From: Dehalococcoidia bacterium
GTDB taxonomy: Bacteria > Chloroflexota > Dehalococcoidia > DSTF01 > JACRBR01
Length of the DNA: 64,000 bases
Direction: 5' to 3'
Assembly: GCA_021462855.1 (NCBI GenBank)
Contig: JAJTXQ010000020.1
Coordinates: forward strand, 62,001-126,000
Positions 1 to 64,000 of this stretch are shown piece after piece; position 1 is the first letter of the stretch; each line of letters begins with the position of its first letter. Under the pieces are notes generated by a model. That model was given only the letters and a program-made list of their open reading frames with translations. It was not told the DNA's origin and searched no databases. The position numbers and the translations under genes are program-made.

Positions 1-412
1 GCGCCGGCATGTAGATCGGCTCCACGAACCGCTGCAGGTACGCGTCCGGGTTCGCCGATTCGAGCAGCTCGCGCTGCAGGAGGCGCGGCAGCGCCAGGTG
101 CTCGGCGAAGAACGCGTGGATCTGGTCGAGCAGGTACGCGACGCGCGGACGGTTGAGCTCGCCGGCGAGGAACTCCTGCATCACCGCCGCGATGCGGCCG
201 AGCGCCTCGTCGAGCACTGCCTCGTACAGCGCCTCCTTCGTGGCGAAGTGGTACAGCACCGTCGTCTTGTGCGTGCCCGCCGCGTCCGCGATATCCTGCA
301 CCGAGGCGCCGCCGAAGCCGCGATCGGCGAACAACTCCGTCGCGGCGGCGATGATCGCGTCGCGCCGCGGGACGCGCGTCTTGCTACCGTTTGGTTGCAA
401 CGCTACTACCAC
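1..412 (-). CDS. TetR-family transcriptional regulator (3' end outside window)
   Basis: The minus strand reads a TetR-type N-terminus: a helix-turn-helix segment containing RRDAIIAAATELFADRGF, then ASVQDIADAAGTHKTTVLYHF, which is the family's recognition-helix region, followed by the start of a helical ligand-binding domain. The likely start is GTG at 412, with a TTG at 400 as the alternative. No ATG is available, and the window edge cuts off the C-terminal part, so only about 137 codons are visible. TetR proteins are dimeric repressors that release DNA on ligand binding; the ligand and targets cannot be inferred. It lies downstream of a secreted hydrolase gene on the same strand but is separated from it by a terminator. 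Sure of the family, unsure of the start. Confidence 0.85.
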   Translation of the reverse strand, partial: MVVALQPNGSKTRVPRRDAIIAAATELFADRGFGGASVQDIADAAGTHKTTVLYHFATKEALYEAVLDEALGRIAAVMQEFLAGELNRPRVAYLLDQIHAFFAEHLALPRLLQRELLESANPDAYLQRFVEPIYMPA

Positions 413-467
413 GCGCGGAGTTTCGTCCGTCGCGCGCGTACAGTCAATGGTCTCGGCGCAGTCGCCC

Positions 468-506
468 GAAAAAGAGCGATGCCCCGTGACGTTCGCACGG
501 GGCATC
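468..506 (-). terminator. Rho-independent terminator after the SGNH hydrolase gene
   Basis: A perfect 11-bp stem (gatgccccgtg at 478-488 and cacggggcatc at 496-506) with a 7-base loop is followed on the minus strand by CGCTCTTTTT (T-run 473-469). It lies 22 bases past the stop of the hydrolase gene, the expected place for its terminator. Confidence 0.85.
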
Positions 507-527
507 GCCAGATTGCCTGCGGCGAGG

Positions 528-1703
528 CTACGGGATCGATGACAATGTCATCGCCGTATAGCTCTGGCCCGGGGTGTTGTTGCACGTCCAGTTGCCGCTG
601 GGCTTGGCGTACATCAACTGGACGCACTTACCGAGCGCGCGCTGGCCGTACGCGTTCGGGTGCATTGACTCCTGCGCATCGCCCTGGCAGCAGCCGGTGT
701 TCACCCAGCGCACCCACTCCTTGGTGATCGGGTTCGGGCCGCTCCCGGTGACGAGCGACGAGTTGACGTGGCAGGTCTCATGCCCGTTGAGCGCGTTGCG
801 GACGTCCAGGAACTGCACGCCCTTCTCGGCCGCGACCGCGCGCATGGAGTCGATCATGTAGGGGGCCGCGACGTTCTTGGCCCAGTCGAAGTCAGCGTCG
901 TAGAACGGGCACCCGCCCTGCGTCCAGCGGGCCGAGCCCGAGTAGCGCACGTTGGCGGCGGCCGGCACCGGCGACGAGTAGCCGGCGATGACGAACTTCC
1001 ACTGCGACGGGCTGTAGCCAGCCTGCGCCATCACGGCGCGGACTTCGTCGATCGCCTTGCGGAGGCCTTCCTGCGCGGCCGGCATGTCGGACTGCATCGC
1101 CGCGAACTGGTCCTGGTTGCACGTGCCCAGTCCGAGCAGGAACCGCACGGTGCAGTTGATGACGTGGTCCGCGAACCCGACGTCGTTTGCCAGGATCGTC
1201 AGCACGACGAGCTTGACGTTCTTCTGCTGCGCGATCGTCAGCAGCTGGTCGGCCTGTGGCGCTTCGCCCTTAAAGCTCTGGCCGCCCTGCGACGCTCGCC
1301 AGATGTTCTCCGTCTGCGCGCCCGAGCAGGCGATGTTGATCTTCTCGTTGACGGAGATCCCGGCGCTCTTGATCGTCGCGACGTCCGACCGGTCGCAGCC
1401 GGTGTGCGTCGAGCCGTAGACGCGCGTAGCGTCGTACGAGCAGAAGATGCCGAGCGTGCAGCGCGCGGCGCGGTCGGTGCCGTCGCGCGTGCCAAACATG
1501 TTGAGGCTGTTGCCGTTCCAGCGGCCGGCCTCGCCCGAGATGAAGCTGTCGCCCAGGGATACGATCGCGGTCGTCGGAGATCCCGGGCCTGCTTCCGTCC
1601 GCTCGGTGGGCGCCGCCATCACCAGCAACATCGCTGCGGCGAACACGGCGATGAGCGCCCGACGCAACGTAATGTGCGTCCTCAGTCTCCCCCAAATCGT
1701 CAT
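528..1703 (-). CDS. Secreted SGNH/GDSL-type hydrolase
   Basis: The protein has 391 residues. A signal peptide is clear at about residues 14-37 (Arg-Arg followed by a hydrophobic run), so it is exported. The GDS block (VSLGDSFISGE, Ser53), an Asn in LTILANDVGF (Asn173) and a His in SMHPNAYGQ (His348) match the Ser, Asn and His of SGNH esterases/lipases. The usual Asp two residues before the catalytic His is replaced by Ser, so the triad may be a dyad. At least ten cysteines suggest disulfides and an extracellular life. The ATG at 1703 was chosen because AAGGAGAG lies 9 bases before it; an upstream in-frame ATG at 1748 has no such site. It is monocistronic, with its own promoter and terminator. 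The substrate is unknown; an ester or lipid is the usual target of the family. Confidence 0.85.
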   Translation of the reverse strand: MTIWGRLRTHITLRRALIAVFAAAMLLVMAAPTERTEAGPGSPTTAIVSLGDSFISGEAGRWNGNSLNMFGTRDGTDRAARCTLGIFCSYDATRVYGSTHTGCDRSDVATIKSAGISVNEKINIACSGAQTENIWRASQGGQSFKGEAPQADQLLTIAQQKNVKLVVLTILANDVGFADHVINCTVRFLLGLGTCNQDQFAAMQSDMPAAQEGLRKAIDEVRAVMAQAGYSPSQWKFVIAGYSSPVPAAANVRYSGSARWTQGGCPFYDADFDWAKNVAAPYMIDSMRAVAAEKGVQFLDVRNALNGHETCHVNSSLVTGSGPNPITKEWVRWVNTGCCQGDAQESMHPNAYGQRALGKCVQLMYAKPSGNWTCNNTPGQSYTAMTLSSIP

Positions 1704-1763
1704 CAGTGCCTGCTCTCCTTTCCTGCGGGGATGCGCGCCTGGTTCCACTCCAGGCTGGCGTCG

Positions 1764-1792
1764 AAACTACGCGCACCTTCACCCGTTGTCAA
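1764..1792 (-). promoter_or_regulatory. Sigma-70-type promoter of the SGNH hydrolase gene
   Basis: On the minus strand a perfect -35 TTGACA (1792-1787) is followed after 17 bases by TAGTTT (1769-1764), a weak -10. It lies about 60 bases upstream of the chosen start codon, giving a leader that contains the AAGGAGAG ribosome binding site. Confidence 0.55.
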
Positions 1793-1844
1793 GAGTTTCT
1801 CATGCGCATGCGCGCAACAACGATCGGAGACCGAGAAGGTGCTG

Positions 1845-4073
1845 CTAGCTTGAGAGCGTGCTGGCGGCGAGTTCGACTTCGCCTGCGACCGCGCCGGCAT
1901 CGGCGGCGTGCCGCGCGACCGCGAAGTCGTACACGCCCGCGTCGACGACCCAAGCGTCGCCGACGCGTACCGCGAGGCGTGAGAGCGGCGCGGCCAGTTC
2001 GACCGCGACCGAGCCGGAGGGCGGCACATCCACGCGCGCGAACGCCACGAGCCGTCGGCGCGGCCGTTCGCGGACGGGTTCGCGCGGGCCGGCGTACACC
2101 TGGACCACCTCCGTGAGGGGCGCCGAGCCAGTGTTGCGCACCCGCGCGCGGACGACGACCGCATCGCCGTGCGCATCGACGGTCACGCCGTCGATGCGCG
2201 GCGGTTCGCCGTACGACAGGCCGTAGCCGAACGGGTAGCGCGGCGCGTGGCCGTCGCGGTCGAGCAGCCACTGGCCGTGGAACAGGCCGTACGTGATCGT
2301 CGTCGCGTCGCGGTCGAAGTGCGGCAGATGCGTCGCGTCGCGCGGCACGGCGAACGGCAGCCGGCCGGCGGGCTCGACGCGCCCGAGCAGCACGTCGGCG
2401 AGCGCGTGGCCGCCCTCCATGCCCGGATACCACGCCATGAGGATCGCTGCGGCGTCGTCGTGCCAGCCCTCGACCATGATCGCGCTGCCGCCCATCATCA
2501 CGACGACTGTCGCGGGATTCGCCGAGGCGGCGGCGCGGATCAGCGCCTGGTCCGCCGCCGACAGGTCGAGCGACGCGCGGTCGCCTCCCATCGCGAACCC
2601 CTGGCCCGCACGCTGCGCGGGTTGCTCGCGTGGCGGCCGTGGTGGCGCGTCGGGCGGCGGGGACGGTCGCCCGGGCCGCGGCGGCGCCAGCGCTATGAAC
2701 AGCTCCGGCTGCGCGGCGATGTACTCGCCCTCGTCCTCGTATGTGCAACCGACGACGACGATCGCGACGTCGGCGTTTCGGGCGATGCGCGCGGCTTCGT
2801 CGAGGTCGGCGCCGTCCGCGGCAGCGATGTCCGCATCGGGCAGCGCGGCGCGCAACCCGTCGAGCGGCGTCACGACCGACGGCGGGACGACGTTGCTCGA
2901 CCCGCGGTCGCCGAGGTTCGGCGCTGAAGCAAGCCGGCCGAGCACGGCGACACGCTTCAACGACGCCGCGTTGAGCGGCAGCGCCGGACCGGCGCCGCCC
3001 GCCGGCTCGTTCTTGAGCAGCACGATCGACTTCGCCGCCGCTTCGCGCGCCAGCCCGCGGTGTTCGTCCGATGCGCAGACCGCAGTGTCCGGCGCCGGCT
3101 GCGACAGCACCGCGTCGAACCGCAGCAGCGTCGAGACGACGCGCGTCACGGGCGCGTCGACGCCTGCCTCGGTGAGCTCGCCGCTCGCCAGGGCAGGCGG
3201 CAAGTGCTGCATCCGTTGCTGCCGGAACGGCATTTCGATGTCGAGGCCCGCGCGCACCGACTTCACGGCGTCTCGCAGCCCGAAGATCCAGTCGCTGATT
3301 ACGAATCCGCGGAATCCCCACTCGTCGCGCAGGATCTCCGTGAGCAGCGCGTGGTTCTCGCCGCACCACGCGCCGTTGACCGAGTTGTACGCCGACATGA
3401 CGCACGCGACGCCCTCATCGACGACGCGCTTGAAGTGCGGCAGGTACACCTCGTGCAGCGTGCGCCCGTCGGCCTGCACGTCGATCTTGAAGCGAGCGTT
3501 CTCGATCGAGTTCAGCGCGTAGTGCTTTACGCACGCCATCGCGTGGCGCTGCACGCCGCGCGCGAGCGCCGCGCCCATCTCGCCGACGTGGTGCGGGTCC
3601 TCGCCGTACGTCTCCTGCGCGCGGCCCCACCCGGGATGCCGCAGCACGTTCACGTTCACGCCGCCGAAGAGGTTCGCGCCGCGCGCGCGCAACTCACGCC
3701 CGATCGCTTCGCCGATGCGCTCTTCGAGCGCCGGATCGAATGTCGCGCCCCGCGCCATCGACACCGGGAAGCAGGTGTTTGGCCCGACGGCTACCCCGCG
3801 CGGCCCGTCGGAGAACGCGATGCCCGGAAATCCGGTGCGGTCGAGGCGCGCGCCGATCCACGGCTCGCGGCTGTACCCGTCGCCGGCCGCCACGGCGGCG
3901 CCGCCGGCCATGCGCAGCAGTCCGGGCCAGAACTCTTCGTCGCCGTCCAGGCACCAAAGTTTCTCGTCGAGCGTGAGGCCCGCGACGAACGCGCGGGCGA
4001 CGTCGCCCGCGTCTTCGCCGGCGCGCACACGCGCGCGCGCGTCATCGAATGTCATGGTCTCGGCGGATGCCAT
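1845..4073 (-). CDS. Glycoside hydrolase family 3 beta-glucosidase
   Basis: This 742-residue protein has the usual length and domain order of GH3 beta-glucosidases: an N-terminal TIM barrel, a C-terminal alpha/beta sandwich, and a fibronectin III-like tail at about residues 635-730. Visible family motifs are SDGPRG (88-93), ETYGEDP (154-160), KHY (183-185, substrate-binding Lys-His) and GFVISDW (256-262), whose Asp261 is the predicted nucleophile. No signal peptide is seen, so it is probably cytoplasmic and acts on imported oligosaccharides by releasing glucose or a related sugar. A proline- and arginine-rich insertion of about 30 residues (near 467-500) interrupts the second domain and is unusual. 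The start could be ATG 4073 or the ATG six codons later; no strong SD separates them. No sugar transporter is nearby. Confidence 0.92.
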   Translation of the reverse strand: MASAETMTFDDARARVRAGEDAGDVARAFVAGLTLDEKLWCLDGDEEFWPGLLRMAGGAAVAAGDGYSREPWIGARLDRTGFPGIAFSDGPRGVAVGPNTCFPVSMARGATFDPALEERIGEAIGRELRARGANLFGGVNVNVLRHPGWGRAQETYGEDPHHVGEMGAALARGVQRHAMACVKHYALNSIENARFKIDVQADGRTLHEVYLPHFKRVVDEGVACVMSAYNSVNGAWCGENHALLTEILRDEWGFRGFVISDWIFGLRDAVKSVRAGLDIEMPFRQQRMQHLPPALASGELTEAGVDAPVTRVVSTLLRFDAVLSQPAPDTAVCASDEHRGLAREAAAKSIVLLKNEPAGGAGPALPLNAASLKRVAVLGRLASAPNLGDRGSSNVVPPSVVTPLDGLRAALPDADIAAADGADLDEAARIARNADVAIVVVGCTYEDEGEYIAAQPELFIALAPPRPGRPSPPPDAPPRPPREQPAQRAGQGFAMGGDRASLDLSAADQALIRAAASANPATVVVMMGGSAIMVEGWHDDAAAILMAWYPGMEGGHALADVLLGRVEPAGRLPFAVPRDATHLPHFDRDATTITYGLFHGQWLLDRDGHAPRYPFGYGLSYGEPPRIDGVTVDAHGDAVVVRARVRNTGSAPLTEVVQVYAGPREPVRERPRRRLVAFARVDVPPSGSVAVELAAPLSRLAVRVGDAWVVDAGVYDFAVARHAADAGAVAGEVELAASTLSS

Positions 4074-4159
4074 CGCCGCGAGTATATGCGCGGGCAGGGC
4101 ATGGTCAAGCGAGGATGCACGACCGTGACATCGCTATACTCGACGCGGGAGGCGGCGCG

Positions 4160-4585
4160 ATGAAGATCCCCGACAGCGCGCGCGCGGTCATCGAGTCCGG
4201 CCAGCTCGCGCATCTCGCGACGATCAACCGTGACGGCACGCCGCACATTACCATCGTCTGGGTCGGGCTCGATGGAGACGATATCGTCATCGGCAAGCTG
4301 GCGCCGGACCAGAAGGTGCGGAACATCCGCCGTGACCCGCGCGTGTCGCTTTCGGTCGAGGCGCCATCGGGCGACCAGTTCGGGATGAAGCACTACCTGG
4401 TGGTCGAGGGCACCGCACGCATCACCGAAGGCGGCGCGCCGGAACTCCTGCGCAAGCTCGCCCAGCGGTACATCGCACCCGGCGCGGACTTCCCGCCGAT
4501 GCCGAACCCGCCTGCTGGTTACACCATCCGCGTCACGCCGGCCAAGATTCGCGGCATGGGCCCGTGGGGGACAATGCTGGGCTAA
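4160..4585 (+). CDS. PPOX-class (pyridoxamine 5'-phosphate oxidase fold) F420/flavin-dependent protein
   Basis: The 141-residue protein has the split-barrel layout of PPOX-class enzymes of the Rv1155 type: an N-terminal LAHLATINRDGTPHITIVWV strand pair, a central VRNIRRDPRVSLSVE segment, and a C-terminal YTIRVTPAKIRGMGPW segment. Such proteins bind FMN or F420 and reduce small substrates. The ATG at 4160 follows GGAGGCGGCGCG and begins at the conserved fold; the longer in-frame reading upstream has no RBS. A TATACT -10-like hexamer lies at 4135-4140. The gene is alone between divergent neighbours. Which cofactor is used cannot be decided from sequence by eye. Confidence 0.8.
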   Translation: MKIPDSARAVIESGQLAHLATINRDGTPHITIVWVGLDGDDIVIGKLAPDQKVRNIRRDPRVSLSVEAPSGDQFGMKHYLVVEGTARITEGGAPELLRKLAQRYIAPGADFPPMPNPPAGYTIRVTPAKIRGMGPWGTMLG

Positions 4586-4713
4586 CAACAGCAGATGCCA
4601 TGTGTGCCTGGGTGTCCAGTTTCGCACACCATGATCTCCAGAGACCACAGGGCGGGTGCAGGATGACCGGGTTCCTGATCAAGGCGAACTGCGGTCGCTG
4701 ATGCGGGAGTACG

Positions 4714-5466
4714 CTACGTCTCGCCCCCCACGATGAGCCGATAGCCGACGTCCAGCTCGGCCAGCTCGAGCAACGCGGCGTACCGGCGATGCCAGGCGCC
4801 GCTCGTCAGGTCGGCATCGAGACGCGCAAGCGGTCCCGCGAGTTCCGATTCTTCCCGCAGCGCGAACGCCGAAATCGATGCGCGCACGGCGGGGTCCAGG
4901 TACGCTTCCGGGCGACGCCAGTAAGCAGCGAAGAATCCGTCGGTGCAGTCGTGCGGCACAGGCAGCGGCTGCACAACCGCGTCGCGGAGCTGCGCGGCAA
5001 GCCGCGATGCATCGGCGCCAGGGTGCTCGTCCTTCCCGGCCGCGCGAAGGTAGTCGCGCGTGAACCAGAATCGCTCGGCGAACACGTCGACGTCCCAGCT
5101 CACAACGACCTGTCGGGCTGAGACGCGGCGCATCTCGGCGAGACCGGCGCGAATGTCGGGCCAGTGATGCACCGTCAGGATGGCCATCGCTGCGTCGAAC
5201 GCGTGGCGCGGAAACGGCAGGGCGCCGGCAACACCCCGGAGGGCCGGCGCTGACCCGGGCGGGCGCTGCCGGATCATCTCGACCGAGGGCTCGACAGCAA
5301 CGACCTGCCGCCCGCGGGGCTCGTAGGAGCCGGATCCGGCGCCGATGTTCACCATCGTTCGGGCGTCGCCAAGCGCCTGGCCGATACGCGCGGCCCAGCG
5401 AGGATCCGGCCTTCGCCTCGATCCGTATCCAACGCCGATGCGATCGTAGAGTGGTCGAAGGCTCAC
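4714..5466 (-). CDS. Class I SAM-dependent methyltransferase
   Basis: The 250-residue reading frame contains the SAM-binding motif I as NIGAGSGSYEP, an acidic motif II in VVAVEPS, and an AMAILTVHHW segment typical of type-11 methyltransferases. The chosen start is GTG 5466 (VSLRPLYDRIGVGY), because the conserved YDR entry of the family begins there and GGAG lies about 12 bases upstream. The frame stays open further upstream to an ATG at 5595, but that stretch (rich in Ala, Arg and Cys) looks non-coding. The methyl acceptor is unknown. It is upstream of no obvious partner. Confidence 0.8.
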   Translation of the reverse strand: MSLRPLYDRIGVGYGSRRRPDPRWAARIGQALGDARTMVNIGAGSGSYEPRGRQVVAVEPSVEMIRQRPPGSAPALRGVAGALPFPRHAFDAAMAILTVHHWPDIRAGLAEMRRVSARQVVVSWDVDVFAERFWFTRDYLRAAGKDEHPGADASRLAAQLRDAVVQPLPVPHDCTDGFFAAYWRRPEAYLDPAVRASISAFALREESELAGPLARLDADLTSGAWHRRYAALLELAELDVGYRLIVGGET

Positions 5467-5587
5467 GGGTCTTGCGTCTCCGCTCGGTCCACATGAGGCA
5501 TGCTCTGCATACGCAGACGCAAAGAGCTGACGCGGCGCGCACACGGCGATGGCGGCTCCCGCGAGCCGCCATCGTAACTCGCGCGTT

Positions 5588-6238
5588 TCAACCAAACACG
5601 ACCTCGTCCGGCTTCGTCAGGAAGGCGTGGACGAGTCCAGCCACGGAGAGCACCAGCATGACGCCGGCCAGGATGAACAAGACGTTCGCAGCGAGGCCTG
5701 CCTTGTCGCCGAAGATGCTGAAGCCGTATGTCGTGAGCAACAGGCCACGCAGCGTTTCGCCGGTCTGGAACGTGCTGCGCAACTGGGTTGCCGCGTCCAG
5801 CTGCTTCTTCGCCTCGATCGTCGCGGGATCGTCGGCTCCCTTGCCGGCGAGCGCTGCGTCGTACGACTTTTGAAGTGCGCTGCGCTTCCCGCCCATCGTC
5901 GCGTACGTATCGTCGTTGTACGTCCCTGCCGGGTATGCCTCCGCCGCGGATCGACGCATGTGCATGGCGATGAAGTAACTCGCGTAACACTCCGCCTGCG
6001 CGCCCGTCTCCATCTGCTTGCCGGCGTTTTCGACAAGGCACTTCGAGCCCGGCTTCCACGTCTTCTCTTCCTCGGTCAGCTCAGTGGCGAACGTGATCCG
6101 CTGCGCGCCAAGTTCCGTCTTCACGTAGTCCTTCGCGAAGTTGTACTGGTCGCGCGCCACGCATCCCAGCACGACAAGCAGGGCCACAAGCAGCAGTCCT
6201 CCCCCGGCGAATGTGAAGTCCAGCGTTCTTCGCTTCAC
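5588..6238 (-). CDS. Uncharacterised membrane protein with a large exposed domain
   Basis: I do not recognise the family. The 216-residue protein has an N-terminal membrane segment at about residues 10-28 (ending LGCVARDQ), an exposed polar domain with several cysteines (residues 30-150), and a C-terminal hydrophobic part at about 160-207 that could form one or two membrane helices. The start is GTG 6238, preceded by GGAGG 8 bases upstream. The exposed domain carries Cys at about 68 and 84, possibly a disulfide. The LGC could suggest a lipobox but the preceding residues fit it poorly. It overlaps no neighbour; its function is unknown. Confidence 0.7.
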   Translation of the reverse strand: MKRRTLDFTFAGGGLLLVALLVVLGCVARDQYNFAKDYVKTELGAQRITFATELTEEEKTWKPGSKCLVENAGKQMETGAQAECYASYFIAMHMRRSAAEAYPAGTYNDDTYATMGGKRSALQKSYDAALAGKGADDPATIEAKKQLDAATQLRSTFQTGETLRGLLLTTYGFSIFGDKAGLAANVLFILAGVMLVLSVAGLVHAFLTKPDEVVFG

Positions 6239-6680
6239 GGCGATCCCTCCAGCCTCTCGAGCGCCATCGCCCGTTTACGCCCGCGGCGCCTGTTGCTGCG
6301 GGACAACTTCATGATGCGCCCGCCGGATCCGGCGATCCACACCCGTTGCGCACAGGCGCGATGTACCGATAGGCAAGCACCGGCACAACCGGCGCGCGGC
6401 GTGGAACGCAAGCAGTGATTGCCCGGACAACGGCCCGTACGAGCACCGGAAAGGGCCGCGCCAAGAAACGCCGCGCGGCCCCGTTGGAGTCGTGGTGGAG
6501 ACGGGGGAGTGCCCGCCTCGCCGCCCCCATCCTGGTTTTCGTATCTACGAACGACCGCCGTTCGCGGCCATCATCACGGATTCTGAGCCGCTCCCAACAC
6601 GCGGTGCAGAGCGCCGAACGGACAGCCGTCGCGGCTAGCGAGGGTAGCGCGCCGTAACTCTAGATTGCTCGTGCAGCTAC
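6239..6680. other. 442-base stretch without a supported gene
   Basis: No convincing reading frame is seen. It contains an 18-bp copy of the tmRNA 3' end (6492-6509, listed separately), a GC-rich inverted repeat ggccgcgc/gcgcggcc around 6450-6478, and the short palindrome TTCGTATCTACGAA near 6538. On the minus strand it follows the lactonase gene, so it may hold that gene's 3' untranslated region and the promoter of the membrane protein gene that starts at 6238. Confidence 0.6.
6492..6509 (+). repeat. Displaced copy of the tmRNA 3' end (candidate att site)
   Basis: The 18 bases gtggtggagacgggggag are identical, in the same orientation, to 7689-7706, which encode the CCA end, acceptor strand and part of the T arm of the tmRNA. 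The flanks differ at once on both sides. tmRNA 3' ends are classic targets of site-specific integrases, which leave such a duplicate on the far side of the inserted DNA. Confidence 0.6.
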
Positions 6681-7634
6681 TCAGTATCCACCTTGCGCCT
6701 CGAAGATACGTCGAGGGTTGTCGACGGTCATCTGCGTGACCTGCTCCTCCGACACACCGGCCGCGCGCAGCGCCGGCAGAACATCGTTCGGGATATGCAG
6801 GAAGTGCCAGCGCGGCAACGCCTCGCTGACCAATCCAGGCTCGAACCAGTCGATGTGGCAGCATGTATCGTGGGAGAGAACCATCTGATCCGCATGCCCG
6901 CGCTCGCACAGCTTCGCGATCGTGGCGACCCGCTTTTCCATCGGCAGGATGTTGTCGATGCCGAAGCGATCCATCCCTATGTAGGATCCCCGCGCCATTA
7001 ACTTCTCGAGATAGACGATGTCCTCCGTGTCGCCGCTGTGCCCAATCACGGTACGTCGGAGATCGACCCCCTCAAGCGCGAAGATGTCCTGCTGACGGAG
7101 GCCCTGCTCGGAGAGGGCGTGCGTGTGCGTCGAGATCGGCACGCCCGTCCGACGGTGTGCGAGGGCGACGGCGCGGAGCACCTTTTCCACACCGGGCGTC
7201 ACACCTTGGTGATCCGTGGCGCATTTTAGAATGCCTGCGCGGCTCTCAGTCCCCTGAATCCCTTGTTCGATATCGGCGACGAACTGCTTCGCCATCGCCT
7301 CTGCATCGCGCGATTGAAAGTACGATGGCACGTCATCGTGGGTTAACAGTCCCGTCGCGACGATGATTTGGATGCCAGACGCCGCCGCTACATCGCGCAC
7401 GGTCGCCACATCTCGTCCGAGGCCCATCACCGTGAGATCCACCATCGTCTGCACGCCGTGTGCGTTGGCTTCCCGCATCGCGGCGATCGCCGCTGCAACT
7501 CGCGCCCCGCGGTTCCATAAGCGAGGAAAGTTGGCGTTGAGTCCTTCCGTCAACACGAACACGTGCTCGTGCATCAGTGTGAAGCCGAGCTCAGACGTGT
7601 CGATAGGCCCGGTGACGGTCTCAACGGTCGCCAT
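6681..7634 (-). CDS. Phosphotriesterase-family metal hydrolase (lactonase-like)
   Basis: The 317-residue protein has the metal-binding signatures of the phosphotriesterase family: MHEHVF near residue 21 (HxH), the bridging Lys of AGILKCATD, His in STHTHA and VIGHSGD, and Asp in LSHDTCC. These ligate two metals in a TIM barrel. Most close relatives are lactonases for acyl-homoserine or other lactones with weak phosphotriesterase activity; the substrate here is not determined. The start ATG 7634 has AAGGAG 6 bases upstream. Base use differs from its neighbours: three 60-base lines counted (6961, 7261, 7441) are 53, 57 and 67% G+C, against 77% in the smpB line at 8221. The gene starts 56 bases past the tmRNA 3' end and is followed by a copy of that end, so it may have been acquired. 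Confidence 0.88.
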   Translation of the reverse strand: MATVETVTGPIDTSELGFTLMHEHVFVLTEGLNANFPRLWNRGARVAAAIAAMREANAHGVQTMVDLTVMGLGRDVATVRDVAAASGIQIIVATGLLTHDDVPSYFQSRDAEAMAKQFVADIEQGIQGTESRAGILKCATDHQGVTPGVEKVLRAVALAHRRTGVPISTHTHALSEQGLRQQDIFALEGVDLRRTVIGHSGDTEDIVYLEKLMARGSYIGMDRFGIDNILPMEKRVATIAKLCERGHADQMVLSHDTCCHIDWFEPGLVSEALPRWHFLHIPNDVLPALRAAGVSEEQVTQMTVDNPRRIFEAQGGY

Positions 7635-7688
7635 GGCGCTCCTTGGTGCGAAAGGCGGCCCGCCGAACAGCAAGCCGCCGATTTGGTG

Positions 7689-7706
7689 GTGGTGGAGACG
7701 GGGGAG
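7689..7706 (+). repeat. tmRNA 3'-end copy of the 18-bp direct repeat
   Basis: It is identical to 6492-6509 and lies within the T arm, acceptor strand and CCA end of the functional tmRNA. The two copies bound about 1.2 kb holding only the phosphotriesterase-like gene. Confidence 0.6.
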
Positions 7707-8037
7707 AATTGAACTCCCCGTCCAGGCGGGCAACGCCCTGGGTCTGCTACAGGCTTATTCCCGCAGGTTGGTCTCGCTCCGGCGTGCGCTGAGGTCCGCC
7801 CGGACGGAGCCAGCCGATGGTCTTGGTCGCGCGATATCGGCGTCGCGCGCGAAGCATCCCGGCTTTGCATCGCTCATGCCCCGCCCGCCGGGAGTGGACG
7901 GGGATGAACGTCACTGCTTACGCAGCGAGGGCGAGTTGTCGTTCGCCGTGTATGGTTTGGCCGCGTATTAAGGAGGTTGCGACCGTCCTCCGCCTGCAAC
8001 CCAGATCCGCCGACCCCTGTCGAGCCCTTTCGTCCCC
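7690..8037 (-). ncRNA. ssrA: tmRNA (transfer-messenger RNA)
   Basis: The minus strand begins GGGGACG (8037-8031) and ends CGTCTCC-ACCA (7700-7690), which pair as a 7-bp acceptor stem with one G-U. The T arm (GGGGAG, TTCAATT, CTCCCC) precedes the 3' end and ACCA is encoded. The tag frame at 7947-7918 reads GGC GAA CGA CAA CTC GCC CTC GCT GCG TAA, that is GERQLALAA, ending in the LAA-type degron read by ClpXP. tmRNA rescues stalled ribosomes together with SmpB, whose gene lies 166 bases upstream on the same strand. A TATACT hexamer (8077-8072) is a possible -10 of a precursor transcript. Length is 348 nt, normal for one-piece tmRNA. Confidence 0.95.
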
Positions 8038-8203
8038 GAAAGCAGCGCGCAGAGCGGCACTGGCTGTCACCAGTATAGCGCATTTCGCTCGCATACCTGC
8101 ATGACATAACGGACACCGGCGGGGGCCGGGCGCGCCGTGCGCCAACGGGCGAATGCACGATCGGTTTCGTGGCGGCCGGGCAGGGCAGGGCAGATTCCCC
8201 GGG

Positions 8204-8662
8204 CTATCGCACGCTGTGGCGGAGCGCGCGCTGCATGTCGCGGTCGGCCTCGCGGCGCGCGATCGCCTGGCGCTTGTCGTATTGCTTGCGGCCGCGCGCC
8301 AGGCCGAGTTCGATCTTGACGCGGCCGTCCTTGAGGTACATCGTCAGCGGGACGATCGTCAGGCCTTTCTCGGCCATTGCCGCGGCCCACTCGCGGATCT
8401 GCGCGCGGTGCAGCAGCAGGCGGCGCGGGCGCGTCGGCTCGTGGTTCACGTAGCCGCCGGCGCCGTAGGGCGCGATGTGCGCGCCGTACAGCCACATCTC
8501 GCCGTTCTGCGGCCGAGCGTACGCCTCGCGGATGCTCGCGCCGCCGGCGCGGATCGACTTGATCTCGGTGCCGAGCAGGGAGATGCCGGCCTCGATCTTC
8601 TCGACGATCTCGTAGTCGTGGAACGCCTTGCGATTGGCGGCGACCTGCTTGAACTCGGCCAC
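8204..8662 (-). CDS. smpB: SsrA-binding protein SmpB
   Basis: The 152-residue protein matches SmpB in length and pattern: N-terminal NRKAFHDYEIVEKIEAGI, the GTEIKSIRAG segment, ENGEMWL-like QNGEMWLYGAHI, and a basic C-terminal tail (LGLARGRKQYDKRQ onward), which folds into the ribosome's mRNA channel. SmpB is an OB-fold protein that binds the tRNA-like part of tmRNA and brings it to stalled ribosomes. The ATG at 8662 lies only 5 bases past the ctpA stop, so the two are probably co-transcribed, and the tmRNA gene follows on the same strand. Confidence 0.97.
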   Translation of the reverse strand: MAEFKQVAANRKAFHDYEIVEKIEAGISLLGTEIKSIRAGGASIREAYARPQNGEMWLYGAHIAPYGAGGYVNHEPTRPRRLLLHRAQIREWAAAMAEKGLTIVPLTMYLKDGRVKIELGLARGRKQYDKRQAIARREADRDMQRALRHSVR

Positions 8663-8666
8663 GGCG

Positions 8667-9977
8667 CTATCCGCCGGCCGTCGTCGGGGTCGCTTCCGCG
8701 GTCGCCTCGGCCGAGGGCGTCAGCGCCGACGCCGGCGTCGTATCGGTGCCGCGCAACACGTCGATCGCCTTGAACAGCTGCACGTCGCGGCGCAGGTCGA
8801 TGTCCTCGTCGGACAGCTCGACCTGGATGTCGGGGCGCACGCCGACGCCATCGATCTGCGAGCCCTTCGGCGTCAGCCACTTCGCGACGGTCACGTAGAG
8901 CTGACCGCCATCGCGCAGGTTGTTCGACACGTTCACCGTGCCCTTGCCGAACGACTTCTCTCCGACGACCGTCGCGCGGCCGTTCTCCTGCAGCGCGGCC
9001 GCGAGCACCTCGGAGCCGCTCGCGCTGAACCGGTTGAGGATGACCACGATCGGGATCGAAGTCGCGGCGCCGCCATCGTGCGCCTCGAACGACTTCTCGC
9101 CGCCGTCGCGTTCGTGCTCAGTGAGGATCACTCCATCGTTGAGCATCTCGTCGGCGATGTCGACGGTGGTCGAGAGCAAGCCGCCGGGGTTGTTGCGCAG
9201 GTCGAGGATGACGCCGCGCTTGCCGTCGCCGACCATCTGCTCGATCGCCGTGACGAACTGGTCCGTCGTCGGCTGCGAGAACTCGCGGATGTGGATGTAG
9301 CCGACGTCGTCGATCGCGTTTCCGGCGCCGTCTTCGAGCGCGCCGCCGGGCGGCTGCGTCGTGACGCTCTGCACCTCGATCTCGTCGCGCTCGATCTCAT
9401 AATCCTCTTCGGTGCCGTCCTCGTGCCGGATCTTCAGGCGGACGGTGGTGCCTTTCTGGCCACGGATGCGGATGACCGCCTTCTCCTGCGTCCAGCCCTC
9501 GGTCGATTCGCCGTCGACCTCGAGGATGGCATCGCCGGCGCGAATGCCGGCACGTTCGGCCGGCGTGTTCTCGATCGGCGCCACGATGACGATCTGGCCG
9601 TCCTGCTCGGAGACGGTGGCGCCGATGCCCTCGAACGAACCCGAAGGCCCGATGCTGGTCTGCACGGTCTCGGGGTCGACGTAGAACGTGCCCGTGTCGC
9701 TGAGCGTCTGCAGCATGCCGCTGATTGCCGCCTCGTAGAGCGTCTGCTGGTCGATCAGGTCGGGGTCGACGTACTTGTCTTCGAGCAGCCCGAGGATCTG
9801 GTTGAGGGCGCGGAAGTCGATGTCCTCGCCGCTGTTCTCGGGCGTTTCGCCGTTGGAGACGGCCGGCGGGCCGTCGTCGTCTCCGCCGCCGCGCACGACA
9901 TAACCAACAGCGAACGCAAGGATGAGGATCGAGGCGACGAGCAGGCCGCCAACGGCCCAGCGAGCGACGTTGAGCAT
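8667..9977 (-). CDS. C-terminal processing peptidase (S41 family, CtpA/Prc-like)
   Basis: The 436-residue protein has an N-terminal membrane anchor at about residues 7-29, a helical segment, a PDZ domain (about 120-205, with GIRAGDAILEVDGE) and the S41 catalytic domain. The nucleophile Ser is in NRFSASGSEV (about 320) and the base Lys in GEKSFGKG (about 345), the 25-residue Ser-Lys spacing of the family. The C-terminal 25 residues are Ala/Thr-rich and disordered-looking. It degrades or trims proteins at their C-terminus outside the membrane. ATG 9977 was chosen because AAGGAG lies 8-9 bases upstream; the longer frame to 10031 lacks one. It heads a ctpA-smpB pair. Confidence 0.93.
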   Translation of the reverse strand: MLNVARWAVGGLLVASILILAFAVGYVVRGGGDDDGPPAVSNGETPENSGEDIDFRALNQILGLLEDKYVDPDLIDQQTLYEAAISGMLQTLSDTGTFYVDPETVQTSIGPSGSFEGIGATVSEQDGQIVIVAPIENTPAERAGIRAGDAILEVDGESTEGWTQEKAVIRIRGQKGTTVRLKIRHEDGTEEDYEIERDEIEVQSVTTQPPGGALEDGAGNAIDDVGYIHIREFSQPTTDQFVTAIEQMVGDGKRGVILDLRNNPGGLLSTTVDIADEMLNDGVILTEHERDGGEKSFEAHDGGAATSIPIVVILNRFSASGSEVLAAALQENGRATVVGEKSFGKGTVNVSNNLRDGGQLYVTVAKWLTPKGSQIDGVGVRPDIQVELSDEDIDLRRDVQLFKAIDVLRGTDTTPASALTPSAEATAEATPTTAGG

Positions 9978-10081
9978 GCGGGTGTACTCCTTGCGCTGGC
10001 CGGGTACGACGCCACGGTGCGCGCAATCCAACGCGTCCCGAAGTCTATCACCCGTGGATCGCGCTCAACAGCGTTTGCGAC

Positions 10082-10909
10082 TCAGGCGACGGCCGCGCGC
10101 TGCACTTTGCGCTGCGCCTTCAGCTCGTAAAGCCGGGCGTCCGCGCGCTCGATGAGTTCGCCAGGCGTGCGAGCGTCGTCAGGACAGACGGCGGCGCCGC
10201 ACGAAATGCCGAGCTGGACCGTCTCGCCCGCCGTCGAGATCGCGGCGGCGCCGGCGACCGCGATGCTGAGCTTGGCGGCGGTGGTGCGCGCCTCGGACAG
10301 CGTGGTGTTCGGCAGGATGGCGACGAACTCATCACCGCCGTAACGCGCGCCGATATCGCTCGCCCGGAGCTCGCGGTCAATGATCTCGCCGACGAGTCCC
10401 AGGAACCGGTCGCCCGTGAGGTGACCGTACCGGTCGTTGATCTGCTTGAACCCGTTCATGTCCATGACGAGCAGCGCCAGCGGCTGTCCGTAGCGCGTCG
10501 ACCGTTCGATCTCGTGCGTCAGCTGCTCGCGAAAGTACCGGTGGTTGTAGAGGCCGGTGACGGCGTCGCGGTACGCCATGTTGCGTAGCCGCTGGCTGAG
10601 TTCTTCGAGATGCGTGGAGTACGCGCGTTCGAGCGTGACGTGCGTGTGGCGTGTCGCGGCAACGAGGTAGATGCCGTAGGCGCCGCCGATGCCGACGCAG
10701 GCCAACTGGAAGCCGGTGAGCGTCCAGCGCGACATAACGTCGGGGCCCGCCGTGATGAGCGCGACGATGGCAAAGAAGAGCGCGGCGCCGATGGCCCGCG
10801 CCACGGTATCGCGCCGGCGGTCGCGCCGCCCGGGGTGGCCGCGGTCGACCTCGGCCATGATGCCGGCGCGGTTGGCGGCTTCGTCGTGCAATTTCGCCAC
10901 GAACGGCAT
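10082..10909 (-). CDS. Membrane-bound diguanylate cyclase (GGDEF)
   Basis: The protein carries two membrane helices (about residues 36-55 and 60-82 from the chosen start), a short helical linker (RAYSTHLEELSQRL), and a C-terminal GGDEF domain with an intact GGDEF motif in RYGGDEFVAIL. An RxxD inhibitory site (RASD) lies exactly five residues before it, so c-di-GMP product feedback is likely. It should make c-di-GMP from two GTP at the inner membrane. The start is uncertain: ATG 10909 is used here, but the frame is open to an ATG at 11059 that sits right behind a TATAGA-like hexamer. It has no sensory domain other than the membrane part. Confidence 0.88.
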   Translation of the reverse strand: MPFVAKLHDEAANRAGIMAEVDRGHPGRRDRRRDTVARAIGAALFFAIVALITAGPDVMSRWTLTGFQLACVGIGGAYGIYLVAATRHTHVTLERAYSTHLEELSQRLRNMAYRDAVTGLYNHRYFREQLTHEIERSTRYGQPLALLVMDMNGFKQINDRYGHLTGDRFLGLVGEIIDRELRASDIGARYGGDEFVAILPNTTLSEARTTAAKLSIAVAGAAAISTAGETVQLGISCGAAVCPDDARTPGELIERADARLYELKAQRKVQRAAVA

Positions 10910-11131
10910 GAGCCGGCCCGTGCGTCGTGCGGACGCGCCGCTGGACGGCGGTCTCGCGCGTGACGCGAACCGGCTTCCTCCTTCAGTACCAGTATCGGGA
11001 GCCCCCGGGGTTACTTGAGCTTGGCCCGGCCAGACCGCCATTCCGGCCGTACATAACATCTATAGTGCGATCATGTGAAACCGGGCGCTGAGGCCGGTCG
11101 AGCGGCCACCCCTGCCATGCCGGGAACTAAA

Positions 11132-11968
11132 CTAGCGACGCCTTCGCTGGTTGCGGCGCAAGATCTCGAGCACGGACTCGAGGGGGTCGCCGTCTTCCTG
11201 TGCCTCGATGCTCCGCTCATCGTCGACGATGTCGACGAGCGTGGTGTCCGGCGCCGGTTCGGCCCGCAGTTCGCGCAGACCCACGCTGCGCCGCCACCGC
11301 GCGATGGTGTCGGCGGTCGACTGACGAAGCGTGTCGGCGTCGATGCCCTCGTCGTCGCGCTGGCCGCCGAAGCCGAGTTCCCGGAGCGGCGCGTCGCTGA
11401 GCTGCGGCAGGCTGATTTTCGGCGGCGTGACCTGCGGCATTTGCGGCATTTGCGGCATCTGCGGCAGAGCTGGCAGCGATGGCATGCGAAGCTGGACTTC
11501 GGCCGCCCGCCGCCGCACCACCGGGATCAGCGCAAAGCCGAGGCCGCCGGCGACGGCCGTCGCGACGAACGCGAGCTCGACGCCATACCAGGCGCCCGCG
11601 ACCGCCAGCGCGATGATCACCGCCGCGACGCCATACGCCCCGACCTGCTCGAAGCTCACGCGTGGCAACCGGAGGCGACGCGGCTCCGCGCGCCCCCCGC
11701 CGCGCTGCTGTCCCCGCGACGTCACCGGATGGATCATCCCCCGACGGATCAGTACGTCGTCCCGGAACGCGTCGTACTGCTCGCGCAGGCGCGGTGTGCC
11801 CAGCACCCCGTACGCCTCGTTCAGCTCGTCGAGCAGATAGCGTGCGTGGAAGTCCTCGGTCGCCATCACCTGGTACTTCCGCGCCAGGTGCCAGTACGCC
11901 TGGTCGACCATCGTCCCGTCGGCGCCCGGCGTCAGCCCGAGGATCTCGTAATAGTCGCGGTCGCTCAT
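11132..11968 (-). CDS. J-domain-like membrane protein lacking the HPD motif
   Basis: The N-terminus (DRDYYEILGLTPGADGTMVDQAYWHLARKYQ, then LLDELNEAYGVLGTPRLREQYD) follows the DnaJ J-domain pattern, but the loop that should carry His-Pro-Asp reads KYQVMATEDF, so it should not stimulate DnaK ATPase. Two hydrophobic segments (about residues 103-123 and 127-145) make it a membrane protein. A (PQM)n tract encoded by four 9-base repeats (11431-11466) and an acidic C-terminus follow. ATG 11968 has a GGAAG site upstream. The family may use the J fold as a scaffold only; function unknown. It is divergent from a small zinc-binding gene. Confidence 0.75.
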   Translation of the reverse strand: MSDRDYYEILGLTPGADGTMVDQAYWHLARKYQVMATEDFHARYLLDELNEAYGVLGTPRLREQYDAFRDDVLIRRGMIHPVTSRGQQRGGGRAEPRRLRLPRVSFEQVGAYGVAAVIIALAVAGAWYGVELAFVATAVAGGLGFALIPVVRRRAAEVQLRMPSLPALPQMPQMPQMPQVTPPKISLPQLSDAPLRELGFGGQRDDEGIDADTLRQSTADTIARWRRSVGLRELRAEPAPDTTLVDIVDDERSIEAQEDGDPLESVLEILRRNQRRRR

Positions 11969-12269
11969 CGCTGGCTTCCTTTTTGTCTCTAGTTGAGTAA
12001 CGCGCCGACCGAAGCCGTTGTTTCGGGTGCCAGCGCCCGACCCGGGCGAATTACGTCCGGAGGCGGCGCCGCTTCGACCGGGCTCGTGTCCCCTCTCGCA
12101 CCTCGACGTCGCCCTGCGCGCACGTGTGAGCGCGCGACGCACCTAGGTGCTTCCCCTGATCCAGTATCGGCTTCCGCTCCCTCCGGCTGAGATCGATCGT
12201 TATGTCGAGCTTCGCCGGGCGATGTTACGGCCGGCTGCCCACCGCGTTCCATTGGTACGAGGTGCAAGC
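11969..12269. other. Divergent intergenic region
   Basis: About 300 bases between the J-domain-like gene (minus) and a small cysteine protein gene (plus). It contains the 12-bp palindrome gcacctaggtgc (12139-12150). No RNA gene or supported frame was recognised; it presumably holds both promoters. Confidence 0.5.
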
Positions 12270-12488
12270 ATGGGCTTCAGCGGCAATCCAGTGGTCGACT
12301 TCCGCGGGACGATCATGTTCCACTGCTCCTACTGCTCGGCGCCTCTCTCCGAAGACGACTTCATCGAACTCGGCGTGCGCATGCCCGACCCGAGCGAATC
12401 GCGGGAGGACTACTGCGATGCCGAGCTCATCGACTCCCTCCAGCACGCCAGCTGCACGCGGTCGAACCGCATGGCGCGCCCGGCCTGA
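12270..12488 (+). CDS. Small cysteine-containing protein, probably zinc-binding
   Basis: The 72-residue product has a CSYC pair (about residues 19-22) and later Cys at about 49 and 62, which could form one zinc site with His61. The rest is acidic. ATG 12270 has GAGGTG 6 bases upstream. A rho-independent terminator follows 73 bases past the stop. The family is not recognised. The frame extends upstream to 12147 but without an RBS. Confidence 0.55.
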   Translation: MGFSGNPVVDFRGTIMFHCSYCSAPLSEDDFIELGVRMPDPSESREDYCDAELIDSLQHASCTRSNRMARPA

Positions 12489-12561
12489 CGCGCGGGTTGA
12501 CGCGCAAACAGCCAACGGGTAGCGTCAAGATACGGGCGCGCTTCGCCGGCGCCCGCGCGAT

Positions 12562-12598
12562 CCTTGATGGGCCGATGGCGGCATCAGGGGTCTTTTTT
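12562..12598 (+). terminator. Rho-independent terminator
   Basis: Stem ccttgatg (12562-12569) pairs with catcaggg (12582-12589) with one G-U, and TCTTTTTT follows (12591-12598). It separates the small cysteine protein gene from the exchanger gene. Confidence 0.75.
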
Positions 12599-12614
12599 GT
12601 GAGCGGGAGGCTCG

Positions 12615-13826
12615 GTGCAGTTCCTCCGTACCTGGCAGTGGCCGCTGCTCATGGCGCTGCTTGCGTGGCCGGCCGCGCTGGTCCGGTTCGATGTCGTGCA
12701 CGCCGCGGACGTCGCGGAGACAGCGATGTTCGGGCTGGCGATCGTCTCGGCGGCGTTCTTGCTCACTTGGACGGCGGAGGCGGCTGAGCGCGACATCCCG
12801 CGCACGCTCGCGCTCGCCGGCCTCGCGCTGATCGCCGTGCTGCCGGAGTACGCCGTCGACATGTTGTTCGCGTGGAAGGCCGGCGACGACCCCTCGTACG
12901 CGGCCTACGCCACGGCCAACATGACCGGCGGCAACCGCCTCCTCGTCGGCCTCGGCTGGACGATGGTGGTCGGCATCTTCGTGCTCCGCACCAAGGGCAA
13001 CGTGCTCAAACTCGCCGAGGTGCACCGCACCGAGGTCGGCATCCTCGGCATCGCCACGGTGTACTCGTTCATCATCCCGCTGCGCGGCGGCATCACGCTG
13101 TTCGACGCGGCGTTCCTCATCTCGCTCTTCGCGGTCTACGTGTACATGGCCTCGCGCGGCGAGATCGAGGAGGAGTCGTCGCTCGTCGGTCCGGCGGAGA
13201 CGATCGCCAACTTGCCGATGCGGCAGCGTCGCGCCGTGCTCGTCGCCATGTTCGTCTACGCCGGCACGGCTATCCTCATCGGCGCGGAGCCGTTCGCCGA
13301 GGGACTGATCCACACCGGCACGCAGTTCGGCATCGACGAGTTCCAGCTCGTGCAGTGGGTCGCCCCGTTCGCGTCGGAGTTCCCCGAGTTTCTTGTCGCC
13401 GGGCTGCTGGCGTGGCGCATGCGCGCCGACGCGGCGCTGGGCGCGCTCGTCTCATCGAAGGTCAACCAGTGGACGCTGCTGATCGGCACACTGCCGATCG
13501 CGTTCGCCGTCTCGGGCGGCACACTCAATCCGTTGCCGACCGACGAGCGCCAGGCCGAGGAGGTGCTGCTCACGGCAGCGCAGAGCCTGCTCGCCGTGAT
13601 CATGCTGGTCAATCTCCGCATGTCGCTGTGGGAAGCGGCCGTCCTTGCCGTGCTATTCCTGGCGCAGTTCTTGACCCCGCACTCCGTGATCTCGCGCGAC
13701 GTCTTCACGTACACCTACCTGGTGTTCGCCGCGCTCTTCCTCGTGCGCCAGGTCATCGAGATGCGCCCGTATATCGGGCGTCCTCGCGCGTTCGGCCCCA
13801 GCGGGCTCGCCGCGCCGCCATCTTGA
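12615..13826 (+). CDS. Sodium/calcium exchanger-family membrane antiporter
   Basis: The 403-residue protein has about ten membrane segments in two inverted halves. The two alpha-repeats of the Ca2+:cation antiporter superfamily are visible: LPEYAVDMLFAW with NMTGGNRLLVGLGW in the first half, and FASEFPEFLVAGLLAWR with SSKVNQWTLLIGTLP in the second. The Glu in LPEY and FPEF are the expected cation ligands. It should exchange Na+ or H+ against Ca2+ across the inner membrane, though the exact ions cannot be told. The GTG start at 12615 follows GGGAGG by 5 bases. Confidence 0.88.
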   Translation: MQFLRTWQWPLLMALLAWPAALVRFDVVHAADVAETAMFGLAIVSAAFLLTWTAEAAERDIPRTLALAGLALIAVLPEYAVDMLFAWKAGDDPSYAAYATANMTGGNRLLVGLGWTMVVGIFVLRTKGNVLKLAEVHRTEVGILGIATVYSFIIPLRGGITLFDAAFLISLFAVYVYMASRGEIEEESSLVGPAETIANLPMRQRRAVLVAMFVYAGTAILIGAEPFAEGLIHTGTQFGIDEFQLVQWVAPFASEFPEFLVAGLLAWRMRADAALGALVSSKVNQWTLLIGTLPIAFAVSGGTLNPLPTDERQAEEVLLTAAQSLLAVIMLVNLRMSLWEAAVLAVLFLAQFLTPHSVISRDVFTYTYLVFAALFLVRQVIEMRPYIGRPRAFGPSGLAAPPS

Positions 13827-13891
13827 CAGGATGACCGCGGACGCCGATTGTTGTCGCACTTCCCCTTGGTGGCAGGAGACAGGAGGGTGCC

Positions 13892-14185
13892 GTGGCGACG
13901 TACTGCATACTCGCAAACCTCACCGACCAGGGCGCGCGGACAATGCTCGACCTGCAACGCCGGCTGGAGAACGCACGAACGACGTTCAAGCAGTACGGCG
14001 CGACGCTCGAGCACATCTACTTCGCCATGGGCGCGTACGACTATGTCGTCATCGCCGAAGCGCCGGACGACGAGACGATCACGCGCGTCTCGCTCGCCGT
14101 CAGCGGCCAGGGCAATGTGCGCACCAACTCGTTCCGCGTGTTCACCGAGGACGAGGCGCTCAAGCTGGTGGAAGGCGTCCACTGA
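13892..14185 (+). CDS. GYD-domain protein
   Basis: The 97-residue protein matches the GYD family (PF08734): MATYCILANLTDQGART at the start, the motif region YFAMGAYDYVVIAEAP at about residues 43-58, and SFRVFTEDEALKLV at the end. The fold is a ferredoxin-like dimeric barrel; function is generally unknown. The GTG start at 13892 has AGGAGGG 6 bases upstream, a strong site. It probably leads a short operon with the TPR gene that begins just after it. Confidence 0.88.
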   Translation: MATYCILANLTDQGARTMLDLQRRLENARTTFKQYGATLEHIYFAMGAYDYVVIAEAPDDETITRVSLAVSGQGNVRTNSFRVFTEDEALKLVEGVH

Positions 14186-14211
14186 TCGCCCCGCCCGCGG
14201 AGGCCAAGCGG

Positions 14212-14625
14212 TTGTTTGAAGCGTCGCTGCAGGCGCACGCCTCGCGCGACACCGCGCGATCGATCGCTTGCGCGCGCGAGGCGATCTCGATGGCGCCGTC
14301 GTACGCGGCGGCGCTCGAGCATCTGGGCACGCTGCTCGTGACGCGTCGCGCGGCGTACGGCGAAGGCCTGGCGTTCATCGACCGGGCCGTCGCCGCGCAC
14401 CCTCACGACGCCGGGCTGTGGTACGGCGCCGGCTGGTGCTACGAGTTCGCGGCGCACGAACTGCGACGCCGCCCGCGCGGCACGCCCGCGCTTGACCCGC
14501 GCGCGCTGTACGAACGCGCGGCCGAGGCGTTCCGCGCATGCCTCGCGCTCAACCCCGATGGCAAGCTGCGCGGCGATGCGGAGGACCTGCTCGACCACGT
14601 GGACAACGAGCTTGCGTCGCTCTGA
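14212..14625 (+). CDS. TPR-repeat protein
   Basis: About 137 residues made of helical pairs in TPR spacing (SIACAREAISMAPSYAAALEHLG, then a second and third unit ending AFRACLALNPDG). It probably mediates protein contacts. The start is uncertain: no ATG or GTG lies after the GYD stop, and TTG 14212 with GGAG 9 bases upstream was chosen; CTG 14182, overlapping the preceding gene, is the alternative. It lies between the GYD gene and the hydrolase gene on the same strand. Confidence 0.65.
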   Translation: MFEASLQAHASRDTARSIACAREAISMAPSYAAALEHLGTLLVTRRAAYGEGLAFIDRAVAAHPHDAGLWYGAGWCYEFAAHELRRRPRGTPALDPRALYERAAEAFRACLALNPDGKLRGDAEDLLDHVDNELASL

Positions 14626-14651
14626 GCGCGCATGAGCACGGAGGAACACGC

Positions 14652-15515
14652 GTGACCATCACGGCAACCGAGATCACCGCGCGCGGCATGACGTTTCGTT
14701 GCCGCCAGACGGACGGCGATGGCGATGCCGTCATCCTGCTGCACGGCTTTCCGGAGACGTCGCACATGTGGCTGCCGCTGATGCAGCGGCTGCGGGCGGA
14801 AGGCTATCGGTGCCTGGCGCCCGACCAGCGTGGCTACAGCCCCGGCGCCCGGCCCGAGGGCGCGCACAACTATCGCTACATCGACATCGCGTCGGACGTG
14901 CGCGCGCTGGCCGATGCCTGGGGCGTTGAGCGCTTCCACCTGGTGGGGCACGACTGGGGCGCGGCGTGCGGTTGGGCCGTCGTGGCGCTGTGGCCGGAGC
15001 GCGTCCTGAGCTGGACGGCGCTCTCGGTGCCGCATGTCGCCGCGTTCGGCAGCGCGATCCGCAACGACCCCGACCAGCAGCAGAAGAGCCAGTACGTCAC
15101 GTTCTTCCAGCAGCCCGGCGCCGCCGAGGCGCTGTTCGCGGCGAACGACTACGCCGCGCTGAAGAACGTCTGGCAGGCGAGTGAGCCGGACCAGGTAGCC
15201 GAGTACCTGTCGGTGTTCACGCAAGCGGGAGCGCTCACCGGCGCACTGAACTGGTATCGCGGCTCACGCGGCATCGATCCGCGGGACGCGGACGTGACGT
15301 TCGGCCCGGTGCAGACACCGACGCTCCTGATCTGGGGCAATCAGGACGTGGCGATCGGCCGCGTCTCAGTCGACGACGCCGCTTCGTTCATGCGCGGGCC
15401 GTACCGTTTCGTGGAGCTCGACCACGGCCACTGGCTGATACAAGAGGCGCCCGGCCGCGTCTGCGACGAGGTCGTCGCGCATGTCGCGCGGAACCGCGCC
15501 GGCGCCGCCCGCTAG
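14652..15515 (+). CDS. Alpha/beta hydrolase, epoxide-hydrolase-like
   Basis: The 287-residue protein has the HGFPE oxyanion motif (about 31-35), the nucleophile elbow GHDWGA with Asp (about 98-103), an acid in WGNQDVAI and a His in LDHGHWL near the C-terminus. An Asp nucleophile within HDWG is typical of epoxide hydrolases and haloalkane dehalogenases; HGFPE favours epoxide hydrolase. It would add water to an epoxide through an alkyl-enzyme ester. GTG 14652 has GGAGG 7 bases upstream. Substrate not known. Confidence 0.85.
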   Translation: MTITATEITARGMTFRCRQTDGDGDAVILLHGFPETSHMWLPLMQRLRAEGYRCLAPDQRGYSPGARPEGAHNYRYIDIASDVRALADAWGVERFHLVGHDWGAACGWAVVALWPERVLSWTALSVPHVAAFGSAIRNDPDQQQKSQYVTFFQQPGAAEALFAANDYAALKNVWQASEPDQVAEYLSVFTQAGALTGALNWYRGSRGIDPRDADVTFGPVQTPTLLIWGNQDVAIGRVSVDDAASFMRGPYRFVELDHGHWLIQEAPGRVCDEVVAHVARNRAGAAR

Positions 15516-15599
15516 CGCCCCTGCCGGCGCCCGGCCACGCGCATCGCCGGTGTGTCGCCGCGCGCGTACACTGGCGGCGGCGATCGGCGCGGAGGCACG

Positions 15600-16940
15600 A
15601 TGACGATCCTCGAACGCTATATCGACCTGCACCAGCGCTCGGCTGCGCTGTACCGGCGCGCGGAAGGCGTCTTTCCGGACGGCGTGACGCACGACGTGCG
15701 GCGCCAGGGCCCGTTCCCGTTGTACGTCGAGCGGGCGGCGGGTTCGCACAAGACGGACGTCGATGGCAACGAGCTCATCGACTTCGTGATGGGCCACGGG
15801 GCGCTGCTCCTCGGCCACCAGCATCCGCACGTCGTCGAGGCAGTCGCCGCGCAGGCGCAGCGCGGCACGCACCTCGGCGCATCGACGGACCTCGAGATCC
15901 GCTGGGGCGAGCTCGTGCAGCAACTCGTGCCATCGGCTGAGAAGGTGCGGTTCACGTCGTCGGGCACGGAAGCGACGATGCTGGCGGTGCGGCTCGCGCG
16001 CGCCGCGACGGGGCGCGAGAAGGTCATCCGCTTGCGCGAGCACTTCCACGGGTGGAACGACAGCGTCACCGGCCAGCCAACGGCCGAGAGCACGCTCCCC
16101 GTCTCGTCCGGGCTGCCGCGCGGTTTCCTCGAAGCGTCAATCGTGCTGCCGGCGAACGATGTCGACGCGCTCGATCGAACGGTGCGCGAGGAGGGCGCGC
16201 AGGTCGCCGCGATGCTGATCGAGGCGACCGGGGCGCACTGGGGCACGATCCCGATTGAGCAGTCGTACGTCGAGAAAGCGCGCGCGCTCACCCGCGAGCA
16301 CGGCATCGTGCTGATCCTCGATGAAGTGATCACGGGCTTCCGTGTCGCGCCAGGCGGCGCGCAGGAGGCCTACGGCATCATCCCCGACCTGACGACGATG
16401 GCGAAGATCCTCGGCGGCGGGCTGCCCGGCGGCGCGGTCGCCGGCCGCGCGGACATCCTCGACCAGATCGCGGGCGCGCGTGGCGGCGCGCGCGTGTCGC
16501 ATCCCGGCACCTACAACGCGAACCCGCTGTCGGCGTCGGCCGGCATCGCCTGCCTCTCGCTCTGTGCCGATGGCACGCACCAGGCGCGCGCCGCCAGCGC
16601 GGCCGCCGCGATTGCGCGCGGCATGAACGCGGCGTTCCGCGAGGAATCACTGACCGGCGCCGTCTATGGCCACGCATCGATGTTGCACATCGCGCTCGGA
16701 CTCGCCGAGCAGCCGCCGGATGGATACTCGTGGGGGTTCCATGCCCTGCCCGCGAGTCCTGCGCCCGTGCCCGGCGAGGCGTGGCAGGCGCTACGCCGCG
16801 GCATGCTGAACGAAGGCGTCGACCTCATGGCGTTCGGCCTGATGGTGTCGTCTGCGCACACCGCCGATGACGCCGAACAGACCGTCGAAGCGCTGCGCCG
16901 CACGCTGCGCGCGATGAAGGCCGAAGGCCTCGCCTTCTAG
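15600..16940 (+). CDS. Class III aminotransferase, glutamate-1-semialdehyde aminomutase-like
   Basis: The 446-residue PLP enzyme shows the SSGTEATMLAVRLAR phosphate-binding loop, HFHGWND, the LILDEVITGFR Asp that contacts PLP, and the Schiff-base Lys in TTMAKILGGGLPGGA. The overall pattern is that of HemL-type proteins (2,1-aminomutase), but no other haem genes are nearby and many relatives act on other amino-ketones, so a role in tetrapyrrole synthesis is not asserted. ATG 15600 follows GGAGG. It converges with an AsnC-type gene, the two stops overlapping by 4 bases. Confidence 0.85.
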   Translation: MTILERYIDLHQRSAALYRRAEGVFPDGVTHDVRRQGPFPLYVERAAGSHKTDVDGNELIDFVMGHGALLLGHQHPHVVEAVAAQAQRGTHLGASTDLEIRWGELVQQLVPSAEKVRFTSSGTEATMLAVRLARAATGREKVIRLREHFHGWNDSVTGQPTAESTLPVSSGLPRGFLEASIVLPANDVDALDRTVREEGAQVAAMLIEATGAHWGTIPIEQSYVEKARALTREHGIVLILDEVITGFRVAPGGAQEAYGIIPDLTTMAKILGGGLPGGAVAGRADILDQIAGARGGARVSHPGTYNANPLSASAGIACLSLCADGTHQARAASAAAAIARGMNAAFREESLTGAVYGHASMLHIALGLAEQPPDGYSWGFHALPASPAPVPGEAWQALRRGMLNEGVDLMAFGLMVSSAHTADDAEQTVEALRRTLRAMKAEGLAF

Positions 16941-17170
16941 TCCGGGAATGTCACCAGCGACGTCGTGCTTTCGATGCCCGGCACGGTGCGGATCTTGTCG
17001 CTGAGGATCGGCGGCACGTCGCTCAGCGACTCCACCTCGATCTCGACGACGATGTCATACGGCCCCATCACCTCGTGCAGCTCGACAACGCCCTGGATCG
17101 CGCCGATCGCGCTGACGACGTTCTTCGTCTCGCCGGGGTTCGTCACTACCAGCACATACGCCTTGATCAT
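16937..17170 (-). CDS. Stand-alone Lrp/AsnC ligand-binding (RAM) domain protein
   Basis: The 77-residue protein is only the ligand-binding half of Lrp/AsnC regulators: KAYVLVVTNPGETKNVVSAI, the GVVELHEVMGPYDIVVEIEV core, and a C-terminal strand. There is no helix-turn-helix. Such single-domain forms bind amino acids and assemble into rings; roles are mostly unknown. ATG 17170 has AGGAGG 6-7 bases upstream. Confidence 0.88.
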   Translation of the reverse strand: MIKAYVLVVTNPGETKNVVSAIGAIQGVVELHEVMGPYDIVVEIEVESLSDVPPILSDKIRTVPGIESTTSLVTFPD

Positions 17171-17421
17171 CGTCGCCTCCTGCATCTGCTCATCTGTCTG
17201 AGCGTATTGCCCGTGCCCGCGCGGCGCACGATACTGGTGCCGCGTGGATGGGCGCTCCCTATCGATAGATGAAAGTGCCCTATACGTACAGGTTCGCGCC
17301 TGCATCGTCAACGGATGCGGAGCAAGCGACGGACGCCAGCGCGTGATGCGGTGCGCTAGAATGAGAATCGAGGGTACGCAACCGGCGTACCAGGCCCGCG
17401 CAACAGAGCGGGCGAGGCATC

Positions 17422-17886
17422 GTGGTCGAAGAGATCTTTCAGACCGACCCTATCAGCGCCCTCGGGCTTCCCTCTCCTGTCTGCATTGGACGTGATTCGA
17501 CCGTTGGCGAAGCGCTGGCCGCCGTGCAGCGCCACGGCATGGGGTACGTGCTCGTCGTCGATGACGGCCGCCCCGTCGGCATCATGAGTGAGCGCGAAGT
17601 GCTGATGAAGATCGTCGCGCGCGACGTCAAGTACGGCGAGAACGTCGGCCCGTACATGACAAGCGTCGCCAGAACGTTGACCCAGACCGAGTGCATCGCG
17701 CGCGCGATCGAGTTGATGAACGAGGGTGGCGAAGGCAACATCCCCATCGTCGATGACGCGGGGCGGGCGGTCGGCGTGCTGCGGACGATGGACATCATCC
17801 ACTTCCTGGCGGAGGCATTCCCCACGCAGGTGCTGAACCTGCCGCCGCGCCCCCACCAGATGATCCCCGAACCGGAGGGGGCCTGA
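17422..17886 (+). CDS. CBS-domain pair protein, first gene of the kor operon
   Basis: A 154-residue protein with two CBS motifs (about 16-62: STVGEALAAVQRHGMGYVLVVDDGRPVGIMSERE; about 80-133: ECIARAIELMNEGGEGNIPIVDDAGRAVGVLRTMDI). Such pairs bind AMP, ADP, ATP or S-adenosyl compounds. It ends 1 base before the korA start, so it is translated together with korA, and a second CBS protein closes the same operon. This suggests energy-state control of the oxidoreductase, an inference from position. The start is GTG 17422; TAGAAT at 17355-17360 is a possible -10. Confidence 0.9.
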   Translation: MVEEIFQTDPISALGLPSPVCIGRDSTVGEALAAVQRHGMGYVLVVDDGRPVGIMSEREVLMKIVARDVKYGENVGPYMTSVARTLTQTECIARAIELMNEGGEGNIPIVDDAGRAVGVLRTMDIIHFLAEAFPTQVLNLPPRPHQMIPEPEGA

Positions 17887-17887
17887 C

Positions 17888-19750
17888 GTGACGACGCTCA
17901 CCAAATCGTCGGAGCAGCCGGAGGGACGCGAGGTCACCGAGCTCGATCGCGTGACGATCCGCTTCGTCGGAGATTCCGGCGACGGCATGCAACTCGCCGG
18001 CACGCAGTTCACGAAGACGTCGGCCGTGCTGGGCAACGACATCAGCACGTTCCCGGATATCCCGGCGGAGATCCGTGCGCCGCAGGGCTCGCTCCCGGGC
18101 GTCAGCGGCTTCCAGGTCAGCTTCTCGAGCCACGACATCTTCACGCCGGGCGACGCCCCGGACGTGCTCGTCGCGATGAACCCCGCCGCGCTCAAGACGA
18201 ACATCGGCGACCTGCCGCGTGGCGGCATCCTGATCGTCAACGAGGACGAATTCAGCGAGACGAACCTCAAGAAAGCAGCGTACAAGGACAATCCGCTGAC
18301 GGATGGCAGCCTCAGCGCGTACCGCCTGTACAAGGTGCCGATCACATCGCTCACGCAGCGCGCGCTCAAGGACACCGGCCTGACGCCAGTGCAGATCGAC
18401 CGTTGCAAGAACATGTTCGCGCTCGGCCTGACGTACTGGATGTACAGCCGCCCGCTCGACACCACGATCCGCTGGGTCCAGGAGAAGTTCGGGAAGAACA
18501 AGGCGGTCGCCGACGCGAACGTCATGGCCGTAAAGGCCGGCCACGCCTTTGGCGAGACCACCGAGATGTTCGCCTCGCACTACATCGTGCCGAAGGCGAA
18601 GCTCAAGCCCGGCCTGTACCGAAACATCACCGGCAACGAGGCGACGGCGCTGGGGTTCATCACCGCGTCGAAGCTCGCCGGGCGACCGCTGTTCTACGGC
18701 AGCTACCCGATCACGCCGGCGAGCGATGTGCTGCACGAGCTCGCGCGGCTGAAGAAGTTCGGCGTCCGCACGTTCCAGGCCGAAGATGAGATCGCCGCGA
18801 TTGGAGCGACGATCGGCGCATCGTTCGGCGGGTCGCTGGCGCTCACGGGGACCAGCGGCCCCGGGCTCGCGCTGAAGAGCGAGGCGATCGGCCTCGCCGT
18901 GATGGTCGAGCTGCCGCTGGTGATCATGGACGTGCAGCGCGCCGGCCCCAGCACCGGCATGCCGACGAAGACGGAGCAGGCTGACCTGCTGCAGGCGCTG
19001 TACGGGCGCAACGGCGAGTCGCCGGTCGCCGTCGTCGCGCCCGCGACGCCATCCGACTGCTTCAACATCGCCATCGAAGCATTCCGCATTGCGGTGAAGT
19101 ACCGTACGCCGGTCATCTTCCTCTCGGACGGCTACCTCGGCATGGGCTCCGAGCCGTGGCTCGTCCCGAACGTCGACGACCTGGCGCCGATCGACCCGGA
19201 TTTCGCGAGCGACGCGGCGACGTTCAAGCCGTACGCGCGCGACCCCCAGACAGGCGCGCCGCCGTGGGCGATCCCCGGCACACCCGGCCTGGAGCACCGC
19301 ATCGGCGGCCTCGAGAAGGCCGACATCACCGGCAACGTGAGCTACGACCCGAACAACCACGACCGCATGGTCCACCTGCGCGCCGAAAAGATCGAGCGCA
19401 TCGTGCAGGATGTGCCCGATGTCGAGGTGATGGGTGAACCGGGCGGCCCGCTCCTCGTGCTCGGATGGGGCAGCACCTACGGCGCGATCACGACCGCCGT
19501 GATGCGGGCGCAGGCGCAGGGCAAGAAGGTGACATCGGCGCACCTGCGGCACCTCAACCCGTTGCCGAAGAACCTCGGCGAAGTGCTGCGCCGCTACGAC
19601 CGCGTGCTGATGCCCGAGGTGAACCTGGGCCAGCTGCGGCTCATCGTGCGCGGCAAGTATCTCGTGGATGCGATCGGCCTGAACAAGGTCGCCGGCCGGC
19701 CGTTCACGATCGCCGACATCGAGAACAAGATCACCGAGTTGCTCGGCTAG
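17888..19750 (+). CDS. korA: 2-oxoacid:ferredoxin oxidoreductase, fused gamma-alpha subunit
   Basis: The 620-residue subunit joins a gamma domain (about 15-190; FVGDSGDGMQLAGTQF and the IPAEIRAPQGSLPGVSGFQV segment) to an alpha domain (about 235-620; YGSYPITPASDVLHELA, QAEDEIAAIGATIGASFGG, TSGPGLALKSE, QRAGPSTGMPT). This is the two-subunit KorAB architecture that oxidises 2-oxoglutarate (or another 2-oxoacid) with CoA to the acyl-CoA, CO2 and reduced ferredoxin. Substrate assignment to 2-oxoglutarate rests on overall similarity, not on a diagnostic residue. The GTG start at 17888 follows the CBS stop by 1 base; korB follows 12 bases after the stop. Confidence 0.93.
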   Translation: MTTLTKSSEQPEGREVTELDRVTIRFVGDSGDGMQLAGTQFTKTSAVLGNDISTFPDIPAEIRAPQGSLPGVSGFQVSFSSHDIFTPGDAPDVLVAMNPAALKTNIGDLPRGGILIVNEDEFSETNLKKAAYKDNPLTDGSLSAYRLYKVPITSLTQRALKDTGLTPVQIDRCKNMFALGLTYWMYSRPLDTTIRWVQEKFGKNKAVADANVMAVKAGHAFGETTEMFASHYIVPKAKLKPGLYRNITGNEATALGFITASKLAGRPLFYGSYPITPASDVLHELARLKKFGVRTFQAEDEIAAIGATIGASFGGSLALTGTSGPGLALKSEAIGLAVMVELPLVIMDVQRAGPSTGMPTKTEQADLLQALYGRNGESPVAVVAPATPSDCFNIAIEAFRIAVKYRTPVIFLSDGYLGMGSEPWLVPNVDDLAPIDPDFASDAATFKPYARDPQTGAPPWAIPGTPGLEHRIGGLEKADITGNVSYDPNNHDRMVHLRAEKIERIVQDVPDVEVMGEPGGPLLVLGWGSTYGAITTAVMRAQAQGKKVTSAHLRHLNPLPKNLGEVLRRYDRVLMPEVNLGQLRLIVRGKYLVDAIGLNKVAGRPFTIADIENKITELLG

Positions 19751-19762
19751 AGAGATCGCACG

Positions 19763-20797
19763 ATGGTAACGACTGACAGACCAGAGAACGTTGGCGGCCT
19801 CACCCGGAAGGACTTTGTCACCGACCAGGAAGTGCGGTGGTGCCCCGGGTGCGGCGACTACTCGATCCTCGCGCAGACGCAGCGGGTGATGCCGGAGCTC
19901 GGCATCCCGCGCGAGAACATCGTCTTCATCTCGGGCATCGGCTGCTCGAGCCGGCTGCCGTACTACATGAACACGTACGGATTCCACAGCATCCACGGCC
20001 GCGCGCCGACGATCGCGAGCGGGCTCAAGGCTTCGCGGCCCGAGCTCAGCGTGTGGGTGGTCACCGGCGACGGCGACGCGTTCAGCATCGGCGGGAACCA
20101 CATCCTCCACGTGCTGCGCCGGAACGTCGACCTCCAGATCATCCTGCACAACAACGAGATCTATGGCCTGACCAAGGGCCAGTACTCCCCTACGTCGGAG
20201 TTCGGCAAGCGCACGAAGTCGTCGCCGTACGGCACGATCGACCGGCCGCTGCACCCGCTCAGCGTCGCCATCGGCGCCGAGGCGACGTTCGTGGCGCGCG
20301 CGATCGATATCGACGCGCATCAGCTCGCCGCCACGCTCGACCGCGCGGCGCGGCACCGCGGCGCGTCGTTCGTCGAGGTCTACCAGAACTGCAACATCTT
20401 CAACGACGGCGCCTTCGCCGAATTCGCGGCGAAAGAGGTGCGCGCCGACCGCACAATCCTGCTCGAACATGGAAAGCCGATGATCTTCGGCAAGGAGCAG
20501 AACAAGGGCCTCCGCCTCAACGGCATGACATTCGAAGTCGTAACCATCGGCGAGAACGGCGTCACCGAGGCCGACATCATGGTGCACGACGAGACGCGCG
20601 AGGATCCCTCGGTCGCGTTCCTGCTGAGCCGCATGGAGGGGCCGGCGTTCCCTGTGCCCGTCGGCGTGATCCGCGCCGTGCAGCGGCCGACGTACGACCA
20701 GCTGATGCAGCAGCAGCTCGACGAGATCGCCAGGGCCGAAGGCCCGGGGGACCTCCGCGAGCTGTTCACCGAAGGCGACACCTGGACCGTCGAGTAA
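19763..20797 (+). CDS. korB: 2-oxoacid:ferredoxin oxidoreductase, beta subunit (TPP-binding)
   Basis: The 344-residue protein has the [4Fe-4S] ligands CPGCGD near residue 29 and a Cys in GIGCSS, plus a third-region Cys in YQNCNIF, and the TPP/Mg2+ motif GDGDAFSIGGNHILH with HNNEIYGLTKGQYSPTS. These are standard for Kor/Por beta subunits. With KorA it forms the TPP-dependent enzyme that may run either in an oxidative TCA cycle with ferredoxin or reductively. It lies 12 bases after korA and 16 before the zinc-ribbon/CBS gene. Confidence 0.94.
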   Translation: MVTTDRPENVGGLTRKDFVTDQEVRWCPGCGDYSILAQTQRVMPELGIPRENIVFISGIGCSSRLPYYMNTYGFHSIHGRAPTIASGLKASRPELSVWVVTGDGDAFSIGGNHILHVLRRNVDLQIILHNNEIYGLTKGQYSPTSEFGKRTKSSPYGTIDRPLHPLSVAIGAEATFVARAIDIDAHQLAATLDRAARHRGASFVEVYQNCNIFNDGAFAEFAAKEVRADRTILLEHGKPMIFGKEQNKGLRLNGMTFEVVTIGENGVTEADIMVHDETREDPSVAFLLSRMEGPAFPVPVGVIRAVQRPTYDQLMQQQLDEIARAEGPGDLRELFTEGDTWTVE

Positions 20798-20813
20798 CGC
20801 CAAGGACGACGCG

Positions 20814-21323
20814 ATGATCTGCCCCGAGTGCCGCTACGACAACATCGAAGGCGTCGATTACTGCGCCAACTGCGGCCATGACCTCGCGGGGCTCAACCGC
20901 CCGGGCGCTCCGGGCGCCGACCGCGGGCTGGAGTTCATCCACCAGAGCCTCTCCGAAGTCCCTGCGAAGGGGCCGGTCAAGGTCTCGGCGTCCGATCCCG
21001 TCGGACTCGCCGTGCGCATGATGCAGCACACCGACACCAACTGCGTACTCGTCATGGACGGCACGCGCCTCGCCGGCATCATCACGCCATGGGACATCCT
21101 GCACAAAGTCGCCGGCCCCTCCGAGGACCTGAACGCCGTCTCGTGCCGCCAGGTGATGACCGCCGACCCCGTCTTCCTGCGCGACCGCGACGACATCGCC
21201 GTCGCGATCAACAAGATGTCGGTCGGTGGTTTCCGGCACATCCCGCTGCTCCAGGAGTCTCAGCCGGTCGCTGTCGTCAGCATCAACGACCTCTTCCGCC
21301 ACATCGCGCACCACCTGGCGTAA
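20814..21323 (+). CDS. Zinc-ribbon plus CBS-pair protein, last gene of the kor operon
   Basis: The 169-residue protein starts with a zinc ribbon (MICPECRYDN... YCANCGHDL: CPEC and CANC, residues 3-21) joined to two CBS motifs (about 55-98 and 108-165). The arrangement suggests a nucleotide sensor that docks onto another protein or nucleic acid through the ribbon. It begins 16 bases after korB, with AAGGACG upstream of ATG 20814. Together with the CBS protein at the head of the operon it brackets korAB. No enzymatic residues are seen. Confidence 0.9.
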   Translation: MICPECRYDNIEGVDYCANCGHDLAGLNRPGAPGADRGLEFIHQSLSEVPAKGPVKVSASDPVGLAVRMMQHTDTNCVLVMDGTRLAGIITPWDILHKVAGPSEDLNAVSCRQVMTADPVFLRDRDDIAVAINKMSVGGFRHIPLLQESQPVAVVSINDLFRHIAHHLA

Positions 21324-21386
21324 CGCTCCCGTCCGAGTTGCCCGCGGCGCCGCCCGCCACTATCATCGCGCTCACTGGAGGTGCCG

Positions 21387-22421
21387 ATGAAAGCCGCCGC
21401 GCTCAAGGGCTCACGCTCGATGGCGATGATCGAACTGCCGGACGATGACCCGGGCCCCGGGCAGGTGAAGCTGCGCGTCGCGTACTGCGGCATCTGCGGC
21501 TCCGACATGCACGAGTACGAAGCCGACAACCCGCCGCGCGCGCTCGGATTCCTCAACCCTGTGATGGGGCACGAGTTCTCCGGAACGGTCGTCGCCGTCG
21601 GCGACGGCGTCGAGCGCATCGCGACCGGCACGCTCGCGGTCGGCAACCCCGGCGCCGGCTGCGGCTCATGCGCGTTCTGCGCACAGGGCCGCGAGAACCT
21701 GTGCCGCGTGCCCGGCGGCGGCGGCATGGGCTACGCGATCCCGGGCGCATACGCCGAGTTCGTGACGATGCCCCAGCGCTGCGTCGTGCCGCTGCCGGCC
21801 GGCGCCGACCTGCGCGCCGCCGCGCTCACCGAGCCGTTCGCCGTCGCCCGGCACGCGCTGATTGCCGGGCGATACCGGCCCGGCGAAACGCTCGCCGTGA
21901 TCGGCGCCGGACCGATCGGGCTGCTCACCGTCATCGCGGCGCGACAGATGGGCGGATCGAAGATCATCGTGTCGGAACCGCTCCCGGGGCGGCGCGCCGC
22001 GGCCGAACGCGCGGGCGCGAGCGATGTCATCGAACCGGCGCAGTTGATCGACGTCTCGCGCAAGGTCTCGGGCGGCGAAGGCGCGGAGATCTCTGTCGAC
22101 TGCTCCGGGCTGCCCGCCGGCATCGCCAGCTGCGTCGACGCCACCGTCCGCGGCGGGCGCATCGTCATCGCCGGCGTTGGCGAACAGCCGTTCCCGATGG
22201 ACATCCTGCGCTCGATCATCAACGAGTACAGCTATCTCGCCGTCCTCGGCTACAGCCGCCAGGAGTTCATCGACAGCGCGATGATGATCGCGAACCGCGG
22301 CGTCGACGTTTCGCCGGTGATCTCCGACGTTGTGCCGGTCGAGGGCACGCCGGACGCCTTCGCGCGGCTCTCTGCCGGGCGCGACGAGTTGTGCAAAGTG
22401 CTGGTCTCGCCCGATGCCTGA
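21387..22421 (+). CDS. Zinc-containing medium-chain dehydrogenase
   Basis: The 344-residue protein is a medium-chain dehydrogenase/reductase: catalytic zinc ligands in YCGICGSDMHEYE and GHEFSG, a structural zinc lobe of four cysteines (CGSCAFCAQGRENLC), and a Rossmann fold with VIGAGPIGLLTV. It resembles threonine or butanediol dehydrogenase-type proteins; the alcohol oxidised is unknown. ATG 21387 has GGAGG 5-6 bases before it; GTG 21381 lies inside the SD itself. The next gene starts within its stop region (8-base overlap). Confidence 0.9.
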   Translation: MKAAALKGSRSMAMIELPDDDPGPGQVKLRVAYCGICGSDMHEYEADNPPRALGFLNPVMGHEFSGTVVAVGDGVERIATGTLAVGNPGAGCGSCAFCAQGRENLCRVPGGGGMGYAIPGAYAEFVTMPQRCVVPLPAGADLRAAALTEPFAVARHALIAGRYRPGETLAVIGAGPIGLLTVIAARQMGGSKIIVSEPLPGRRAAAERAGASDVIEPAQLIDVSRKVSGGEGAEISVDCSGLPAGIASCVDATVRGGRIVIAGVGEQPFPMDILRSIINEYSYLAVLGYSRQEFIDSAMMIANRGVDVSPVISDVVPVEGTPDAFARLSAGRDELCKVLVSPDA

Positions 22422-23337
22422 TCGCCTGGCCGTCGAGTACCGGCCCATGACGGCGGCGGATATCGACGCGACAGGGTTCATCCGCAAGGCCGCACTCGAG
22501 GGCCTGGCGCGCGGCCAGAACCAGGCCCTGCCTCCGTGGTCCCCGCGCCGCTACCCACACTTCGAGCACCTGCTGCGCACCGACCCGGGTGGCGCCTGGA
22601 TCGGCGTGGCCGAAGGCACCGCCGTCGGTTACGCCATGGCCTTCACGCGCGGAGACATCTGGTTCCTCTCGCAGCTGTTCGTGCTGCCCGAGGTCCACAG
22701 CCTCGGCGTCGGCGCATCGGTGCTGGACCTCGCCATGGATTACGGGCGACGCAATGGTGCGCGCGTGTTCTCCGTCGTATCGTCCACGTCGGCGGGGGCG
22801 CAGGCGTTGTACATGCGCGCCGGCATGTTCGGCATCGGCATCGGCTACCAGGTGAACGGCCCGGTGTCGGCGTTGACGGCGCTGCCGGCGCCAGGCGCGT
22901 CACAGCGTATCGCAGCCGACGTCGGTGGCTGGAGCGACCGCATCGGCGAACTCGACCGCGCGGTGTTCGGCGCCGAGCGCGGCGCGGAGCATGCGCTGTA
23001 CCTGGCGGGCACCTACGGGATCGACGAGGAGCACGCGTCGCTGCTCATCGATGGCGATGCGCTCGCCGGCTACGTCTACGCGTCCGACGATGGACACATC
23101 GGCCCGCTCGCCGCCGCGGACCCGGCGGCACAACTGAAGCTGCTCCGGACCGCCGGCGACTGGTTCGCGGAGCGCAACATCGCTGAGGCGCGTGCGTTCA
23201 TCATCTCGTCGAACCAGGCGGCGCTCGGCACGCTGCTTCGCGGGGGCTGGCGCGTCCGCAGCTGGACCTTTCTGCTGGCCAACCAGCCCTTCGGGCAATT
23301 CGACCGCTACATCCCCGGGAACGGGCTGCTGCTGTAG
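22414..23337 (+). CDS. GNAT-family N-acetyltransferase
   Basis: The 307-residue protein has a GNAT fold in its N-terminal half, with LSQLFVLPEVHSLGVGASVLDLAMDYGRRNGAR as the acetyl-CoA binding region (the Q/RxxGxG/A loop reads HSLGVGA) and the ALYMRAGMFGIGI strand. The second half (about 165-300) resembles a further degenerate GNAT-like unit (ALYLAGTYG, LAGYVYASDDGHIGPLA, ARAFIISSNQAALGTLLRGGWR). The ATG at 22414 overlaps the dehydrogenase stop by 8 bases, so translation is coupled. Substrate not known. Confidence 0.85.
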   Translation: MPDRLAVEYRPMTAADIDATGFIRKAALEGLARGQNQALPPWSPRRYPHFEHLLRTDPGGAWIGVAEGTAVGYAMAFTRGDIWFLSQLFVLPEVHSLGVGASVLDLAMDYGRRNGARVFSVVSSTSAGAQALYMRAGMFGIGIGYQVNGPVSALTALPAPGASQRIAADVGGWSDRIGELDRAVFGAERGAEHALYLAGTYGIDEEHASLLIDGDALAGYVYASDDGHIGPLAAADPAAQLKLLRTAGDWFAERNIAEARAFIISSNQAALGTLLRGGWRVRSWTFLLANQPFGQFDRYIPGNGLLL

Positions 23338-23363
23338 CCGTATCCGCCGGGCGCGCGCCGTCC

Positions 23364-23369
23364 TATAAT
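23364..23369 (+). promoter_or_regulatory. TATAAT -10 box before glcD
   Basis: A perfect TATAAT (23364-23369) sits 29 bases before ATG 23398, with no good -35 at 17 bases. The in-frame ATG at 23368 lies inside this hexamer, so transcription would begin after it and the downstream ATG is the real start. Confidence 0.5.
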
Positions 23370-23397
23370 GCCCGCACCCAACTCCCCGGAAGGCGCG

Positions 23398-24903
23398 ATG
23401 ACGATGGACCACGCCCCTGCCGCCGCGTCGAACGGCGAACGCCGATGGAACCCCGTCACGAGCGAGGTTGTGCGTGCGTTGCACCGCGCCGTCGGCCGAG
23501 AGCGCGTGCTCTCGACGCCCGAGGAGCTGCTCGCCTACGAGTACGACGCCACGATCGAGCGTGGCACGCCGCAGGCCGTCGTCTTTCCCGAGTCCACCGA
23601 ACAGGTGTCGGCAGCGGTCGCCGTCGCCCACCGGTTCGGCGTGCCGGTCACACCGCGCGGCGCCGGCACCGGGCTGAGTGGCGGCGCGATCGCCGCGGTC
23701 GGCGGCGTCGTCATCGCCCTCACGCGCATGAAGCGGATTATCGAGGTCGACCGCGTGAACCGCATCGCCGTCGTCGAGCCCGGCGTGGTGAACCTCGACC
23801 TGAGCCGCGCCGTGGCCCCGTTCGGGCTGTACTACGCGCCCGACCCTTCGAGCCAGCGCGCGTGCACGATCGGCGGCAACGTCGCCGAGAACGCCGGCGG
23901 GCCGCACTGCCTGGCCTACGGCGCCACGACGAACCACGTGCTCGGCCTCGAACTCGTCCTCGCCGACGGCGAGGTGGTACACGTCGGCGGCCGCACGCGC
24001 GACGTGCCAGGCTACGACCTGACCGGCGCGTTCGTCGGCTCCGAGGGCACCCTCGCCATCGCGACGAAGGTGACGGTGCGACTCTCGCGGATCCCGGAGT
24101 CGACGCGCACGCTGCTCGCCGTGTTCGACAGCGTCGACGACGCAAGCAACGCCGTCTCGGCTATCATCGCCGCGGGCATCTTGCCCGCCGCGCTCGAGAT
24201 GATGGACCGGCATATCATCGCCGCCGTGGAGCCCGTCATCAACGCCGGCTTCCCGCTCGACGCCGACGCGGTGCTACTGATCGAGGTCGACGGGCTGGAG
24301 GAAGCGACGACCGAGGACGCGGCCATGATCCGCGGCATCTGCGATGCCCAACGTGCGCGAGAGGTGCGCCTCGCCGTCGAGTCGGCCGACCGCGAGCGGC
24401 TCTGGGCGGGCCGCAAGACCTCGATCAGCGCGCTCGGGCGCCTGTACCCGAACTACTACGTGCTCGACGGCGTCGTGCCGCGCCCCCGCTTGCCCGAAGT
24501 CCTGCGCGACGTCTATCGGATCGCCGAGACGCACGGGCTGGCCGTCGCGAACGTGTTCCATGCCGGCGATGGAAACCTGCACCCGAACCTGCTGTTCGAC
24601 GAGCGCGTACCCGGCGCGACGGACCGCGTGCTCGCCGCGGGCGCCGAGATCATGCGCCGCTGCGTCGACGCCGGAGGCAGCATCACCGGCGAGCACGGTG
24701 TCGGGCTCGAGAAGCGCGACTTCATCGGCTGGATCTTCGATGATATTGACCTTGCCGTGATGGGAAAGCTTAAGGCGGCGTTCAAGGCGGACGGCCGCTA
24801 CAACCCCTGCAAGGCGTTCCCGACGACCAGGGGCTGCGGGGAGTTGACGGACCGCGTCGTCGCGCGCCACGCACCTGCGCTGGGGACTGACATCTATGTC
24901 TAG
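23398..24903 (+). CDS. glcD: FAD-linked oxidase, glycolate oxidase subunit GlcD-like
   Basis: A 501-residue flavoprotein of the vanillyl-alcohol-oxidase fold: FAD-binding PRGAGTGLSGGAIAA, DPSSQRACTIGGNVAENAGG and GSEGTLAI in the PCMH half, and the C-terminal oxidase domain with FHAGDGNLHPN and GSITGEHGVGLEKR. It oxidises glycolate, lactate or a similar 2-hydroxy acid and passes electrons to GlcE/GlcF. ATG 23398 has GGAAGG upstream and lies downstream of a TATAAT box. It opens the glcDEF-phosphorylase operon; its end overlaps glcE by 8 bases. Confidence 0.93.
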   Translation: MTMDHAPAAASNGERRWNPVTSEVVRALHRAVGRERVLSTPEELLAYEYDATIERGTPQAVVFPESTEQVSAAVAVAHRFGVPVTPRGAGTGLSGGAIAAVGGVVIALTRMKRIIEVDRVNRIAVVEPGVVNLDLSRAVAPFGLYYAPDPSSQRACTIGGNVAENAGGPHCLAYGATTNHVLGLELVLADGEVVHVGGRTRDVPGYDLTGAFVGSEGTLAIATKVTVRLSRIPESTRTLLAVFDSVDDASNAVSAIIAAGILPAALEMMDRHIIAAVEPVINAGFPLDADAVLLIEVDGLEEATTEDAAMIRGICDAQRAREVRLAVESADRERLWAGRKTSISALGRLYPNYYVLDGVVPRPRLPEVLRDVYRIAETHGLAVANVFHAGDGNLHPNLLFDERVPGATDRVLAAGAEIMRRCVDAGGSITGEHGVGLEKRDFIGWIFDDIDLAVMGKLKAAFKADGRYNPCKAFPTTRGCGELTDRVVARHAPALGTDIYV

Positions 24904-26197
24904 CACCACAGCGCCTGCGGCGATCGATGAGTTCCGCGCTGCGGTTAGCCTCCGCGCGCCTGGAGTCGTATTCCAGGACCGCGGGGAACGCGTGGCCGTC
25001 GACGAGTGTCTGCCGGACGTAACATGCGCGCCGTCCATCGAATCCGACGTCTCAGCGATCCTGTCCGAAGCGTCTGCGTGCGGTCTGTCGGTCGTCCCGT
25101 ACGCGGCGGGCGCGCACATGGGCGGCGCGAATGTGCCGCGCGAGTACGACGTGGCGATGCTCATGACGCGGCTTGACCGGATCGTCGCCCATGAGCCGGC
25201 CGATATGACCGTCACTTTGGAAGCCGGCGTACCGATCACCGCGCTCAACGCCACCCTCGCCGCACACAACCAGTTCCTGCCGCTTGACCCGCCGGCCGCG
25301 GACCGCGCGACGGTCGGCGGCGTCATTGCCGCGAACGCGCACGGTCCGCTGCGGCACCGGTACGGCACGGTGCGCGACTGGCTGCTCGGCGTGCGCGTTG
25401 TGCACGCCGACGGCTCGATCTCGAAAGCCGGCGGGCGTGTCGTGAAGAACGTGACCGGCTACGAGATGACGAAACTGTACTGCGGATCGTTCGGCACGCT
25501 CGGCGTGGTCACGGAAGCCACGCTAAAGCTCGCGCCGGCGCCACCCGTGCGGGTGACGGTCGCCGCCCAGTTCGACACGGCATCGGCGGCAGGCCTGTAT
25601 GCGATGGCAGCGCACGACGCGGGACTCGCGATCGATGCCGCGGAGCTGCTCTCGCCGCCGGCGACGTACGCGCTCTTCGGCGAGCCGCGCTGGTGCGTGC
25701 TGGCGCGCGCGGCGGGCGGCCCCGGCGCCATCGAGCGCACGCTTCGCGAGCTGCGCGCATATGCCGGCGCGATGCGCGGCGCGCTGCGCGAGTGCGACGA
25801 AGCGACGTGGGCCGCGTGGGCGCGCGCGCTGGAGCCGGGCGTGCTCGCGCTGCGCGCGAGCGTGCTGCCCTCGCGCGTCGCCGAAACCGTGGAAGTGCTC
25901 GACCGCCGGTTCGCCGGCGCCGCGGCGCTGCTGTCGGCGACGGTATCGGCCGGGCTGATCCGCGCGAACCTCGACCCGACGCGCGGCATCCGGGGCGGGA
26001 CGCTGTATGAGAGCGCGCGCGATGTTGTGGCGCGACGCGGCGGCACGGTGGCCATCGACGCCGCGCCAGCGTCGCTCAAGCGCCAGTACGACGTCTTCGG
26101 CGCGGAGCGCGCGGACATCGCGATCATGCGGCGCATCAAGCAGGAATTCGACCCGCGCGGCACGTTGTCCCGCGGCCGGTTCGCAGGGAGGATCTGA
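24896..26197 (+). CDS. glcE: FAD-binding oxidase subunit GlcE-like
   Basis: A 433-residue protein with the PCMH FAD-binding half (VVPYAAGAHMGG, TVTLEAGVPITALN, VGGVIAANAHGPLRHRYG, SFGTLGVVTEATLKL) and a divergent C-terminal part ending LKQEFDPRGTLSRGRF-like KQEFDPRGTL. GlcE is the second flavin-type subunit of the glycolate oxidase complex. The ATG lies within the glcD stop region, and its TGA shares one base with the glcF ATG, so the three genes are translationally coupled. Confidence 0.9.
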   Translation: MSSTTAPAAIDEFRAAVSLRAPGVVFQDRGERVAVDECLPDVTCAPSIESDVSAILSEASACGLSVVPYAAGAHMGGANVPREYDVAMLMTRLDRIVAHEPADMTVTLEAGVPITALNATLAAHNQFLPLDPPAADRATVGGVIAANAHGPLRHRYGTVRDWLLGVRVVHADGSISKAGGRVVKNVTGYEMTKLYCGSFGTLGVVTEATLKLAPAPPVRVTVAAQFDTASAAGLYAMAAHDAGLAIDAAELLSPPATYALFGEPRWCVLARAAGGPGAIERTLRELRAYAGAMRGALRECDEATWAAWARALEPGVLALRASVLPSRVAETVEVLDRRFAGAAALLSATVSAGLIRANLDPTRGIRGGTLYESARDVVARRGGTVAIDAAPASLKRQYDVFGAERADIAIMRRIKQEFDPRGTLSRGRFAGRI

Positions 26198-27525
26198 TGA
26201 CATCGGGCACGCGCGATGACGCGCCGCTCGCCTCGGCCCACGGCGCCGCGCCTCACACGCACAGCATGGCGGAAGACATCGCGCGGTGCGTGCACTGCGG
26301 CTTCTGCCTGCAGGCGTGCCCGACGTACCTGCAGCTCGGCATGGAGACGGATTCGCCCCGCGGCCGCATCGCGCTGATCGATGCTGTGCGCACCGGTCGC
26401 GCGGAGCCCACGCCGGCCCTGCTCGGCCACCTCGACGCCTGCCTTCAGTGCCGGGCCTGCGAGACGGCCTGCCCGAGCGGGGTCGCCTACGGCCGCATCA
26501 TGGAGACGGCGCGGGCGGACATCGTCGAGCACGGGTCCCCGCCACTGTCGTGGGTGCTCCGCGCGATCGCGCTGCGCGAAGCGCTGCCCTATCCGCGCCG
26601 GCTCGCCGCGCTGTTCGAGGCGATGCGCCTGTACCGCCGCTCGCCGCTGCGCCGGGTGCTCGCGCGCACCGGCATCCTCCGCCGCGTGGCGCCGCCGCTC
26701 GCGCGCGCGGAGGCGTCGATGCCCGCGCCGGGCCGTCCGTTCGTCCCGCCTCCGCAGCGGCCAGGGCTCGCGCGCAGCGTCGCGATGCTCACCGGATGCG
26801 TGATGCCGCACCTCTACGCGCGCACGCATGAGGCGACGGTGCGCGTCCTCAACCGGCTCGGATACCGCGTCGTCTTCCCGGAGGGCGAGACATGCTGCGG
26901 CGCGCTCAGCGCGCACGCGGGCGATCGCGCGTTCGCACGCCGCCTTGCGCGGCGTAATACCGATGCGTTCCTTGCCGCCGGCGTCGAGGCCGTGATCGTG
27001 AACTCCGCAGGTTGCGGCGCGGCGATGAAGGAGTACGGCGACCTGCTCGCCGGCGACCGCGTGTACGCGTCACGTGCGCGGCGCCTCTCGGCGATCACGC
27101 GCGACGTGCTCGAGTTCGTCGCCGGGCACGACCTCGGCGCGCTCGGCGAAGTGCGCGCCGTCGTCACGTACCAGGACTCGTGCCACCTGGCGCACGCGCA
27201 GCGCATCGCCGAGGCGCCGCGCCGCATCCTGCGCGCGATCCCGGGCGTCGAGCTGCGCGAAATGGCCGCGCCCGACCGCTGCTGCGGCAGCGCGGGGCTG
27301 TACAGCATCGTCCAGCGCGATATGTCGCAACGCCTGCTCGATGACAAGATGGACGACGTGACCGCCACCGGCGCCGGCGTCGTCGCAACCGCGAATCCCG
27401 GCTGCATGATGCAGCTCGAGGCCGGCGTGGCCCAGCGCGCGAGCGATGCGACCGTCTCGCACGTCATCGAGCTGCTCGATGCGGCGATGCGCGCCGCGCC
27501 GGCCGCCGGGTTGCGCGCGCTGTGA
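26197..27525 (+). CDS. glcF: Iron-sulfur subunit GlcF-like
   Basis: The 442-residue protein has two [4Fe-4S] motifs at the N-terminus (CVHCGFCLQACPTY and CLQCRACETACPSG, about residues 31-93) and two CCG-type domains (GETCCGALSAHAG and APDRCCGSAGLY) that bind the unusual cluster of heterodisulfide-reductase-like proteins. It collects electrons from GlcD/E and delivers them to the quinone pool or another carrier. The next gene starts in a GTGA overlap with its stop. Confidence 0.94.
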   Translation: MTSGTRDDAPLASAHGAAPHTHSMAEDIARCVHCGFCLQACPTYLQLGMETDSPRGRIALIDAVRTGRAEPTPALLGHLDACLQCRACETACPSGVAYGRIMETARADIVEHGSPPLSWVLRAIALREALPYPRRLAALFEAMRLYRRSPLRRVLARTGILRRVAPPLARAEASMPAPGRPFVPPPQRPGLARSVAMLTGCVMPHLYARTHEATVRVLNRLGYRVVFPEGETCCGALSAHAGDRAFARRLARRNTDAFLAAGVEAVIVNSAGCGAAMKEYGDLLAGDRVYASRARRLSAITRDVLEFVAGHDLGALGEVRAVVTYQDSCHLAHAQRIAEAPRRILRAIPGVELREMAAPDRCCGSAGLYSIVQRDMSQRLLDDKMDDVTATGAGVVATANPGCMMQLEAGVAQRASDATVSHVIELLDAAMRAAPAAGLRAL

Positions 27526-28229
27526 CGCCGCTCCACGTCCGCGCGAAGCCGGATGACGTCGCGCCTGTGGCGCTGCTGGTCGGCGATCCCGGCCGCGCGA
27601 CCCGCACCGCCGAGTTCCTCGACGGGGCGCGCTGCTACAACGAGCACCGCGGGCTGCTCGGCTACACCGGCGCCTGTCGCGGCGTGCGCGTGTCGGTGCA
27701 GACGACCGGAATGGGCTGCCCGTCGGCCGCCATCGTCTGCGAGGAGATGGCGATGCTCGGGGCGCGCGTGGTGATCCGCATGGGGACGTGCGGCGCCGCC
27801 CAACCGCGGGTCGCGCCCGGTGACCTCGTCATCGCCACCGCCGCATGCCCGCTCGACGGCACGACCCTCGAGTACACGGGCGGCGACCGCACCGCGCCCG
27901 CGGCGACGTTCCGCGTGGTCACGGCGCTCGTCGAAGCCGCGCGCGCCGCCTCCGCGACGCACCACGTCGGCGTGATCGCGACGGAAGACGCGCTGTACGC
28001 TGTCCGCGAGGCGTGGCATGAGCGATGGCGCGCGCGCGGCGTCCTGGCGCAGGAGATGGAAGCGAGCGCGATCTTCACCGTCGCCGCGCTGCGCGGCATG
28101 GAGGCAGGCTGCATCCTCGTCGCGTCAAACCGCGCGGGAGAGCACGAACGCATGCCCGACGAACGGCTGGCGCTGGCCGTCGACCGCATGATCGGCATCG
28201 GGATCGAGGCGGCGGTGGCGCTCAGCTGA
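27522..28229 (+). CDS. Nucleoside phosphorylase (PNP/UDP family)
   Basis: The 235-residue protein matches the trimer-forming/hexameric PNP-UDP family: phosphate-binding LLVGDPGRA near residue 19, NEHRGLLGYTG, MGCPSAAIVCEEM, the IRMGTCGAAQPRV segment, and EMEASAIFTVAALRG where the ribose is bound. It cleaves purine or uridine nucleosides with phosphate; the base cannot be fixed. The GTG start overlaps the glcF stop by 4 bases, placing it in the glycolate oxidase operon. It converges with the kinase gene, overlapping by 8 bases. An adenosine kinase-like gene lies nearby on the other strand. Confidence 0.88.
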   Translation: MTPLHVRAKPDDVAPVALLVGDPGRATRTAEFLDGARCYNEHRGLLGYTGACRGVRVSVQTTGMGCPSAAIVCEEMAMLGARVVIRMGTCGAAQPRVAPGDLVIATAACPLDGTTLEYTGGDRTAPAATFRVVTALVEAARAASATHHVGVIATEDALYAVREAWHERWRARGVLAQEMEASAIFTVAALRGMEAGCILVASNRAGEHERMPDERLALAVDRMIGIGIEAAVALS

Positions 28230-29805
28230 TCGCGGCGAGCACCAGAGGCACATTCGTCGCAAGCGGCGCCGCGCCGTCGACGCGCACGGTGCGCCGGGCG
28301 TCCACTTCGTCGGGCGGCTGGTACCGCGCGCGCTGCGCCCGGTACACGTCGATGCGCGCGTCCGACGGCTGCTCCGCATCTTCCGTGCGCGCAGCGAAGT
28401 GGCGCCGCACTGCGTCCTCCGATGCTTCGACCACCACGGCGAGCAGCGGCACGCCCCGTTCATGCGCCACTGCCGACACGCGGTCGCGGTCGGCGCGCGC
28501 GATATGCGTGGCGTCGAGCACCACGCGCCGCCCGGCCGCGAGGTGCGCCGTGGCGCGGTCAAGCATCTCGAGGTAGACGCGATCGCGTTCCGCCGACGTG
28601 TACGCACCTTCGCCGTACGCCGCGTCGAGCCGCTTGCCGGCCGCCACGCCTGACAACTCCTTCCGCACGGCGTCGGACACGACGAGCGCCGCGCCAGTCC
28701 GCGCCGCCAGCGCCCGCGCCAGGTGGCTTTTGCCCGAGCCTGACAGCCCGACCATCATCACGGCGAGCGGATCGCGGCGCGCGACGGCGTAGCGCCGCGC
28801 CAGTGCGAAGTACGCGCGGGCGCGCGCTGCCGCCGCCTCGCGCTCTGACGCCGGGACTTCCGCCTCGGCGCTTTCCATGCTCTCGACCTTGCCGCGGACG
28901 AAGGCGCGATAGCACGTGTAGAACGGCAGCATGACGCCGATCGTCTCGTCGAGGGCCGCACCCATGTAGGCGCCGAGGAACTCGTCGGCGAGGTCGCGAC
29001 GGCCACGATACTCGAGGTCCATCGCCATGAACGCGACATCGCCGGCCACGTCGCCGTAACGAATGCGGTCGTTGAACTCGATGCAGTCCATCACGCAGAT
29101 GCGGCCGTCCTCGTGCAGCACCACCGAATCGCTGCGCAGGTCGCCGTGACAATCGCGCACGCGTCCGGCATCGGCGCGCAGCTCGATCAGCGGGCGCTGC
29201 GTTCGCAACAGCGCGTCGACGTACGCGCGCACCTCGCCGAGCGCGCTCGCGTCGATCGTGTCCCCGGCGAACGGCGCCGCCTGTCCGAAGTTCTCCTCCC
29301 AGTTGCGTCGGATCGCCTCCGCGCGGCCGAAGGCGGCGATCCGCCCGTCCGTCTCCGACGAGCCATGGAACTCCGCGATACGTCGCGCGACGCGGCGCAC
29401 GTCGTCCGCTGAAACGCGCCCCGCGGCGAGCAGCGCGGGCATCATCCGGTCGTGCGGCATGCGGCGCATCTGCACCGCGTATTCGACGGCGTCGCCCTCG
29501 CCGCCGACGAGGTACGACGCTCCGGCGCGCACGATCGGCACGACGCCGAGATACGCCTCCGGGCACAGGCGGCGATTGAGCCGCACTTCCTCCTCGCACA
29601 TCGCCCTGCGCCGTTCCAGCGTGCTGTAATCGAGGAAGCCGAGCGATAGCGGCTTCTTGACCTTGTACGCGTACTGGCCCGCCAGCAACACGCAGGAGAT
29701 GTGCGTCTGGATCAGCTCGATGTCGCCTGCCGGGTGCGCATACGCAGATGCATGGCGCAGCGCGCCGATAACGTCGGGCAGGTGCGATTCACCGGCGCGC
29801 GCCAT
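28222..29805 (-). CDS. Two-domain protein: aminoglycoside-phosphotransferase-like plus P-loop kinase
   Basis: The 527-residue protein joins a protein-kinase-like (APH) domain (about 30-330; catalytic CHGDLRSDSVVL and MDCIEFND, where Asp residues bind ATP/Mg) to a small P-loop kinase domain (about 350-527; Walker A VGLSGSGKSHLARAL, then VVLDATHIARADRDRV). Proteins of this layout are widespread and annotated only as gluconate-kinase-like or AAA ATPases. It is not evidence for antibiotic resistance. The ATG at 29805 is the only convincing start; the next gene upstream on the same strand is the adenosine kinase-like gene, 15 bases away. Confidence 0.83.
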   Translation of the reverse strand: MARAGESHLPDVIGALRHASAYAHPAGDIELIQTHISCVLLAGQYAYKVKKPLSLGFLDYSTLERRRAMCEEEVRLNRRLCPEAYLGVVPIVRAGASYLVGGEGDAVEYAVQMRRMPHDRMMPALLAAGRVSADDVRRVARRIAEFHGSSETDGRIAAFGRAEAIRRNWEENFGQAAPFAGDTIDASALGEVRAYVDALLRTQRPLIELRADAGRVRDCHGDLRSDSVVLHEDGRICVMDCIEFNDRIRYGDVAGDVAFMAMDLEYRGRRDLADEFLGAYMGAALDETIGVMLPFYTCYRAFVRGKVESMESAEAEVPASEREAAAARARAYFALARRYAVARRDPLAVMMVGLSGSGKSHLARALAARTGAALVVSDAVRKELSGVAAGKRLDAAYGEGAYTSAERDRVYLEMLDRATAHLAAGRRVVLDATHIARADRDRVSAVAHERGVPLLAVVVEASEDAVRRHFAARTEDAEQPSDARIDVYRAQRARYQPPDEVDARRTVRVDGAAPLATNVPLVLAAIS

Positions 29806-29820
29806 TGCGCCTCCGTCCGC

Positions 29821-30810
29821 TCAGCCCAGCCGATCGCGCACCAGCGCGGCGAGCGACGTCTCCGGGCGCGCGCCGAAGTGGCTGATCACCTCCGCGGCGG
29901 CGATCCCGCCGATGCGGCCGCATGCGGCGAGCGGCCGTCCCTGCGTATAGCCGTAGAGGAACCCTGCGGCGTACGCGTCGCCGGCGCCCGTGGTGTCGAT
30001 GACGCGGACGTGCGGCTCCGCATCGATCGCGTGCACATCGTCGCCCGCGACGATCACCGAGCCGCGCTCGCTGCGCGTCAGCGCCGCGACCTCGCAGTGG
30101 CCACGCACGCGCTGCAGCGCGTCCTCGAAGGACCGCACCTCGTACAACGACAGGATCTCGGCCTCGTTCGCGAACAGGATGTCGACCGCGCCTTCGATCA
30201 GCTCGAGGAACGACGGCCGATGCCGGTCGACGCAGAACGGGTCCGACAGCGTGAGCGCGACTTTGCGGCCGGCGCGATGCGCGTGCGCGGCCGCCTTGCG
30301 GAACGCCTCCTTCGCGTCGGGCGGATCCCAGAGATACCCCTCGAGATACGTCACGCGCGCCGCCGACACGAGCGCGACGTCGACGTCGCCGGGACCGAGG
30401 TGGCTGCTCGCGCCGAGGTATGTCTGCATCGTGCGTTGCGCGTCCGGCGTCACGAGGACCAGGCAGCGGCCGGTGGGCGCGCGGTCCCCCACCGCCACGT
30501 CGTACTGCACCCCGGCGGCGCGGATGTCGTGCCGGAAGACGTCGCCGAGCTGGTCGCCGCTCACCTTGCCGACGTAGGCGCCGCGACCGCCAAGCGAGGC
30601 GAAGGCTGCCATCGTGTTCGCGCACGACCCGCCGGAGACCTCGATGCCGGCCGGCATCGCCTCGTACAGCTCGCGCGCCCGCGCGGCGTCGATCAGCGTC
30701 ATCGTCCCCTTGTCGAGTCCGTGCGTCTCGAGGAAGGCGTCGTCGGCGTGGGCGATCACGTCGACCAGCGCGTTCCCCAGGCCCACGACGTCGTAGCGCG
30801 GTTCGTCCAA
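29821..30810 (-). CDS. PfkB-family sugar/nucleoside kinase, adenosine-kinase-like
   Basis: A 329-residue PfkB kinase. The N-terminal YDVVGLGNALVDVIAH, the GGSCANTMAAFASLGG (signature 1), and DTTGAGDAYAAGFLYGYTQG (signature 2, with the catalytic Asp) are clear. The GNALVD start and overall length match bacterial adenosine kinases. It would phosphorylate adenosine or another nucleoside/sugar, fitting salvage with the nearby phosphorylase. The start is TTG 30810, chosen for its AAGGAGGG site 4-5 bases before it; the ATG at 30864 has none. Confidence 0.87.
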   Translation of the reverse strand: MDEPRYDVVGLGNALVDVIAHADDAFLETHGLDKGTMTLIDAARARELYEAMPAGIEVSGGSCANTMAAFASLGGRGAYVGKVSGDQLGDVFRHDIRAAGVQYDVAVGDRAPTGRCLVLVTPDAQRTMQTYLGASSHLGPGDVDVALVSAARVTYLEGYLWDPPDAKEAFRKAAAHAHRAGRKVALTLSDPFCVDRHRPSFLELIEGAVDILFANEAEILSLYEVRSFEDALQRVRGHCEVAALTRSERGSVIVAGDDVHAIDAEPHVRVIDTTGAGDAYAAGFLYGYTQGRPLAACGRIGGIAAAEVISHFGARPETSLAALVRDRLG

Positions 30811-30888
30811 CGTCCCTCCTTCCGGGCGCAACGCACAGATACCGGCACGGGGGCATCCGGTCAATCGTCGTGCTACGATGCGCGCGGT

Positions 30889-31518
30889 ATGCGCATGCGA
30901 ACGAAACTCCTCGTCGCGCCGGCTCTGCTGTTTGCGGCGCTCGCTCCAGCTGCGTGCGGCGACAACGGGGCCACACCGCGCACGCCAGCGCCAACCGTCT
31001 CAGGCGCCGGGACCAGGGCGCCAACATCGGTGCCGGGCGCGACGACGACGCCCGCGCCACCGCCCACGCCCGCCGGGCCCCCGCAGCCCGCCTGCAGCCC
31101 GCCCTACCCCACCGCCGAGCCGCGCGCGTTCTGCGCCGACCCCGGCCGTTACGAACGCGCCACACTCGCGGACGTGATCGACGGCGACACGATCGACGTG
31201 CTGGCCGGCGGCGCGCCCGAGCGCGTCCGCCTGTTCGGCATCGATGCGCCAGAGCGCGGCGACGCCTGCGCTCGCGAGGCGACGGAGCGCGTCGCCGAGC
31301 TCGCGGCCGCCGGCGTGCACCTCCGCGCCGATGACCGCAACCGCGACTCTTACGGGCGCTTGCTGCGTTATGTCTACACGCCTGCCGGGCTCAGCATCGA
31401 CGCCGTCCTGATCGCCGAAGGCCTCGCCCTCGCGTGGACACGCGATGGCGCGCTCCGGGATGAGTTCGTCGCGATCGAGGCTGAAACCCGCGCAGCCGGT
31501 CGCGGCTGTCTCTGGTAG
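30889..31518 (+). CDS. Secreted thermonuclease-like protein (SNase domain)
   Basis: The 209-residue protein has an N-terminal hydrophobic signal (residues 6-22) ending AACGD, possibly a lipobox although Pro at -3 is poor, then a Pro/Thr/Ala-rich linker (25-68), and an SNase domain (85-209) with VIDGDTIDV, RLFGIDAPERGD and DSYGRLLRYVY. These hold the Ca2+ ligands and active-site Arg/Glu of staphylococcal nuclease. It should cut extracellular nucleic acids. A TACGAT hexamer ends 9 bases before ATG 30889 with no SD, so the mRNA may be nearly leaderless. Confidence 0.85.
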   Translation: MRMRTKLLVAPALLFAALAPAACGDNGATPRTPAPTVSGAGTRAPTSVPGATTTPAPPPTPAGPPQPACSPPYPTAEPRAFCADPGRYERATLADVIDGDTIDVLAGGAPERVRLFGIDAPERGDACAREATERVAELAAAGVHLRADDRNRDSYGRLLRYVYTPAGLSIDAVLIAEGLALAWTRDGALRDEFVAIEAETRAAGRGCLW

Positions 31519-31596
31519 GCGCGCTCTTCCCGGATGACGTACGCGCCGTTTGCTGGTACTATCGCTCCGGCATGGAAAGCAGAGGGAGGTAGGCAA

Positions 31597-32481
31597 GTGA
31601 TCAAATTGTTGTACGGGCTGCTCGCACTGTTCGGGGCAGCGATCATCGCCGTAGGGTGCGGCGGCGATGACAAGAAGATCGACATCCCGGGCACCGACGA
31701 TGACATCACCGTCTCCGACGACCTGCCGGATGACTTCCCCAAGAGCATCCCGATCTACGGTGACGCCGACTTCCAGGGCAGCATCAGCGGTGAGTCCGAG
31801 GGCATCTCGGGCTCCGTCGCCACGTGGTCGACCGGCGACAGCGCCGAGGACGTCACCGCCTGGTACGAGGACAAGCTCAAGGACATCGACGGTTGGAAGG
31901 TGACGGCGTCCGGAAAGATCAACGATGCCGGCTACTGGACGCTGGAGAACGACGACGGCAAGAAGGCCGCGTACCTCAGCATCACCGGCGGCGATGAGAC
32001 GTCGATCATCATTACCGTCGGCGACAACCCGGACGGCGCGTCTGGCGACGGCGACTCTGGCGACGGCGACTCCGGCGACGGCGACTCCGGCGACGGCGAC
32101 TCCGGCGACGGCGACTCGGGGAGCAGCGATCTCCCCGCGGAGGCCGACCTGAGCGACGACTTCCCCAAGGACCGCGTCCCGTTCCCGGATGGCGTCCGCA
32201 TCACCAGCAGCAGCTCGTTCGAGGGTGGCGGCGTGAAGACGTTCCTCGTCGAGTACTACACGAAGGACAGCGTCGACGACCTCGCGTCCTTCTACAAGGC
32301 GCAGATGCCGGGCAAGGGCTGGGCGAACAGCTATACGGCGGAGCAGGATGGCACGGTGTCGCAGGTGTACTCGACCGATGACACCGGCAGCTCGACCAAT
32401 GGCGCCACCGTCTCGATCTCGCCGTCCGACGTCACCGGCTACAACCAGGTCGGAGTGACCGTAGTGTTGAACACCGAGTAA
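31597..32481 (+). CDS. Lipoprotein with two similar domains joined by an acidic repeat
   Basis: Unknown family. The 294-residue product has a lipoprotein signal (VIKLLYGLLALFGAAIIAVGC, lipobox AVGC at about 18-21) followed by a long acidic mature part. Two similar domains are seen: LPDDFPKSIPIYGDADF with WYEDKLKDIDGWKV (about 44-145), and LSDDFPKDRVPFPDGVRI with FYKAQMPGKGW (about 185-294). They are joined by five copies of GDGDS (about 150-174). The GTG start at 31597 follows GGGAGG. A strong terminator lies 20 bases past the stop. It is probably a surface lipoprotein; the repeat could bind cations but nothing proves it. Confidence 0.75.
   Translation: MIKLLYGLLALFGAAIIAVGCGGDDKKIDIPGTDDDITVSDDLPDDFPKSIPIYGDADFQGSISGESEGISGSVATWSTGDSAEDVTAWYEDKLKDIDGWKVTASGKINDAGYWTLENDDGKKAAYLSITGGDETSIIITVGDNPDGASGDGDSGDGDSGDGDSGDGDSGDGDSGSSDLPAEADLSDDFPKDRVPFPDGVRITSSSSFEGGGVKTFLVEYYTKDSVDDLASFYKAQMPGKGWANSYTAEQDGTVSQVYSTDDTGSSTNGATVSISPSDVTGYNQVGVTVVLNTE
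32044..32118 (+). repeat. Five tandem 15-base repeats encoding GDGDS
   Basis: Near-identical units of ggcgacggcgactcc (differences mainly in the last codon) encode the acidic linker between the two lipoprotein domains. Such repeats can change copy number by slippage. Confidence 0.8.
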
Positions 32482-32500
32482 CGGCGCGGCAACGCGCAAG

Positions 32501-32534
32501 AAGAAGGTCCCGGCGTGTGCCGGGGCCTTCTTTG
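32501..32534 (+). terminator. Rho-independent terminator after the lipoprotein gene
   Basis: A 14-bp stem (32501-32514 with 32519-32532, one G-U pair) and a 4-base GTGT loop, followed by a short T-run. It lies before moeA. Confidence 0.8.
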
Positions 32535-32568
32535 TGCCATCCTGATCTGACGTCCAGCAGGAGTAACG

Positions 32569-33816
32569 ATGATCTCGGTCGAAGAGGCGCTGGAACGCAT
32601 CCTCGCGCACGTTCGCGTGATGTATGTCGAGGAGAAGCCAATCCTCGACGCGCTCTATCAGGTCGCCGCCGAGGATATCGCTTCCGGCATGGACATCCCG
32701 GCGCTCGACAACACGGCGATGGACGGCTACGCGGTGCGTGCCGCGGACACGGCCGGGGCAAGCGAGACGACGCCGGTCGGACTTCGTGTCATCGGCGAGC
32801 TCGCGGCCGGCTACGTGTTCGACGGCGAGGTGCGCGCGGGCGAGGCGGTGCGCATCATGACCGGCGCGCCGATGCCTCGCGGCAGCGACGCTGTCGTCCC
32901 GTTCGAGGAAACCGACGAGCCGTCGGGACGAGGCTTCGGGTCGTTCGCCAAGTCGCGCGACACGGTGGGCGTGCTGAAAGCGGCAAACGCGGGCGCGAAT
33001 GTCCGTTACGCGGCCGAGGATGTGCGCCGCGGCCAGGAGATCATCCCGCGCGGCAGCGTGCTGCACCCGGCGCGGATCGGCGTGCTGGCATCGCTCGGCA
33101 AGGCGACGGTGCGGGTGCACCGGCGCCCCGTCGTCGCCATCCTTTCGACGGGCGACGAGGTGGTCCCGCCGGGAGAGCCGCTCAGTCCCGGCCAGCTGTA
33201 TGACAGCAACACGTACAGCGTCGCGGCGATGGTGCGGGCGAGCGGCGGCGTGCCGAGGCGGCTCGGCATCGCGCGCGACACGGTCGAGGCGCTCACGGCG
33301 AAGCTGCGCGAGGGGCTCGACGCCGACATGCTCGTCACATCCGCCGGTGTGTCGCGCGGCGACTACGATGTGGTGAAGGACGTGCTGGCGAACGAGGGCG
33401 AGATCGACTTCTGGACGGTGCGCATGCGGCCCGGCAAGCCGCTGGCGTTCGGCGCATTCACATCGGGCGGGCGCCGCGTGCCGCACATCGGCCTGCCTGG
33501 CAATCCGGTGAGCTCGATGGTGTCGTTCGAGCTGTTCGGACGCCCGGCGATCTACAAGATGCTCGGGCGCGATGACTGGCAGCGGCCGCGGCTGCGCGCC
33601 ATCGCCGACGAGGCGATCCCGAACGGCGACGGACGGCGCGTGTTCGCCCGCGCGATCGTATCGATGCGCGACGGGCGTCACCATGCCGCGCTCACGGGGC
33701 CGCAGGGATCGGGGATCCTGACATCGATGGCGCAGGCAAACGCACTGGCTGTCGTGCCCGAAGACGTGCCACTGGTGCGCGCCGGCGACGACGTCGAAGT
33801 GATGCTGCTCGACTGA
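32569..33816 (+). CDS. moeA: Molybdopterin molybdenumtransferase MoeA
   Basis: The 415-residue protein has the MoeA domains: domain I/II with DNTAMDGYA (about 47-55), AGEAVRIMTGAPMPRGSDAVV, then the MoCF domain with ILSTGDEV, LYDSNTYSV and TSAGVSRGDYDVVKDVL, and the C-terminal domain starting near 340. It ligates molybdate to adenylated molybdopterin in cofactor synthesis. No other cofactor genes and no molybdoenzyme lie in the window. The start ATG 32569 follows AGGAG by 5-6 bases. Confidence 0.95.
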   Translation: MISVEEALERILAHVRVMYVEEKPILDALYQVAAEDIASGMDIPALDNTAMDGYAVRAADTAGASETTPVGLRVIGELAAGYVFDGEVRAGEAVRIMTGAPMPRGSDAVVPFEETDEPSGRGFGSFAKSRDTVGVLKAANAGANVRYAAEDVRRGQEIIPRGSVLHPARIGVLASLGKATVRVHRRPVVAILSTGDEVVPPGEPLSPGQLYDSNTYSVAAMVRASGGVPRRLGIARDTVEALTAKLREGLDADMLVTSAGVSRGDYDVVKDVLANEGEIDFWTVRMRPGKPLAFGAFTSGGRRVPHIGLPGNPVSSMVSFELFGRPAIYKMLGRDDWQRPRLRAIADEAIPNGDGRRVFARAIVSMRDGRHHAALTGPQGSGILTSMAQANALAVVPEDVPLVRAGDDVEVMLLD

Positions 33817-33823
33817 GGCTCGA

Positions 33824-34099
33824 TCAGAGCTCGACGCTGAAGCGCGTAAACCCCAGGCCCGGCTCGCTGTATTCGAGGTCGACGCGCTCGACGTGTGCGA
33901 ACCGCGGCCCGGAGTGCAGCGCCTGCACGAGGTCCTCGATCGCCCGCTCCTCCCCCTCTGCGACCACCTCGACGCGGCGTCCGTCGTCGCTGTTGCGCAC
34001 GTAGCCGGCGATGCCGCGCGTCGCCGCCTCGTGGCGCACGAATTCGCGGAAGCCCACGCCCTGCACGCGCCCGCTGACGACCGCCTCGACGCGGCGCAT
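33824..34099 (-). CDS. acyP: Acylphosphatase
   Basis: The 91-residue protein has the acylphosphatase signature GRVQGVGFREFV (active-site Arg, about residues 10-21) and GYVRNSDDGRRVEVVAEG (the Asn that positions water). It hydrolyses carboxyl-phosphate bonds such as acetyl phosphate or 1,3-bisphosphoglycerate. ATG 34099 gives the normal family length; an ATG 8 codons upstream (34123) is also possible. It is divergent from fmt. Confidence 0.93.
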   Translation of the reverse strand: MRRVEAVVSGRVQGVGFREFVRHEAATRGIAGYVRNSDDGRRVEVVAEGEERAIEDLVQALHSGPRFAHVERVDLEYSEPGLGFTRFSVEL

Positions 34100-34223
34100 G
34101 CGGCCGCTGCCCTGCTGGCTCATCGGCGGCGCGCCCGGGCTGATACGCGGCGCCATCCCATCGACAGTACGATCACGCGAAAAGTATACGCCGCGGCGAA
34201 ACACGCGTGCTATGCTCGCTGCG

Positions 34224-35177
34224 ATGCGCGTCGTGTTCATGGGCTCGCCGGAATTCGCGCTGCCGTCGCTGCAGCGCCTCATCGAGAGCGAGCACGAGGT
34301 CGCGGCGGTGTTCACGCAGCCCGATCGCCCTGCGGGCCGTGGCCGCAAGCTCGTCCCGCCGCCGGTGAAGACGCTCGCGCTCGATCACGGCATCCCGGTG
34401 CACCAGCCGCCGTCCATCAGCAAGCCCGATGCGGTGCAACTCCTCCGCGACATCGCACCGGACGCCGGGATCATTGCCGCGTACGGCCAGCTGCTTCGCC
34501 AGCCGGTGCTCGACGTGCCGCGTCTCGGGTTCCTGAACGTGCACGCGTCGCTGCTCCCGCGCTGGCGCGGCGCCGCTCCGGTTTCCGCCGCGATCCTCGC
34601 CGGCGACGCAGAGAGCGGCGCAACGATCATGCAGGTGGTCCTCGCGCTCGACGCCGGGCCGATGCTCGCGCGCGCCGTCGTCGGCATCGAGCGGGAGGAC
34701 ACGTCGGCGACGCTGGCCGCGCGCATCGCCGTCGCGGGGGCCGAGCTCCTCCTCCGCGTCCTGCCGGCCTGGGAGCGTGGCGAGCTCACACCGGAGCCCC
34801 AGGACGACGCGCGCGCGACGTACGCTCCGCAGATCAGGAAGGCCGACGCCCTCATCCGCTGGGACACCGAGGACGCGCGCGCGATCGAGCGCAAGGTCCG
34901 CGCCTACAACCCGTGGCCGATGGCCTACGCGCTGCTCGGTGGCGCGCCGCTGCGCATCATCGAGGCGACCGTGCTGGAGCATCGCTCAGACGCGGAGCCT
35001 GGCACGATCATGACCGTCGCCGTCGCCGGCGTGCCGCCTTCCGGCGCGGGCTTCGCCATCGCGACCCGCGGCAGCGACCTGGGCGTCGTGACGGTGCAGG
35101 GCCCCGGCGGCAAGGCGATGAGCGCAGCGCAGTACCTCAACGGGCACCGCGATATCGTGGGGATGCGGCTGGGCTAG
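34224..35177 (+). CDS. fmt: Methionyl-tRNA formyltransferase
   Basis: The 317-residue protein has MRVVFMGSPEFALPSL at the start, the folate-binding and catalytic region with NVHASLLPRWRGAAP (about 110-124), TIMQVVLALDAGPML, and the C-terminal OB-like domain (from about 205). It formylates initiator Met-tRNA using 10-formyl-THF. ATG 34224 is preceded by TATGCT 7 bases upstream and has no SD, so a leaderless transcript is likely. No def gene is adjacent. Confidence 0.96.
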   Translation: MRVVFMGSPEFALPSLQRLIESEHEVAAVFTQPDRPAGRGRKLVPPPVKTLALDHGIPVHQPPSISKPDAVQLLRDIAPDAGIIAAYGQLLRQPVLDVPRLGFLNVHASLLPRWRGAAPVSAAILAGDAESGATIMQVVLALDAGPMLARAVVGIEREDTSATLAARIAVAGAELLLRVLPAWERGELTPEPQDDARATYAPQIRKADALIRWDTEDARAIERKVRAYNPWPMAYALLGGAPLRIIEATVLEHRSDAEPGTIMTVAVAGVPPSGAGFAIATRGSDLGVVTVQGPGGKAMSAAQYLNGHRDIVGMRLG

Positions 35178-37087
35178 GGGCGCGCCTGCACGCGCACGGT
35201 CTCGGGCGCGATCGTGGCCAGCGGCGATGCGGGCGGCGGCGCGGCATCGGCGAACTTGTCGACGATCGCGATGGCCTCCGGCGCCACATCCTTGCAGGCG
35301 TGACAGCGGATGCACTTCGCGTCGTCGATCGCCCACGCGCCGGCATCCTGCACGAATGCGCGCGCCGGGCAGATCGCCGCCGCGTCGGCGACGGCCGCCG
35401 CCTGATGCTCCACCACGTAGCGAATGAGCCCCGGACAGGCCTTCGCCGGACAGCGATGCTCGACGGCGTGCGCGTCGTACTCATCGCGGAAGTACTTCAT
35501 CGTGTTGTTCATGATCACCGGCGACAGAGAGCCGTGGAAACAGTTCGAGTACTGGAACGTCGCGGAGAGCGACTCGAGCAGTTGCGGGTCCGCCGGGTGC
35601 GCCTCGCCGCGCGCCGTGCGCCGGAAGATCTCGTACATCCGCTGGTTGCCACCCCGGCACGTCGTGCAACGCCCGCACGACTCGTCCTCCAGGAACCACG
35701 ACACCATGTTGTTGAGGTCGATCACGCAGGCCGTCTCGTCGACGAAGACGATGCCACCGCCTCCCATGCCGGCGCCGAGCGGCCGGAACGGCTCTGGCTC
35801 CAGCGGCAGGCCGGCGGCGACGTGGGCCGGCAGCAGCCCCGACAGCGGGCCGCCCTGCTGCATCGCCTTGAACGCGAGGCCGCCGGCGATGCCGCCCGCG
35901 GCGTCGAGCAGTTCGCTCACCTTCGTGCCGAATGGCACCTCGAGGCAGCCGGTGCGGGCGACGGCGCCGGACACGGTGAACATCTTCGTGCCGCGGTTCG
36001 CTTCCGTGCCGACGTTGCTGAACTCGTCCGCGCCGATGCGCAGCAGCGTCGCCGCCGCAGCGTACGTCTCGACGTTGTTGACGTTGGTCGGCTTCTCAAG
36101 CACGCCCTGCTGCGCCGGGAACGGCGGCTTGATCCGCGGCATGCCCCGCATGTCGTTGATCGATGAGATCAGCCCCGTCTCGTCTCCGCAGACGTACGCC
36201 CCCGCGCCCCGCACCACCTCGACGTCGAACCGCACGCCGGTGCCAAGCGCGTTCTCGCCGAGGATGCCGCGCTCGCGCGCCTGCGCGATCGCCATGTTCA
36301 TGCGGCGGTTGGCGAGCGGATACTCGTCGCGGAGGTAGATCCACCCGTACGTCGCGCCGGACGCGTACGACGCAATCAGCATCCCTTCAAGGATGAGGTG
36401 CGGGTCGCTCTCCATGATCACGCGGTTCACCCACGCGCCGGGGTCGCCCTCGTCCGCGTTGCAGACGAGGTATTTCGGCTCAGCGCGCGCGTCCTTCAGG
36501 AACTTCCACTTTGTGCCCGTCGAGAAGAACGAACCGGAGTGGCCCCGCAGCGTCGAGCCCGTCACGACCTGGATCAACTCATCGCGGTCCATGGCGGCGC
36601 AGCGCAGGAACGTCGCATAGCCGTCTCGCGCGATGTAGTGGGCGATATCCTCGGGGTCGATGACGCCGCAATTGCGCATCATCCAGCGCACCTGCAGCCG
36701 GTACCAATCGAGGTCAGCGAGCGCGGGGACGCCTTCCCGCGCCGGGCCGTCGATAATGCCGATCGCGTGTTCCCGGGCGATGCCGCTCACTGCCGCGCGC
36801 GCGAACGCCGGCGCCGCTTCAGCGGTGACATTGCCGTACAGCACGGCCGGCCCGCCCGGGCGCCGCACTTCGACGACGGGCTCCGCCCACGACACGCCGG
36901 TGTCGCCGGTCGCGGTGACGTCAAATCCGCCGCTCGCGCCGAGCTCGCGCAACGCCGCGAGCGTCGCCTCCGCGCCGGACGCGATCGACGACGTGTTCAA
37001 CGACACCACGAACAGCGGTCGCGATGGCATCGCGACGGCGTGCCACGCCGGCTCCGCGGTCGCGCGCAGGTCGTCGTACGATGGCAC
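35174..37087 (-). CDS. NuoF/HndC-like NADH-binding subunit with C-terminal ferredoxin domain
   Basis: The 637-residue protein has a thioredoxin-like N-terminal domain without its [2Fe-2S] cysteines, the NADH/FMN domain (about 175-400; RGHSGSFFSTGTKW, CNADEGDPGAWVNR, RGAGAYVCGDETGL, PPFPAQQGVLEKPTNVNNVET), an SLBB domain, and the cluster motif DESCGRCTTCRGGNQR. The tail keeps only half of the ligands of a two-cluster ferredoxin: CIRCHAC (592-598) and Cys573 in ICPARAF. It should oxidise NADH in a soluble hydrogenase-, formate dehydrogenase- or ferredoxin-linked complex, not complete complex I, since other nuo genes are absent. It starts at GTG 37087, sharing a base with the stop of the NuoE-like gene. 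Confidence 0.9.
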   Translation of the reverse strand: MPSYDDLRATAEPAWHAVAMPSRPLFVVSLNTSSIASGAEATLAALRELGASGGFDVTATGDTGVSWAEPVVEVRRPGGPAVLYGNVTAEAAPAFARAAVSGIAREHAIGIIDGPAREGVPALADLDWYRLQVRWMMRNCGVIDPEDIAHYIARDGYATFLRCAAMDRDELIQVVTGSTLRGHSGSFFSTGTKWKFLKDARAEPKYLVCNADEGDPGAWVNRVIMESDPHLILEGMLIASYASGATYGWIYLRDEYPLANRRMNMAIAQARERGILGENALGTGVRFDVEVVRGAGAYVCGDETGLISSINDMRGMPRIKPPFPAQQGVLEKPTNVNNVETYAAAATLLRIGADEFSNVGTEANRGTKMFTVSGAVARTGCLEVPFGTKVSELLDAAGGIAGGLAFKAMQQGGPLSGLLPAHVAAGLPLEPEPFRPLGAGMGGGGIVFVDETACVIDLNNMVSWFLEDESCGRCTTCRGGNQRMYEIFRRTARGEAHPADPQLLESLSATFQYSNCFHGSLSPVIMNNTMKYFRDEYDAHAVEHRCPAKACPGLIRYVVEHQAAAVADAAAICPARAFVQDAGAWAIDDAKCIRCHACKDVAPEAIAIVDKFADAAPPPASPLATIAPETVRVQARP

Positions 37088-37560
37088 TACGGCTGCTCCT
37101 TGAGCTCGCGCGCCAGCCTCACCGTCTTCGCCGCGTCGAGCGGCCCGACGACCTTGCCGTCGACCCAGATCTGCGGCGCATGCTCACACGTGCCGTTGCA
37201 CTGCGCGAGGTGCAGGCCAAGCTTGTCGTCCCCGGTGTTCTCGCCCATGCCGATGCCGAGTTCCGCCTCGAGCGCCTTGCGCACGTGCTCGCCGCCCTTG
37301 AACCGGCACGCGGGCCCGCTGCACCAGCCCACGAGCGTCCGCGGCGGCGGAATGAGCCGGAACTCGCTGTAGAACGTCGCCGCACCGTAGACGCGCGCTT
37401 CGCTCAGCCGCAGTTGCCGTGCGACCACGCGCATCGCGATCTTCGGGACGTAGCCGTAGTGGTGCTGCACCTTGTGGAGCGCGGCGAGCAGGTCGCCGTC
37501 GCCGGGTTTGAACTCGCTGACCAGGTGCTGGATTTCGAGCGTGGCTTCGTTTTCGAGCAT
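37087..37560 (-). CDS. NuoE/HndA-like [2Fe-2S] subunit
   Basis: The 157-residue protein has an N-terminal helical part (LHKVQHHYGYVPKIAMRVVARQL) and a thioredoxin-like [2Fe-2S] domain whose ligands are Cys in WCSGPACRFKGG and AQCNGTCEHAP. It relays electrons from the FMN of the following NuoF-like subunit. With that gene it forms a two-gene operon (TAGTG overlap). A promoter TTGTTC-N17-TATAGT lies just upstream. Confidence 0.92.
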   Translation of the reverse strand: MLENEATLEIQHLVSEFKPGDGDLLAALHKVQHHYGYVPKIAMRVVARQLRLSEARVYGAATFYSEFRLIPPPRTLVGWCSGPACRFKGGEHVRKALEAELGIGMGENTGDDKLGLHLAQCNGTCEHAPQIWVDGKVVGPLDAAKTVRLARELKEQP

Positions 37561-37584
37561 CGTCCCCGCTTTGTGCGCGGATTC

Positions 37585-37613
37585 ACTATAGGCGAGGCCC
37601 GGTGGCCGAACAA
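37585..37613 (-). promoter_or_regulatory. Promoter of the nuoE/nuoF-like operon
   Basis: On the minus strand TTGTTC (37613-37608) and TATAGT (37590-37585) are 17 bases apart, and the start codon is 25 bases past the -10. Confidence 0.55.
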
Positions 37614-37631
37614 GCGAGGCGGCGCGCGCGC

Positions 37632-38969
37632 TCAGGCGGCGCCGGAGGCCGCTCCGCGGCTCGCTGCGTCCTCGATCGCCATCGCGGCGACGCGGTCGCC
37701 CATGCGGATGCTGTAGTTCTGCCCGCGGTCTTCGGGGTAGATCTGGGTCATCGTCTCCAGGTACAGGCCCTCGACCGGCGTACGGTGATCCGGCTTATCG
37801 TTGCTGTAGTTGAGCGTGATGATCGGCTGCGCGAACGGCGCGCGGAACACCCACCGTTGCTTCACCCAGTCCGCCGAGAACTCCGGATTGATCTTGCGCA
37901 GCGCCGGCTCGAACAGCGCCCACATCTCGTCGTCGGTCTTGCCGAAGTACTCGTGCTGCTGGTGAAGGTAGTTCGAGATGTACAGGATGTGGTTGCCGTC
38001 GTAGTGCTCCGGCCCGATGAAGTTCGTGTGCTCGACCAGCGCGAGGAACGGCATGCTGCGGTCGCCAATGTTCATCCAGTAGATGTGCGACAGCGACCGC
38101 TTCATCGTCAGCACCATGCAGATGGCGCCCTGCCAGCCGACGGCGGACAGCCGCCGGTCGTAGTCCGGCGTCAGCGGTGGCGCGATCTTCTTGAACAGCA
38201 CCGATGGCACCGCGGCGATCACCGCGTCGGCACGTACCGCCGTGCCATCGGCCAGCACGATGCCCGTCGCGCGGTTCGCCTCGGCGGTGATCCGCTCCAC
38301 GGGCGCCGACGTGTGGATCTCGACGCCGCCCGCGCGCATCTGCCGCTCCATCTCGTCGATGTACACCTGGAAGCTGCCCATCAGGTAGCCGAGCTGTTCC
38401 TTCTGCATCGGCCCGCCCTTGCGGGACTGGAAACGCAGGTGGATCTTGCTCCAGAGCCAGGCCATCGCGACGCGGTCGTAGTCATCGCCGTACTTGCCGC
38501 GCAGCAGCGGGCCCCACATGCCCTCGAACGCGCCCTTGGACACGTTCTTCTCGATCCAGTCTTTCGCCGTGATCTGCTCGAACTCCGCCCAGTCGTCGCG
38601 TCCGCGCAGCTTCGCGGCCATCAGCCCGAGGCGGATGCGGTCGACGAAGCTCACGGGCCCGAACTTCAGCAGGTCGATCGGCGTCACGAAGTTGTAGATC
38701 CTGCCGTTGTCGAACCAGCCAACCTTCGACTCGATCCAGTTGAGGCGGTCGCCGAGCCCCAGCTCGTTGAGCAGGTCGATGATCACCGTGTCACTCGTGA
38801 AGATGTGGTGGTAGTAGGCCTCAAGCCGGTTGCCGCCAACCTCGAACGTCCGCACGAGGCCGCCGAGGAACGGGCTCGATTCGTACAGCGCGACGTCGTG
38901 GCCCTGCTGCATGAGCCGGTACGCCGACGTCATGCCGGCGACGCCACCACCGACGATCGCCACCTTCAT
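37632..38969 (-). CDS. FAD-dependent amine-oxidase-type oxidoreductase
   Basis: The 445-residue protein starts with the dinucleotide-binding motif VAIVGGGVAGMTSAYRLMQQGH and ESSPFLGGLVRTF, and ends with the C-terminal FAD contact SIRMGDRVAAMAIEDA. It belongs to the NAD(P)-binding Rossmann amine-oxidase/protoporphyrinogen-oxidase-like group that also includes UDP-galactopyranose mutase-like proteins. Its start (ATG 38969) overlaps the stop of the upstream AglD-like gene by 4 bases, so it is linked to that glycolipid-type gene. Many relatives lie beside glycosyltransferases; the substrate is unknown. Confidence 0.85.
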   Translation of the reverse strand: MKVAIVGGGVAGMTSAYRLMQQGHDVALYESSPFLGGLVRTFEVGGNRLEAYYHHIFTSDTVIIDLLNELGLGDRLNWIESKVGWFDNGRIYNFVTPIDLLKFGPVSFVDRIRLGLMAAKLRGRDDWAEFEQITAKDWIEKNVSKGAFEGMWGPLLRGKYGDDYDRVAMAWLWSKIHLRFQSRKGGPMQKEQLGYLMGSFQVYIDEMERQMRAGGVEIHTSAPVERITAEANRATGIVLADGTAVRADAVIAAVPSVLFKKIAPPLTPDYDRRLSAVGWQGAICMVLTMKRSLSHIYWMNIGDRSMPFLALVEHTNFIGPEHYDGNHILYISNYLHQQHEYFGKTDDEMWALFEPALRKINPEFSADWVKQRWVFRAPFAQPIITLNYSNDKPDHRTPVEGLYLETMTQIYPEDRGQNYSIRMGDRVAAMAIEDAASRGAASGAA

Positions 38970-40057
38970 TTGCGGCCTGCCCCATCAACGCCCTGCGGGG
39001 CGAGCGAAAAGCGCGACGACGATTCTTCGCCCGGGGGCGTCGCGTCGGCGTCCTTGCTGCTCTTCAGCATGTCGCCGAACGTCAGCTTCATCGACCACAT
39101 CAGGTACAGCCCGATCGCGATGATCGGGAAGAGCAGGATCGCGTGCAGGCCAATCGCATATGCGCTGCCGATGTGCTCCGCCGCGCCGAACGCGACGACC
39201 GTCTTCGACACCACGAGCTCGAACGGCCCGATGCCGCCCTGCGACGCGACGACGGCGATCGCCAGGTTGGCCGCGGCGGTCAGCAACAGGAACACGTGGA
39301 ACCCTTCATCGATGCCGAAGCCGCGCGCCACCATGTAGTACATCGTCGCCTCGAGCGTCCACGAGATGCCTGACATGAGCCATGCGACGGCGAGATCCAC
39401 CGGGCTGCGCAGCGCGTGCAGGCCATCGAGGAACGAGTCCAGCAGGTACTCGATCTTGTCCTCGAACCTCGCGGGCAGGAACCGGTGCAGCGTCCCGTAC
39501 AGGAAGTCGCGGCCGCTGGACGAGAACGCCAGGTAGAACAGCACCGCGAGCGCCGCGCCGAAGAGCACGGCCATCACCGCGCCGAGCCCCGCGAAGTTCA
39601 GGTCCTTGCCGAATCCGACCGGGAACGTCGTGTCCTTGCCGGCGAACGCCGCGACGATGAGCATCATCGGGATCAGCGTCACCCCGTCGAACAGGCGGTC
39701 GACCGCGATGGTGCCGAGCGACGTCGTCTTGCTGATGCGCTCGCGCTGTCCCAGCACGTACGCCCGCGCTATCTCCCCCGCCCGCGCAGGGATGAGGTTG
39801 TTCGCCATCAGCCCGATGATCACGACCGGGTATAGCCGGAGCGTGCTGACCTTCTTCACGGGCCGCAGCAGGAACTGCCAGCGGATCGTCCGCATCCAGA
39901 GTCCCAGGAAGTACACGGGAAGCGATGCCGCCACCCAGACGTAGTTCGCTTCGCGGAACGCGTCGCGCACCTCGCCAAAGTCGGTGCTCCGGACGAACAG
40001 GAAAATGAAGATCAGGCTGACGCCGATGCCGATCCAGAATCCGCGGCTCTTGAGCAA
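38966..40057 (-). CDS. AglD-like / lysylphosphatidylglycerol-synthase-type integral membrane protein (UPF0104)
   Basis: The 363-residue protein has about eight membrane helices and the family segment LMANNLIPARAGEIARAYVLG near residue 84 with AVDRLFDG, characteristic of UPF0104/AglD-like flippase-type domains. It has no fused transferase domain. Such proteins help move or modify lipid-linked sugars. The start is TTG 40057 with GGGAG 6 bases upstream, part of a palindrome (40061-40074). TATAAT lies at 40132-40127. Confidence 0.88.
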   Translation of the reverse strand: MLKSRGFWIGIGVSLIFIFLFVRSTDFGEVRDAFREANYVWVAASLPVYFLGLWMRTIRWQFLLRPVKKVSTLRLYPVVIIGLMANNLIPARAGEIARAYVLGQRERISKTTSLGTIAVDRLFDGVTLIPMMLIVAAFAGKDTTFPVGFGKDLNFAGLGAVMAVLFGAALAVLFYLAFSSSGRDFLYGTLHRFLPARFEDKIEYLLDSFLDGLHALRSPVDLAVAWLMSGISWTLEATMYYMVARGFGIDEGFHVFLLLTAAANLAIAVVASQGGIGPFELVVSKTVVAFGAAEHIGSAYAIGLHAILLFPIIAIGLYLMWSMKLTFGDMLKSSKDADATPPGEESSSRFSLAPQGVDGAGRK

Positions 40058-40060
40058 GGG

Positions 40061-40074
40061 AACTCCCGGGAGTT
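40061..40074. promoter_or_regulatory. Palindrome covering the ribosome binding site of the AglD-like gene
   Basis: The perfect 14-base palindrome AACTCCCGGGAGTT contains the SD (GGGAG) of the TTG start at 40057. In RNA it could fold back on itself and mask the SD. It is short, and chance palindromes of this length are expected a few times per window. Confidence 0.3.
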
Positions 40075-40126
40075 ACGGCGTCTGCCGAAGCTGCTTACAA
40101 GGTATGTTCGGCCGCCAGCCCCGCGC

Positions 40127-40182
40127 ATTATAGGTTCGGGGACTGGTGGATCGGTCACCGATCATCCGGCTACGGGATGATC
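40127..40182. promoter_or_regulatory. -10 box and two overlapping inverted repeats before the AglD-like gene
   Basis: TATAAT (40132-40127, minus strand) is preceded by GATCGGTcACCGATC (40149-40163), which covers the place of the -35. A second perfect inverted repeat, GATCATCC (40160-40167) and GGATGATC (40175-40182) with a 7-base loop, shares GATC with the first, so the two hairpins exclude each other. This may be an operator or a two-state RNA switch at the end of the Agl23 gene. Confidence 0.4.
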
Positions 40183-40233
40183 ATAACGCCGGCGCCGCAC
40201 AGCCGCACAGCGCCAGCATTATGTCATTTGGAG

Positions 40234-43200
40234 CTACTTCGCAACCTCCGCCAGCGGGATCTTCCGCACGACGCTTCCGCCCGACTCCGCCACCACCACG
40301 CTCGTCCCGTCCGTCGCGATGCCGATGGGCCGCGCGAACGTGATCCGCCCCTCCTTCGGCACGTCGTACACCCCGAGGCGCGCGCCGTCAGCACCGAACG
40401 TGATGATTTGCCCGCTCGCCGGCTCGGTCGCCAGGATGCGGCCGTCCGGAAGCAGCGCGACGTACGCGCGGTCACTGGTCGCCGTGCTGCCCCACGACGG
40501 CACCTCGATCGTCTGCTTCGTGCTCAGGTCCTTGCCCAGCACGACGATGCGCTTGTTCCAGTAGTCGACGATGTACATGTCGCCGTCGCCGTTCACGGCG
40601 ATGCCGACGGGTTCGTTGAATTGCAACGTGCCCGAGCCCTTCTGCCCGAACTGCCGCACGAACTCGCCTTCCTGTGTGTACTCGATGATCCGGTTGTTGC
40701 CGGTGTCCGTCACGAGCACGTTGCCGTCGGGCGTCAGCGTGATCTCGCGCGGGCCGAAGAGGCGCATCGGGTCGCCACCAGCCTCCGTCTGACCCCCGGC
40801 GCCCCACTCCTTGAGCTTCTTCAGGTCCTTGTCGAGCTTGACGATCTTGTGGTTCCACGTGTCGGCGATGAACACCGTGCCGTCCGGCGCGACCGCGACC
40901 GACCACGGCTGGTTCAGCGTCACATCCGGCGACGTGAAGCCGCCGGCGACCGCCTGGAACACGCCCTGCGCGTCGTACTTGTTCACGCGCCCGTTGTTCG
41001 TGTCGGCGACGTAGATATTGCCGGCGCTGTCCAGCGCGACGTCCGCGGGTGTGTTGAGCTGGCCGTTGGACGGTCCCTCGCCGCCGATCACGAGCTGCGT
41101 GCCATCGGTGCGCACCGTTGGCGCCGCGGGCTCCGTCGGGATCACGCCGGCGCCCTTCGGGAAGAACGCCAGGCCGTCGACCGTGCCCGGCTCGTTCGCC
41201 GGCAGCGTCCGCCGCACCCAGAAGTCAAGCCACATCCGCAGCCGGTCGATGTCGACGGCGTCGCGGAAGAAGTCGTGCGTGGAGTAGTGCCCGTCGACGT
41301 CGCGGTAGGACTCGGGGAACCAGCGCCGGTGATGGTATGCGATGGCCGGCTCGTACAGGTCCCCGACCTTCACGTTGGCGCTGTTGGAGTTGGCGATGAA
41401 CAGCACCGCGCCCGGCGCCGGCTGGAAGCCCGAGCCGACGTTCGTGTAGTTGACGCTCTTATACCGCCGCAGGTACCACGCCCACGGCCAGGTGAAGCCG
41501 TCGGTCGCGTCGATGACGATCGGCTGGTTGTACCCCTTGCCGGTCTCCTTCGCGTACTTCTCGAGCCGCTTGAACAGCACGGGGATATCGCCCGATGTCT
41601 GCGTGTACACCAGCAGCTCCGTCGGCACCTCGCCGTAGTCGCGCGTCGCGACGTCACCCGGCTGCCCGACGTACGGGTTGTCCGGGTGCCCCCACGACGC
41701 GAGCACCCCGGCACGCAGCGAGAACACCATGAACGCCGCGATCGCTCCGACGAGCGCTACCTGCATCGCGGTCTGGCGGCTGTAGCCGTTGAATGCCCAC
41801 CAGACCGCCACGCCGGCGATGACCGCCAGCGCCCACGCGCCGAACGATGCCGGCGCGAACGGCCCCACGAGCACGAACACGACGATCGAGAGCGCCGCCG
41901 CGGCCGCCGCATACGCGAACGGCGCCAGCCGCTCGATCCGCGGCAGGTCCTCCTTCAGGTCGCTTCTGCTCAGCACATCGCCGACGAACTTGGCGGCGAG
42001 CACCGCCAGTGCGAGCGCGATATGCACGTTGAGCCACGGCATCTTCTCGCTCGCGACGGTGAGCCCGAGCGCCGTCACCACGAGCCAGAAGATGAGGAAC
42101 CGGTTGATCGTCTCCATCGGCAGCGTCATGACGACGAGCAGCGTCAGCAGGAACGGCGCCCATACGTGCACGGTCGACACCTTCATCAGGTGCGGGCCGG
42201 CCGGCATCAGCAGCAGCACGATGACGCCGATCGCCAGCCCGCCGACGATCATCGCGCGCGTCATGCTCCCGCGGACCCCGTAGTAGAACATCGCCGCGAA
42301 CGATAGCCCGAGCGTCAGGAACTCGTACACCGGGATCGTGATGAAGTAATAGTGGTCAGGCTGGTTCCCCCGGGCCACGTCCTGCTGGCTCATCCAGTAG
42401 TCGAGCGAACCCCACATGCCGGACCAGAAGCCGGGCAGGTTCGAGAAGAACGTCGTGTAGAGCAGCACGAACGGCACCCAGAACGCGGCGGCAGCGATGA
42501 GCCATGTCTTCGTCCGCCACATCAGCCCGACGAACGACGCGGCGAAGATCAGCATCAGGATCGTCGTGTAGGCGACCGAAGCCTCGTCCGGGTGGACGTG
42601 GAAGTCGCTCGACTCGCCGGGCCGGTTGCGCCACTCCGAGCCGAGCACCATCTGGATCGCGCCGGCGTACTGCGGCCCGGCGAGCGTGCCCAGCACGATG
42701 AGCAGGTTGCCCTCGGCGGGCAGTTCATCGAGCCCGTAGTCCTGTCGCCACTGCTCGATGAACGGCCACGCTGCTGCGATCAGCCACGCGAACGGCGACA
42801 ACCCGACCACGAGCGCCCAGTAGCCCACGTCGCTCAGCTTCCGCCTGTCGGCGATCTTCTCCGCCAGGTGGTACGCGAGCATCACATCGAGGAAGCCCAG
42901 GAACGCGCCCACCTGCATGAACGCGGTCTCCTTCGTGCAGAAGAAGCCCGCCATGAACCCGGCGGACAAGAAGAGGAACTTGTCCTCCTTAGTCGCCAGG
43001 TAGCGCAGCATGAAGATGACGAGACCGAGCGTCCAGAACCCGGTGTAGATGTCCTCCCGCGTGAACCGGCTGTAATACGTCAGCGTGGGCGAGAAGGCGA
43101 TGAACGCCGACGCAGCAAGCGCGCCGATCGTCCCGAGCTGCTTGCGCAGGAGGAACGGCAGGAACACCATGCCCGTCCCCATGATCGCCGCGAGCAGGCG

Positions 43201-43572
43201 CGCCTGGTACTCACCGTCGCCGAAGATCCACTGCAGGAACCCGCTGCCGATGAACTGCCACGGCCCATGCATGAACGGCACGTGCTTGTAGGTGTCGGTG
43301 TTCGCCGTGCCGAATGTGAAGAACTGGTCGAGTCCCTTGTTGAAGCCGTACGCGTAAAACCCGTGCAGGCTCTCATCGTGGTGCATCGCGCGCGCGCCGA
43401 GGTCATAGAACCGCAGGATCGCGGCGGCAGCGACGATGAACGCGTACGCGGTGAGCTCCCAGTAGCGCGTCGCCAGCGTGGCGATGCGTTCGCGCGCGTC
43501 GGCGTTGAGCGTGAGCGCCTTCAGGCGCTCACCGGTCGTTCCGTACGGGAGTTCTGGATCCTGTGTGCTCAT
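40234..43572 (-). CDS. Agl23-like membrane transferase (TIGR03663) fused to an NHL beta-propeller
   Basis: The 1112-residue protein has about 12-14 membrane helices. The N-terminal RFYDLGARAMHHDESLHGFYAYGF carries the acidic His-Asp-Glu motif of GT39/GT-C glycosyltransferase-like proteins, and SPTLTYYSRFTREDIYTGFW follows, matching the TIGR03663 (Agl23) pattern. The last 287 residues (826-1112) form an NHL propeller of about five to six blades (e.g. PADVALDSAGNIYVADTNNG, WSVAVAPDGTVFIADTWNH, GIAVNGDGDMYIVDYWN). The membrane part should act on lipid-linked sugars, and the propeller, probably outside, may bind protein or glycan. The DUF2298 gene starts 12 bases upstream on the same strand. Confidence 0.85.
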   Translation of the reverse strand: MSTQDPELPYGTTGERLKALTLNADARERIATLATRYWELTAYAFIVAAAAILRFYDLGARAMHHDESLHGFYAYGFNKGLDQFFTFGTANTDTYKHVPFMHGPWQFIGSGFLQWIFGDGEYQARLLAAIMGTGMVFLPFLLRKQLGTIGALAASAFIAFSPTLTYYSRFTREDIYTGFWTLGLVIFMLRYLATKEDKFLFLSAGFMAGFFCTKETAFMQVGAFLGFLDVMLAYHLAEKIADRRKLSDVGYWALVVGLSPFAWLIAAAWPFIEQWRQDYGLDELPAEGNLLIVLGTLAGPQYAGAIQMVLGSEWRNRPGESSDFHVHPDEASVAYTTILMLIFAASFVGLMWRTKTWLIAAAAFWVPFVLLYTTFFSNLPGFWSGMWGSLDYWMSQQDVARGNQPDHYYFITIPVYEFLTLGLSFAAMFYYGVRGSMTRAMIVGGLAIGVIVLLLMPAGPHLMKVSTVHVWAPFLLTLLVVMTLPMETINRFLIFWLVVTALGLTVASEKMPWLNVHIALALAVLAAKFVGDVLSRSDLKEDLPRIERLAPFAYAAAAAALSIVVFVLVGPFAPASFGAWALAVIAGVAVWWAFNGYSRQTAMQVALVGAIAAFMVFSLRAGVLASWGHPDNPYVGQPGDVATRDYGEVPTELLVYTQTSGDIPVLFKRLEKYAKETGKGYNQPIVIDATDGFTWPWAWYLRRYKSVNYTNVGSGFQPAPGAVLFIANSNSANVKVGDLYEPAIAYHHRRWFPESYRDVDGHYSTHDFFRDAVDIDRLRMWLDFWVRRTLPANEPGTVDGLAFFPKGAGVIPTEPAAPTVRTDGTQLVIGGEGPSNGQLNTPADVALDSAGNIYVADTNNGRVNKYDAQGVFQAVAGGFTSPDVTLNQPWSVAVAPDGTVFIADTWNHKIVKLDKDLKKLKEWGAGGQTEAGGDPMRLFGPREITLTPDGNVLVTDTGNNRIIEYTQEGEFVRQFGQKGSGTLQFNEPVGIAVNGDGDMYIVDYWNKRIVVLGKDLSTKQTIEVPSWGSTATSDRAYVALLPDGRILATEPASGQIITFGADGARLGVYDVPKEGRITFARPIGIATDGTSVVVAESGGSVVRKIPLAEVAK

Positions 43573-43584
43573 CCGCCGCCTCGC

Positions 43585-46092
43585 CTAACTGCGCGCCAGG
43601 TATACGATGACGCTGCCCGACTGGAAGGCCACCGGCAGCGCCTGGAACTTGTCCATCGCCGCGGCGCCATACGTACTACGCTCCAGCTCGCCAACGAATA
43701 TGTACGTCACGTCGTATTTGTCGACGAATTGCCGCACCACGGCCATATCGCCCCGGTACATCGCTTCCACCGCCTCGAACCTGCCGGCGCGCGGCTCGAC
43801 CGAACCGCGCCACTGGTCCTCGTGCCCGCCCCAACCGAGCACCGTCGGGATGCCGGTCGCCATCGAGATCCGGCCCGCCCGGCTGTAGTCGTTCCCCACA
43901 GCTTCGACGATGACGAAGTCCTGGCCATCGGCCCGCGCGTTCAGCCAGCGGATCGCATCGCGCTCGCCCGGCGGCAGGTAGTTGAGGCCATCGAGCTCGC
44001 CGCCCGTTTCGATGAGCTTGCCATCCGCGTCGTGCGGACGCGTCCGGTTATACGTGCCGCCGAGCGGATAGAGCATGGCGCCGGCAAGCATGATAGCAGC
44101 GAGCCCCGTCCAACCGAGCCGAAACCCGCGCTCGCCGTCGAAGCTGAACCGCCAGGCCGCCGAGAGGTAGTAGAGCGCGAAGCCCGCCGCGATCGCCAGC
44201 AGCATCCACGCCTGGTAGTAGAGCTTGAATACCGTGTTCATGCGCGAGTTGAACACGTCGCCCACGTAGTAGAACTCCGTGCCGAGCATCAACAGGAAGG
44301 CCGTCGAGGCTAACAGCAGCGCAAAGACTGGCGACTCGCGCTCGTCGTCGTCCTCGCGGCTGGCGGTGAGTTCGAGCCAGAGCGCAAGCAGCGCCAACGC
44401 CACGAGCGCGCCGAAGCCGATCGCCGTAAGCCAGCCGGCGCCGCGTTCCGTGAGCTGGGCGCCGAACGAGTCGGCGTCGCGCATCTTTGGGTTGTCGCGC
44501 GCCTGCGTCCACGCGTACAGCAGCACCCAGCCGGCGACAATCGCCAGCGGCACCCCGCCGGCGATAGCGGCGACACGCGTCGTGATGCGCTCGCGGGCGG
44601 CCAGCACCCGCGCCAGCACGAATGGCACGACGACGGCCAGCAGCGGACCCCAGAAGAGGACCGCGTGCACGGGGCGTGTGCCTGGCTCACTCACACCGAG
44701 ACGCGCAACCACCGGCAGGATGCCATCGGCCTGCGACGTGAACGACGTGTAGAACGGCAAATAGGCGACGATCGCCAGCAGCACCAGCGGCACCGCGAAG
44801 GAGGCCGCCTGCACGAACAGGTCGGCGGTCAGCGCGCGGACGCGCATGAAGTTGCTCGCGAACGCGGCCGCGATGACGACAAATGCCATCGTCGCGATAT
44901 CCCACGTGTTCATGAACGCGAGTCCGCCGATCAGCAGCGCAACCGCGATGAGCGCGAGTGGCCGTTGCACCCAGAACGCGATATCGAGAGGTTCGTCACT
45001 TCGGTACAGCGTCAGCGCGGCGCCGACGACGGCGATCACGAACGGCAACGCCATCACGTGCGGGTGGAGGTCGCCGAGCAGGAAGCTGAACATCGGGAAC
45101 TCGGTGATGACCCGCGACCCCTCATCGTTCAGCGTGTAGATGCGCGACGCGTTGAAGAACGCGAAGAACTCACTGGGATACCACGAAGCGCGCAACTCAT
45201 TGGCGGTGAGGCCGTCGACGTCGAGCCATTTGTAGAACCCGGCGCTGCCGAGCCCGTACGCAGACGCGAAGTGCAATACGAACACCAGGTTGCCCATGAT
45301 CACGAGCATCACGGCGCCGATCGCCGCGAACACGCCCGGCCGCCACGCAGCCGCGGCATCGGCGGCTGCGTCGGTGCGCGCACCGGACCGCTGCGCCTCG
45401 CGGCGTTCCTGCCGCGTCGTGGCGTCGGCGCCGGGACCCGGCCACGCGCCGTCGCGCGCCGGCGCCGCCCGCTCGCGCATCGCCACCAGGTTGTAGACGA
45501 CGCCGAACGTGCCGAGCATCGACAGCGCGGCGATCATGCCGAGTCCCACGTTGTAGCCGACCTCCGTCGGCACACCCGCGAGCATCCCCATCATCGCGAC
45601 GATGAGATAGCCGAAGTAGTAGTAGGCGACGGTCGAGCCGGAGAGCCACGGGTCCTCGGGCGGGAAGCTGTCAGCGCGCGTGGCGGCGTTGAGGAACATC
45701 AGGTCCATCGGCTGCTCGGTGCCGCTGATCTGCCCGACCATCGACCGCAGCCACACGGCGACGAGAAACACGACGAGGAACGCCACCTCGACACCAGCGA
45801 TGAAGCGCCACCGTTCGCGCACCCACGCCTCGATGTCCGCACGCTCGCGGTACACGAACAGCGCCGAGAGCGCCGCGAGCACCATCAGCGCGCCGATGAT
45901 GCCGCCGCGCGAGTTCGGCAGCACGCGCAGGCTGTTCAGCAACCAGAACATGTACCCGAGCAGCAGCAGTGCGAACGTCTTCGACAGCGTGTAGCCACGC
46001 TCGGGAAGCCGGCGAAACAGCGCGAGGCACAGGGGCAGCACGATCAGGCTGACCACCTGGAGCACCAGCCACCAGCGGAGGGTTTCGCTCAT
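43585..46092 (-). CDS. DUF2298 (Chlor_Arch_YYY) integral membrane protein
   Basis: The 835-residue protein has about 15 membrane helices and the segment PEDPWLSGSTVAYYYFGYLIVAM with the three Tyr in a row for which the family (TIGR03662, found in Chloroflexota and archaea) is named. The last 130 residues are a soluble domain. Function is unproven; position beside an Agl23-like protein suggests cell-surface glycan assembly. The start ATG 46092 leads a co-oriented series with the Agl23-NHL gene (12-base gap). Confidence 0.88.
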   Translation of the reverse strand: MSETLRWWLVLQVVSLIVLPLCLALFRRLPERGYTLSKTFALLLLGYMFWLLNSLRVLPNSRGGIIGALMVLAALSALFVYRERADIEAWVRERWRFIAGVEVAFLVVFLVAVWLRSMVGQISGTEQPMDLMFLNAATRADSFPPEDPWLSGSTVAYYYFGYLIVAMMGMLAGVPTEVGYNVGLGMIAALSMLGTFGVVYNLVAMRERAAPARDGAWPGPGADATTRQERREAQRSGARTDAAADAAAAWRPGVFAAIGAVMLVIMGNLVFVLHFASAYGLGSAGFYKWLDVDGLTANELRASWYPSEFFAFFNASRIYTLNDEGSRVITEFPMFSFLLGDLHPHVMALPFVIAVVGAALTLYRSDEPLDIAFWVQRPLALIAVALLIGGLAFMNTWDIATMAFVVIAAAFASNFMRVRALTADLFVQAASFAVPLVLLAIVAYLPFYTSFTSQADGILPVVARLGVSEPGTRPVHAVLFWGPLLAVVVPFVLARVLAARERITTRVAAIAGGVPLAIVAGWVLLYAWTQARDNPKMRDADSFGAQLTERGAGWLTAIGFGALVALALLALWLELTASREDDDERESPVFALLLASTAFLLMLGTEFYYVGDVFNSRMNTVFKLYYQAWMLLAIAAGFALYYLSAAWRFSFDGERGFRLGWTGLAAIMLAGAMLYPLGGTYNRTRPHDADGKLIETGGELDGLNYLPPGERDAIRWLNARADGQDFVIVEAVGNDYSRAGRISMATGIPTVLGWGGHEDQWRGSVEPRAGRFEAVEAMYRGDMAVVRQFVDKYDVTYIFVGELERSTYGAAAMDKFQALPVAFQSGSVIVYLARS

Positions 46093-46184
46093 TCGCCCTT
46101 AGCTACAACGCGCCACCGGGAGCGGGCCTAACACGTCTACGAGGCGGAATCCGGCGCGGATTCGGCGTGCGCCGCCTTGAAAGC

Positions 46185-47138
46185 CTACTGGAACAGCGCA
46201 TCGACGAACTCCCCGGCATCGAACGGTGTCAAGTCCTCGGGCTGTTCGCCCGTGCCGATGAATCGCACCGGGATCTGCAACTGGTCCGACACCGCGAACA
46301 CGATGCCGCCCTTCGACGTCCCGTCGAGCTTGGTGAGGCAGAGGGCCGTGATCGGCACGACCTCGGCGAACGCCTTCGCCTGAACGAGCGCGTTTTGGCC
46401 CGTCGTGGCGTCGAGCACGAGCATCACCTCATCGGGGCCCTCGGGCAACTTGCGCTCGATGACGCGGCGGATCTTTCCGAGCTCCTCCATGAGGTTGAAC
46501 TTTGTGTGCAGCCTTCCCGCCGTGTCGATGAGCACGACGTCGGCGTTACGGCTCTCCGCAGCTGACATCGCATCGAACACCACCGCGCCCGGATCCGCGC
46601 CCTGCTTGTGCGCGATCACGTCGGCGCCGACGACGTCGCCCCAGCTCTTGAGCTGCTCGATCGCCGCAGCGCGAAACGTATCGGCCGCCGCGACGACGAC
46701 GCTCTCTCCATCCTCGCGGTACGCTTGCGCGAGCTTCGCAACGCTCGTTGTCTTGCCCGTGCCGTTCACACCCACGATCAGCACGACGGAAGGCCGGTCG
46801 TCCGGCGGCGAGTCCTCCTCGCCCCAGATCCGGCCCTTCTGTGTGCCGGCGCGCAGGATGTCGACGAGCGCGTCTTTCAGCGCCTCGCGCACCTCCTCCG
46901 GTTCTTTGATGCGGTCACGCTCGACGCGCAGCTGCAGCTCGCCGAGGATCTTGTGCGTCGTCGATACGCCGGTGTCGGCGCCGATCAGCAGCTCCTCGAG
47001 CTCTTCCCAGACCTCTTCATCGATTTTGCCGCGGTCGAACAGGCCGGAGATGTTGCTGAACCACCCCTTGCGGGTGCGTTCGAGTGCCTGTTCGGTCTTC
47101 TCGTCGGTCTCCTTCGTGCGGCGGAAAATGCGAAGCAG
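46185..47138 (-). CDS. ftsY: Signal recognition particle receptor FtsY (probable CTG start)
   Basis: The 317-residue protein has the FtsY N-domain (KGWFSNISGLFDRGKIDEEVW, then LEELLIGADTGVSTT) and the SRP GTPase domain: P-loop GVNGTGKTTSVAKLA, the DTFRAAAIEQL insertion, DTAGRLHTK, TKLDGTSKGG, and the C-terminal RFIGTGEQPEDLTPFDAGEFVDALF. It docks SRP-ribosome complexes at the membrane. No ATG, GTG or TTG lies between the upstream in-frame stop (47174-47172) and this N-domain. CTG 47138 is preceded by GAGGAGGG with 6 bases of spacing, so CTG is the best start. The first GTG (46892) would cut off the N-domain. It follows smc by 63 bases in the rnc-smc-ftsY operon. Confidence 0.9.
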   Translation of the reverse strand: MLRIFRRTKETDEKTEQALERTRKGWFSNISGLFDRGKIDEEVWEELEELLIGADTGVSTTHKILGELQLRVERDRIKEPEEVREALKDALVDILRAGTQKGRIWGEEDSPPDDRPSVVLIVGVNGTGKTTSVAKLAQAYREDGESVVVAAADTFRAAAIEQLKSWGDVVGADVIAHKQGADPGAVVFDAMSAAESRNADVVLIDTAGRLHTKFNLMEELGKIRRVIERKLPEGPDEVMLVLDATTGQNALVQAKAFAEVVPITALCLTKLDGTSKGGIVFAVSDQLQIPVRFIGTGEQPEDLTPFDAGEFVDALFQ

Positions 47139-47200
47139 CGCGTCCCTCCTCGGTTCGCGGCATTCTATCCGCTAGCCTCGGCCCGGTGAAGCGCGGACGA

Positions 47201-50200
47201 TTACTCGGCGCCGCGCGGCACGTCAGCGAGCTTCAGGCTCAGGACGCGCGAGACGTTATCCGCGCCCATCGACACGCCGTAGATCGCGTCGGCCGTTTCG
47301 ATGGTGCGCCGGTTGTGCGTGATGATCACGAACTGCGTCTTCTGGGCGAGCTGGCGCAGCTCATCGGCGAAGCGGCCGACGTTCGCCTCGTCGAGTGCGG
47401 CGTCGACCTCATCGAGCACGCAGATCGGCGACGGATTCGCCTGGAGCAGCGCAAACAGCAGCGCCACCGCGGTGAGCGAGCGCTCACCGCCCGACAGCAG
47501 CGCCAGCGAACCGAGCTTCTTGCCCGGCGGCTGCGCGTAGATGTCCACGCCCGGCAGTCCGTCGTCGTCCGTCTCGCCGAGCTCGAGGCGTGCCGTGCCG
47601 CCCCGGAAGAACGCGCTGAAGTAGCGTTCGAACTCCGCGTTCACCACCTTGAACGTCTCGCGGAAGCGCTCACGGATGACCTTCTCCAGCTCGTCGATCG
47701 CGTCGTTGAGCTGCGACTCCGCTTCGTTCAGGTCGTTGAGTTGCGTCGTCAGGAACTCGTAACGTTCGCGGCTGTCCGCGTAATCCGATGCCGCCTGCTC
47801 GTTCACCGGCCCGAGCCCGCGGATCTGCGCGCGCAACTCGGCGATCCGGTCGCGCACCTCGATGGGGTTGATCGTCGAGCCGCCGCGGATCGGCGGCAGG
47901 TCCGGGTCACCGGGGGTCCGCATCCAGCGCGGGAGCTCGCCCGGCCGGTCACCCTCGCCGACGGCCGCTGGCTCCTCGTCCTGCGGCGCCGGGTCGGGCT
48001 GCGGCGCCCGCTCGACCTCGCCGTCATCCGTCGCGACGAACCCCTCGGCCTCCAGGCTCATGCGCAGGTTGTCGAGCTCTTCCTGCCGCACATTCACGTC
48101 GTTGTCCGCGTCGAGCAACGCACGTTCAGCGTCGCGCATGCGGCCGTTCGCCTCGACCAGCTCCGCTGAGAGCGTGCGTTCGCGTGACTCGAACTGCGCG
48201 AGCTCCTGCTTCGCCGGCTCGATGTCGGCGGTCAGCGTCTCCGCCTCGGCCGACTTGCCCGCGATCTCCTGCTCGAGCGATCCAAGCCGCGAACCAATGG
48301 TGCGACCCTCGTCCTCGAACCGTGCCAGCTGCTCGCGCTTTGACGCGATCTGGCGCGCCAGGCGGTCGCGCGCGGCGCGGTCGCCGGCGTACGCGTCGCG
48401 TTCGCCGCGCAATTCACCATCGGCATGCGCCACCGCCGCCGCCGTCTCGGCGAGCGCATCGTTGACCTGCGTGCGGGCGGTCTCGAGCTCGGCGATCGCT
48501 CGGCGCGCCGCCTGCTCCTGCTCGTCCGCCGCCAGCGCCTGGCGCGTGGCGTCATCGCGCTCGGCTTCCATCTTCCCGCGCGATGCCGCGATGCGCTGCT
48601 CCTGCTCCGAACGTGCCGCGCGCGCACGGCCATAGCCGTGCATCCGCGTGCGGAACGACGCAAGCTTCACGCGTGCCGCCGCGATCGCGCTGTCCGCGCG
48701 GGCGCGGCGCTCGCGCACGGCGTCGGCCTCGGCGTCGAGCTGGTCCATGCGGCGCTGCGCGGCTTCGGCCGCGGCAGCGGCGTCAGCGAGCGCCACCCCG
48801 CGCTCGGCGACGAGCGGCGTCAGGCGCTCGACCTGCGCGGGCAGGTCGCCTACCTCGCGTCCGTAGGTGAACGTGGCCTCGATCTGCGTCGCGACGCCGG
48901 CTGATACGGACCCCACCGGCCGCAGCAGTACGCCATCGAGCGTGGCGACCGCCTGTGCCAGCCCGCGACGGATGACCCGGTGCGCAACGGCGCGGTCCTC
49001 GACGATCACCGTGCGCCCGAGCAGCGTGTCCACCAGCCGGCGGTAGCGGCCGTCGCACTTCACCAGTCCCGATGCGACACCAATGATGCCCCTTTCCTTG
49101 ATCAGGTGCAGCGGGCGCTGCTCCTGGACGCTGTCAAGCGCGTAGATGGTCGCGCGGCCGGCGTCGCCCCCGAGCAGCATGTCGACCGCCGCGCGCATGT
49201 CGATCTCGCGCTCGACGACGATCGCGTACAAATTGTCCGCGAGCGCCGCCTCGATCGCGCGGTCGAATCCCGCCGGCACGCGCACGATCTGGCCGACCAC
49301 GCCGAGCACGCCCGAGAGTTCCGGACCTTCGGCGTCCGGCTCGCGCTTGAGGATGCCGCCGGCCTGCAGCACGGCGCGGACGCCGGCGTCCGGCGCGGGC
49401 GGCTGGACATCGATCTGGCTCAGCAGCTCGAGCCGGACGTTCGCCGCGTCGAGTTCGGCGCGCAGGCCGCGCACCTCGTCATCGAGCGCGGTGTGCGTGC
49501 GGCGCGCGGCGGCAAGGATGTCCACCGTGCGCGCGCGCTCGGCGCTCGCATCCCGCGCGTCGCGCGCGGCGTCGCGCTGCTCGTGGTGGAGCGCGAGGTA
49601 GTGCTTTGCCCACGCCGCCAGATCGACGATGTCCTTGCGGCGGGCTTCGGCCGCCGCGTCCGCCTCGCGACGGAGCCGGGCGACCGTATCGGCGGCTTCC
49701 GTGATCCGCCGCCCGAGATCTTGCGCGGCGTTTCGCGCCCGCGCCGCTGCCTGCTCCGACGAGAGCGCATCGCGCTGCGCTGCGTGCAACTCCGTCTCGA
49801 CCGTCGACAGCCGCTGGCGCTGCTCGCCGAGCGTCTCCCGCAGCGCCGCAAGCCGCGACTCCTGCTCGCTCAGATCTGGCGGCGGCGCCACATCGTCCTG
49901 CGCCGCAAGGTCCGCCTGGAGCGCAGCAATCTCCGCCGCCAGTTCCTCGATGCGCTCGGCGAGCATGTTCCGGCGCTCGGCGTCGAGAGCCGCGCGCCGT
50001 TGCAGGTCGGCAAGATAGTCGAGCATCACGCGGCGGCGGCTCTCGCGCGCCGAGAGGTCGTGGCGGCGCTCATCGATTGCTGCGCGCAGCTGCGCGAGGC
50101 CATCCTCGCACGCCCGCGATGCCTGCCGCGCCTGCTCCGCCGCTGACGTCAGCTGGTCGCGCGTCGTGTACGACGCGAGCAGCAGGTCGTTGACCTCGCG

Positions 50201-50902
50201 CCACTGGTGCGCGAACCAGACGTGCAGCGTCGCGGCCAGCTCGCGCGTGTACTCCTGGTACTTCACCGCGCGCCCGGCCTGCCGCTCGAGCTGCGTGATG
50301 CGCGGCTCAATCTCGCGCACGAGCAGGTACACGCGCTCCATGTTCTCGCGCGTCGCCTTGAGCTTATGCCGCGCATCTTCGAGCTTCGTGCGGTAGAGCC
50401 GCACGTCCGCCGCCTCTTCGATGAGCGCGCGCCGGTCTTCCGGCCGCAGGCTCAGCGCCTGCTCGACCATGCCCTGCCCCATGAACGCATAGCTGTTTTG
50501 CCCGACCTGCGCGCGCATGAACAGCTCGACAACGTCGCGCAGGCGCACCTTTGCGTGGTTGATCAGGTATTCGTTCTCGCCGTTCCGGTACGCCCGCCGC
50601 GTCACCACGACCTCGTCGAAGTCGATTGGCAGCCACTTCTGCTCGTTGTCCAGCGTGATGCTCACCTCGGCGGCGCCGAGCGGCGCGCGCTTGTCGCTCC
50701 CGGCGAAGATCACGTCTTCGGTCTTGCGCGCGCGCAGGTTGCGGCTGGCGTGCTCGCCCAGCACCCAGCGGAGCGAATCGGCGACATTCGTCTTGCCGGT
50801 GCCGTTCGGCCCGATCACGCAGGTGACGCCGGAGCCGAACTCCAGCGTCGTCTTGTTCGCGAAACTCTTGAACCCCTGGATGTCGAGCCGCTTCAAATAC
50901 AC
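47201..50902 (-). CDS. smc: Chromosome segregation ATPase SMC
   Basis: The 1233-residue protein has the SMC head-coil-hinge-coil-head order: Walker A GPNGTGKTNVADSLRW at residue 31, Q-loop, long Ala/Arg/Glu coiled coils, a hinge near residues 500-660 (around LSGVLGVVGQIVRV and VVEREIDMR), then LLSGGERSLTAVALLFALL and Walker B PICVLDEVDAALDEANVGRF near the C-terminus. It compacts and helps segregate chromosomes with ScpA/ScpB, which are not here. Its start touches the rnc stop (50902), so translation is coupled; ftsY follows. Confidence 0.97.
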   Translation of the reverse strand: MYLKRLDIQGFKSFANKTTLEFGSGVTCVIGPNGTGKTNVADSLRWVLGEHASRNLRARKTEDVIFAGSDKRAPLGAAEVSITLDNEQKWLPIDFDEVVVTRRAYRNGENEYLINHAKVRLRDVVELFMRAQVGQNSYAFMGQGMVEQALSLRPEDRRALIEEAADVRLYRTKLEDARHKLKATRENMERVYLLVREIEPRITQLERQAGRAVKYQEYTRELAATLHVWFAHQWREVNDLLLASYTTRDQLTSAAEQARQASRACEDGLAQLRAAIDERRHDLSARESRRRVMLDYLADLQRRAALDAERRNMLAERIEELAAEIAALQADLAAQDDVAPPPDLSEQESRLAALRETLGEQRQRLSTVETELHAAQRDALSSEQAAARARNAAQDLGRRITEAADTVARLRREADAAAEARRKDIVDLAAWAKHYLALHHEQRDAARDARDASAERARTVDILAAARRTHTALDDEVRGLRAELDAANVRLELLSQIDVQPPAPDAGVRAVLQAGGILKREPDAEGPELSGVLGVVGQIVRVPAGFDRAIEAALADNLYAIVVEREIDMRAAVDMLLGGDAGRATIYALDSVQEQRPLHLIKERGIIGVASGLVKCDGRYRRLVDTLLGRTVIVEDRAVAHRVIRRGLAQAVATLDGVLLRPVGSVSAGVATQIEATFTYGREVGDLPAQVERLTPLVAERGVALADAAAAAEAAQRRMDQLDAEADAVRERRARADSAIAAARVKLASFRTRMHGYGRARAARSEQEQRIAASRGKMEAERDDATRQALAADEQEQAARRAIAELETARTQVNDALAETAAAVAHADGELRGERDAYAGDRAARDRLARQIASKREQLARFEDEGRTIGSRLGSLEQEIAGKSAEAETLTADIEPAKQELAQFESRERTLSAELVEANGRMRDAERALLDADNDVNVRQEELDNLRMSLEAEGFVATDDGEVERAPQPDPAPQDEEPAAVGEGDRPGELPRWMRTPGDPDLPPIRGGSTINPIEVRDRIAELRAQIRGLGPVNEQAASDYADSRERYEFLTTQLNDLNEAESQLNDAIDELEKVIRERFRETFKVVNAEFERYFSAFFRGGTARLELGETDDDGLPGVDIYAQPPGKKLGSLALLSGGERSLTAVALLFALLQANPSPICVLDEVDAALDEANVGRFADELRQLAQKTQFVIITHNRRTIETADAIYGVSMGADNVSRVLSLKLADVPRGAE

Positions 50903-51603
50903 TAGGCGCTCTCCTGCTTCTCGATCGCTTCAAGCGCGTGTTGCGCCGCTTCCTTCTCCGCCATCTGTTTGCTGCGCCCCTCGCCCGTGCCGAGTGGCTT
51001 GCCGCTCACGACGACCTGCACCGTGAACCGCCGCGCGTGGTCCGGACCCTCGGTCTTCAGCAACTTGTACGAGGGCGTCGTCTGCCAGCGCGACTGGATC
51101 ACTTCCTGCAAACGCGACTTCGGATCCGACGGCATGCCGCGCTCGCGCAGCGCGGCGAAGTCGTGCCCCAGGCTGCGCTTGATGAACGTCCGCGCGCGCA
51201 CGATCCCGCCATCGAGAAAGATCGCGCCGACGAGCGCTTCGTATGCGCGCGCCGGGTTCGTCGGACGCGGGCGCCCGCCCGCCGCATCCTCGCCGCGGCC
51301 GAGTTGCAGGTAGTCGCCGAGGTTGAGCCGCTCGGCGGCACGCGCCAGCGTGTCGCGCCGGACGAGGTGCGCGCGCAACTCCGTGAGCCGCCCCTCGTCG
51401 ACCTCCGGGTACGCGGCGTACAGCTGGTGCGCGACGACGATGCCGAGCGCCGCGTCGCCGAGGAACTCGAGCCGCTCGTTCGATCCCATGCCGATGCCGG
51501 GGTTCTCGTTGAGGAACGAGCTGTGAATCAGCGCCTGCCGCAGGAGCGCCGGATCCTTGAACTTGAGCGCGAGATCGTGCTCGAGATCCTTCCAGTCGGG
51601 CAA
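50902..51603 (-). CDS. rnc: Ribonuclease III
   Basis: The 233-residue protein has the RNase III signature ERLEFLGDAALG (catalytic Glu and Asp), PTNPARAYEALVGAIFLDGG with the second acidic pair, and a C-terminal double-stranded RNA-binding domain (about 158-230). It processes rRNA and other double-stranded RNA. The start is TTG 51603, chosen because GAGAGGTG lies just upstream and the family normally begins at this point. The frame is open to ATG 51765 inside the leader, but that segment is not conserved-looking. First gene of rnc-smc-ftsY. Confidence 0.94.
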   Translation of the reverse strand: MPDWKDLEHDLALKFKDPALLRQALIHSSFLNENPGIGMGSNERLEFLGDAALGIVVAHQLYAAYPEVDEGRLTELRAHLVRRDTLARAAERLNLGDYLQLGRGEDAAGGRPRPTNPARAYEALVGAIFLDGGIVRARTFIKRSLGHDFAALRERGMPSDPKSRLQEVIQSRWQTTPSYKLLKTEGPDHARRFTVQVVVSGKPLGTGEGRSKQMAEKEAAQHALEAIEKQESA

Positions 51604-51821
51604 CCCTGCACCTCTCGAGGTGGCGGCCTCGTAACGGGGCGTCCTGAAAAGCGGGACGACCGCCTGATGCGGTCGTGCGTAGTAGCAAGCCGGAAGTGCG
51701 ACAGGAGCCTCGCCCGGCTGCCTGCAGCCGGATTCGCTCCACCCGCTCCATACGGTTGCGGCCATCGGGGCTCCGTCCCAGAAGCGTCCGCCGTCCCGAT
51801 GAACCCGTTAGCCGCCAAGCC
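51604..51821 (-). ncRNA. Structured 5' leader of rnc-smc-ftsY (candidate attenuator)
   Basis: The roughly 218-nt leader predicted from the promoter holds three inverted repeats: CATCGGG (51801-51795) with CCCGATG (51769-51763); CCGGCTG-CAGG-CAGCCGG (51731-51714); and ACGACCGC-ATCAG-GCGGTCGT (51776... 51676-51656), the last followed by CCCGCTTTT (to 51647). That last element resembles an intrinsic terminator 44 bases before the rnc start. T-box landmarks were sought and not found. RNase III of E. coli is autoregulated through its own leader, so cleavage or attenuation here is possible. Confidence 0.45.
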
Positions 51822-51827
51822 GACGTG

Positions 51828-51857
51828 ATCATAGGTACCGCCCGGTCGGAGTGTCAA
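51828..51857 (-). promoter_or_regulatory. Strong promoter of rnc-smc-ftsY
   Basis: On the minus strand TTGACA (51857-51852), 18 bases, then TATGAT (51833-51828). This is close to the sigma-70/A consensus and faces the leader of rnc. Confidence 0.75.
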
Positions 51858-51869
51858 GACACGCGAACA

Positions 51870-51875
51870 TATACT
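51870..51875 (+). promoter_or_regulatory. TATACT -10 box of the nucleotidyltransferase gene
   Basis: TATACT ends 6 bases before ATG 51882. No SD is present, so the transcript would begin at or next to the start codon. The divergent rnc promoter lies 13 bases away. Confidence 0.5.
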
Positions 51876-51881
51876 GCCGCG

Positions 51882-53168
51882 ATGGACCGTGTAGACGCAG
51901 GCGCGGCGGACGAGCTTCGCACGAGATTCCGGCAGGCGCTGCCAGAGCCCGTGCGCGCGGCCATCGGCCGGATCATCGTCGCGGCGGCGGGCGCGCCCGT
52001 CTACGCCGTCGGCGGCGCCGTGCGTGACCTGCTGCTCGGGCGCCCGCTCGTGGATATCGACCTGGCCATCGAAGGCGACGCCATCGCGGCCGTGCGCGAG
52101 GCGCTGCGCGGCGCGCGCGTGACCACGCATGCCCGCTTCGGGACGGCGAGCGTACAGGCGGATGGCACGCGCGTCGACGTCGCCATGACCCGCTCCGAGA
52201 CGTACGCCTGCCCGGGCGCCCTTCCGGACGTGCAGCCGGCGAACATTGAGGCCGACCTGGCGCGGCGCGACTTCACGGTCAACGCGCTCGCCTTGCGGCT
52301 CGACGGCGACGCGCAGGTCCTCGATCCAACCGGCGGCGTCGCCGACATCGAGTCGCGCGTATTGCGCGTGCTCCACGACGGCTCGTTCGCCGACGATGCG
52401 ACGCGCATCTTCCGCGCGTTCCGCTACGCCGCGCGGCTCCGCTTCCAGATCGAGCCGCACACCCGCCGCCTGCTCGACGCTGCAACGGCATACATCGCAA
52501 CGATCGGTGGCGAGCGCATCCGGCGTGAGCTGGAGCTCATGCTCCTCGAACCAGAGTCCGCGTCGCTCGAGGCCGCCGCTGCCGCTGGCGCCCTCGTGGC
52601 GGCACATCCAGCGCTGACCTGGGACGCCGCGTGCACGGATGCGCTGGGCGGCCCCGCCGCGCGCCACGCGCCACGCGCGCCACTCGGATTCGCGCTGCTC
52701 GCGCGGCGCGCCACGCAGGCGCAGGCCGTCGACATCGCCACGCGGCTCCGCCTCAAGCGCGCCGAGGCCGCCGCCGTCGCCGATGTCGTGGCGGTCGCCG
52801 GCGTTGCCGGCACGCTGCGCCGGCCCGATGCGAAGCCGTCGGGCGTCGTGGTGCTGCTCGACCGCTTTGCGCCCGCGGCCGTCGCCGCCTTCGCCGCCAC
52901 GACGGACGACGCGATTGCCGGGCAACTGGCCCTTCGTTACCTTGAGTTGTGGCGGCACGAGAAGACTCGCCTCTCGGGCCGCGACCTCCAGGCGATGGGC
53001 GTACCCGCCGGCCCGAGCGTGCAACGCGGCCTGCAGCTGATCCGCGCCGCCCGGCTCGATGGCTGGGCGTCTGGCATCGACGACGAGCGCGCGCTGGCGA
53101 TGCGTTTCGCCAAGAGCATCCGGGATTCCGAGGCACACGGATCGGAACAACCTTATGTCGATGAATGA
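51882..53168 (+). CDS. CCA tRNA nucleotidyltransferase-family protein
   Basis: The 428-residue protein has a polymerase-beta-type head: VYAVGGAVRDLLLGRPLVDIDLAIEGD with the GGxVRD motif and catalytic DxD, then ARRDFTVNALALRL and FADDATRIFRAFRYAARL, the RNA/ATP-binding motifs of class II tRNA nucleotidyltransferases and poly(A) polymerases. It adds CCA (or A alone) to tRNA 3' ends. The C-terminal 180 residues are poorly conserved. No HD domain is seen. It may be a leaderless message. The following small gene overlaps its end by 14 bases. Confidence 0.87.
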   Translation: MDRVDAGAADELRTRFRQALPEPVRAAIGRIIVAAAGAPVYAVGGAVRDLLLGRPLVDIDLAIEGDAIAAVREALRGARVTTHARFGTASVQADGTRVDVAMTRSETYACPGALPDVQPANIEADLARRDFTVNALALRLDGDAQVLDPTGGVADIESRVLRVLHDGSFADDATRIFRAFRYAARLRFQIEPHTRRLLDAATAYIATIGGERIRRELELMLLEPESASLEAAAAAGALVAAHPALTWDAACTDALGGPAARHAPRAPLGFALLARRATQAQAVDIATRLRLKRAEAAAVADVVAVAGVAGTLRRPDAKPSGVVVLLDRFAPAAVAAFAATTDDAIAGQLALRYLELWRHEKTRLSGRDLQAMGVPAGPSVQRGLQLIRAARLDGWASGIDDERALAMRFAKSIRDSEAHGSEQPYVDE

Positions 53169-53448
53169 CGCCGATCTCGCCTGCGCCATCTGCGGCGAGC
53201 CCGCGACCGCCGCGCAATCCGCCGAGTGCAACTGGTGCGACCGCCGCTACCACCTCAACCAGCGCAACGACATCGAGGCCAGGGACTGCGGGCAGGTCTG
53301 GATCGACGAGGAATATTTGGCGCTTCAGTTTGCCTGTAACGACTGCGTCGCCCGCGGTGGGAGCCCTCCAACAGGCGATGCGCATCATGACGCGCCTCGC
53401 CTGCAGGCGCTCCCGGCGCGTCGCCGCCGCTACCGGAGGATCCAATGA
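53155..53448 (+). CDS. Small zinc-finger protein, first of two tandem paralogues
   Basis: The 97-residue product has CAIC (10-13), CNWC with YHLNQ (25-35), DCG (about 45), and CNDC (about 62-65): four cysteine pairs or singles in the order of a double zinc-binding treble-clef or RING/PHD-like domain. The tail is Arg-rich and probably disordered. ATG 53155 lies in the cca stop region. Its stop overlaps the next ATG (ATGA), so the two are coupled. Family not recognised. Confidence 0.65.
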   Translation: MSMNDADLACAICGEPATAAQSAECNWCDRRYHLNQRNDIEARDCGQVWIDEEYLALQFACNDCVARGGSPPTGDAHHDAPRLQALPARRRRYRRIQ

Positions 53449-53615
53449 ACGACCGGCACGCGACCTGCGATGTGTGCGATGACCCGGCGTCGCCGCGTGA
53501 GTGGCTGCGCTGCATGCTCTGTGGCCGGTGCTACCGCTTCGGCACGGCGTGGGCGCGTACGCCGCGCGATTGCGGCGCCGTCCTCCCGAACCCGCAGTCC
53601 GAGAATGGATGCTGA
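53445..53615 (+). CDS. Second small zinc-finger paralogue, ending at an in-frame TGA
   Basis: The 56-residue frame repeats the pattern of the gene before it: CDVCDDPA, CMLCGRCYRF, then DCGAV. It stops at TGA 53613-53615, but the same frame then continues as GVVYLCAACATGA to a stop at 53657. That CAAC corresponds to the CNDC of the first paralogue. So the TGA removes the last cysteine pair, or is read through or recoded. GGAGG lies 5-6 bases before ATG 53445. It was too short for routine calling. Confidence 0.6.
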   Translation: MNDRHATCDVCDDPASPREWLRCMLCGRCYRFGTAWARTPRDCGAVLPNPQSENGC

Positions 53616-53686
53616 GGCGTGGTCTACCTGTGCGCCGCGTGCGCGCCACCGGTGCATGAGCCATCACGCGACAGGGCGCCGCGCTG

Positions 53687-54052
53687 ATGGCGACGAAGCA
53701 CGCGCGACGGCGTAACCGCGCGCCGCGCCACCGGCCATCGGCGGCGGCAGTTGCCGCGAGCGGCGCCGTTCCCGGCGGCGGCTGGCGATGGCGCACGTTC
53801 CCGGTGTTCTTCGCGCTGTGCCTGGGGCTGCTCATCGCCAGCATCATCAACGGGCGGCCGTCGAACACGGCCGCGGCGGCGACGCAGATCGCCGCGCTGC
53901 TCGGCGTGGTGTACGGCATCATCCACATGATCGTCCGGAACATCGTCCGCTCCGGTCATGCGCGCTTTCCGGCGCTCGCGGCTCGCGGCCGGCGCCGGGC
54001 GCGAGTTGAGGACGACCTGGTCTATCCCGACGACGAGCCGGACGCGCGCTGA
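53687..54052 (+). CDS. Small two-helix membrane protein
   Basis: The 121-residue protein has a basic N-terminus (KHARRRNRAPRHR), two hydrophobic segments (about 37-55 and 63-84) and an acidic end (VEDDLVYPDDEPDAR). No family recognised. It is followed 20 bases later by the VTT-domain gene. Confidence 0.6.
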   Translation: MATKHARRRNRAPRHRPSAAAVAASGAVPGGGWRWRTFPVFFALCLGLLIASIINGRPSNTAAAATQIAALLGVVYGIIHMIVRNIVRSGHARFPALAARGRRRARVEDDLVYPDDEPDAR

Positions 54053-54072
54053 GCGCGTGTACACTGCCGCGC

Positions 54073-54786
54073 ATGGCGCACGAACCGCGGCCCCGCCCCC
54101 CGGGTAACGACGACCTGCTCGGACGCGCCGCCGAGACCGTCGCGATCCGCGCCGACTCAGCGCTCGACCGGTTCGTCATCCGCGCGTCGGGCTGGCTCGC
54201 CGAGCACACGCTCATCCGGTCGTTCGCCGTCTCGCTGCTGCTCGTCGGCGCGCTCGTCCCCGGCATCGTCCTGCTGTTCAATCCCGACCTGACCGACGGG
54301 CTCGAGGGATTCGGCTATTTCGGCGTGTTCCTCACGAACCTCGCGAGCACCGCGACGCTGTTCATCCCGGTGCCCGGGCTCACCGGCGCCGCGCAACTGC
54401 TGATCATCCGCGAGGGCGACCGGGCGTCGCTGCCGTGGCTCGTGGGCGTCGCCGGCGGCGCAGGAATGGCCGTCGGCGAGGTGACGGCGTACTACGCCGG
54501 GTTCCTCGGCGCCGAGCTGGCGCGCGGCCGCGAGTTGCCCGGCCCGCGCCGCCTCCGCGAACTCGCCTCGCGCGTGGTTGGCTGGGTCGACTGGCTGATG
54601 GACCATTGGGGCATGGCGACGTTGTTCGTCCTCGCCGCCATCCCGAACCCGGTGTTCGAGGTCGCGGGCATTACCGCTGGTTCCGTGCGCATGCCGATGA
54701 AGCGGTTCCTTCCCTCGGTCACGGCGGGCAAGGTCGTGCGCGGCATCCTGCTCGCCTACCTGGGGCACCGGCTCCCGTTCGTGTGA
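54073..54786 (+). CDS. VTT/DedA-type membrane protein
   Basis: The 237-residue protein has several membrane helices and the SNARE-associated/VTT pattern: GYFGVFLTNLASTATLFIPVPG near residue 78, a re-entrant-loop Gly/Glu segment GGAGMAVGEVTAYYAGFLGA, and AAIPNPVFEVAGITAGSVRMPMKRFL. DedA proteins support membrane lipid recycling and proton-dependent functions. TACACT ends 7 bases before ATG 54073 and no SD is seen, so it may be leaderless. Converges with the GNAT gene. Confidence 0.83.
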   Translation: MAHEPRPRPPGNDDLLGRAAETVAIRADSALDRFVIRASGWLAEHTLIRSFAVSLLLVGALVPGIVLLFNPDLTDGLEGFGYFGVFLTNLASTATLFIPVPGLTGAAQLLIIREGDRASLPWLVGVAGGAGMAVGEVTAYYAGFLGAELARGRELPGPRRLRELASRVVGWVDWLMDHWGMATLFVLAAIPNPVFEVAGITAGSVRMPMKRFLPSVTAGKVVRGILLAYLGHRLPFV

Positions 54787-55210
54787 CCTGCATCGCGCGC
54801 TCGAACCAGGCGATGCCCGGCGTGTCGCACGGCCACGAGCCACGCCGAGCCGGGCGATAGCCAAGCCGTATCCAGAAGTACACCGAGATGCCATGCGCCT
54901 CGGGCGCCGGCGCCAGGATGCGCCGCACGCCGCGCGCGCGCAGTTCTTCCTCGACCAGCGCTGCCGACCGCATCCCGCTGCCTCGCCGCGCCTGTCCAGG
55001 CGCCGTCGCGACGGCGAGCAGCACTGCCCGCCGCCTCCGCGCATCGACGCGCAACGCAACGACGCCGGCACGCTCGCCATCGCGCTCGATGATCCGGCGT
55101 TCACTGTCCGTAAGGTCGTTGGTGAATCCGGCATCGCCGAGCGCCGACGGCAGCCAGGATTCGAGCCAGGCGACATCGTCTCCCGTCGCCCGGCGCAGTG
55201 CGATGTTCAC
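54719..55210 (-). CDS. GNAT-family N-acetyltransferase
   Basis: The protein of about 163 residues has a GNAT core: AVLLAVATAPGQARRGSGMRSAALVEEELRARGVRRIL (acetyl-CoA loop QARRGSGM) and YFWIRLGYRPARRGSW. The GTG start 55210 overlaps the stop of the upstream helicase gene by 4 bases, which favours it over an earlier start at 55240. Its 3' end overlaps the converging VTT gene by 68 bases. Substrate unknown. Confidence 0.8.
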   Translation of the reverse strand: MNIALRRATGDDVAWLESWLPSALGDAGFTNDLTDSERRIIERDGERAGVVALRVDARRRRAVLLAVATAPGQARRGSGMRSAALVEEELRARGVRRILAPAPEAHGISVYFWIRLGYRPARRGSWPCDTPGIAWFERAMQVTRTGAGAPGRRAGCRARPCPP

Positions 55211-58032
55211 GTCGCCACGCGGGACCCGCGCGCCAGCCACGCCGACACGTCGCCGGCGAGGTCGCGCATCCGCAAATCGCGCATCGTGCAGTCGGGCAGC
55301 GAGCGGAGAAACGCCTCGCCGTAGCGCCGGCTGCGCAGCCGCCGGTCGAGCACGATCATCACGCCGCGGTCGCTCTTGCGCCGGATCAGCCGCCCGAATC
55401 CCTGCTTGAACCGCAGCACCGCCTGCGGCAGCGCGTACTGTTCGAACGGCATCTCGAACAACTCGGAGCGGGCGCGGAACACGGGCTCCGTGGGCACCGG
55501 GAACGGCAGCCGCACGATCACGAGCAGCGACAGCGCGTCACCCGTGACGTCGACGCCCTCCCAGAAGCTCGCCGCGCCAAGCACGACGACGCGCGGACTG
55601 TCGCGCAGCGTCGCGAGCAGTTGCTTGGGCGAGCCGTCGATCCCCTGGCCGAGCACCAGGATCTGCTGGTCCTCAAGCGGGCGCTTGATGCCACCGTATG
55701 CCGTCCGCAACGCCGCATGCGACGTGAACAGCACGAGCGCACGGCCCTCGCTCGCGCTCACGGCATCGAGCAGCGCCGACTGTACGGCGGCGGCGTAGCC
55801 CGGCTGGTCCGGCTCCGGCATGTCCGATGGCAGCAGCGTCAGCGTCGACGCGCGATAGTCGAACGGTGAGCCGAGCCGCAGCGTGCGCGCGTCCTCCAGC
55901 CCGACGCGCCCCTTGATGTAGTCGAAGTGCCCCTCGGTGCTGAGCGTGGCGCTCGTGAGCACCGAGCTCGCGCGCGGCCCGAACAGCGACGCCCGCAGCG
56001 TCTCTGCGACGGAGAGCGGCGCGCTGGCGACCGACGGCGACGTGTCGTACCGTCCCATCGTCATCCAGCAGACGCGCTCGCGGTCGTCGTGCCCGATGAC
56101 CCGCGTGATGCCTTCGCGCAGCTTCTCGCCGGCCGCGAGCAGGTCCGCGGTCTCTGTGATCACGGTGTCGCGATCGAGGAGGTCCGATGGCGACGCCTGG
56201 CCGAGCATGTCGTACAGCGCCTCCACGGCACCGCACATCGCCGCAAGTACCTCCTCCACCTCGAACCACGCGGCTTCGATGTCGGACCAGTCGGGTTGCA
56301 CGCGGATCGCTCGATTGATGATCACGCGGTCGTCGTAGTCGCCGCGCTCGCTCGCGTGCTGGTGCCCGAACGCGCGCAGCGAGACGAAGAACGGCGGCAC
56401 GGCGGCGCGCGCGCGCGTAGCCGCCTGCGCCACTACGCGAGCCGCCTGCTGTAACTGCGGCGCCGCGCCGATCGCCTGCTGCGCGGCACGCGTCGCCGCC
56501 AGGACCGTGCCGACGAGCCCGCCCTCGCGGTCGCGGCCGCTGCGGGTGTAGACGCGGTCAATCCAGTCCAGCAGCTCCGACTCGCCGGCACTGAAGCCGA
56601 ACTGGCTCGTCGCCTCATCCTCGAGGTGATGCGCCTCGTCGACGACCAGGTGCTGGTACTCGGGCAGCACGTTGCCGGCGGCGGCGACATCGGACAGCAG
56701 CAGCGCGTGGTTCACGACGAGGATGTGTGCGGCCTCGGCGCGCCGCTTCGCGCGCTGCAGGAAGCACGACCCGTCGCGCACGAACTCGCACTGCAGTTGC
56801 AGGCAGCCGCCATCGCGCGCGCTGAGGCGCGCCCACGCTCCTTCATCCTCGCGGCGCAGGTGCAACTCGCCGCGGTCCCCTGTGTCGGTCGTCGCCAGCC
56901 AGAACAGCAGGTGCACCAGCACGCGCGCCTCATCGGCCGACAGTGCCGACGCGCGGCGCGCCCCCGACCAGCGCAGCAGGCACAGGTAGTTCGCGCGCCC
57001 CTTCAGTTGCGCCACGCGCAGTTCAGTGACTTCGATGCCCGCGGATTCGAGGATCCGCAGCGCGATCGGGATGTCCTGGCCCATCAGCTGTTCCTGCAAA
57101 TTGATCGTGTTCGTCGAGACAACGGTGCGGGCGTTGTTCCGCGCCGCATGTATCGCCGACGGTACGAGGTAGGCCAGAGACTTCCCGACACCCGTGCCGG
57201 CCTCGACGATCAGTTCGCCGCCTTCGGCGATGGCCTCGGCGACCGCATGCGCCATCTGCGATTGCTGCGGGCGCTCCTCGTACGCCGCGAACGCCGCGCG
57301 GGCGCCCTGCGACGTGATGAGCCGCGCGACATCGTCCGGCGGCGCGGGCAACGCTCGCGGCGACGGCGCGAGCGGGTCGGCGATATGCGCAGGCTGCTTC
57401 ACGAATCCGTGCACGAACCCGGGCCGGTCGCCATCGCCCGCGGCGCGCGGACGTTCGGCGACGATCTCCTGGAACAACCTCCGCAACGGCCAGTCACTCG
57501 CCGACGCCAGCCGCTCGGCCTCGGCCAACACGGCGCGCGGCGACTCCGCCAGCCGGGCGCGCAGCGCGAGGAACACCATCATCGCCGCCTCCGCGTCCGC
57601 CATCGCCCGGTGCCTCGTCTCGAAGACGATGCCGAGATGGTCGGCGATCGCGCCGAGCGTCCGTTCCGGGAGCTGCGGCAGCAGGAGCGACGCGAGGTCG
57701 AACGTGTCGAAGGTCGGGCCGAACACCGCGACGCCGTTGCGCTCGAGGAACGCCGTGTCAAACGTCGGATTCTGTCCCACGATCGGGTCGAGCCCGATGA
57801 ACGCCTCGACTTCGGCGCGCAGCGTGCTGAAGTGCGGCGCCGTCAAGAGGTCGCCCGGGTTGATGCCGGTGAGCCGCTCGATCCGGTACTCGAGGTCGCG
57901 GCCTGGGTTCACCAGCGATTGGTAGCGGTCGATTACACCACCCGTGTCAAAACGGATGGCGGCGACTTCGATGATCTCGTCCGACTCATGGTCGAGCCCT
58001 GTGGTCTCGAGATCGAGCGATACGTACGGCAC
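55207..58032 (-). CDS. DinG-type helicase with N-terminal DnaQ-like 3'-5' exonuclease
   Basis: The 941-residue protein joins a DEDD exonuclease (1-170: DLETTGLD, GQNPTFDTAFLERNG, HRAMADAEA) to an XPD/DinG superfamily-2 helicase (about 255-941: Walker A VEAGTGVGKSLAYLVP, VVDEAHHLEDEA, and the late AASFWEGVDVTGD and RKSDRGVMIVLDRR motifs). Four Cys (NYLCLL, GGCLQLQC, DGSC) could hold an FeS cluster. It corresponds to the DinG proteins of Gram-positive type that carry an active nuclease. It acts in DNA repair or R-loop/replication-fork processing. Confidence 0.9.
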   Translation of the reverse strand: MPYVSLDLETTGLDHESDEIIEVAAIRFDTGGVIDRYQSLVNPGRDLEYRIERLTGINPGDLLTAPHFSTLRAEVEAFIGLDPIVGQNPTFDTAFLERNGVAVFGPTFDTFDLASLLLPQLPERTLGAIADHLGIVFETRHRAMADAEAAMMVFLALRARLAESPRAVLAEAERLASASDWPLRRLFQEIVAERPRAAGDGDRPGFVHGFVKQPAHIADPLAPSPRALPAPPDDVARLITSQGARAAFAAYEERPQQSQMAHAVAEAIAEGGELIVEAGTGVGKSLAYLVPSAIHAARNNARTVVSTNTINLQEQLMGQDIPIALRILESAGIEVTELRVAQLKGRANYLCLLRWSGARRASALSADEARVLVHLLFWLATTDTGDRGELHLRREDEGAWARLSARDGGCLQLQCEFVRDGSCFLQRAKRRAEAAHILVVNHALLLSDVAAAGNVLPEYQHLVVDEAHHLEDEATSQFGFSAGESELLDWIDRVYTRSGRDREGGLVGTVLAATRAAQQAIGAAPQLQQAARVVAQAATRARAAVPPFFVSLRAFGHQHASERGDYDDRVIINRAIRVQPDWSDIEAAWFEVEEVLAAMCGAVEALYDMLGQASPSDLLDRDTVITETADLLAAGEKLREGITRVIGHDDRERVCWMTMGRYDTSPSVASAPLSVAETLRASLFGPRASSVLTSATLSTEGHFDYIKGRVGLEDARTLRLGSPFDYRASTLTLLPSDMPEPDQPGYAAAVQSALLDAVSASEGRALVLFTSHAALRTAYGGIKRPLEDQQILVLGQGIDGSPKQLLATLRDSPRVVVLGAASFWEGVDVTGDALSLLVIVRLPFPVPTEPVFRARSELFEMPFEQYALPQAVLRFKQGFGRLIRRKSDRGVMIVLDRRLRSRRYGEAFLRSLPDCTMRDLRMRDLAGDVSAWLARGSRVAT

Positions 58033-58097
58033 GTGGCGGCCAGTCTAGCGTCGCGCAGTCGCGGCGAAAGCGGGGTTCTTATTCTACCACCCGGTGG

Positions 58098-58823
58098 TCA
58101 TGTTGCATGGCCCGGCGCTGCCTCTTCCAGGCTGTCCTCGGTGAAGTACGTGAGGTTGTTCTGCAGCAGCCCGTGGTGCGCGTGGAATCGTCCGGCCTTC
58201 AGCTCCGCCAGGAACTCGGCTGGCGTGCTGACTTCCTGCTCGAGCACCGTACAGTAGAAGCCGATGCCCGAACGCGAGTGGGCGTCGCTGCCGCCCGTGA
58301 CCGGCTTTCCGAGGACCTGCGCCACCTTCAGCGCGAAGATGTTCTCCCGGGGCGTGTTGGCGCCGTTCAGCGCCTCGATGGCGTCGACGAGCTGGAACAC
58401 GGGCATGCGCTCGGCGGCCTGCTCCGGCGTCATCGTGAACGGCTCTTTGCCCTGCTTGCGGAAGTACACCGGGTCGAACCAGTGACGGAACGGATGCGCC
58501 ACGGCCATGAACCCGCCGATGTCGTCGAGCACGCGCCGCAGCTCCTCGGCGCGGCGGATGCCCGGCACATACTGTGTCAGTCCGACGACGATCATGTGAC
58601 CAAGGTCGGTCGACACCTCCATCCCGTTGTTGATGAACAACGGTGCGTGTTCCTCGCGGTAGGCGGCGAGCTTGTACGTGTCCCACAGCCGATCATGCTC
58701 GGTGATGTTCACGCCGGTAAGCCCGCGCGCCTTCGCCTCCGCCGCGAGGTCCTCGGGGCTGAGGCCGCTGTCGGACGCGCCGGCCGTGGTGTGCACATGC
58801 ATGTCCAGGATCGTGCCGGTCAT
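58098..58823 (-). CDS. PHP-domain metal hydrolase
   Basis: The 241-residue protein begins with the PHP motif DMHVHTTAGASDSGLSP (HxH), has NITEHDR and GMEVSTDLGHMIVVG, VAHPFRHW, and GGSDAHSRSGIG near the end; these are the metal ligands of the PHP family. The catalytic target may be a phosphoester such as histidinol phosphate or a nucleotide. ATG 58823 is the natural start. It is not linked to a polymerase. Confidence 0.87.
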   Translation of the reverse strand: MTGTILDMHVHTTAGASDSGLSPEDLAAEAKARGLTGVNITEHDRLWDTYKLAAYREEHAPLFINNGMEVSTDLGHMIVVGLTQYVPGIRRAEELRRVLDDIGGFMAVAHPFRHWFDPVYFRKQGKEPFTMTPEQAAERMPVFQLVDAIEALNGANTPRENIFALKVAQVLGKPVTGGSDAHSRSGIGFYCTVLEQEVSTPAEFLAELKAGRFHAHHGLLQNNLTYFTEDSLEEAAPGHAT

Positions 58824-58857
58824 ACGCGGCGGAGTATAGCAACGGCCACGCGCACGC

Positions 58858-59271
58858 TCAGCCTGCTGTCGCCAGCCACGGCACGCCCCACCCGAACGCG
58901 GCGGCGAACACGATCGCGAAAGCGAACGTGAAGCGCCGGACCGCCGGCACGACCGCCGTTGGCAGCGCCACGACGGCCGTCAGGGCGACCACCAGCAGGG
59001 TGTAGACGACGTTCGGGCTGCCGAGCCCGCCATCCGGCCGGCGCGATTCGATGCCGTGGAGCGCGATCCCGAGGATCATGCCGGCGCCGGTGAACACCAG
59101 CATCGCGCCGAAGTGCAGCACCATCGACAGCGCGACGACGTTCGTGCCCGGCGGCGCGATGCGCTGGGCGAGCCCCGCGCGGTTCGCGCGCAGGACCAGC
59201 ACCGCCGCCGCCGGCGCGACGAGCAGCGACATCGCGAAGCCCACGACGAACCCGGCGAAGGCTTCCGCCAC
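58858..59271 (-). CDS. Four-helix membrane protein
   Basis: The 137-residue protein has four hydrophobic segments and short loops. The family is not recognised. GTG 59271 shares one base with the ispE stop (TAGTG), so it is the last gene of the SRP RNA-linked series rsmA-ispE. Confidence 0.6.
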   Translation of the reverse strand: MAEAFAGFVVGFAMSLLVAPAAAVLVLRANRAGLAQRIAPPGTNVVALSMVLHFGAMLVFTGAGMILGIALHGIESRRPDGGLGSPNVVYTLLVVALTAVVALPTAVVPAVRRFTFAFAIVFAAAFGWGVPWLATAG

Positions 59272-60167
59272 TACGCATCCTCGATGCGAACGGCGGCCGC
59301 ACGCGGCAGCAGCTGTGCGCGTCGCGGCTCAAAACCGAGCTCCCGCACGCGGGCGGCGATCGCTTCCTCCTTCGCCGGATCAGCGATGAGAAGGAAGAAC
59401 GACGGCCCCGCGCCCGCGAGGTGCGGCACGAGGCCCTGTGCGCGCAGTGCATCCATCGCGCGCTCGGTGCCGGGCTGCATGCGCGTCGTGACGCGCTCAA
59501 ACACGTTGTTCAGGTCACCGTCGACGACCGCCCGGCCGGCCTCGACGATCTCGCGCACGCCGATGGTCACGTATCCGTCGGCGAAATCGTCTGGCGTCAG
59601 CGCGCCGAACATCGCCTCGGTCTTGCGACCGCGGTCCTCGGCCTCCGGCAGCGCAAGCAGCAGCGGCGCGGCTCGCGCGTCGGGCAGCGGCTCTACGACT
59701 TCGCCGCGGCCGGCCACCGCCGCCGTCCCGCCGGCGAGGAAGAACGGCACGTCGGAGCCGATCGCCGAAGCGATGGCCCCGAGCTCGTTGTCGCCTACGC
59801 CCGCGCCCCAGAGCGCGTTGCATCCGCGCAGCGCCGCCGCGGCGTCGCTGCTGCCTCCGCCAAGCCCCGCCGCCCCCGGGATGCGCTTCTCCAGCGTGAT
59901 CCGGACACCTCCGGCGACCGACGCATGCTCGCGGAGCGCCACCGCGGCCCGGACGGCGAGGTTCTGATCCGGCGGCAGGTCGCGCAACACGCCGGGATGC
60001 CCCATGAGCGCGAGATCGATGCCCTCCGCCGGTTCGAGCGTGAGCGTGTCACAGATGTCGATCGTCTGCAGGACACTGCGGAGCTCGTGATAGCCGTCCG
60101 GGCGGATGTGCAACGCTTCCAGCGACCAGTTGATCTTCGCCGGCGCCGTGACACGAAGCGGTGTCAT
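59271..60167 (-). CDS. ispE: 4-diphosphocytidyl-2-C-methyl-D-erythritol kinase
   Basis: The 298-residue GHMP kinase has the N-terminal PAKINWSLEALHIRPDGYHELRSVLQ, with active-site Lys and His, the ATP loop PGAAGLGGGSSDAAAAL, and LAGAGPSFFLL near the C-terminus. It phosphorylates CDP-ME in the MEP isoprenoid pathway. The ATG at 60167 overlaps the rsmA stop by 4 bases (ATGA), favouring it over the ATG six codons upstream. Confidence 0.95.
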   Translation of the reverse strand: MTPLRVTAPAKINWSLEALHIRPDGYHELRSVLQTIDICDTLTLEPAEGIDLALMGHPGVLRDLPPDQNLAVRAAVALREHASVAGGVRITLEKRIPGAAGLGGGSSDAAAALRGCNALWGAGVGDNELGAIASAIGSDVPFFLAGGTAAVAGRGEVVEPLPDARAAPLLLALPEAEDRGRKTEAMFGALTPDDFADGYVTIGVREIVEAGRAVVDGDLNNVFERVTTRMQPGTERAMDALRAQGLVPHLAGAGPSFFLLIADPAKEEAIAARVRELGFEPRRAQLLPRAAAVRIEDA

Positions 60168-61036
60168 TGCGGCCGCGCGATCCATGCGCGCGTGATCGCC
60201 GCCCAGTCTTCGAGCGACAGCACCTGCGGCCGCAGCGTGACATCGACGCCCGCCGTGCGCATCACGTCGTCGACGACCTCCTGCTTCACGTGCAGCCCGA
60301 ACGACAGGCTGTTTCGCAGCTGCTTGCGCGGGTTGCCGAACCCGGCGCGGACGATGCGGAAGAACGTCTCGACCGGCGCATCGACGCGGGGCGCCGGCGC
60401 GACGTCGATGCGCACGACGGCCGACTCGACCTTCGGCGGCGGAGAGAACGCGCCGGCAGGCACGCGCATCACCATCGATGTCTCGCCGTAGACCTGCGTC
60501 GCCACGCTCAGCAGCCCCATCTTCCCGGGTTTCGCCACGATCGCCTCGGCGACTTCGAGTTGCAGCATGACGACGAGTCGCACGGGGCGCACGTCGCCCT
60601 CGAGGAACATGCGGAGCACCGGTGCGGCGATATTGTACGGAAGATTCGCCACCACGGCGTACGGCGCCGAGATGCGCCCGAGCGCCAGCAGCTCCGATGG
60701 CGCGCGGTCGAGCACGTCCGCTTCAACGATGTGCACGCGTTCGTGCTCCGCGAATTGCGCGCGCAACAGCGGCACCAGGTCGCGGTCCACCTCGAACGCC
60801 GCGACGCGCGCGCCGCGATCGGCGAGCGCCTGGGTCAGCGCGCCGCGGCCAGGGCCGACTTCCAGCACGCTGTCACCGGCGCGCACCTCCGCCGCGCTGA
60901 CGATGCGGTCGAGGATGTTCCGGTCCGACAGGAAGTGCTGCCCGAAGCGCTTCTTCGCGCGGGGTAACGGCGCGCCACGCCTACGAGAGGATGTAGATGT
61001 CGAGCCAGCGCGACGACCAGTCAACAGCGACTCCAT
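60164..61036 (-). CDS. rsmA: 16S rRNA (adenine1518-N6/adenine1519-N6)-dimethyltransferase
   Basis: The 290-residue protein has KKRFGQHFLSDRNILDRIV, the SAM motif VLEVGPGRGALTQALADRG, DVLDR and the catalytic VANLPYNIAAPVL. It dimethylates two adenosines at the end of 16S rRNA. The start is unclear: ATG 61036 overlaps the G5-protein gene by 56 bases, TTG 61024 has GGAG at 6 bases. It is coupled to ispE. Confidence 0.94.
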   Translation of the reverse strand: MESLLTGRRAGSTSTSSRRRGAPLPRAKKRFGQHFLSDRNILDRIVSAAEVRAGDSVLEVGPGRGALTQALADRGARVAAFEVDRDLVPLLRAQFAEHERVHIVEADVLDRAPSELLALGRISAPYAVVANLPYNIAAPVLRMFLEGDVRPVRLVVMLQLEVAEAIVAKPGKMGLLSVATQVYGETSMVMRVPAGAFSPPPKVESAVVRIDVAPAPRVDAPVETFFRIVRAGFGNPRKQLRNSLSFGLHVKQEVVDDVMRTAGVDVTLRPQVLSLEDWAAITRAWIARPQ

Positions 61037-62435
61037 CCGGATACCCGAGGTCGATGATGTAACCCTGCACGGCGCCGCCTGTGTCCGCCGCCACCGCGTA
61101 TCCGTACCCCGGGATGAACATGCGCGTGCCCAGCGGGATGATATCCGGATCGACGGCGACGACGCCGTAGGTCACCTGCACGCCGGTGGCCGTGCGGCCG
61201 TACGCCGGATCGCTGGCCGGCCGGCCCGCGCTCGCCGGGTTGTACCACGTCGCGTAGACCCGCATCGTCTGCACGATGCTGCCGTCGGCGGGCGCGGCAT
61301 CGCCGCCCCCCCGCTGCTCCGGGTAGTAGATGACGGTGTCCTGTGGCTCGGGGTCGTAATACTCCTCGGCGAGTGTGCGCGTGGCCTCCTCGCCGTTGAC
61401 GTAGCCGATGTCGTAGCGCCGTACGAGGACACCATCGCGGCCAGCCTCAGTGCGCGTCTGGCCAGGACCGAGCGAAGGGTCGGAGCGGTACACCGTGCTG
61501 CTTTCGATGAACTCGCGCTCCTCGTCGCTCGACGCGGAGAGCTGCACGACGCGCACCGCCATCCCCTGCGAAATCGGCGACTCCGGCGCCGGCTCGACGA
61601 ACGCGTCGGGCGGCAGCACGATGCCTGCTTCGGCCAGCGCGTCGCCAACGGTGCCGGCGAACGTGTACACGGCGCGGTGCTCGGATGGCAACGCGACGGT
61701 GATCGCGAGCGCGCGCCGGACCTCGATCCGTGCGTCTGGTTCCAGCGGGGCCGCCGGGTCGGGCGTCACACGGTCCCCCGGCCCAACCGTCACACCCGCC
61801 TCGCGCAGCGCCTGCACGATGTTCGGCCGGCTCGACGTCGACAGCGTCTCGCCCGCGTCGGTGACGATGGTGAACGGCACGGCGCGCCGCACGTCGACGT
61901 CGAGCCCGTCGTCCTCGTCGGGGTCGTCGGTGAAACCGCGCGCCACCAGGCGCGGCTGTCGCAGCGGCGCCGCTGGCGAGACAAGCACGCCGTCGATGAG
62001 CACGCTGTCGCGGTCGCCGGCCACGACGCCGGCCTCCTCGAGCAACTGCTCGACCGTCGCCGCGTGCGTCCGGATCTCGAACGCCTGCCCGTCGGCGGTG
62101 AGGCGCACGGCGTGCGCGCGCTCGACGCGCAGCACGTCGCGGCCCTCCCCGTCGAGCGCCGTCAGCCGGTCGCCGGGGCGCAAGTCGTAGCCCGCGGCTT
62201 CGAGCACCGCCACGTCGTTTCCGGAGTGCGTGCGGAGCGTTGCCGAAGCGCCGTCCACCTGGAGCTGCACCGTGCGCGGCGGCAGCATCAGGTAGCCGAA
62301 CGCGCTGACGACGAAGATCGCGGACAGCACCGCGAGATGCTCGCGGCGGCGGCGGTCGAAGTGAAGGCCGCGCCTCCCTGCGACAGTCACGTCGCCGGCC
62401 GGGGGCGCTGGCCCCCGCCGGTCCCTGTGCGGCAC
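60981..62435 (-). CDS. G5/DUF348/3D-domain cell-wall-associated protein (YabE-like)
   Basis: The 484-residue protein has a single membrane anchor at about 36-51, then three DUF348 segments (e.g. TLRTHSGNDVAVLEAAGY, FEIRTHAATVEQLLEEAG, VTDAGETLSTSSRPNIVQAL), a G5-like domain (about 320-380), and a C-terminal 3D domain with TGVQVTYGVVAVDPDIIPLGTRM, AADTGGAVQGYIIDL. The three Asp of the 3D motif resemble a lytic transglycosylase site, so it may remodel peptidoglycan. Its order with rsmA and ispE resembles yabE-ksgA-ispE of Firmicutes. Confidence 0.86.
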   Translation of the reverse strand: MPHRDRRGPAPPAGDVTVAGRRGLHFDRRRREHLAVLSAIFVVSAFGYLMLPPRTVQLQVDGASATLRTHSGNDVAVLEAAGYDLRPGDRLTALDGEGRDVLRVERAHAVRLTADGQAFEIRTHAATVEQLLEEAGVVAGDRDSVLIDGVLVSPAAPLRQPRLVARGFTDDPDEDDGLDVDVRRAVPFTIVTDAGETLSTSSRPNIVQALREAGVTVGPGDRVTPDPAAPLEPDARIEVRRALAITVALPSEHRAVYTFAGTVGDALAEAGIVLPPDAFVEPAPESPISQGMAVRVVQLSASSDEEREFIESSTVYRSDPSLGPGQTRTEAGRDGVLVRRYDIGYVNGEEATRTLAEEYYDPEPQDTVIYYPEQRGGGDAAPADGSIVQTMRVYATWYNPASAGRPASDPAYGRTATGVQVTYGVVAVDPDIIPLGTRMFIPGYGYAVAADTGGAVQGYIIDLGYPDGVAVDWSSRWLDIYILS

Positions 62436-62539
62436 GCCGTCTCCAGTGCTTGCCCGCGCCTCCCTGCGTGTGCCCCGGGCGCCGCCAACAGCGCGGCGCG
62501 GAGGGCGGGCTATGGTCGTGCACCCACTGTCGATCGGGC

Positions 62540-62780
62540 CCTTAGGCTTAACGTCGCTGGCTGGCTCCGGCCCGGTGACCCTACGGCACCCGAAACGTGC
62601 TGCTTACCGCTGCTTCCTTCCGGACCTGACGGGGTTCACAGTGCTCCGCCGCGTAGGACCAGGCCCTCAACGCTGCCCGGCGCAGCCAGTTCCCAGGTAC
62701 ACCAACCTCGAGTGGGAATTCGGCCCCGCTATAGCGGCTTGCGGGTACAGGGCACCGCTGGCTCCCCGCTTAGCACGACC
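62540..62780 (-). ncRNA. ffs: Large SRP RNA with Alu domain
   Basis: The minus strand contains the conserved S-domain core of SRP RNA (GTCAGGTCCGGAAGGAAGCAGC and flanks, about 62596-62628), closed by a long stem near gggcctggtcctacg and cgtagggtcaccgggcc. Upstream, gtgctaagcggggagcc, cggtgccctgtaccc and ggccgaattcccac match the Alu-like domain of the Bacillus/Clostridium type. Together this gives about 240 nt, the large bacterial form. Both ends are approximate; the 5' end follows the promoter. It forms SRP with Ffh and works with FtsY. Confidence 0.88.
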
Positions 62781-62786
62781 GCTACG

Positions 62787-62814
62787 ATCCTAGCATGGCG
62801 GCTCCGCGCGTCAA
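62787..62814 (-). promoter_or_regulatory. Promoter of the SRP RNA gene
   Basis: On the minus strand TTGACG (62814-62809) and TAGGAT (62792-62787) are 16 bases apart. The start of transcription would be near 62780, at the ggtcgtgctaagc beginning of the RNA. Confidence 0.6.
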
Positions 62815-62850
62815 GCGCGCCCGCCGCGCCGAAGCCACTACAGCTGCGGC

Positions 62851-63714
<864 letters not shown>

Positions 63715-64000
63715 CGCGCGGAATCATAACACCGGCATGGCGCGGCGGCATTTCCCGCCGCGTCGCCGCGGTGCGGTGTATCTCGCCGACTGCGCCGGTG
63801 AGCCGCGCGTCCTGCTGAGCATCGTGCCGGCGTCTGTTACGCCGTCGTCGCTGTCCTCCGCGACAGGATCTGTCGCGCGACAGCCGTAACCTCGCATCGG
63901 CGGCGGTGCGCACGGCTCGCGCGCTCGAGGGCTGTGCCCGGCCGGGCGCGCCCCGCCACGCGCGCCCGCGCGCTCCGGCTACGGGCAGAGCCCGCTCTGT
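63715..64000. other. Window end without a supported gene
   Basis: A 50-codon plus-strand frame at 63737-63889 starts at ATG 63737 and is very Arg/Ser-rich; no motif is visible and it is not called. The last 110 bases are G+C-rich with a small inverted repeat (gggcagagcccgctct) at the edge. Confidence 0.5.

Follow-up and report, generated by a model that had tools for sequence, protein, structure and literature searches.

The window (the whole 64 kb stretch of DNA that was analysed) contains an intact tmRNA gene (ssrA, with the tag GERQLALAA) at 7690–8037 on the minus strand, which was located with ARAGORN and matched RF00023 with 114 bits at G000:C13:69690–70037 of the host genome. The 3′ end of the tmRNA plus one base forms one copy (7689–7706, plus strand) of an 18 bp repeat, and the other copy (6492–6509, plus strand) is a displaced tmRNA 3′ end. 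In a sequence check of the 64 kb window the original prediction of identical 18-mers in the same orientation proved to be exact, and the same-orientation match widened to 20 of 21 bases at 6489–6509 and 7686–7706. ARAGORN agreed with the further claim that the second copy is the CCA end and acceptor strand of the tmRNA; the repeat is made up of the T-stem 3′ strand (CTCCCC), the acceptor 3′ strand (CGTCTCC), the discriminator A, CCA and one extra base. With up to three mismatches allowed the 18-mer was found at two places in the 64 kb and none of 100 shuffles yielded two, which bears out that a chance origin is unlikely. A 17-mer core searched with up to one mismatch was found at two places in the 3.02 Mb genome, on the 6492 side and the 7689 side only. 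From this exact and genome-unique repeat the proximal copy was annotated as the attL core and the distal copy as the attR core. The locus thereby bears two marks of an island: an intact ssrA at one end and, downstream, a displaced 3′ fragment in direct orientation.

Inside attL lies a side sequence (7643–7688, minus strand) with a GC hairpin (stem at about 7654–7679) 3′ of the tmRNA, annotated from its fold and a match to a flank in genome G001; inside attR lies a recombination arm (6510–6576, minus strand), annotated from its matches to two element ends on G001 contig C395. Outside attR a hairpin at 6452–6482 (minus strand) is, by its position, a candidate for the original ssrA terminator, its fold being weak (z −0.8). 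The conserved side upstream of ssrA carries smpB (8204–8662, minus strand; PF01668). The first left-flank gene outside the element (5588–6238, minus strand) encodes a 216-residue protein with no Pfam match, which was left without a family assignment.

Cargo gene

A single open reading frame, at 6681–7634 on the minus strand, lies between the repeats, as had been predicted. It starts about 56 bp past the tmRNA end, in the direction of ssrA, and encodes a metal hydrolase of the phosphotriesterase (PTE) family of 317 amino acids. The PF02126 profile was matched over 298 of its 298 positions (E = 2e-100), indicating a full-length member of the family, and the metal-binding motifs HEH22, LKC136, THTH169, IGH197 and SHD254 were all present. 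The nearest solved structure is that of a phosphotriesterase homology protein (PDB entry 4if2; E = 4e-120); none of the NCBIfam equivalog cut-offs was reached by the protein. Lactonase action on quorum signals is possible for the PTE family and is a putative activity here.

The G+C content of the gene (62.1%) is the lowest among the 36 open reading frames of at least 250 residues in the window (mean 69.3, s.d. 2.6), a comparison set that includes spurious frames. The prediction of low G+C therefore stood, but the value of 77% for smpB with which it had been contrasted was wrong: it came from one sequence line, and the entire smpB gene has 69.9% G+C. The GC3 of the PTE gene is 76%, versus 96% in its orthologues in G004, G006 and G007. 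These three genomes, from one sister genus, carry the orthologues (73–77% identical) away from ssrA, and no repeats clearly framing the gene were found in them. The G004 copy (L171) has no flanking DNA in common with the G006 and G007 copies (L172 and L173), as if the gene moved alone or its surroundings had been rearranged. The closest PTE relatives belong to the bacterial family of the host. Viral contigs contain no relative of the gene, and plasmid relatives are all less than 60% identical; a viral origin and carriage on a plasmid were accordingly rejected. The cargo is misplaced and compositionally atypical, yet taxonomically not foreign.

Element ends and recombinases in relatives

The gene order smpB–ctp–GGDEF (where ctp is the carboxy-terminal protease gene) upstream of ssrA was kept in six relatives. 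The downstream side varied from genome to genome in the loci fetched and contained neither a left-flank gene nor the cargo gene; varying content and synteny at ssrA among relatives are a further mark of an island. A PTE gene beside ssrA was absent from all of the ssrA loci of the family that were fetched. No relative had the left flank of the 6492 side at ssrA, and the same flank with a single core was seen in no searched genome; since the left flank is common to no relative, the empty site was not seen directly. The sole relative of the 216-residue flank protein (81%) is encoded in G005 (contig C17), away from ssrA, across a tRNA-Arg gene from a DsiB-like recombinase (L155). At this locus (L155:4430–5919) the serine recombinase stops just short of the tRNA-Arg gene (5845–5919, minus strand).

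Three further copies of the 17-mer were found in tandem on contig C395 of G001, a genome from a related genus. In the direction of ssrA this contig carries a primase-type protein followed by a 1.38 kb unit and a 3.7 kb unit between cores; the ordering of this array with respect to ssrA is inferred, since the G001 tmRNA is on contig C425. The attR arm plus core matched the end of the 1.38 kb unit (G001:C395:5271–5354) with 82% identity over 84 bp (E = 7e-18), and the arm was 73% identical to the end of the 3.7 kb unit (G001:C395:1533–1605). Without the core, the arm gave a local score of 39, compared with a maximum of 17 in 2000 shuffles. The attL inner side plus core matched the start of the 1.38 kb unit with 81% identity over 54 bp; the attL arm alone scored 16, with a shuffle maximum of 16 (p = 0.0005). 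An att arm common to other elements thus lies on the element side of the repeat, again as in an island. Because both inner arms match G001 element ends, the reading as an ssrA element is stronger than it would be from the repeat alone, and by these matches the two ends of the window element are those of a known ssrA element type. Part of the likeness could stem from descent from one old insertion. Both G001 units are without an integrase, and their cargo is unlike the PTE gene of the window: the 3.7 kb unit holds one gene (1117 residues) and the 1.38 kb unit a frameshifted gene of the metallo-β-lactamase fold, read by eye from translated frames.

The window element has no gene between the repeats other than the PTE gene and so lacks both the integrase of its own that an autonomous mobile element would carry and a serine recombinase overlapping attL, the position that the recombinase takes in the Dehalococcoides-type integration module (dsiB, dsiA, parB, mom). 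In G001 and G002 the gene adjoining ssrA encodes a large serine recombinase (Resolvase and Recombinase domains) and runs into the tmRNA 3′ end, as does DsiB of Dehalococcoides (PMC3146451); the elements of both genomes additionally hold a tyrosine recombinase gene. An intact DsiB-like recombinase also adjoins ssrA in G009, which belongs to a different family of the same order. In G003 an ssrA repeat on a separate contig is adjoined by a broken DsiB-like gene in several frames (L154:24–759, G003:C8), and the integrase there appears to be decaying in situ.

At the ssrA-side end of the G001 1.38 kb unit, an open frame some 60 codons long corresponds to the DsiB C-terminus and occupies the position that this terminus would have in an intact DsiB gene. 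Scored with a profile built from ten DsiB C-termini it reached 17.4 bits, compared with at most 6.1 in 1000 shuffles; pairwise alignments to individual DsiB proteins gave weak matches (p = 0.03 to 0.15), so that the likeness is clear by profile only. As this scrap has been retained, at least one sibling, the 1.38 kb unit, is a deletion product, and internal deletion is its likely history. The best frame of the window copy gave 7.5 bits, which is near noise; internal deletion is likely to be the history of the window unit too, by analogy with the sibling.

No ssrA-type DsiB was found in the host genome (assembly 97.5% complete). The serine recombinases of the host that carry a Recombinase domain are three in number; where they align with DsiB they are about 25–34% identical to it, a low identity for which they were rejected as the missing integrase. 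The one encoded on the contig of the window overlaps a tRNA-Asp gene. A large serine recombinase of the host resembles CcrB (NCBIfam). Outside the window, at L177:2363–3937 (G000:C13), a CcrB-like large serine recombinase overlaps tRNA-Asp (3880–3956, minus strand) with its 3′ end, an anatomy like that of DsiB at ssrA. A second copy of the 32-base 3′ end of this tRNA gene was not found. According to a 2014 paper, tRNA genes were not known as targets of serine recombinases (PMC4383910).

ssrA intervals in the class and known islands

The core was searched for exactly in 393 genomes of the class Dehalococcoidia, and further copies near ssrA were present in many genomes among the matches listed. 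In Dehalogenimonas formicexedens (G215) the search returned 1384280 and 1407215, compared with 1384297–1407259 for the published dcpA island (PMC13390414); this recovery of the island at its coordinates validates the search. Short ssrA intervals of one to several genes and without a DsiB match were found in G013, G014, G017, G025, G138 and G188, and likewise in G291, G376, G389, G392 and G001, although the tmRNA is not on the same contig in every case and short intervals are over-represented because the majority of the assemblies are fragmented. Their genes include those for a HicB protein, a BrnT-like toxin with a CopG-like antitoxin, an ArsP_2 exporter, DegV with glycerol-3-phosphate acyltransferase and a radical SAM enzyme.

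Three of the loci had features of their own. Seven tandem ssrA core copies extend across 116 kb at G030:C1:1376493–1492663, resembling the island arrays of Dehalococcoides. At L165:2158–5447, which encloses BrnT-like toxin, CopG-like and TPR genes, a near-identical terminator-like hairpin follows each copy, and the repeated unit is therefore longer than the 17-mer. At L146:3561–4858 (G025) the second copy includes at least 40 tmRNA bases upstream of the core; the HicB gene that lies within may thus be framed by a more extensive partial duplication of ssrA.

The staphylococcal cassette chromosome (CcrAB) is likewise a cargo-bearing cassette between att sites, but its target gene is rlmH rather than ssrA, and the window element has no ccr-like gene. 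DsiB has been described as CcrB-like (PMC3146451). The closer likeness is to the ssrA-GIs and vcr-GIs of Dehalococcoides (McMurdie et al., 2011; PMC3146451), which have the same target, downstream side and direct repeat of the tmRNA 3′ end; their tandem arrays and ssrA-adjoining DsiB-type recombinase have counterparts here in relatives and sister genera, and 15 of 31 such islands are without the integration module. The window element differs in being a single gene of 1.2 kb in a different family of the class, with a hydrolase as cargo in place of reductive dehalogenases, and inspection of the window repeats by eye did not show, as such, the 15 bp motif described beside those of Dehalococcoides. 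The dcpA island of D. formicexedens and D. alkenigignens is also an ssrA element bounded by repeats, but is 23 kb in length and contains recombinases and a primase (PMC13390414). Islander-type tDNA islands have ends similarly marked by a restored tDNA and a displaced 3′ fragment; an on-board tyrosine integrase gene is required there, whereas the window element has none (PMC4383910).

Origin and significance of the unit

The locus is very probably the remnant of an ssrA-specific island that entered by a DsiB-type recombinase and later underwent internal deletion, with two att sites and one gene left. The integration footprint with a lost integrase that the original prediction had proposed at ssrA is supported, since the end arms match other ssrA elements and neither of the outcomes it had named as contrary was found: the genome-wide 17-mer search gave no third place unrelated to ssrA, and the relatives' ssrA loci do not all carry the lactonase but are without an adjoining PTE gene. 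The window unit is a minimal new case of an already known kind of ssrA island.

On this reading an element with an att site copying the tmRNA 3′ end would have recombined into ssrA, the incoming copy rebuilding the tmRNA while the original 3′ end was displaced to the far side (6492–6509), possibly together with the weak hairpin at 6452–6482, which may be the old terminator. The hairpin at 7654–7679 just past the tmRNA could act as the new one. The inserting enzyme was most likely a large serine recombinase of the DsiB type, as adjoins ssrA in the sister genera. A later internal deletion would have removed the integrase and the rest, and with them presumably the mobility of the unit, so that two att sites and the PTE gene remained.

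Tyrosine integrases are the usual catalysts of integration at tRNA and tmRNA genes (PMC4383910), and the G001 and G002 elements contain a tyrosine recombinase gene. Insertion by such an enzyme instead of a DsiB-type serine recombinase is nevertheless improbable: the site-adjoining gene in the sister genera encodes a serine recombinase, and the arms of the window element match elements of the G001 array. Local duplication, in which a fragment of ssrA was copied beside a resident lactonase gene with no mobile element involved, would be consistent with the exact match of only 18 bp and the orthologues of the PTE gene in the family. It is contradicted by the conserved 67 bp arm outside the ssrA-derived part, the uniqueness of the repeat genome-wide and the fact that the displaced fragment lies in the correct, direct orientation, and is regarded as very remote.

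It is also conceivable, but unlikely, that the unit never had an integrase and is an att-ended gene cassette moved in trans by the ssrA-specific recombinases of other elements. The common ends around different single genes in the window and G001 point this way, as do the integrase-less short ssrA intervals that recur in some ten other genomes of the class. Cis-mobilizable islands that are moved along with their neighbours have been suggested by McMurdie et al. (PMC3146451). The DsiB scrap in the G001 sibling, however, points to deletion, the same cassette was not seen at ssrA with different neighbours in any two genomes, the host now has no ssrA-type DsiB and fragmented assemblies favour short intervals. 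A Dehalococcoidia ssrA cassette system, in which single recombinase-less genes, each flanked by an extra tmRNA 3′ end and a conserved recombination arm, would be gained, lost and exchanged in trans by DsiB-type serine recombinases in an integron-like manner, is similarly doubtful.

With the probable remnant of an ssrA-specific island described here, the island mechanism at ssrA that was known from the dechlorinating Dehalococcoides reaches a further family of the class, and a minimal 1.2 kb unit is available whose two ends have been mapped. The same ends occur in a related genus together with other cargo and an intact recombinase, which makes any continued mobility of integrase-less units, in trans, directly testable.
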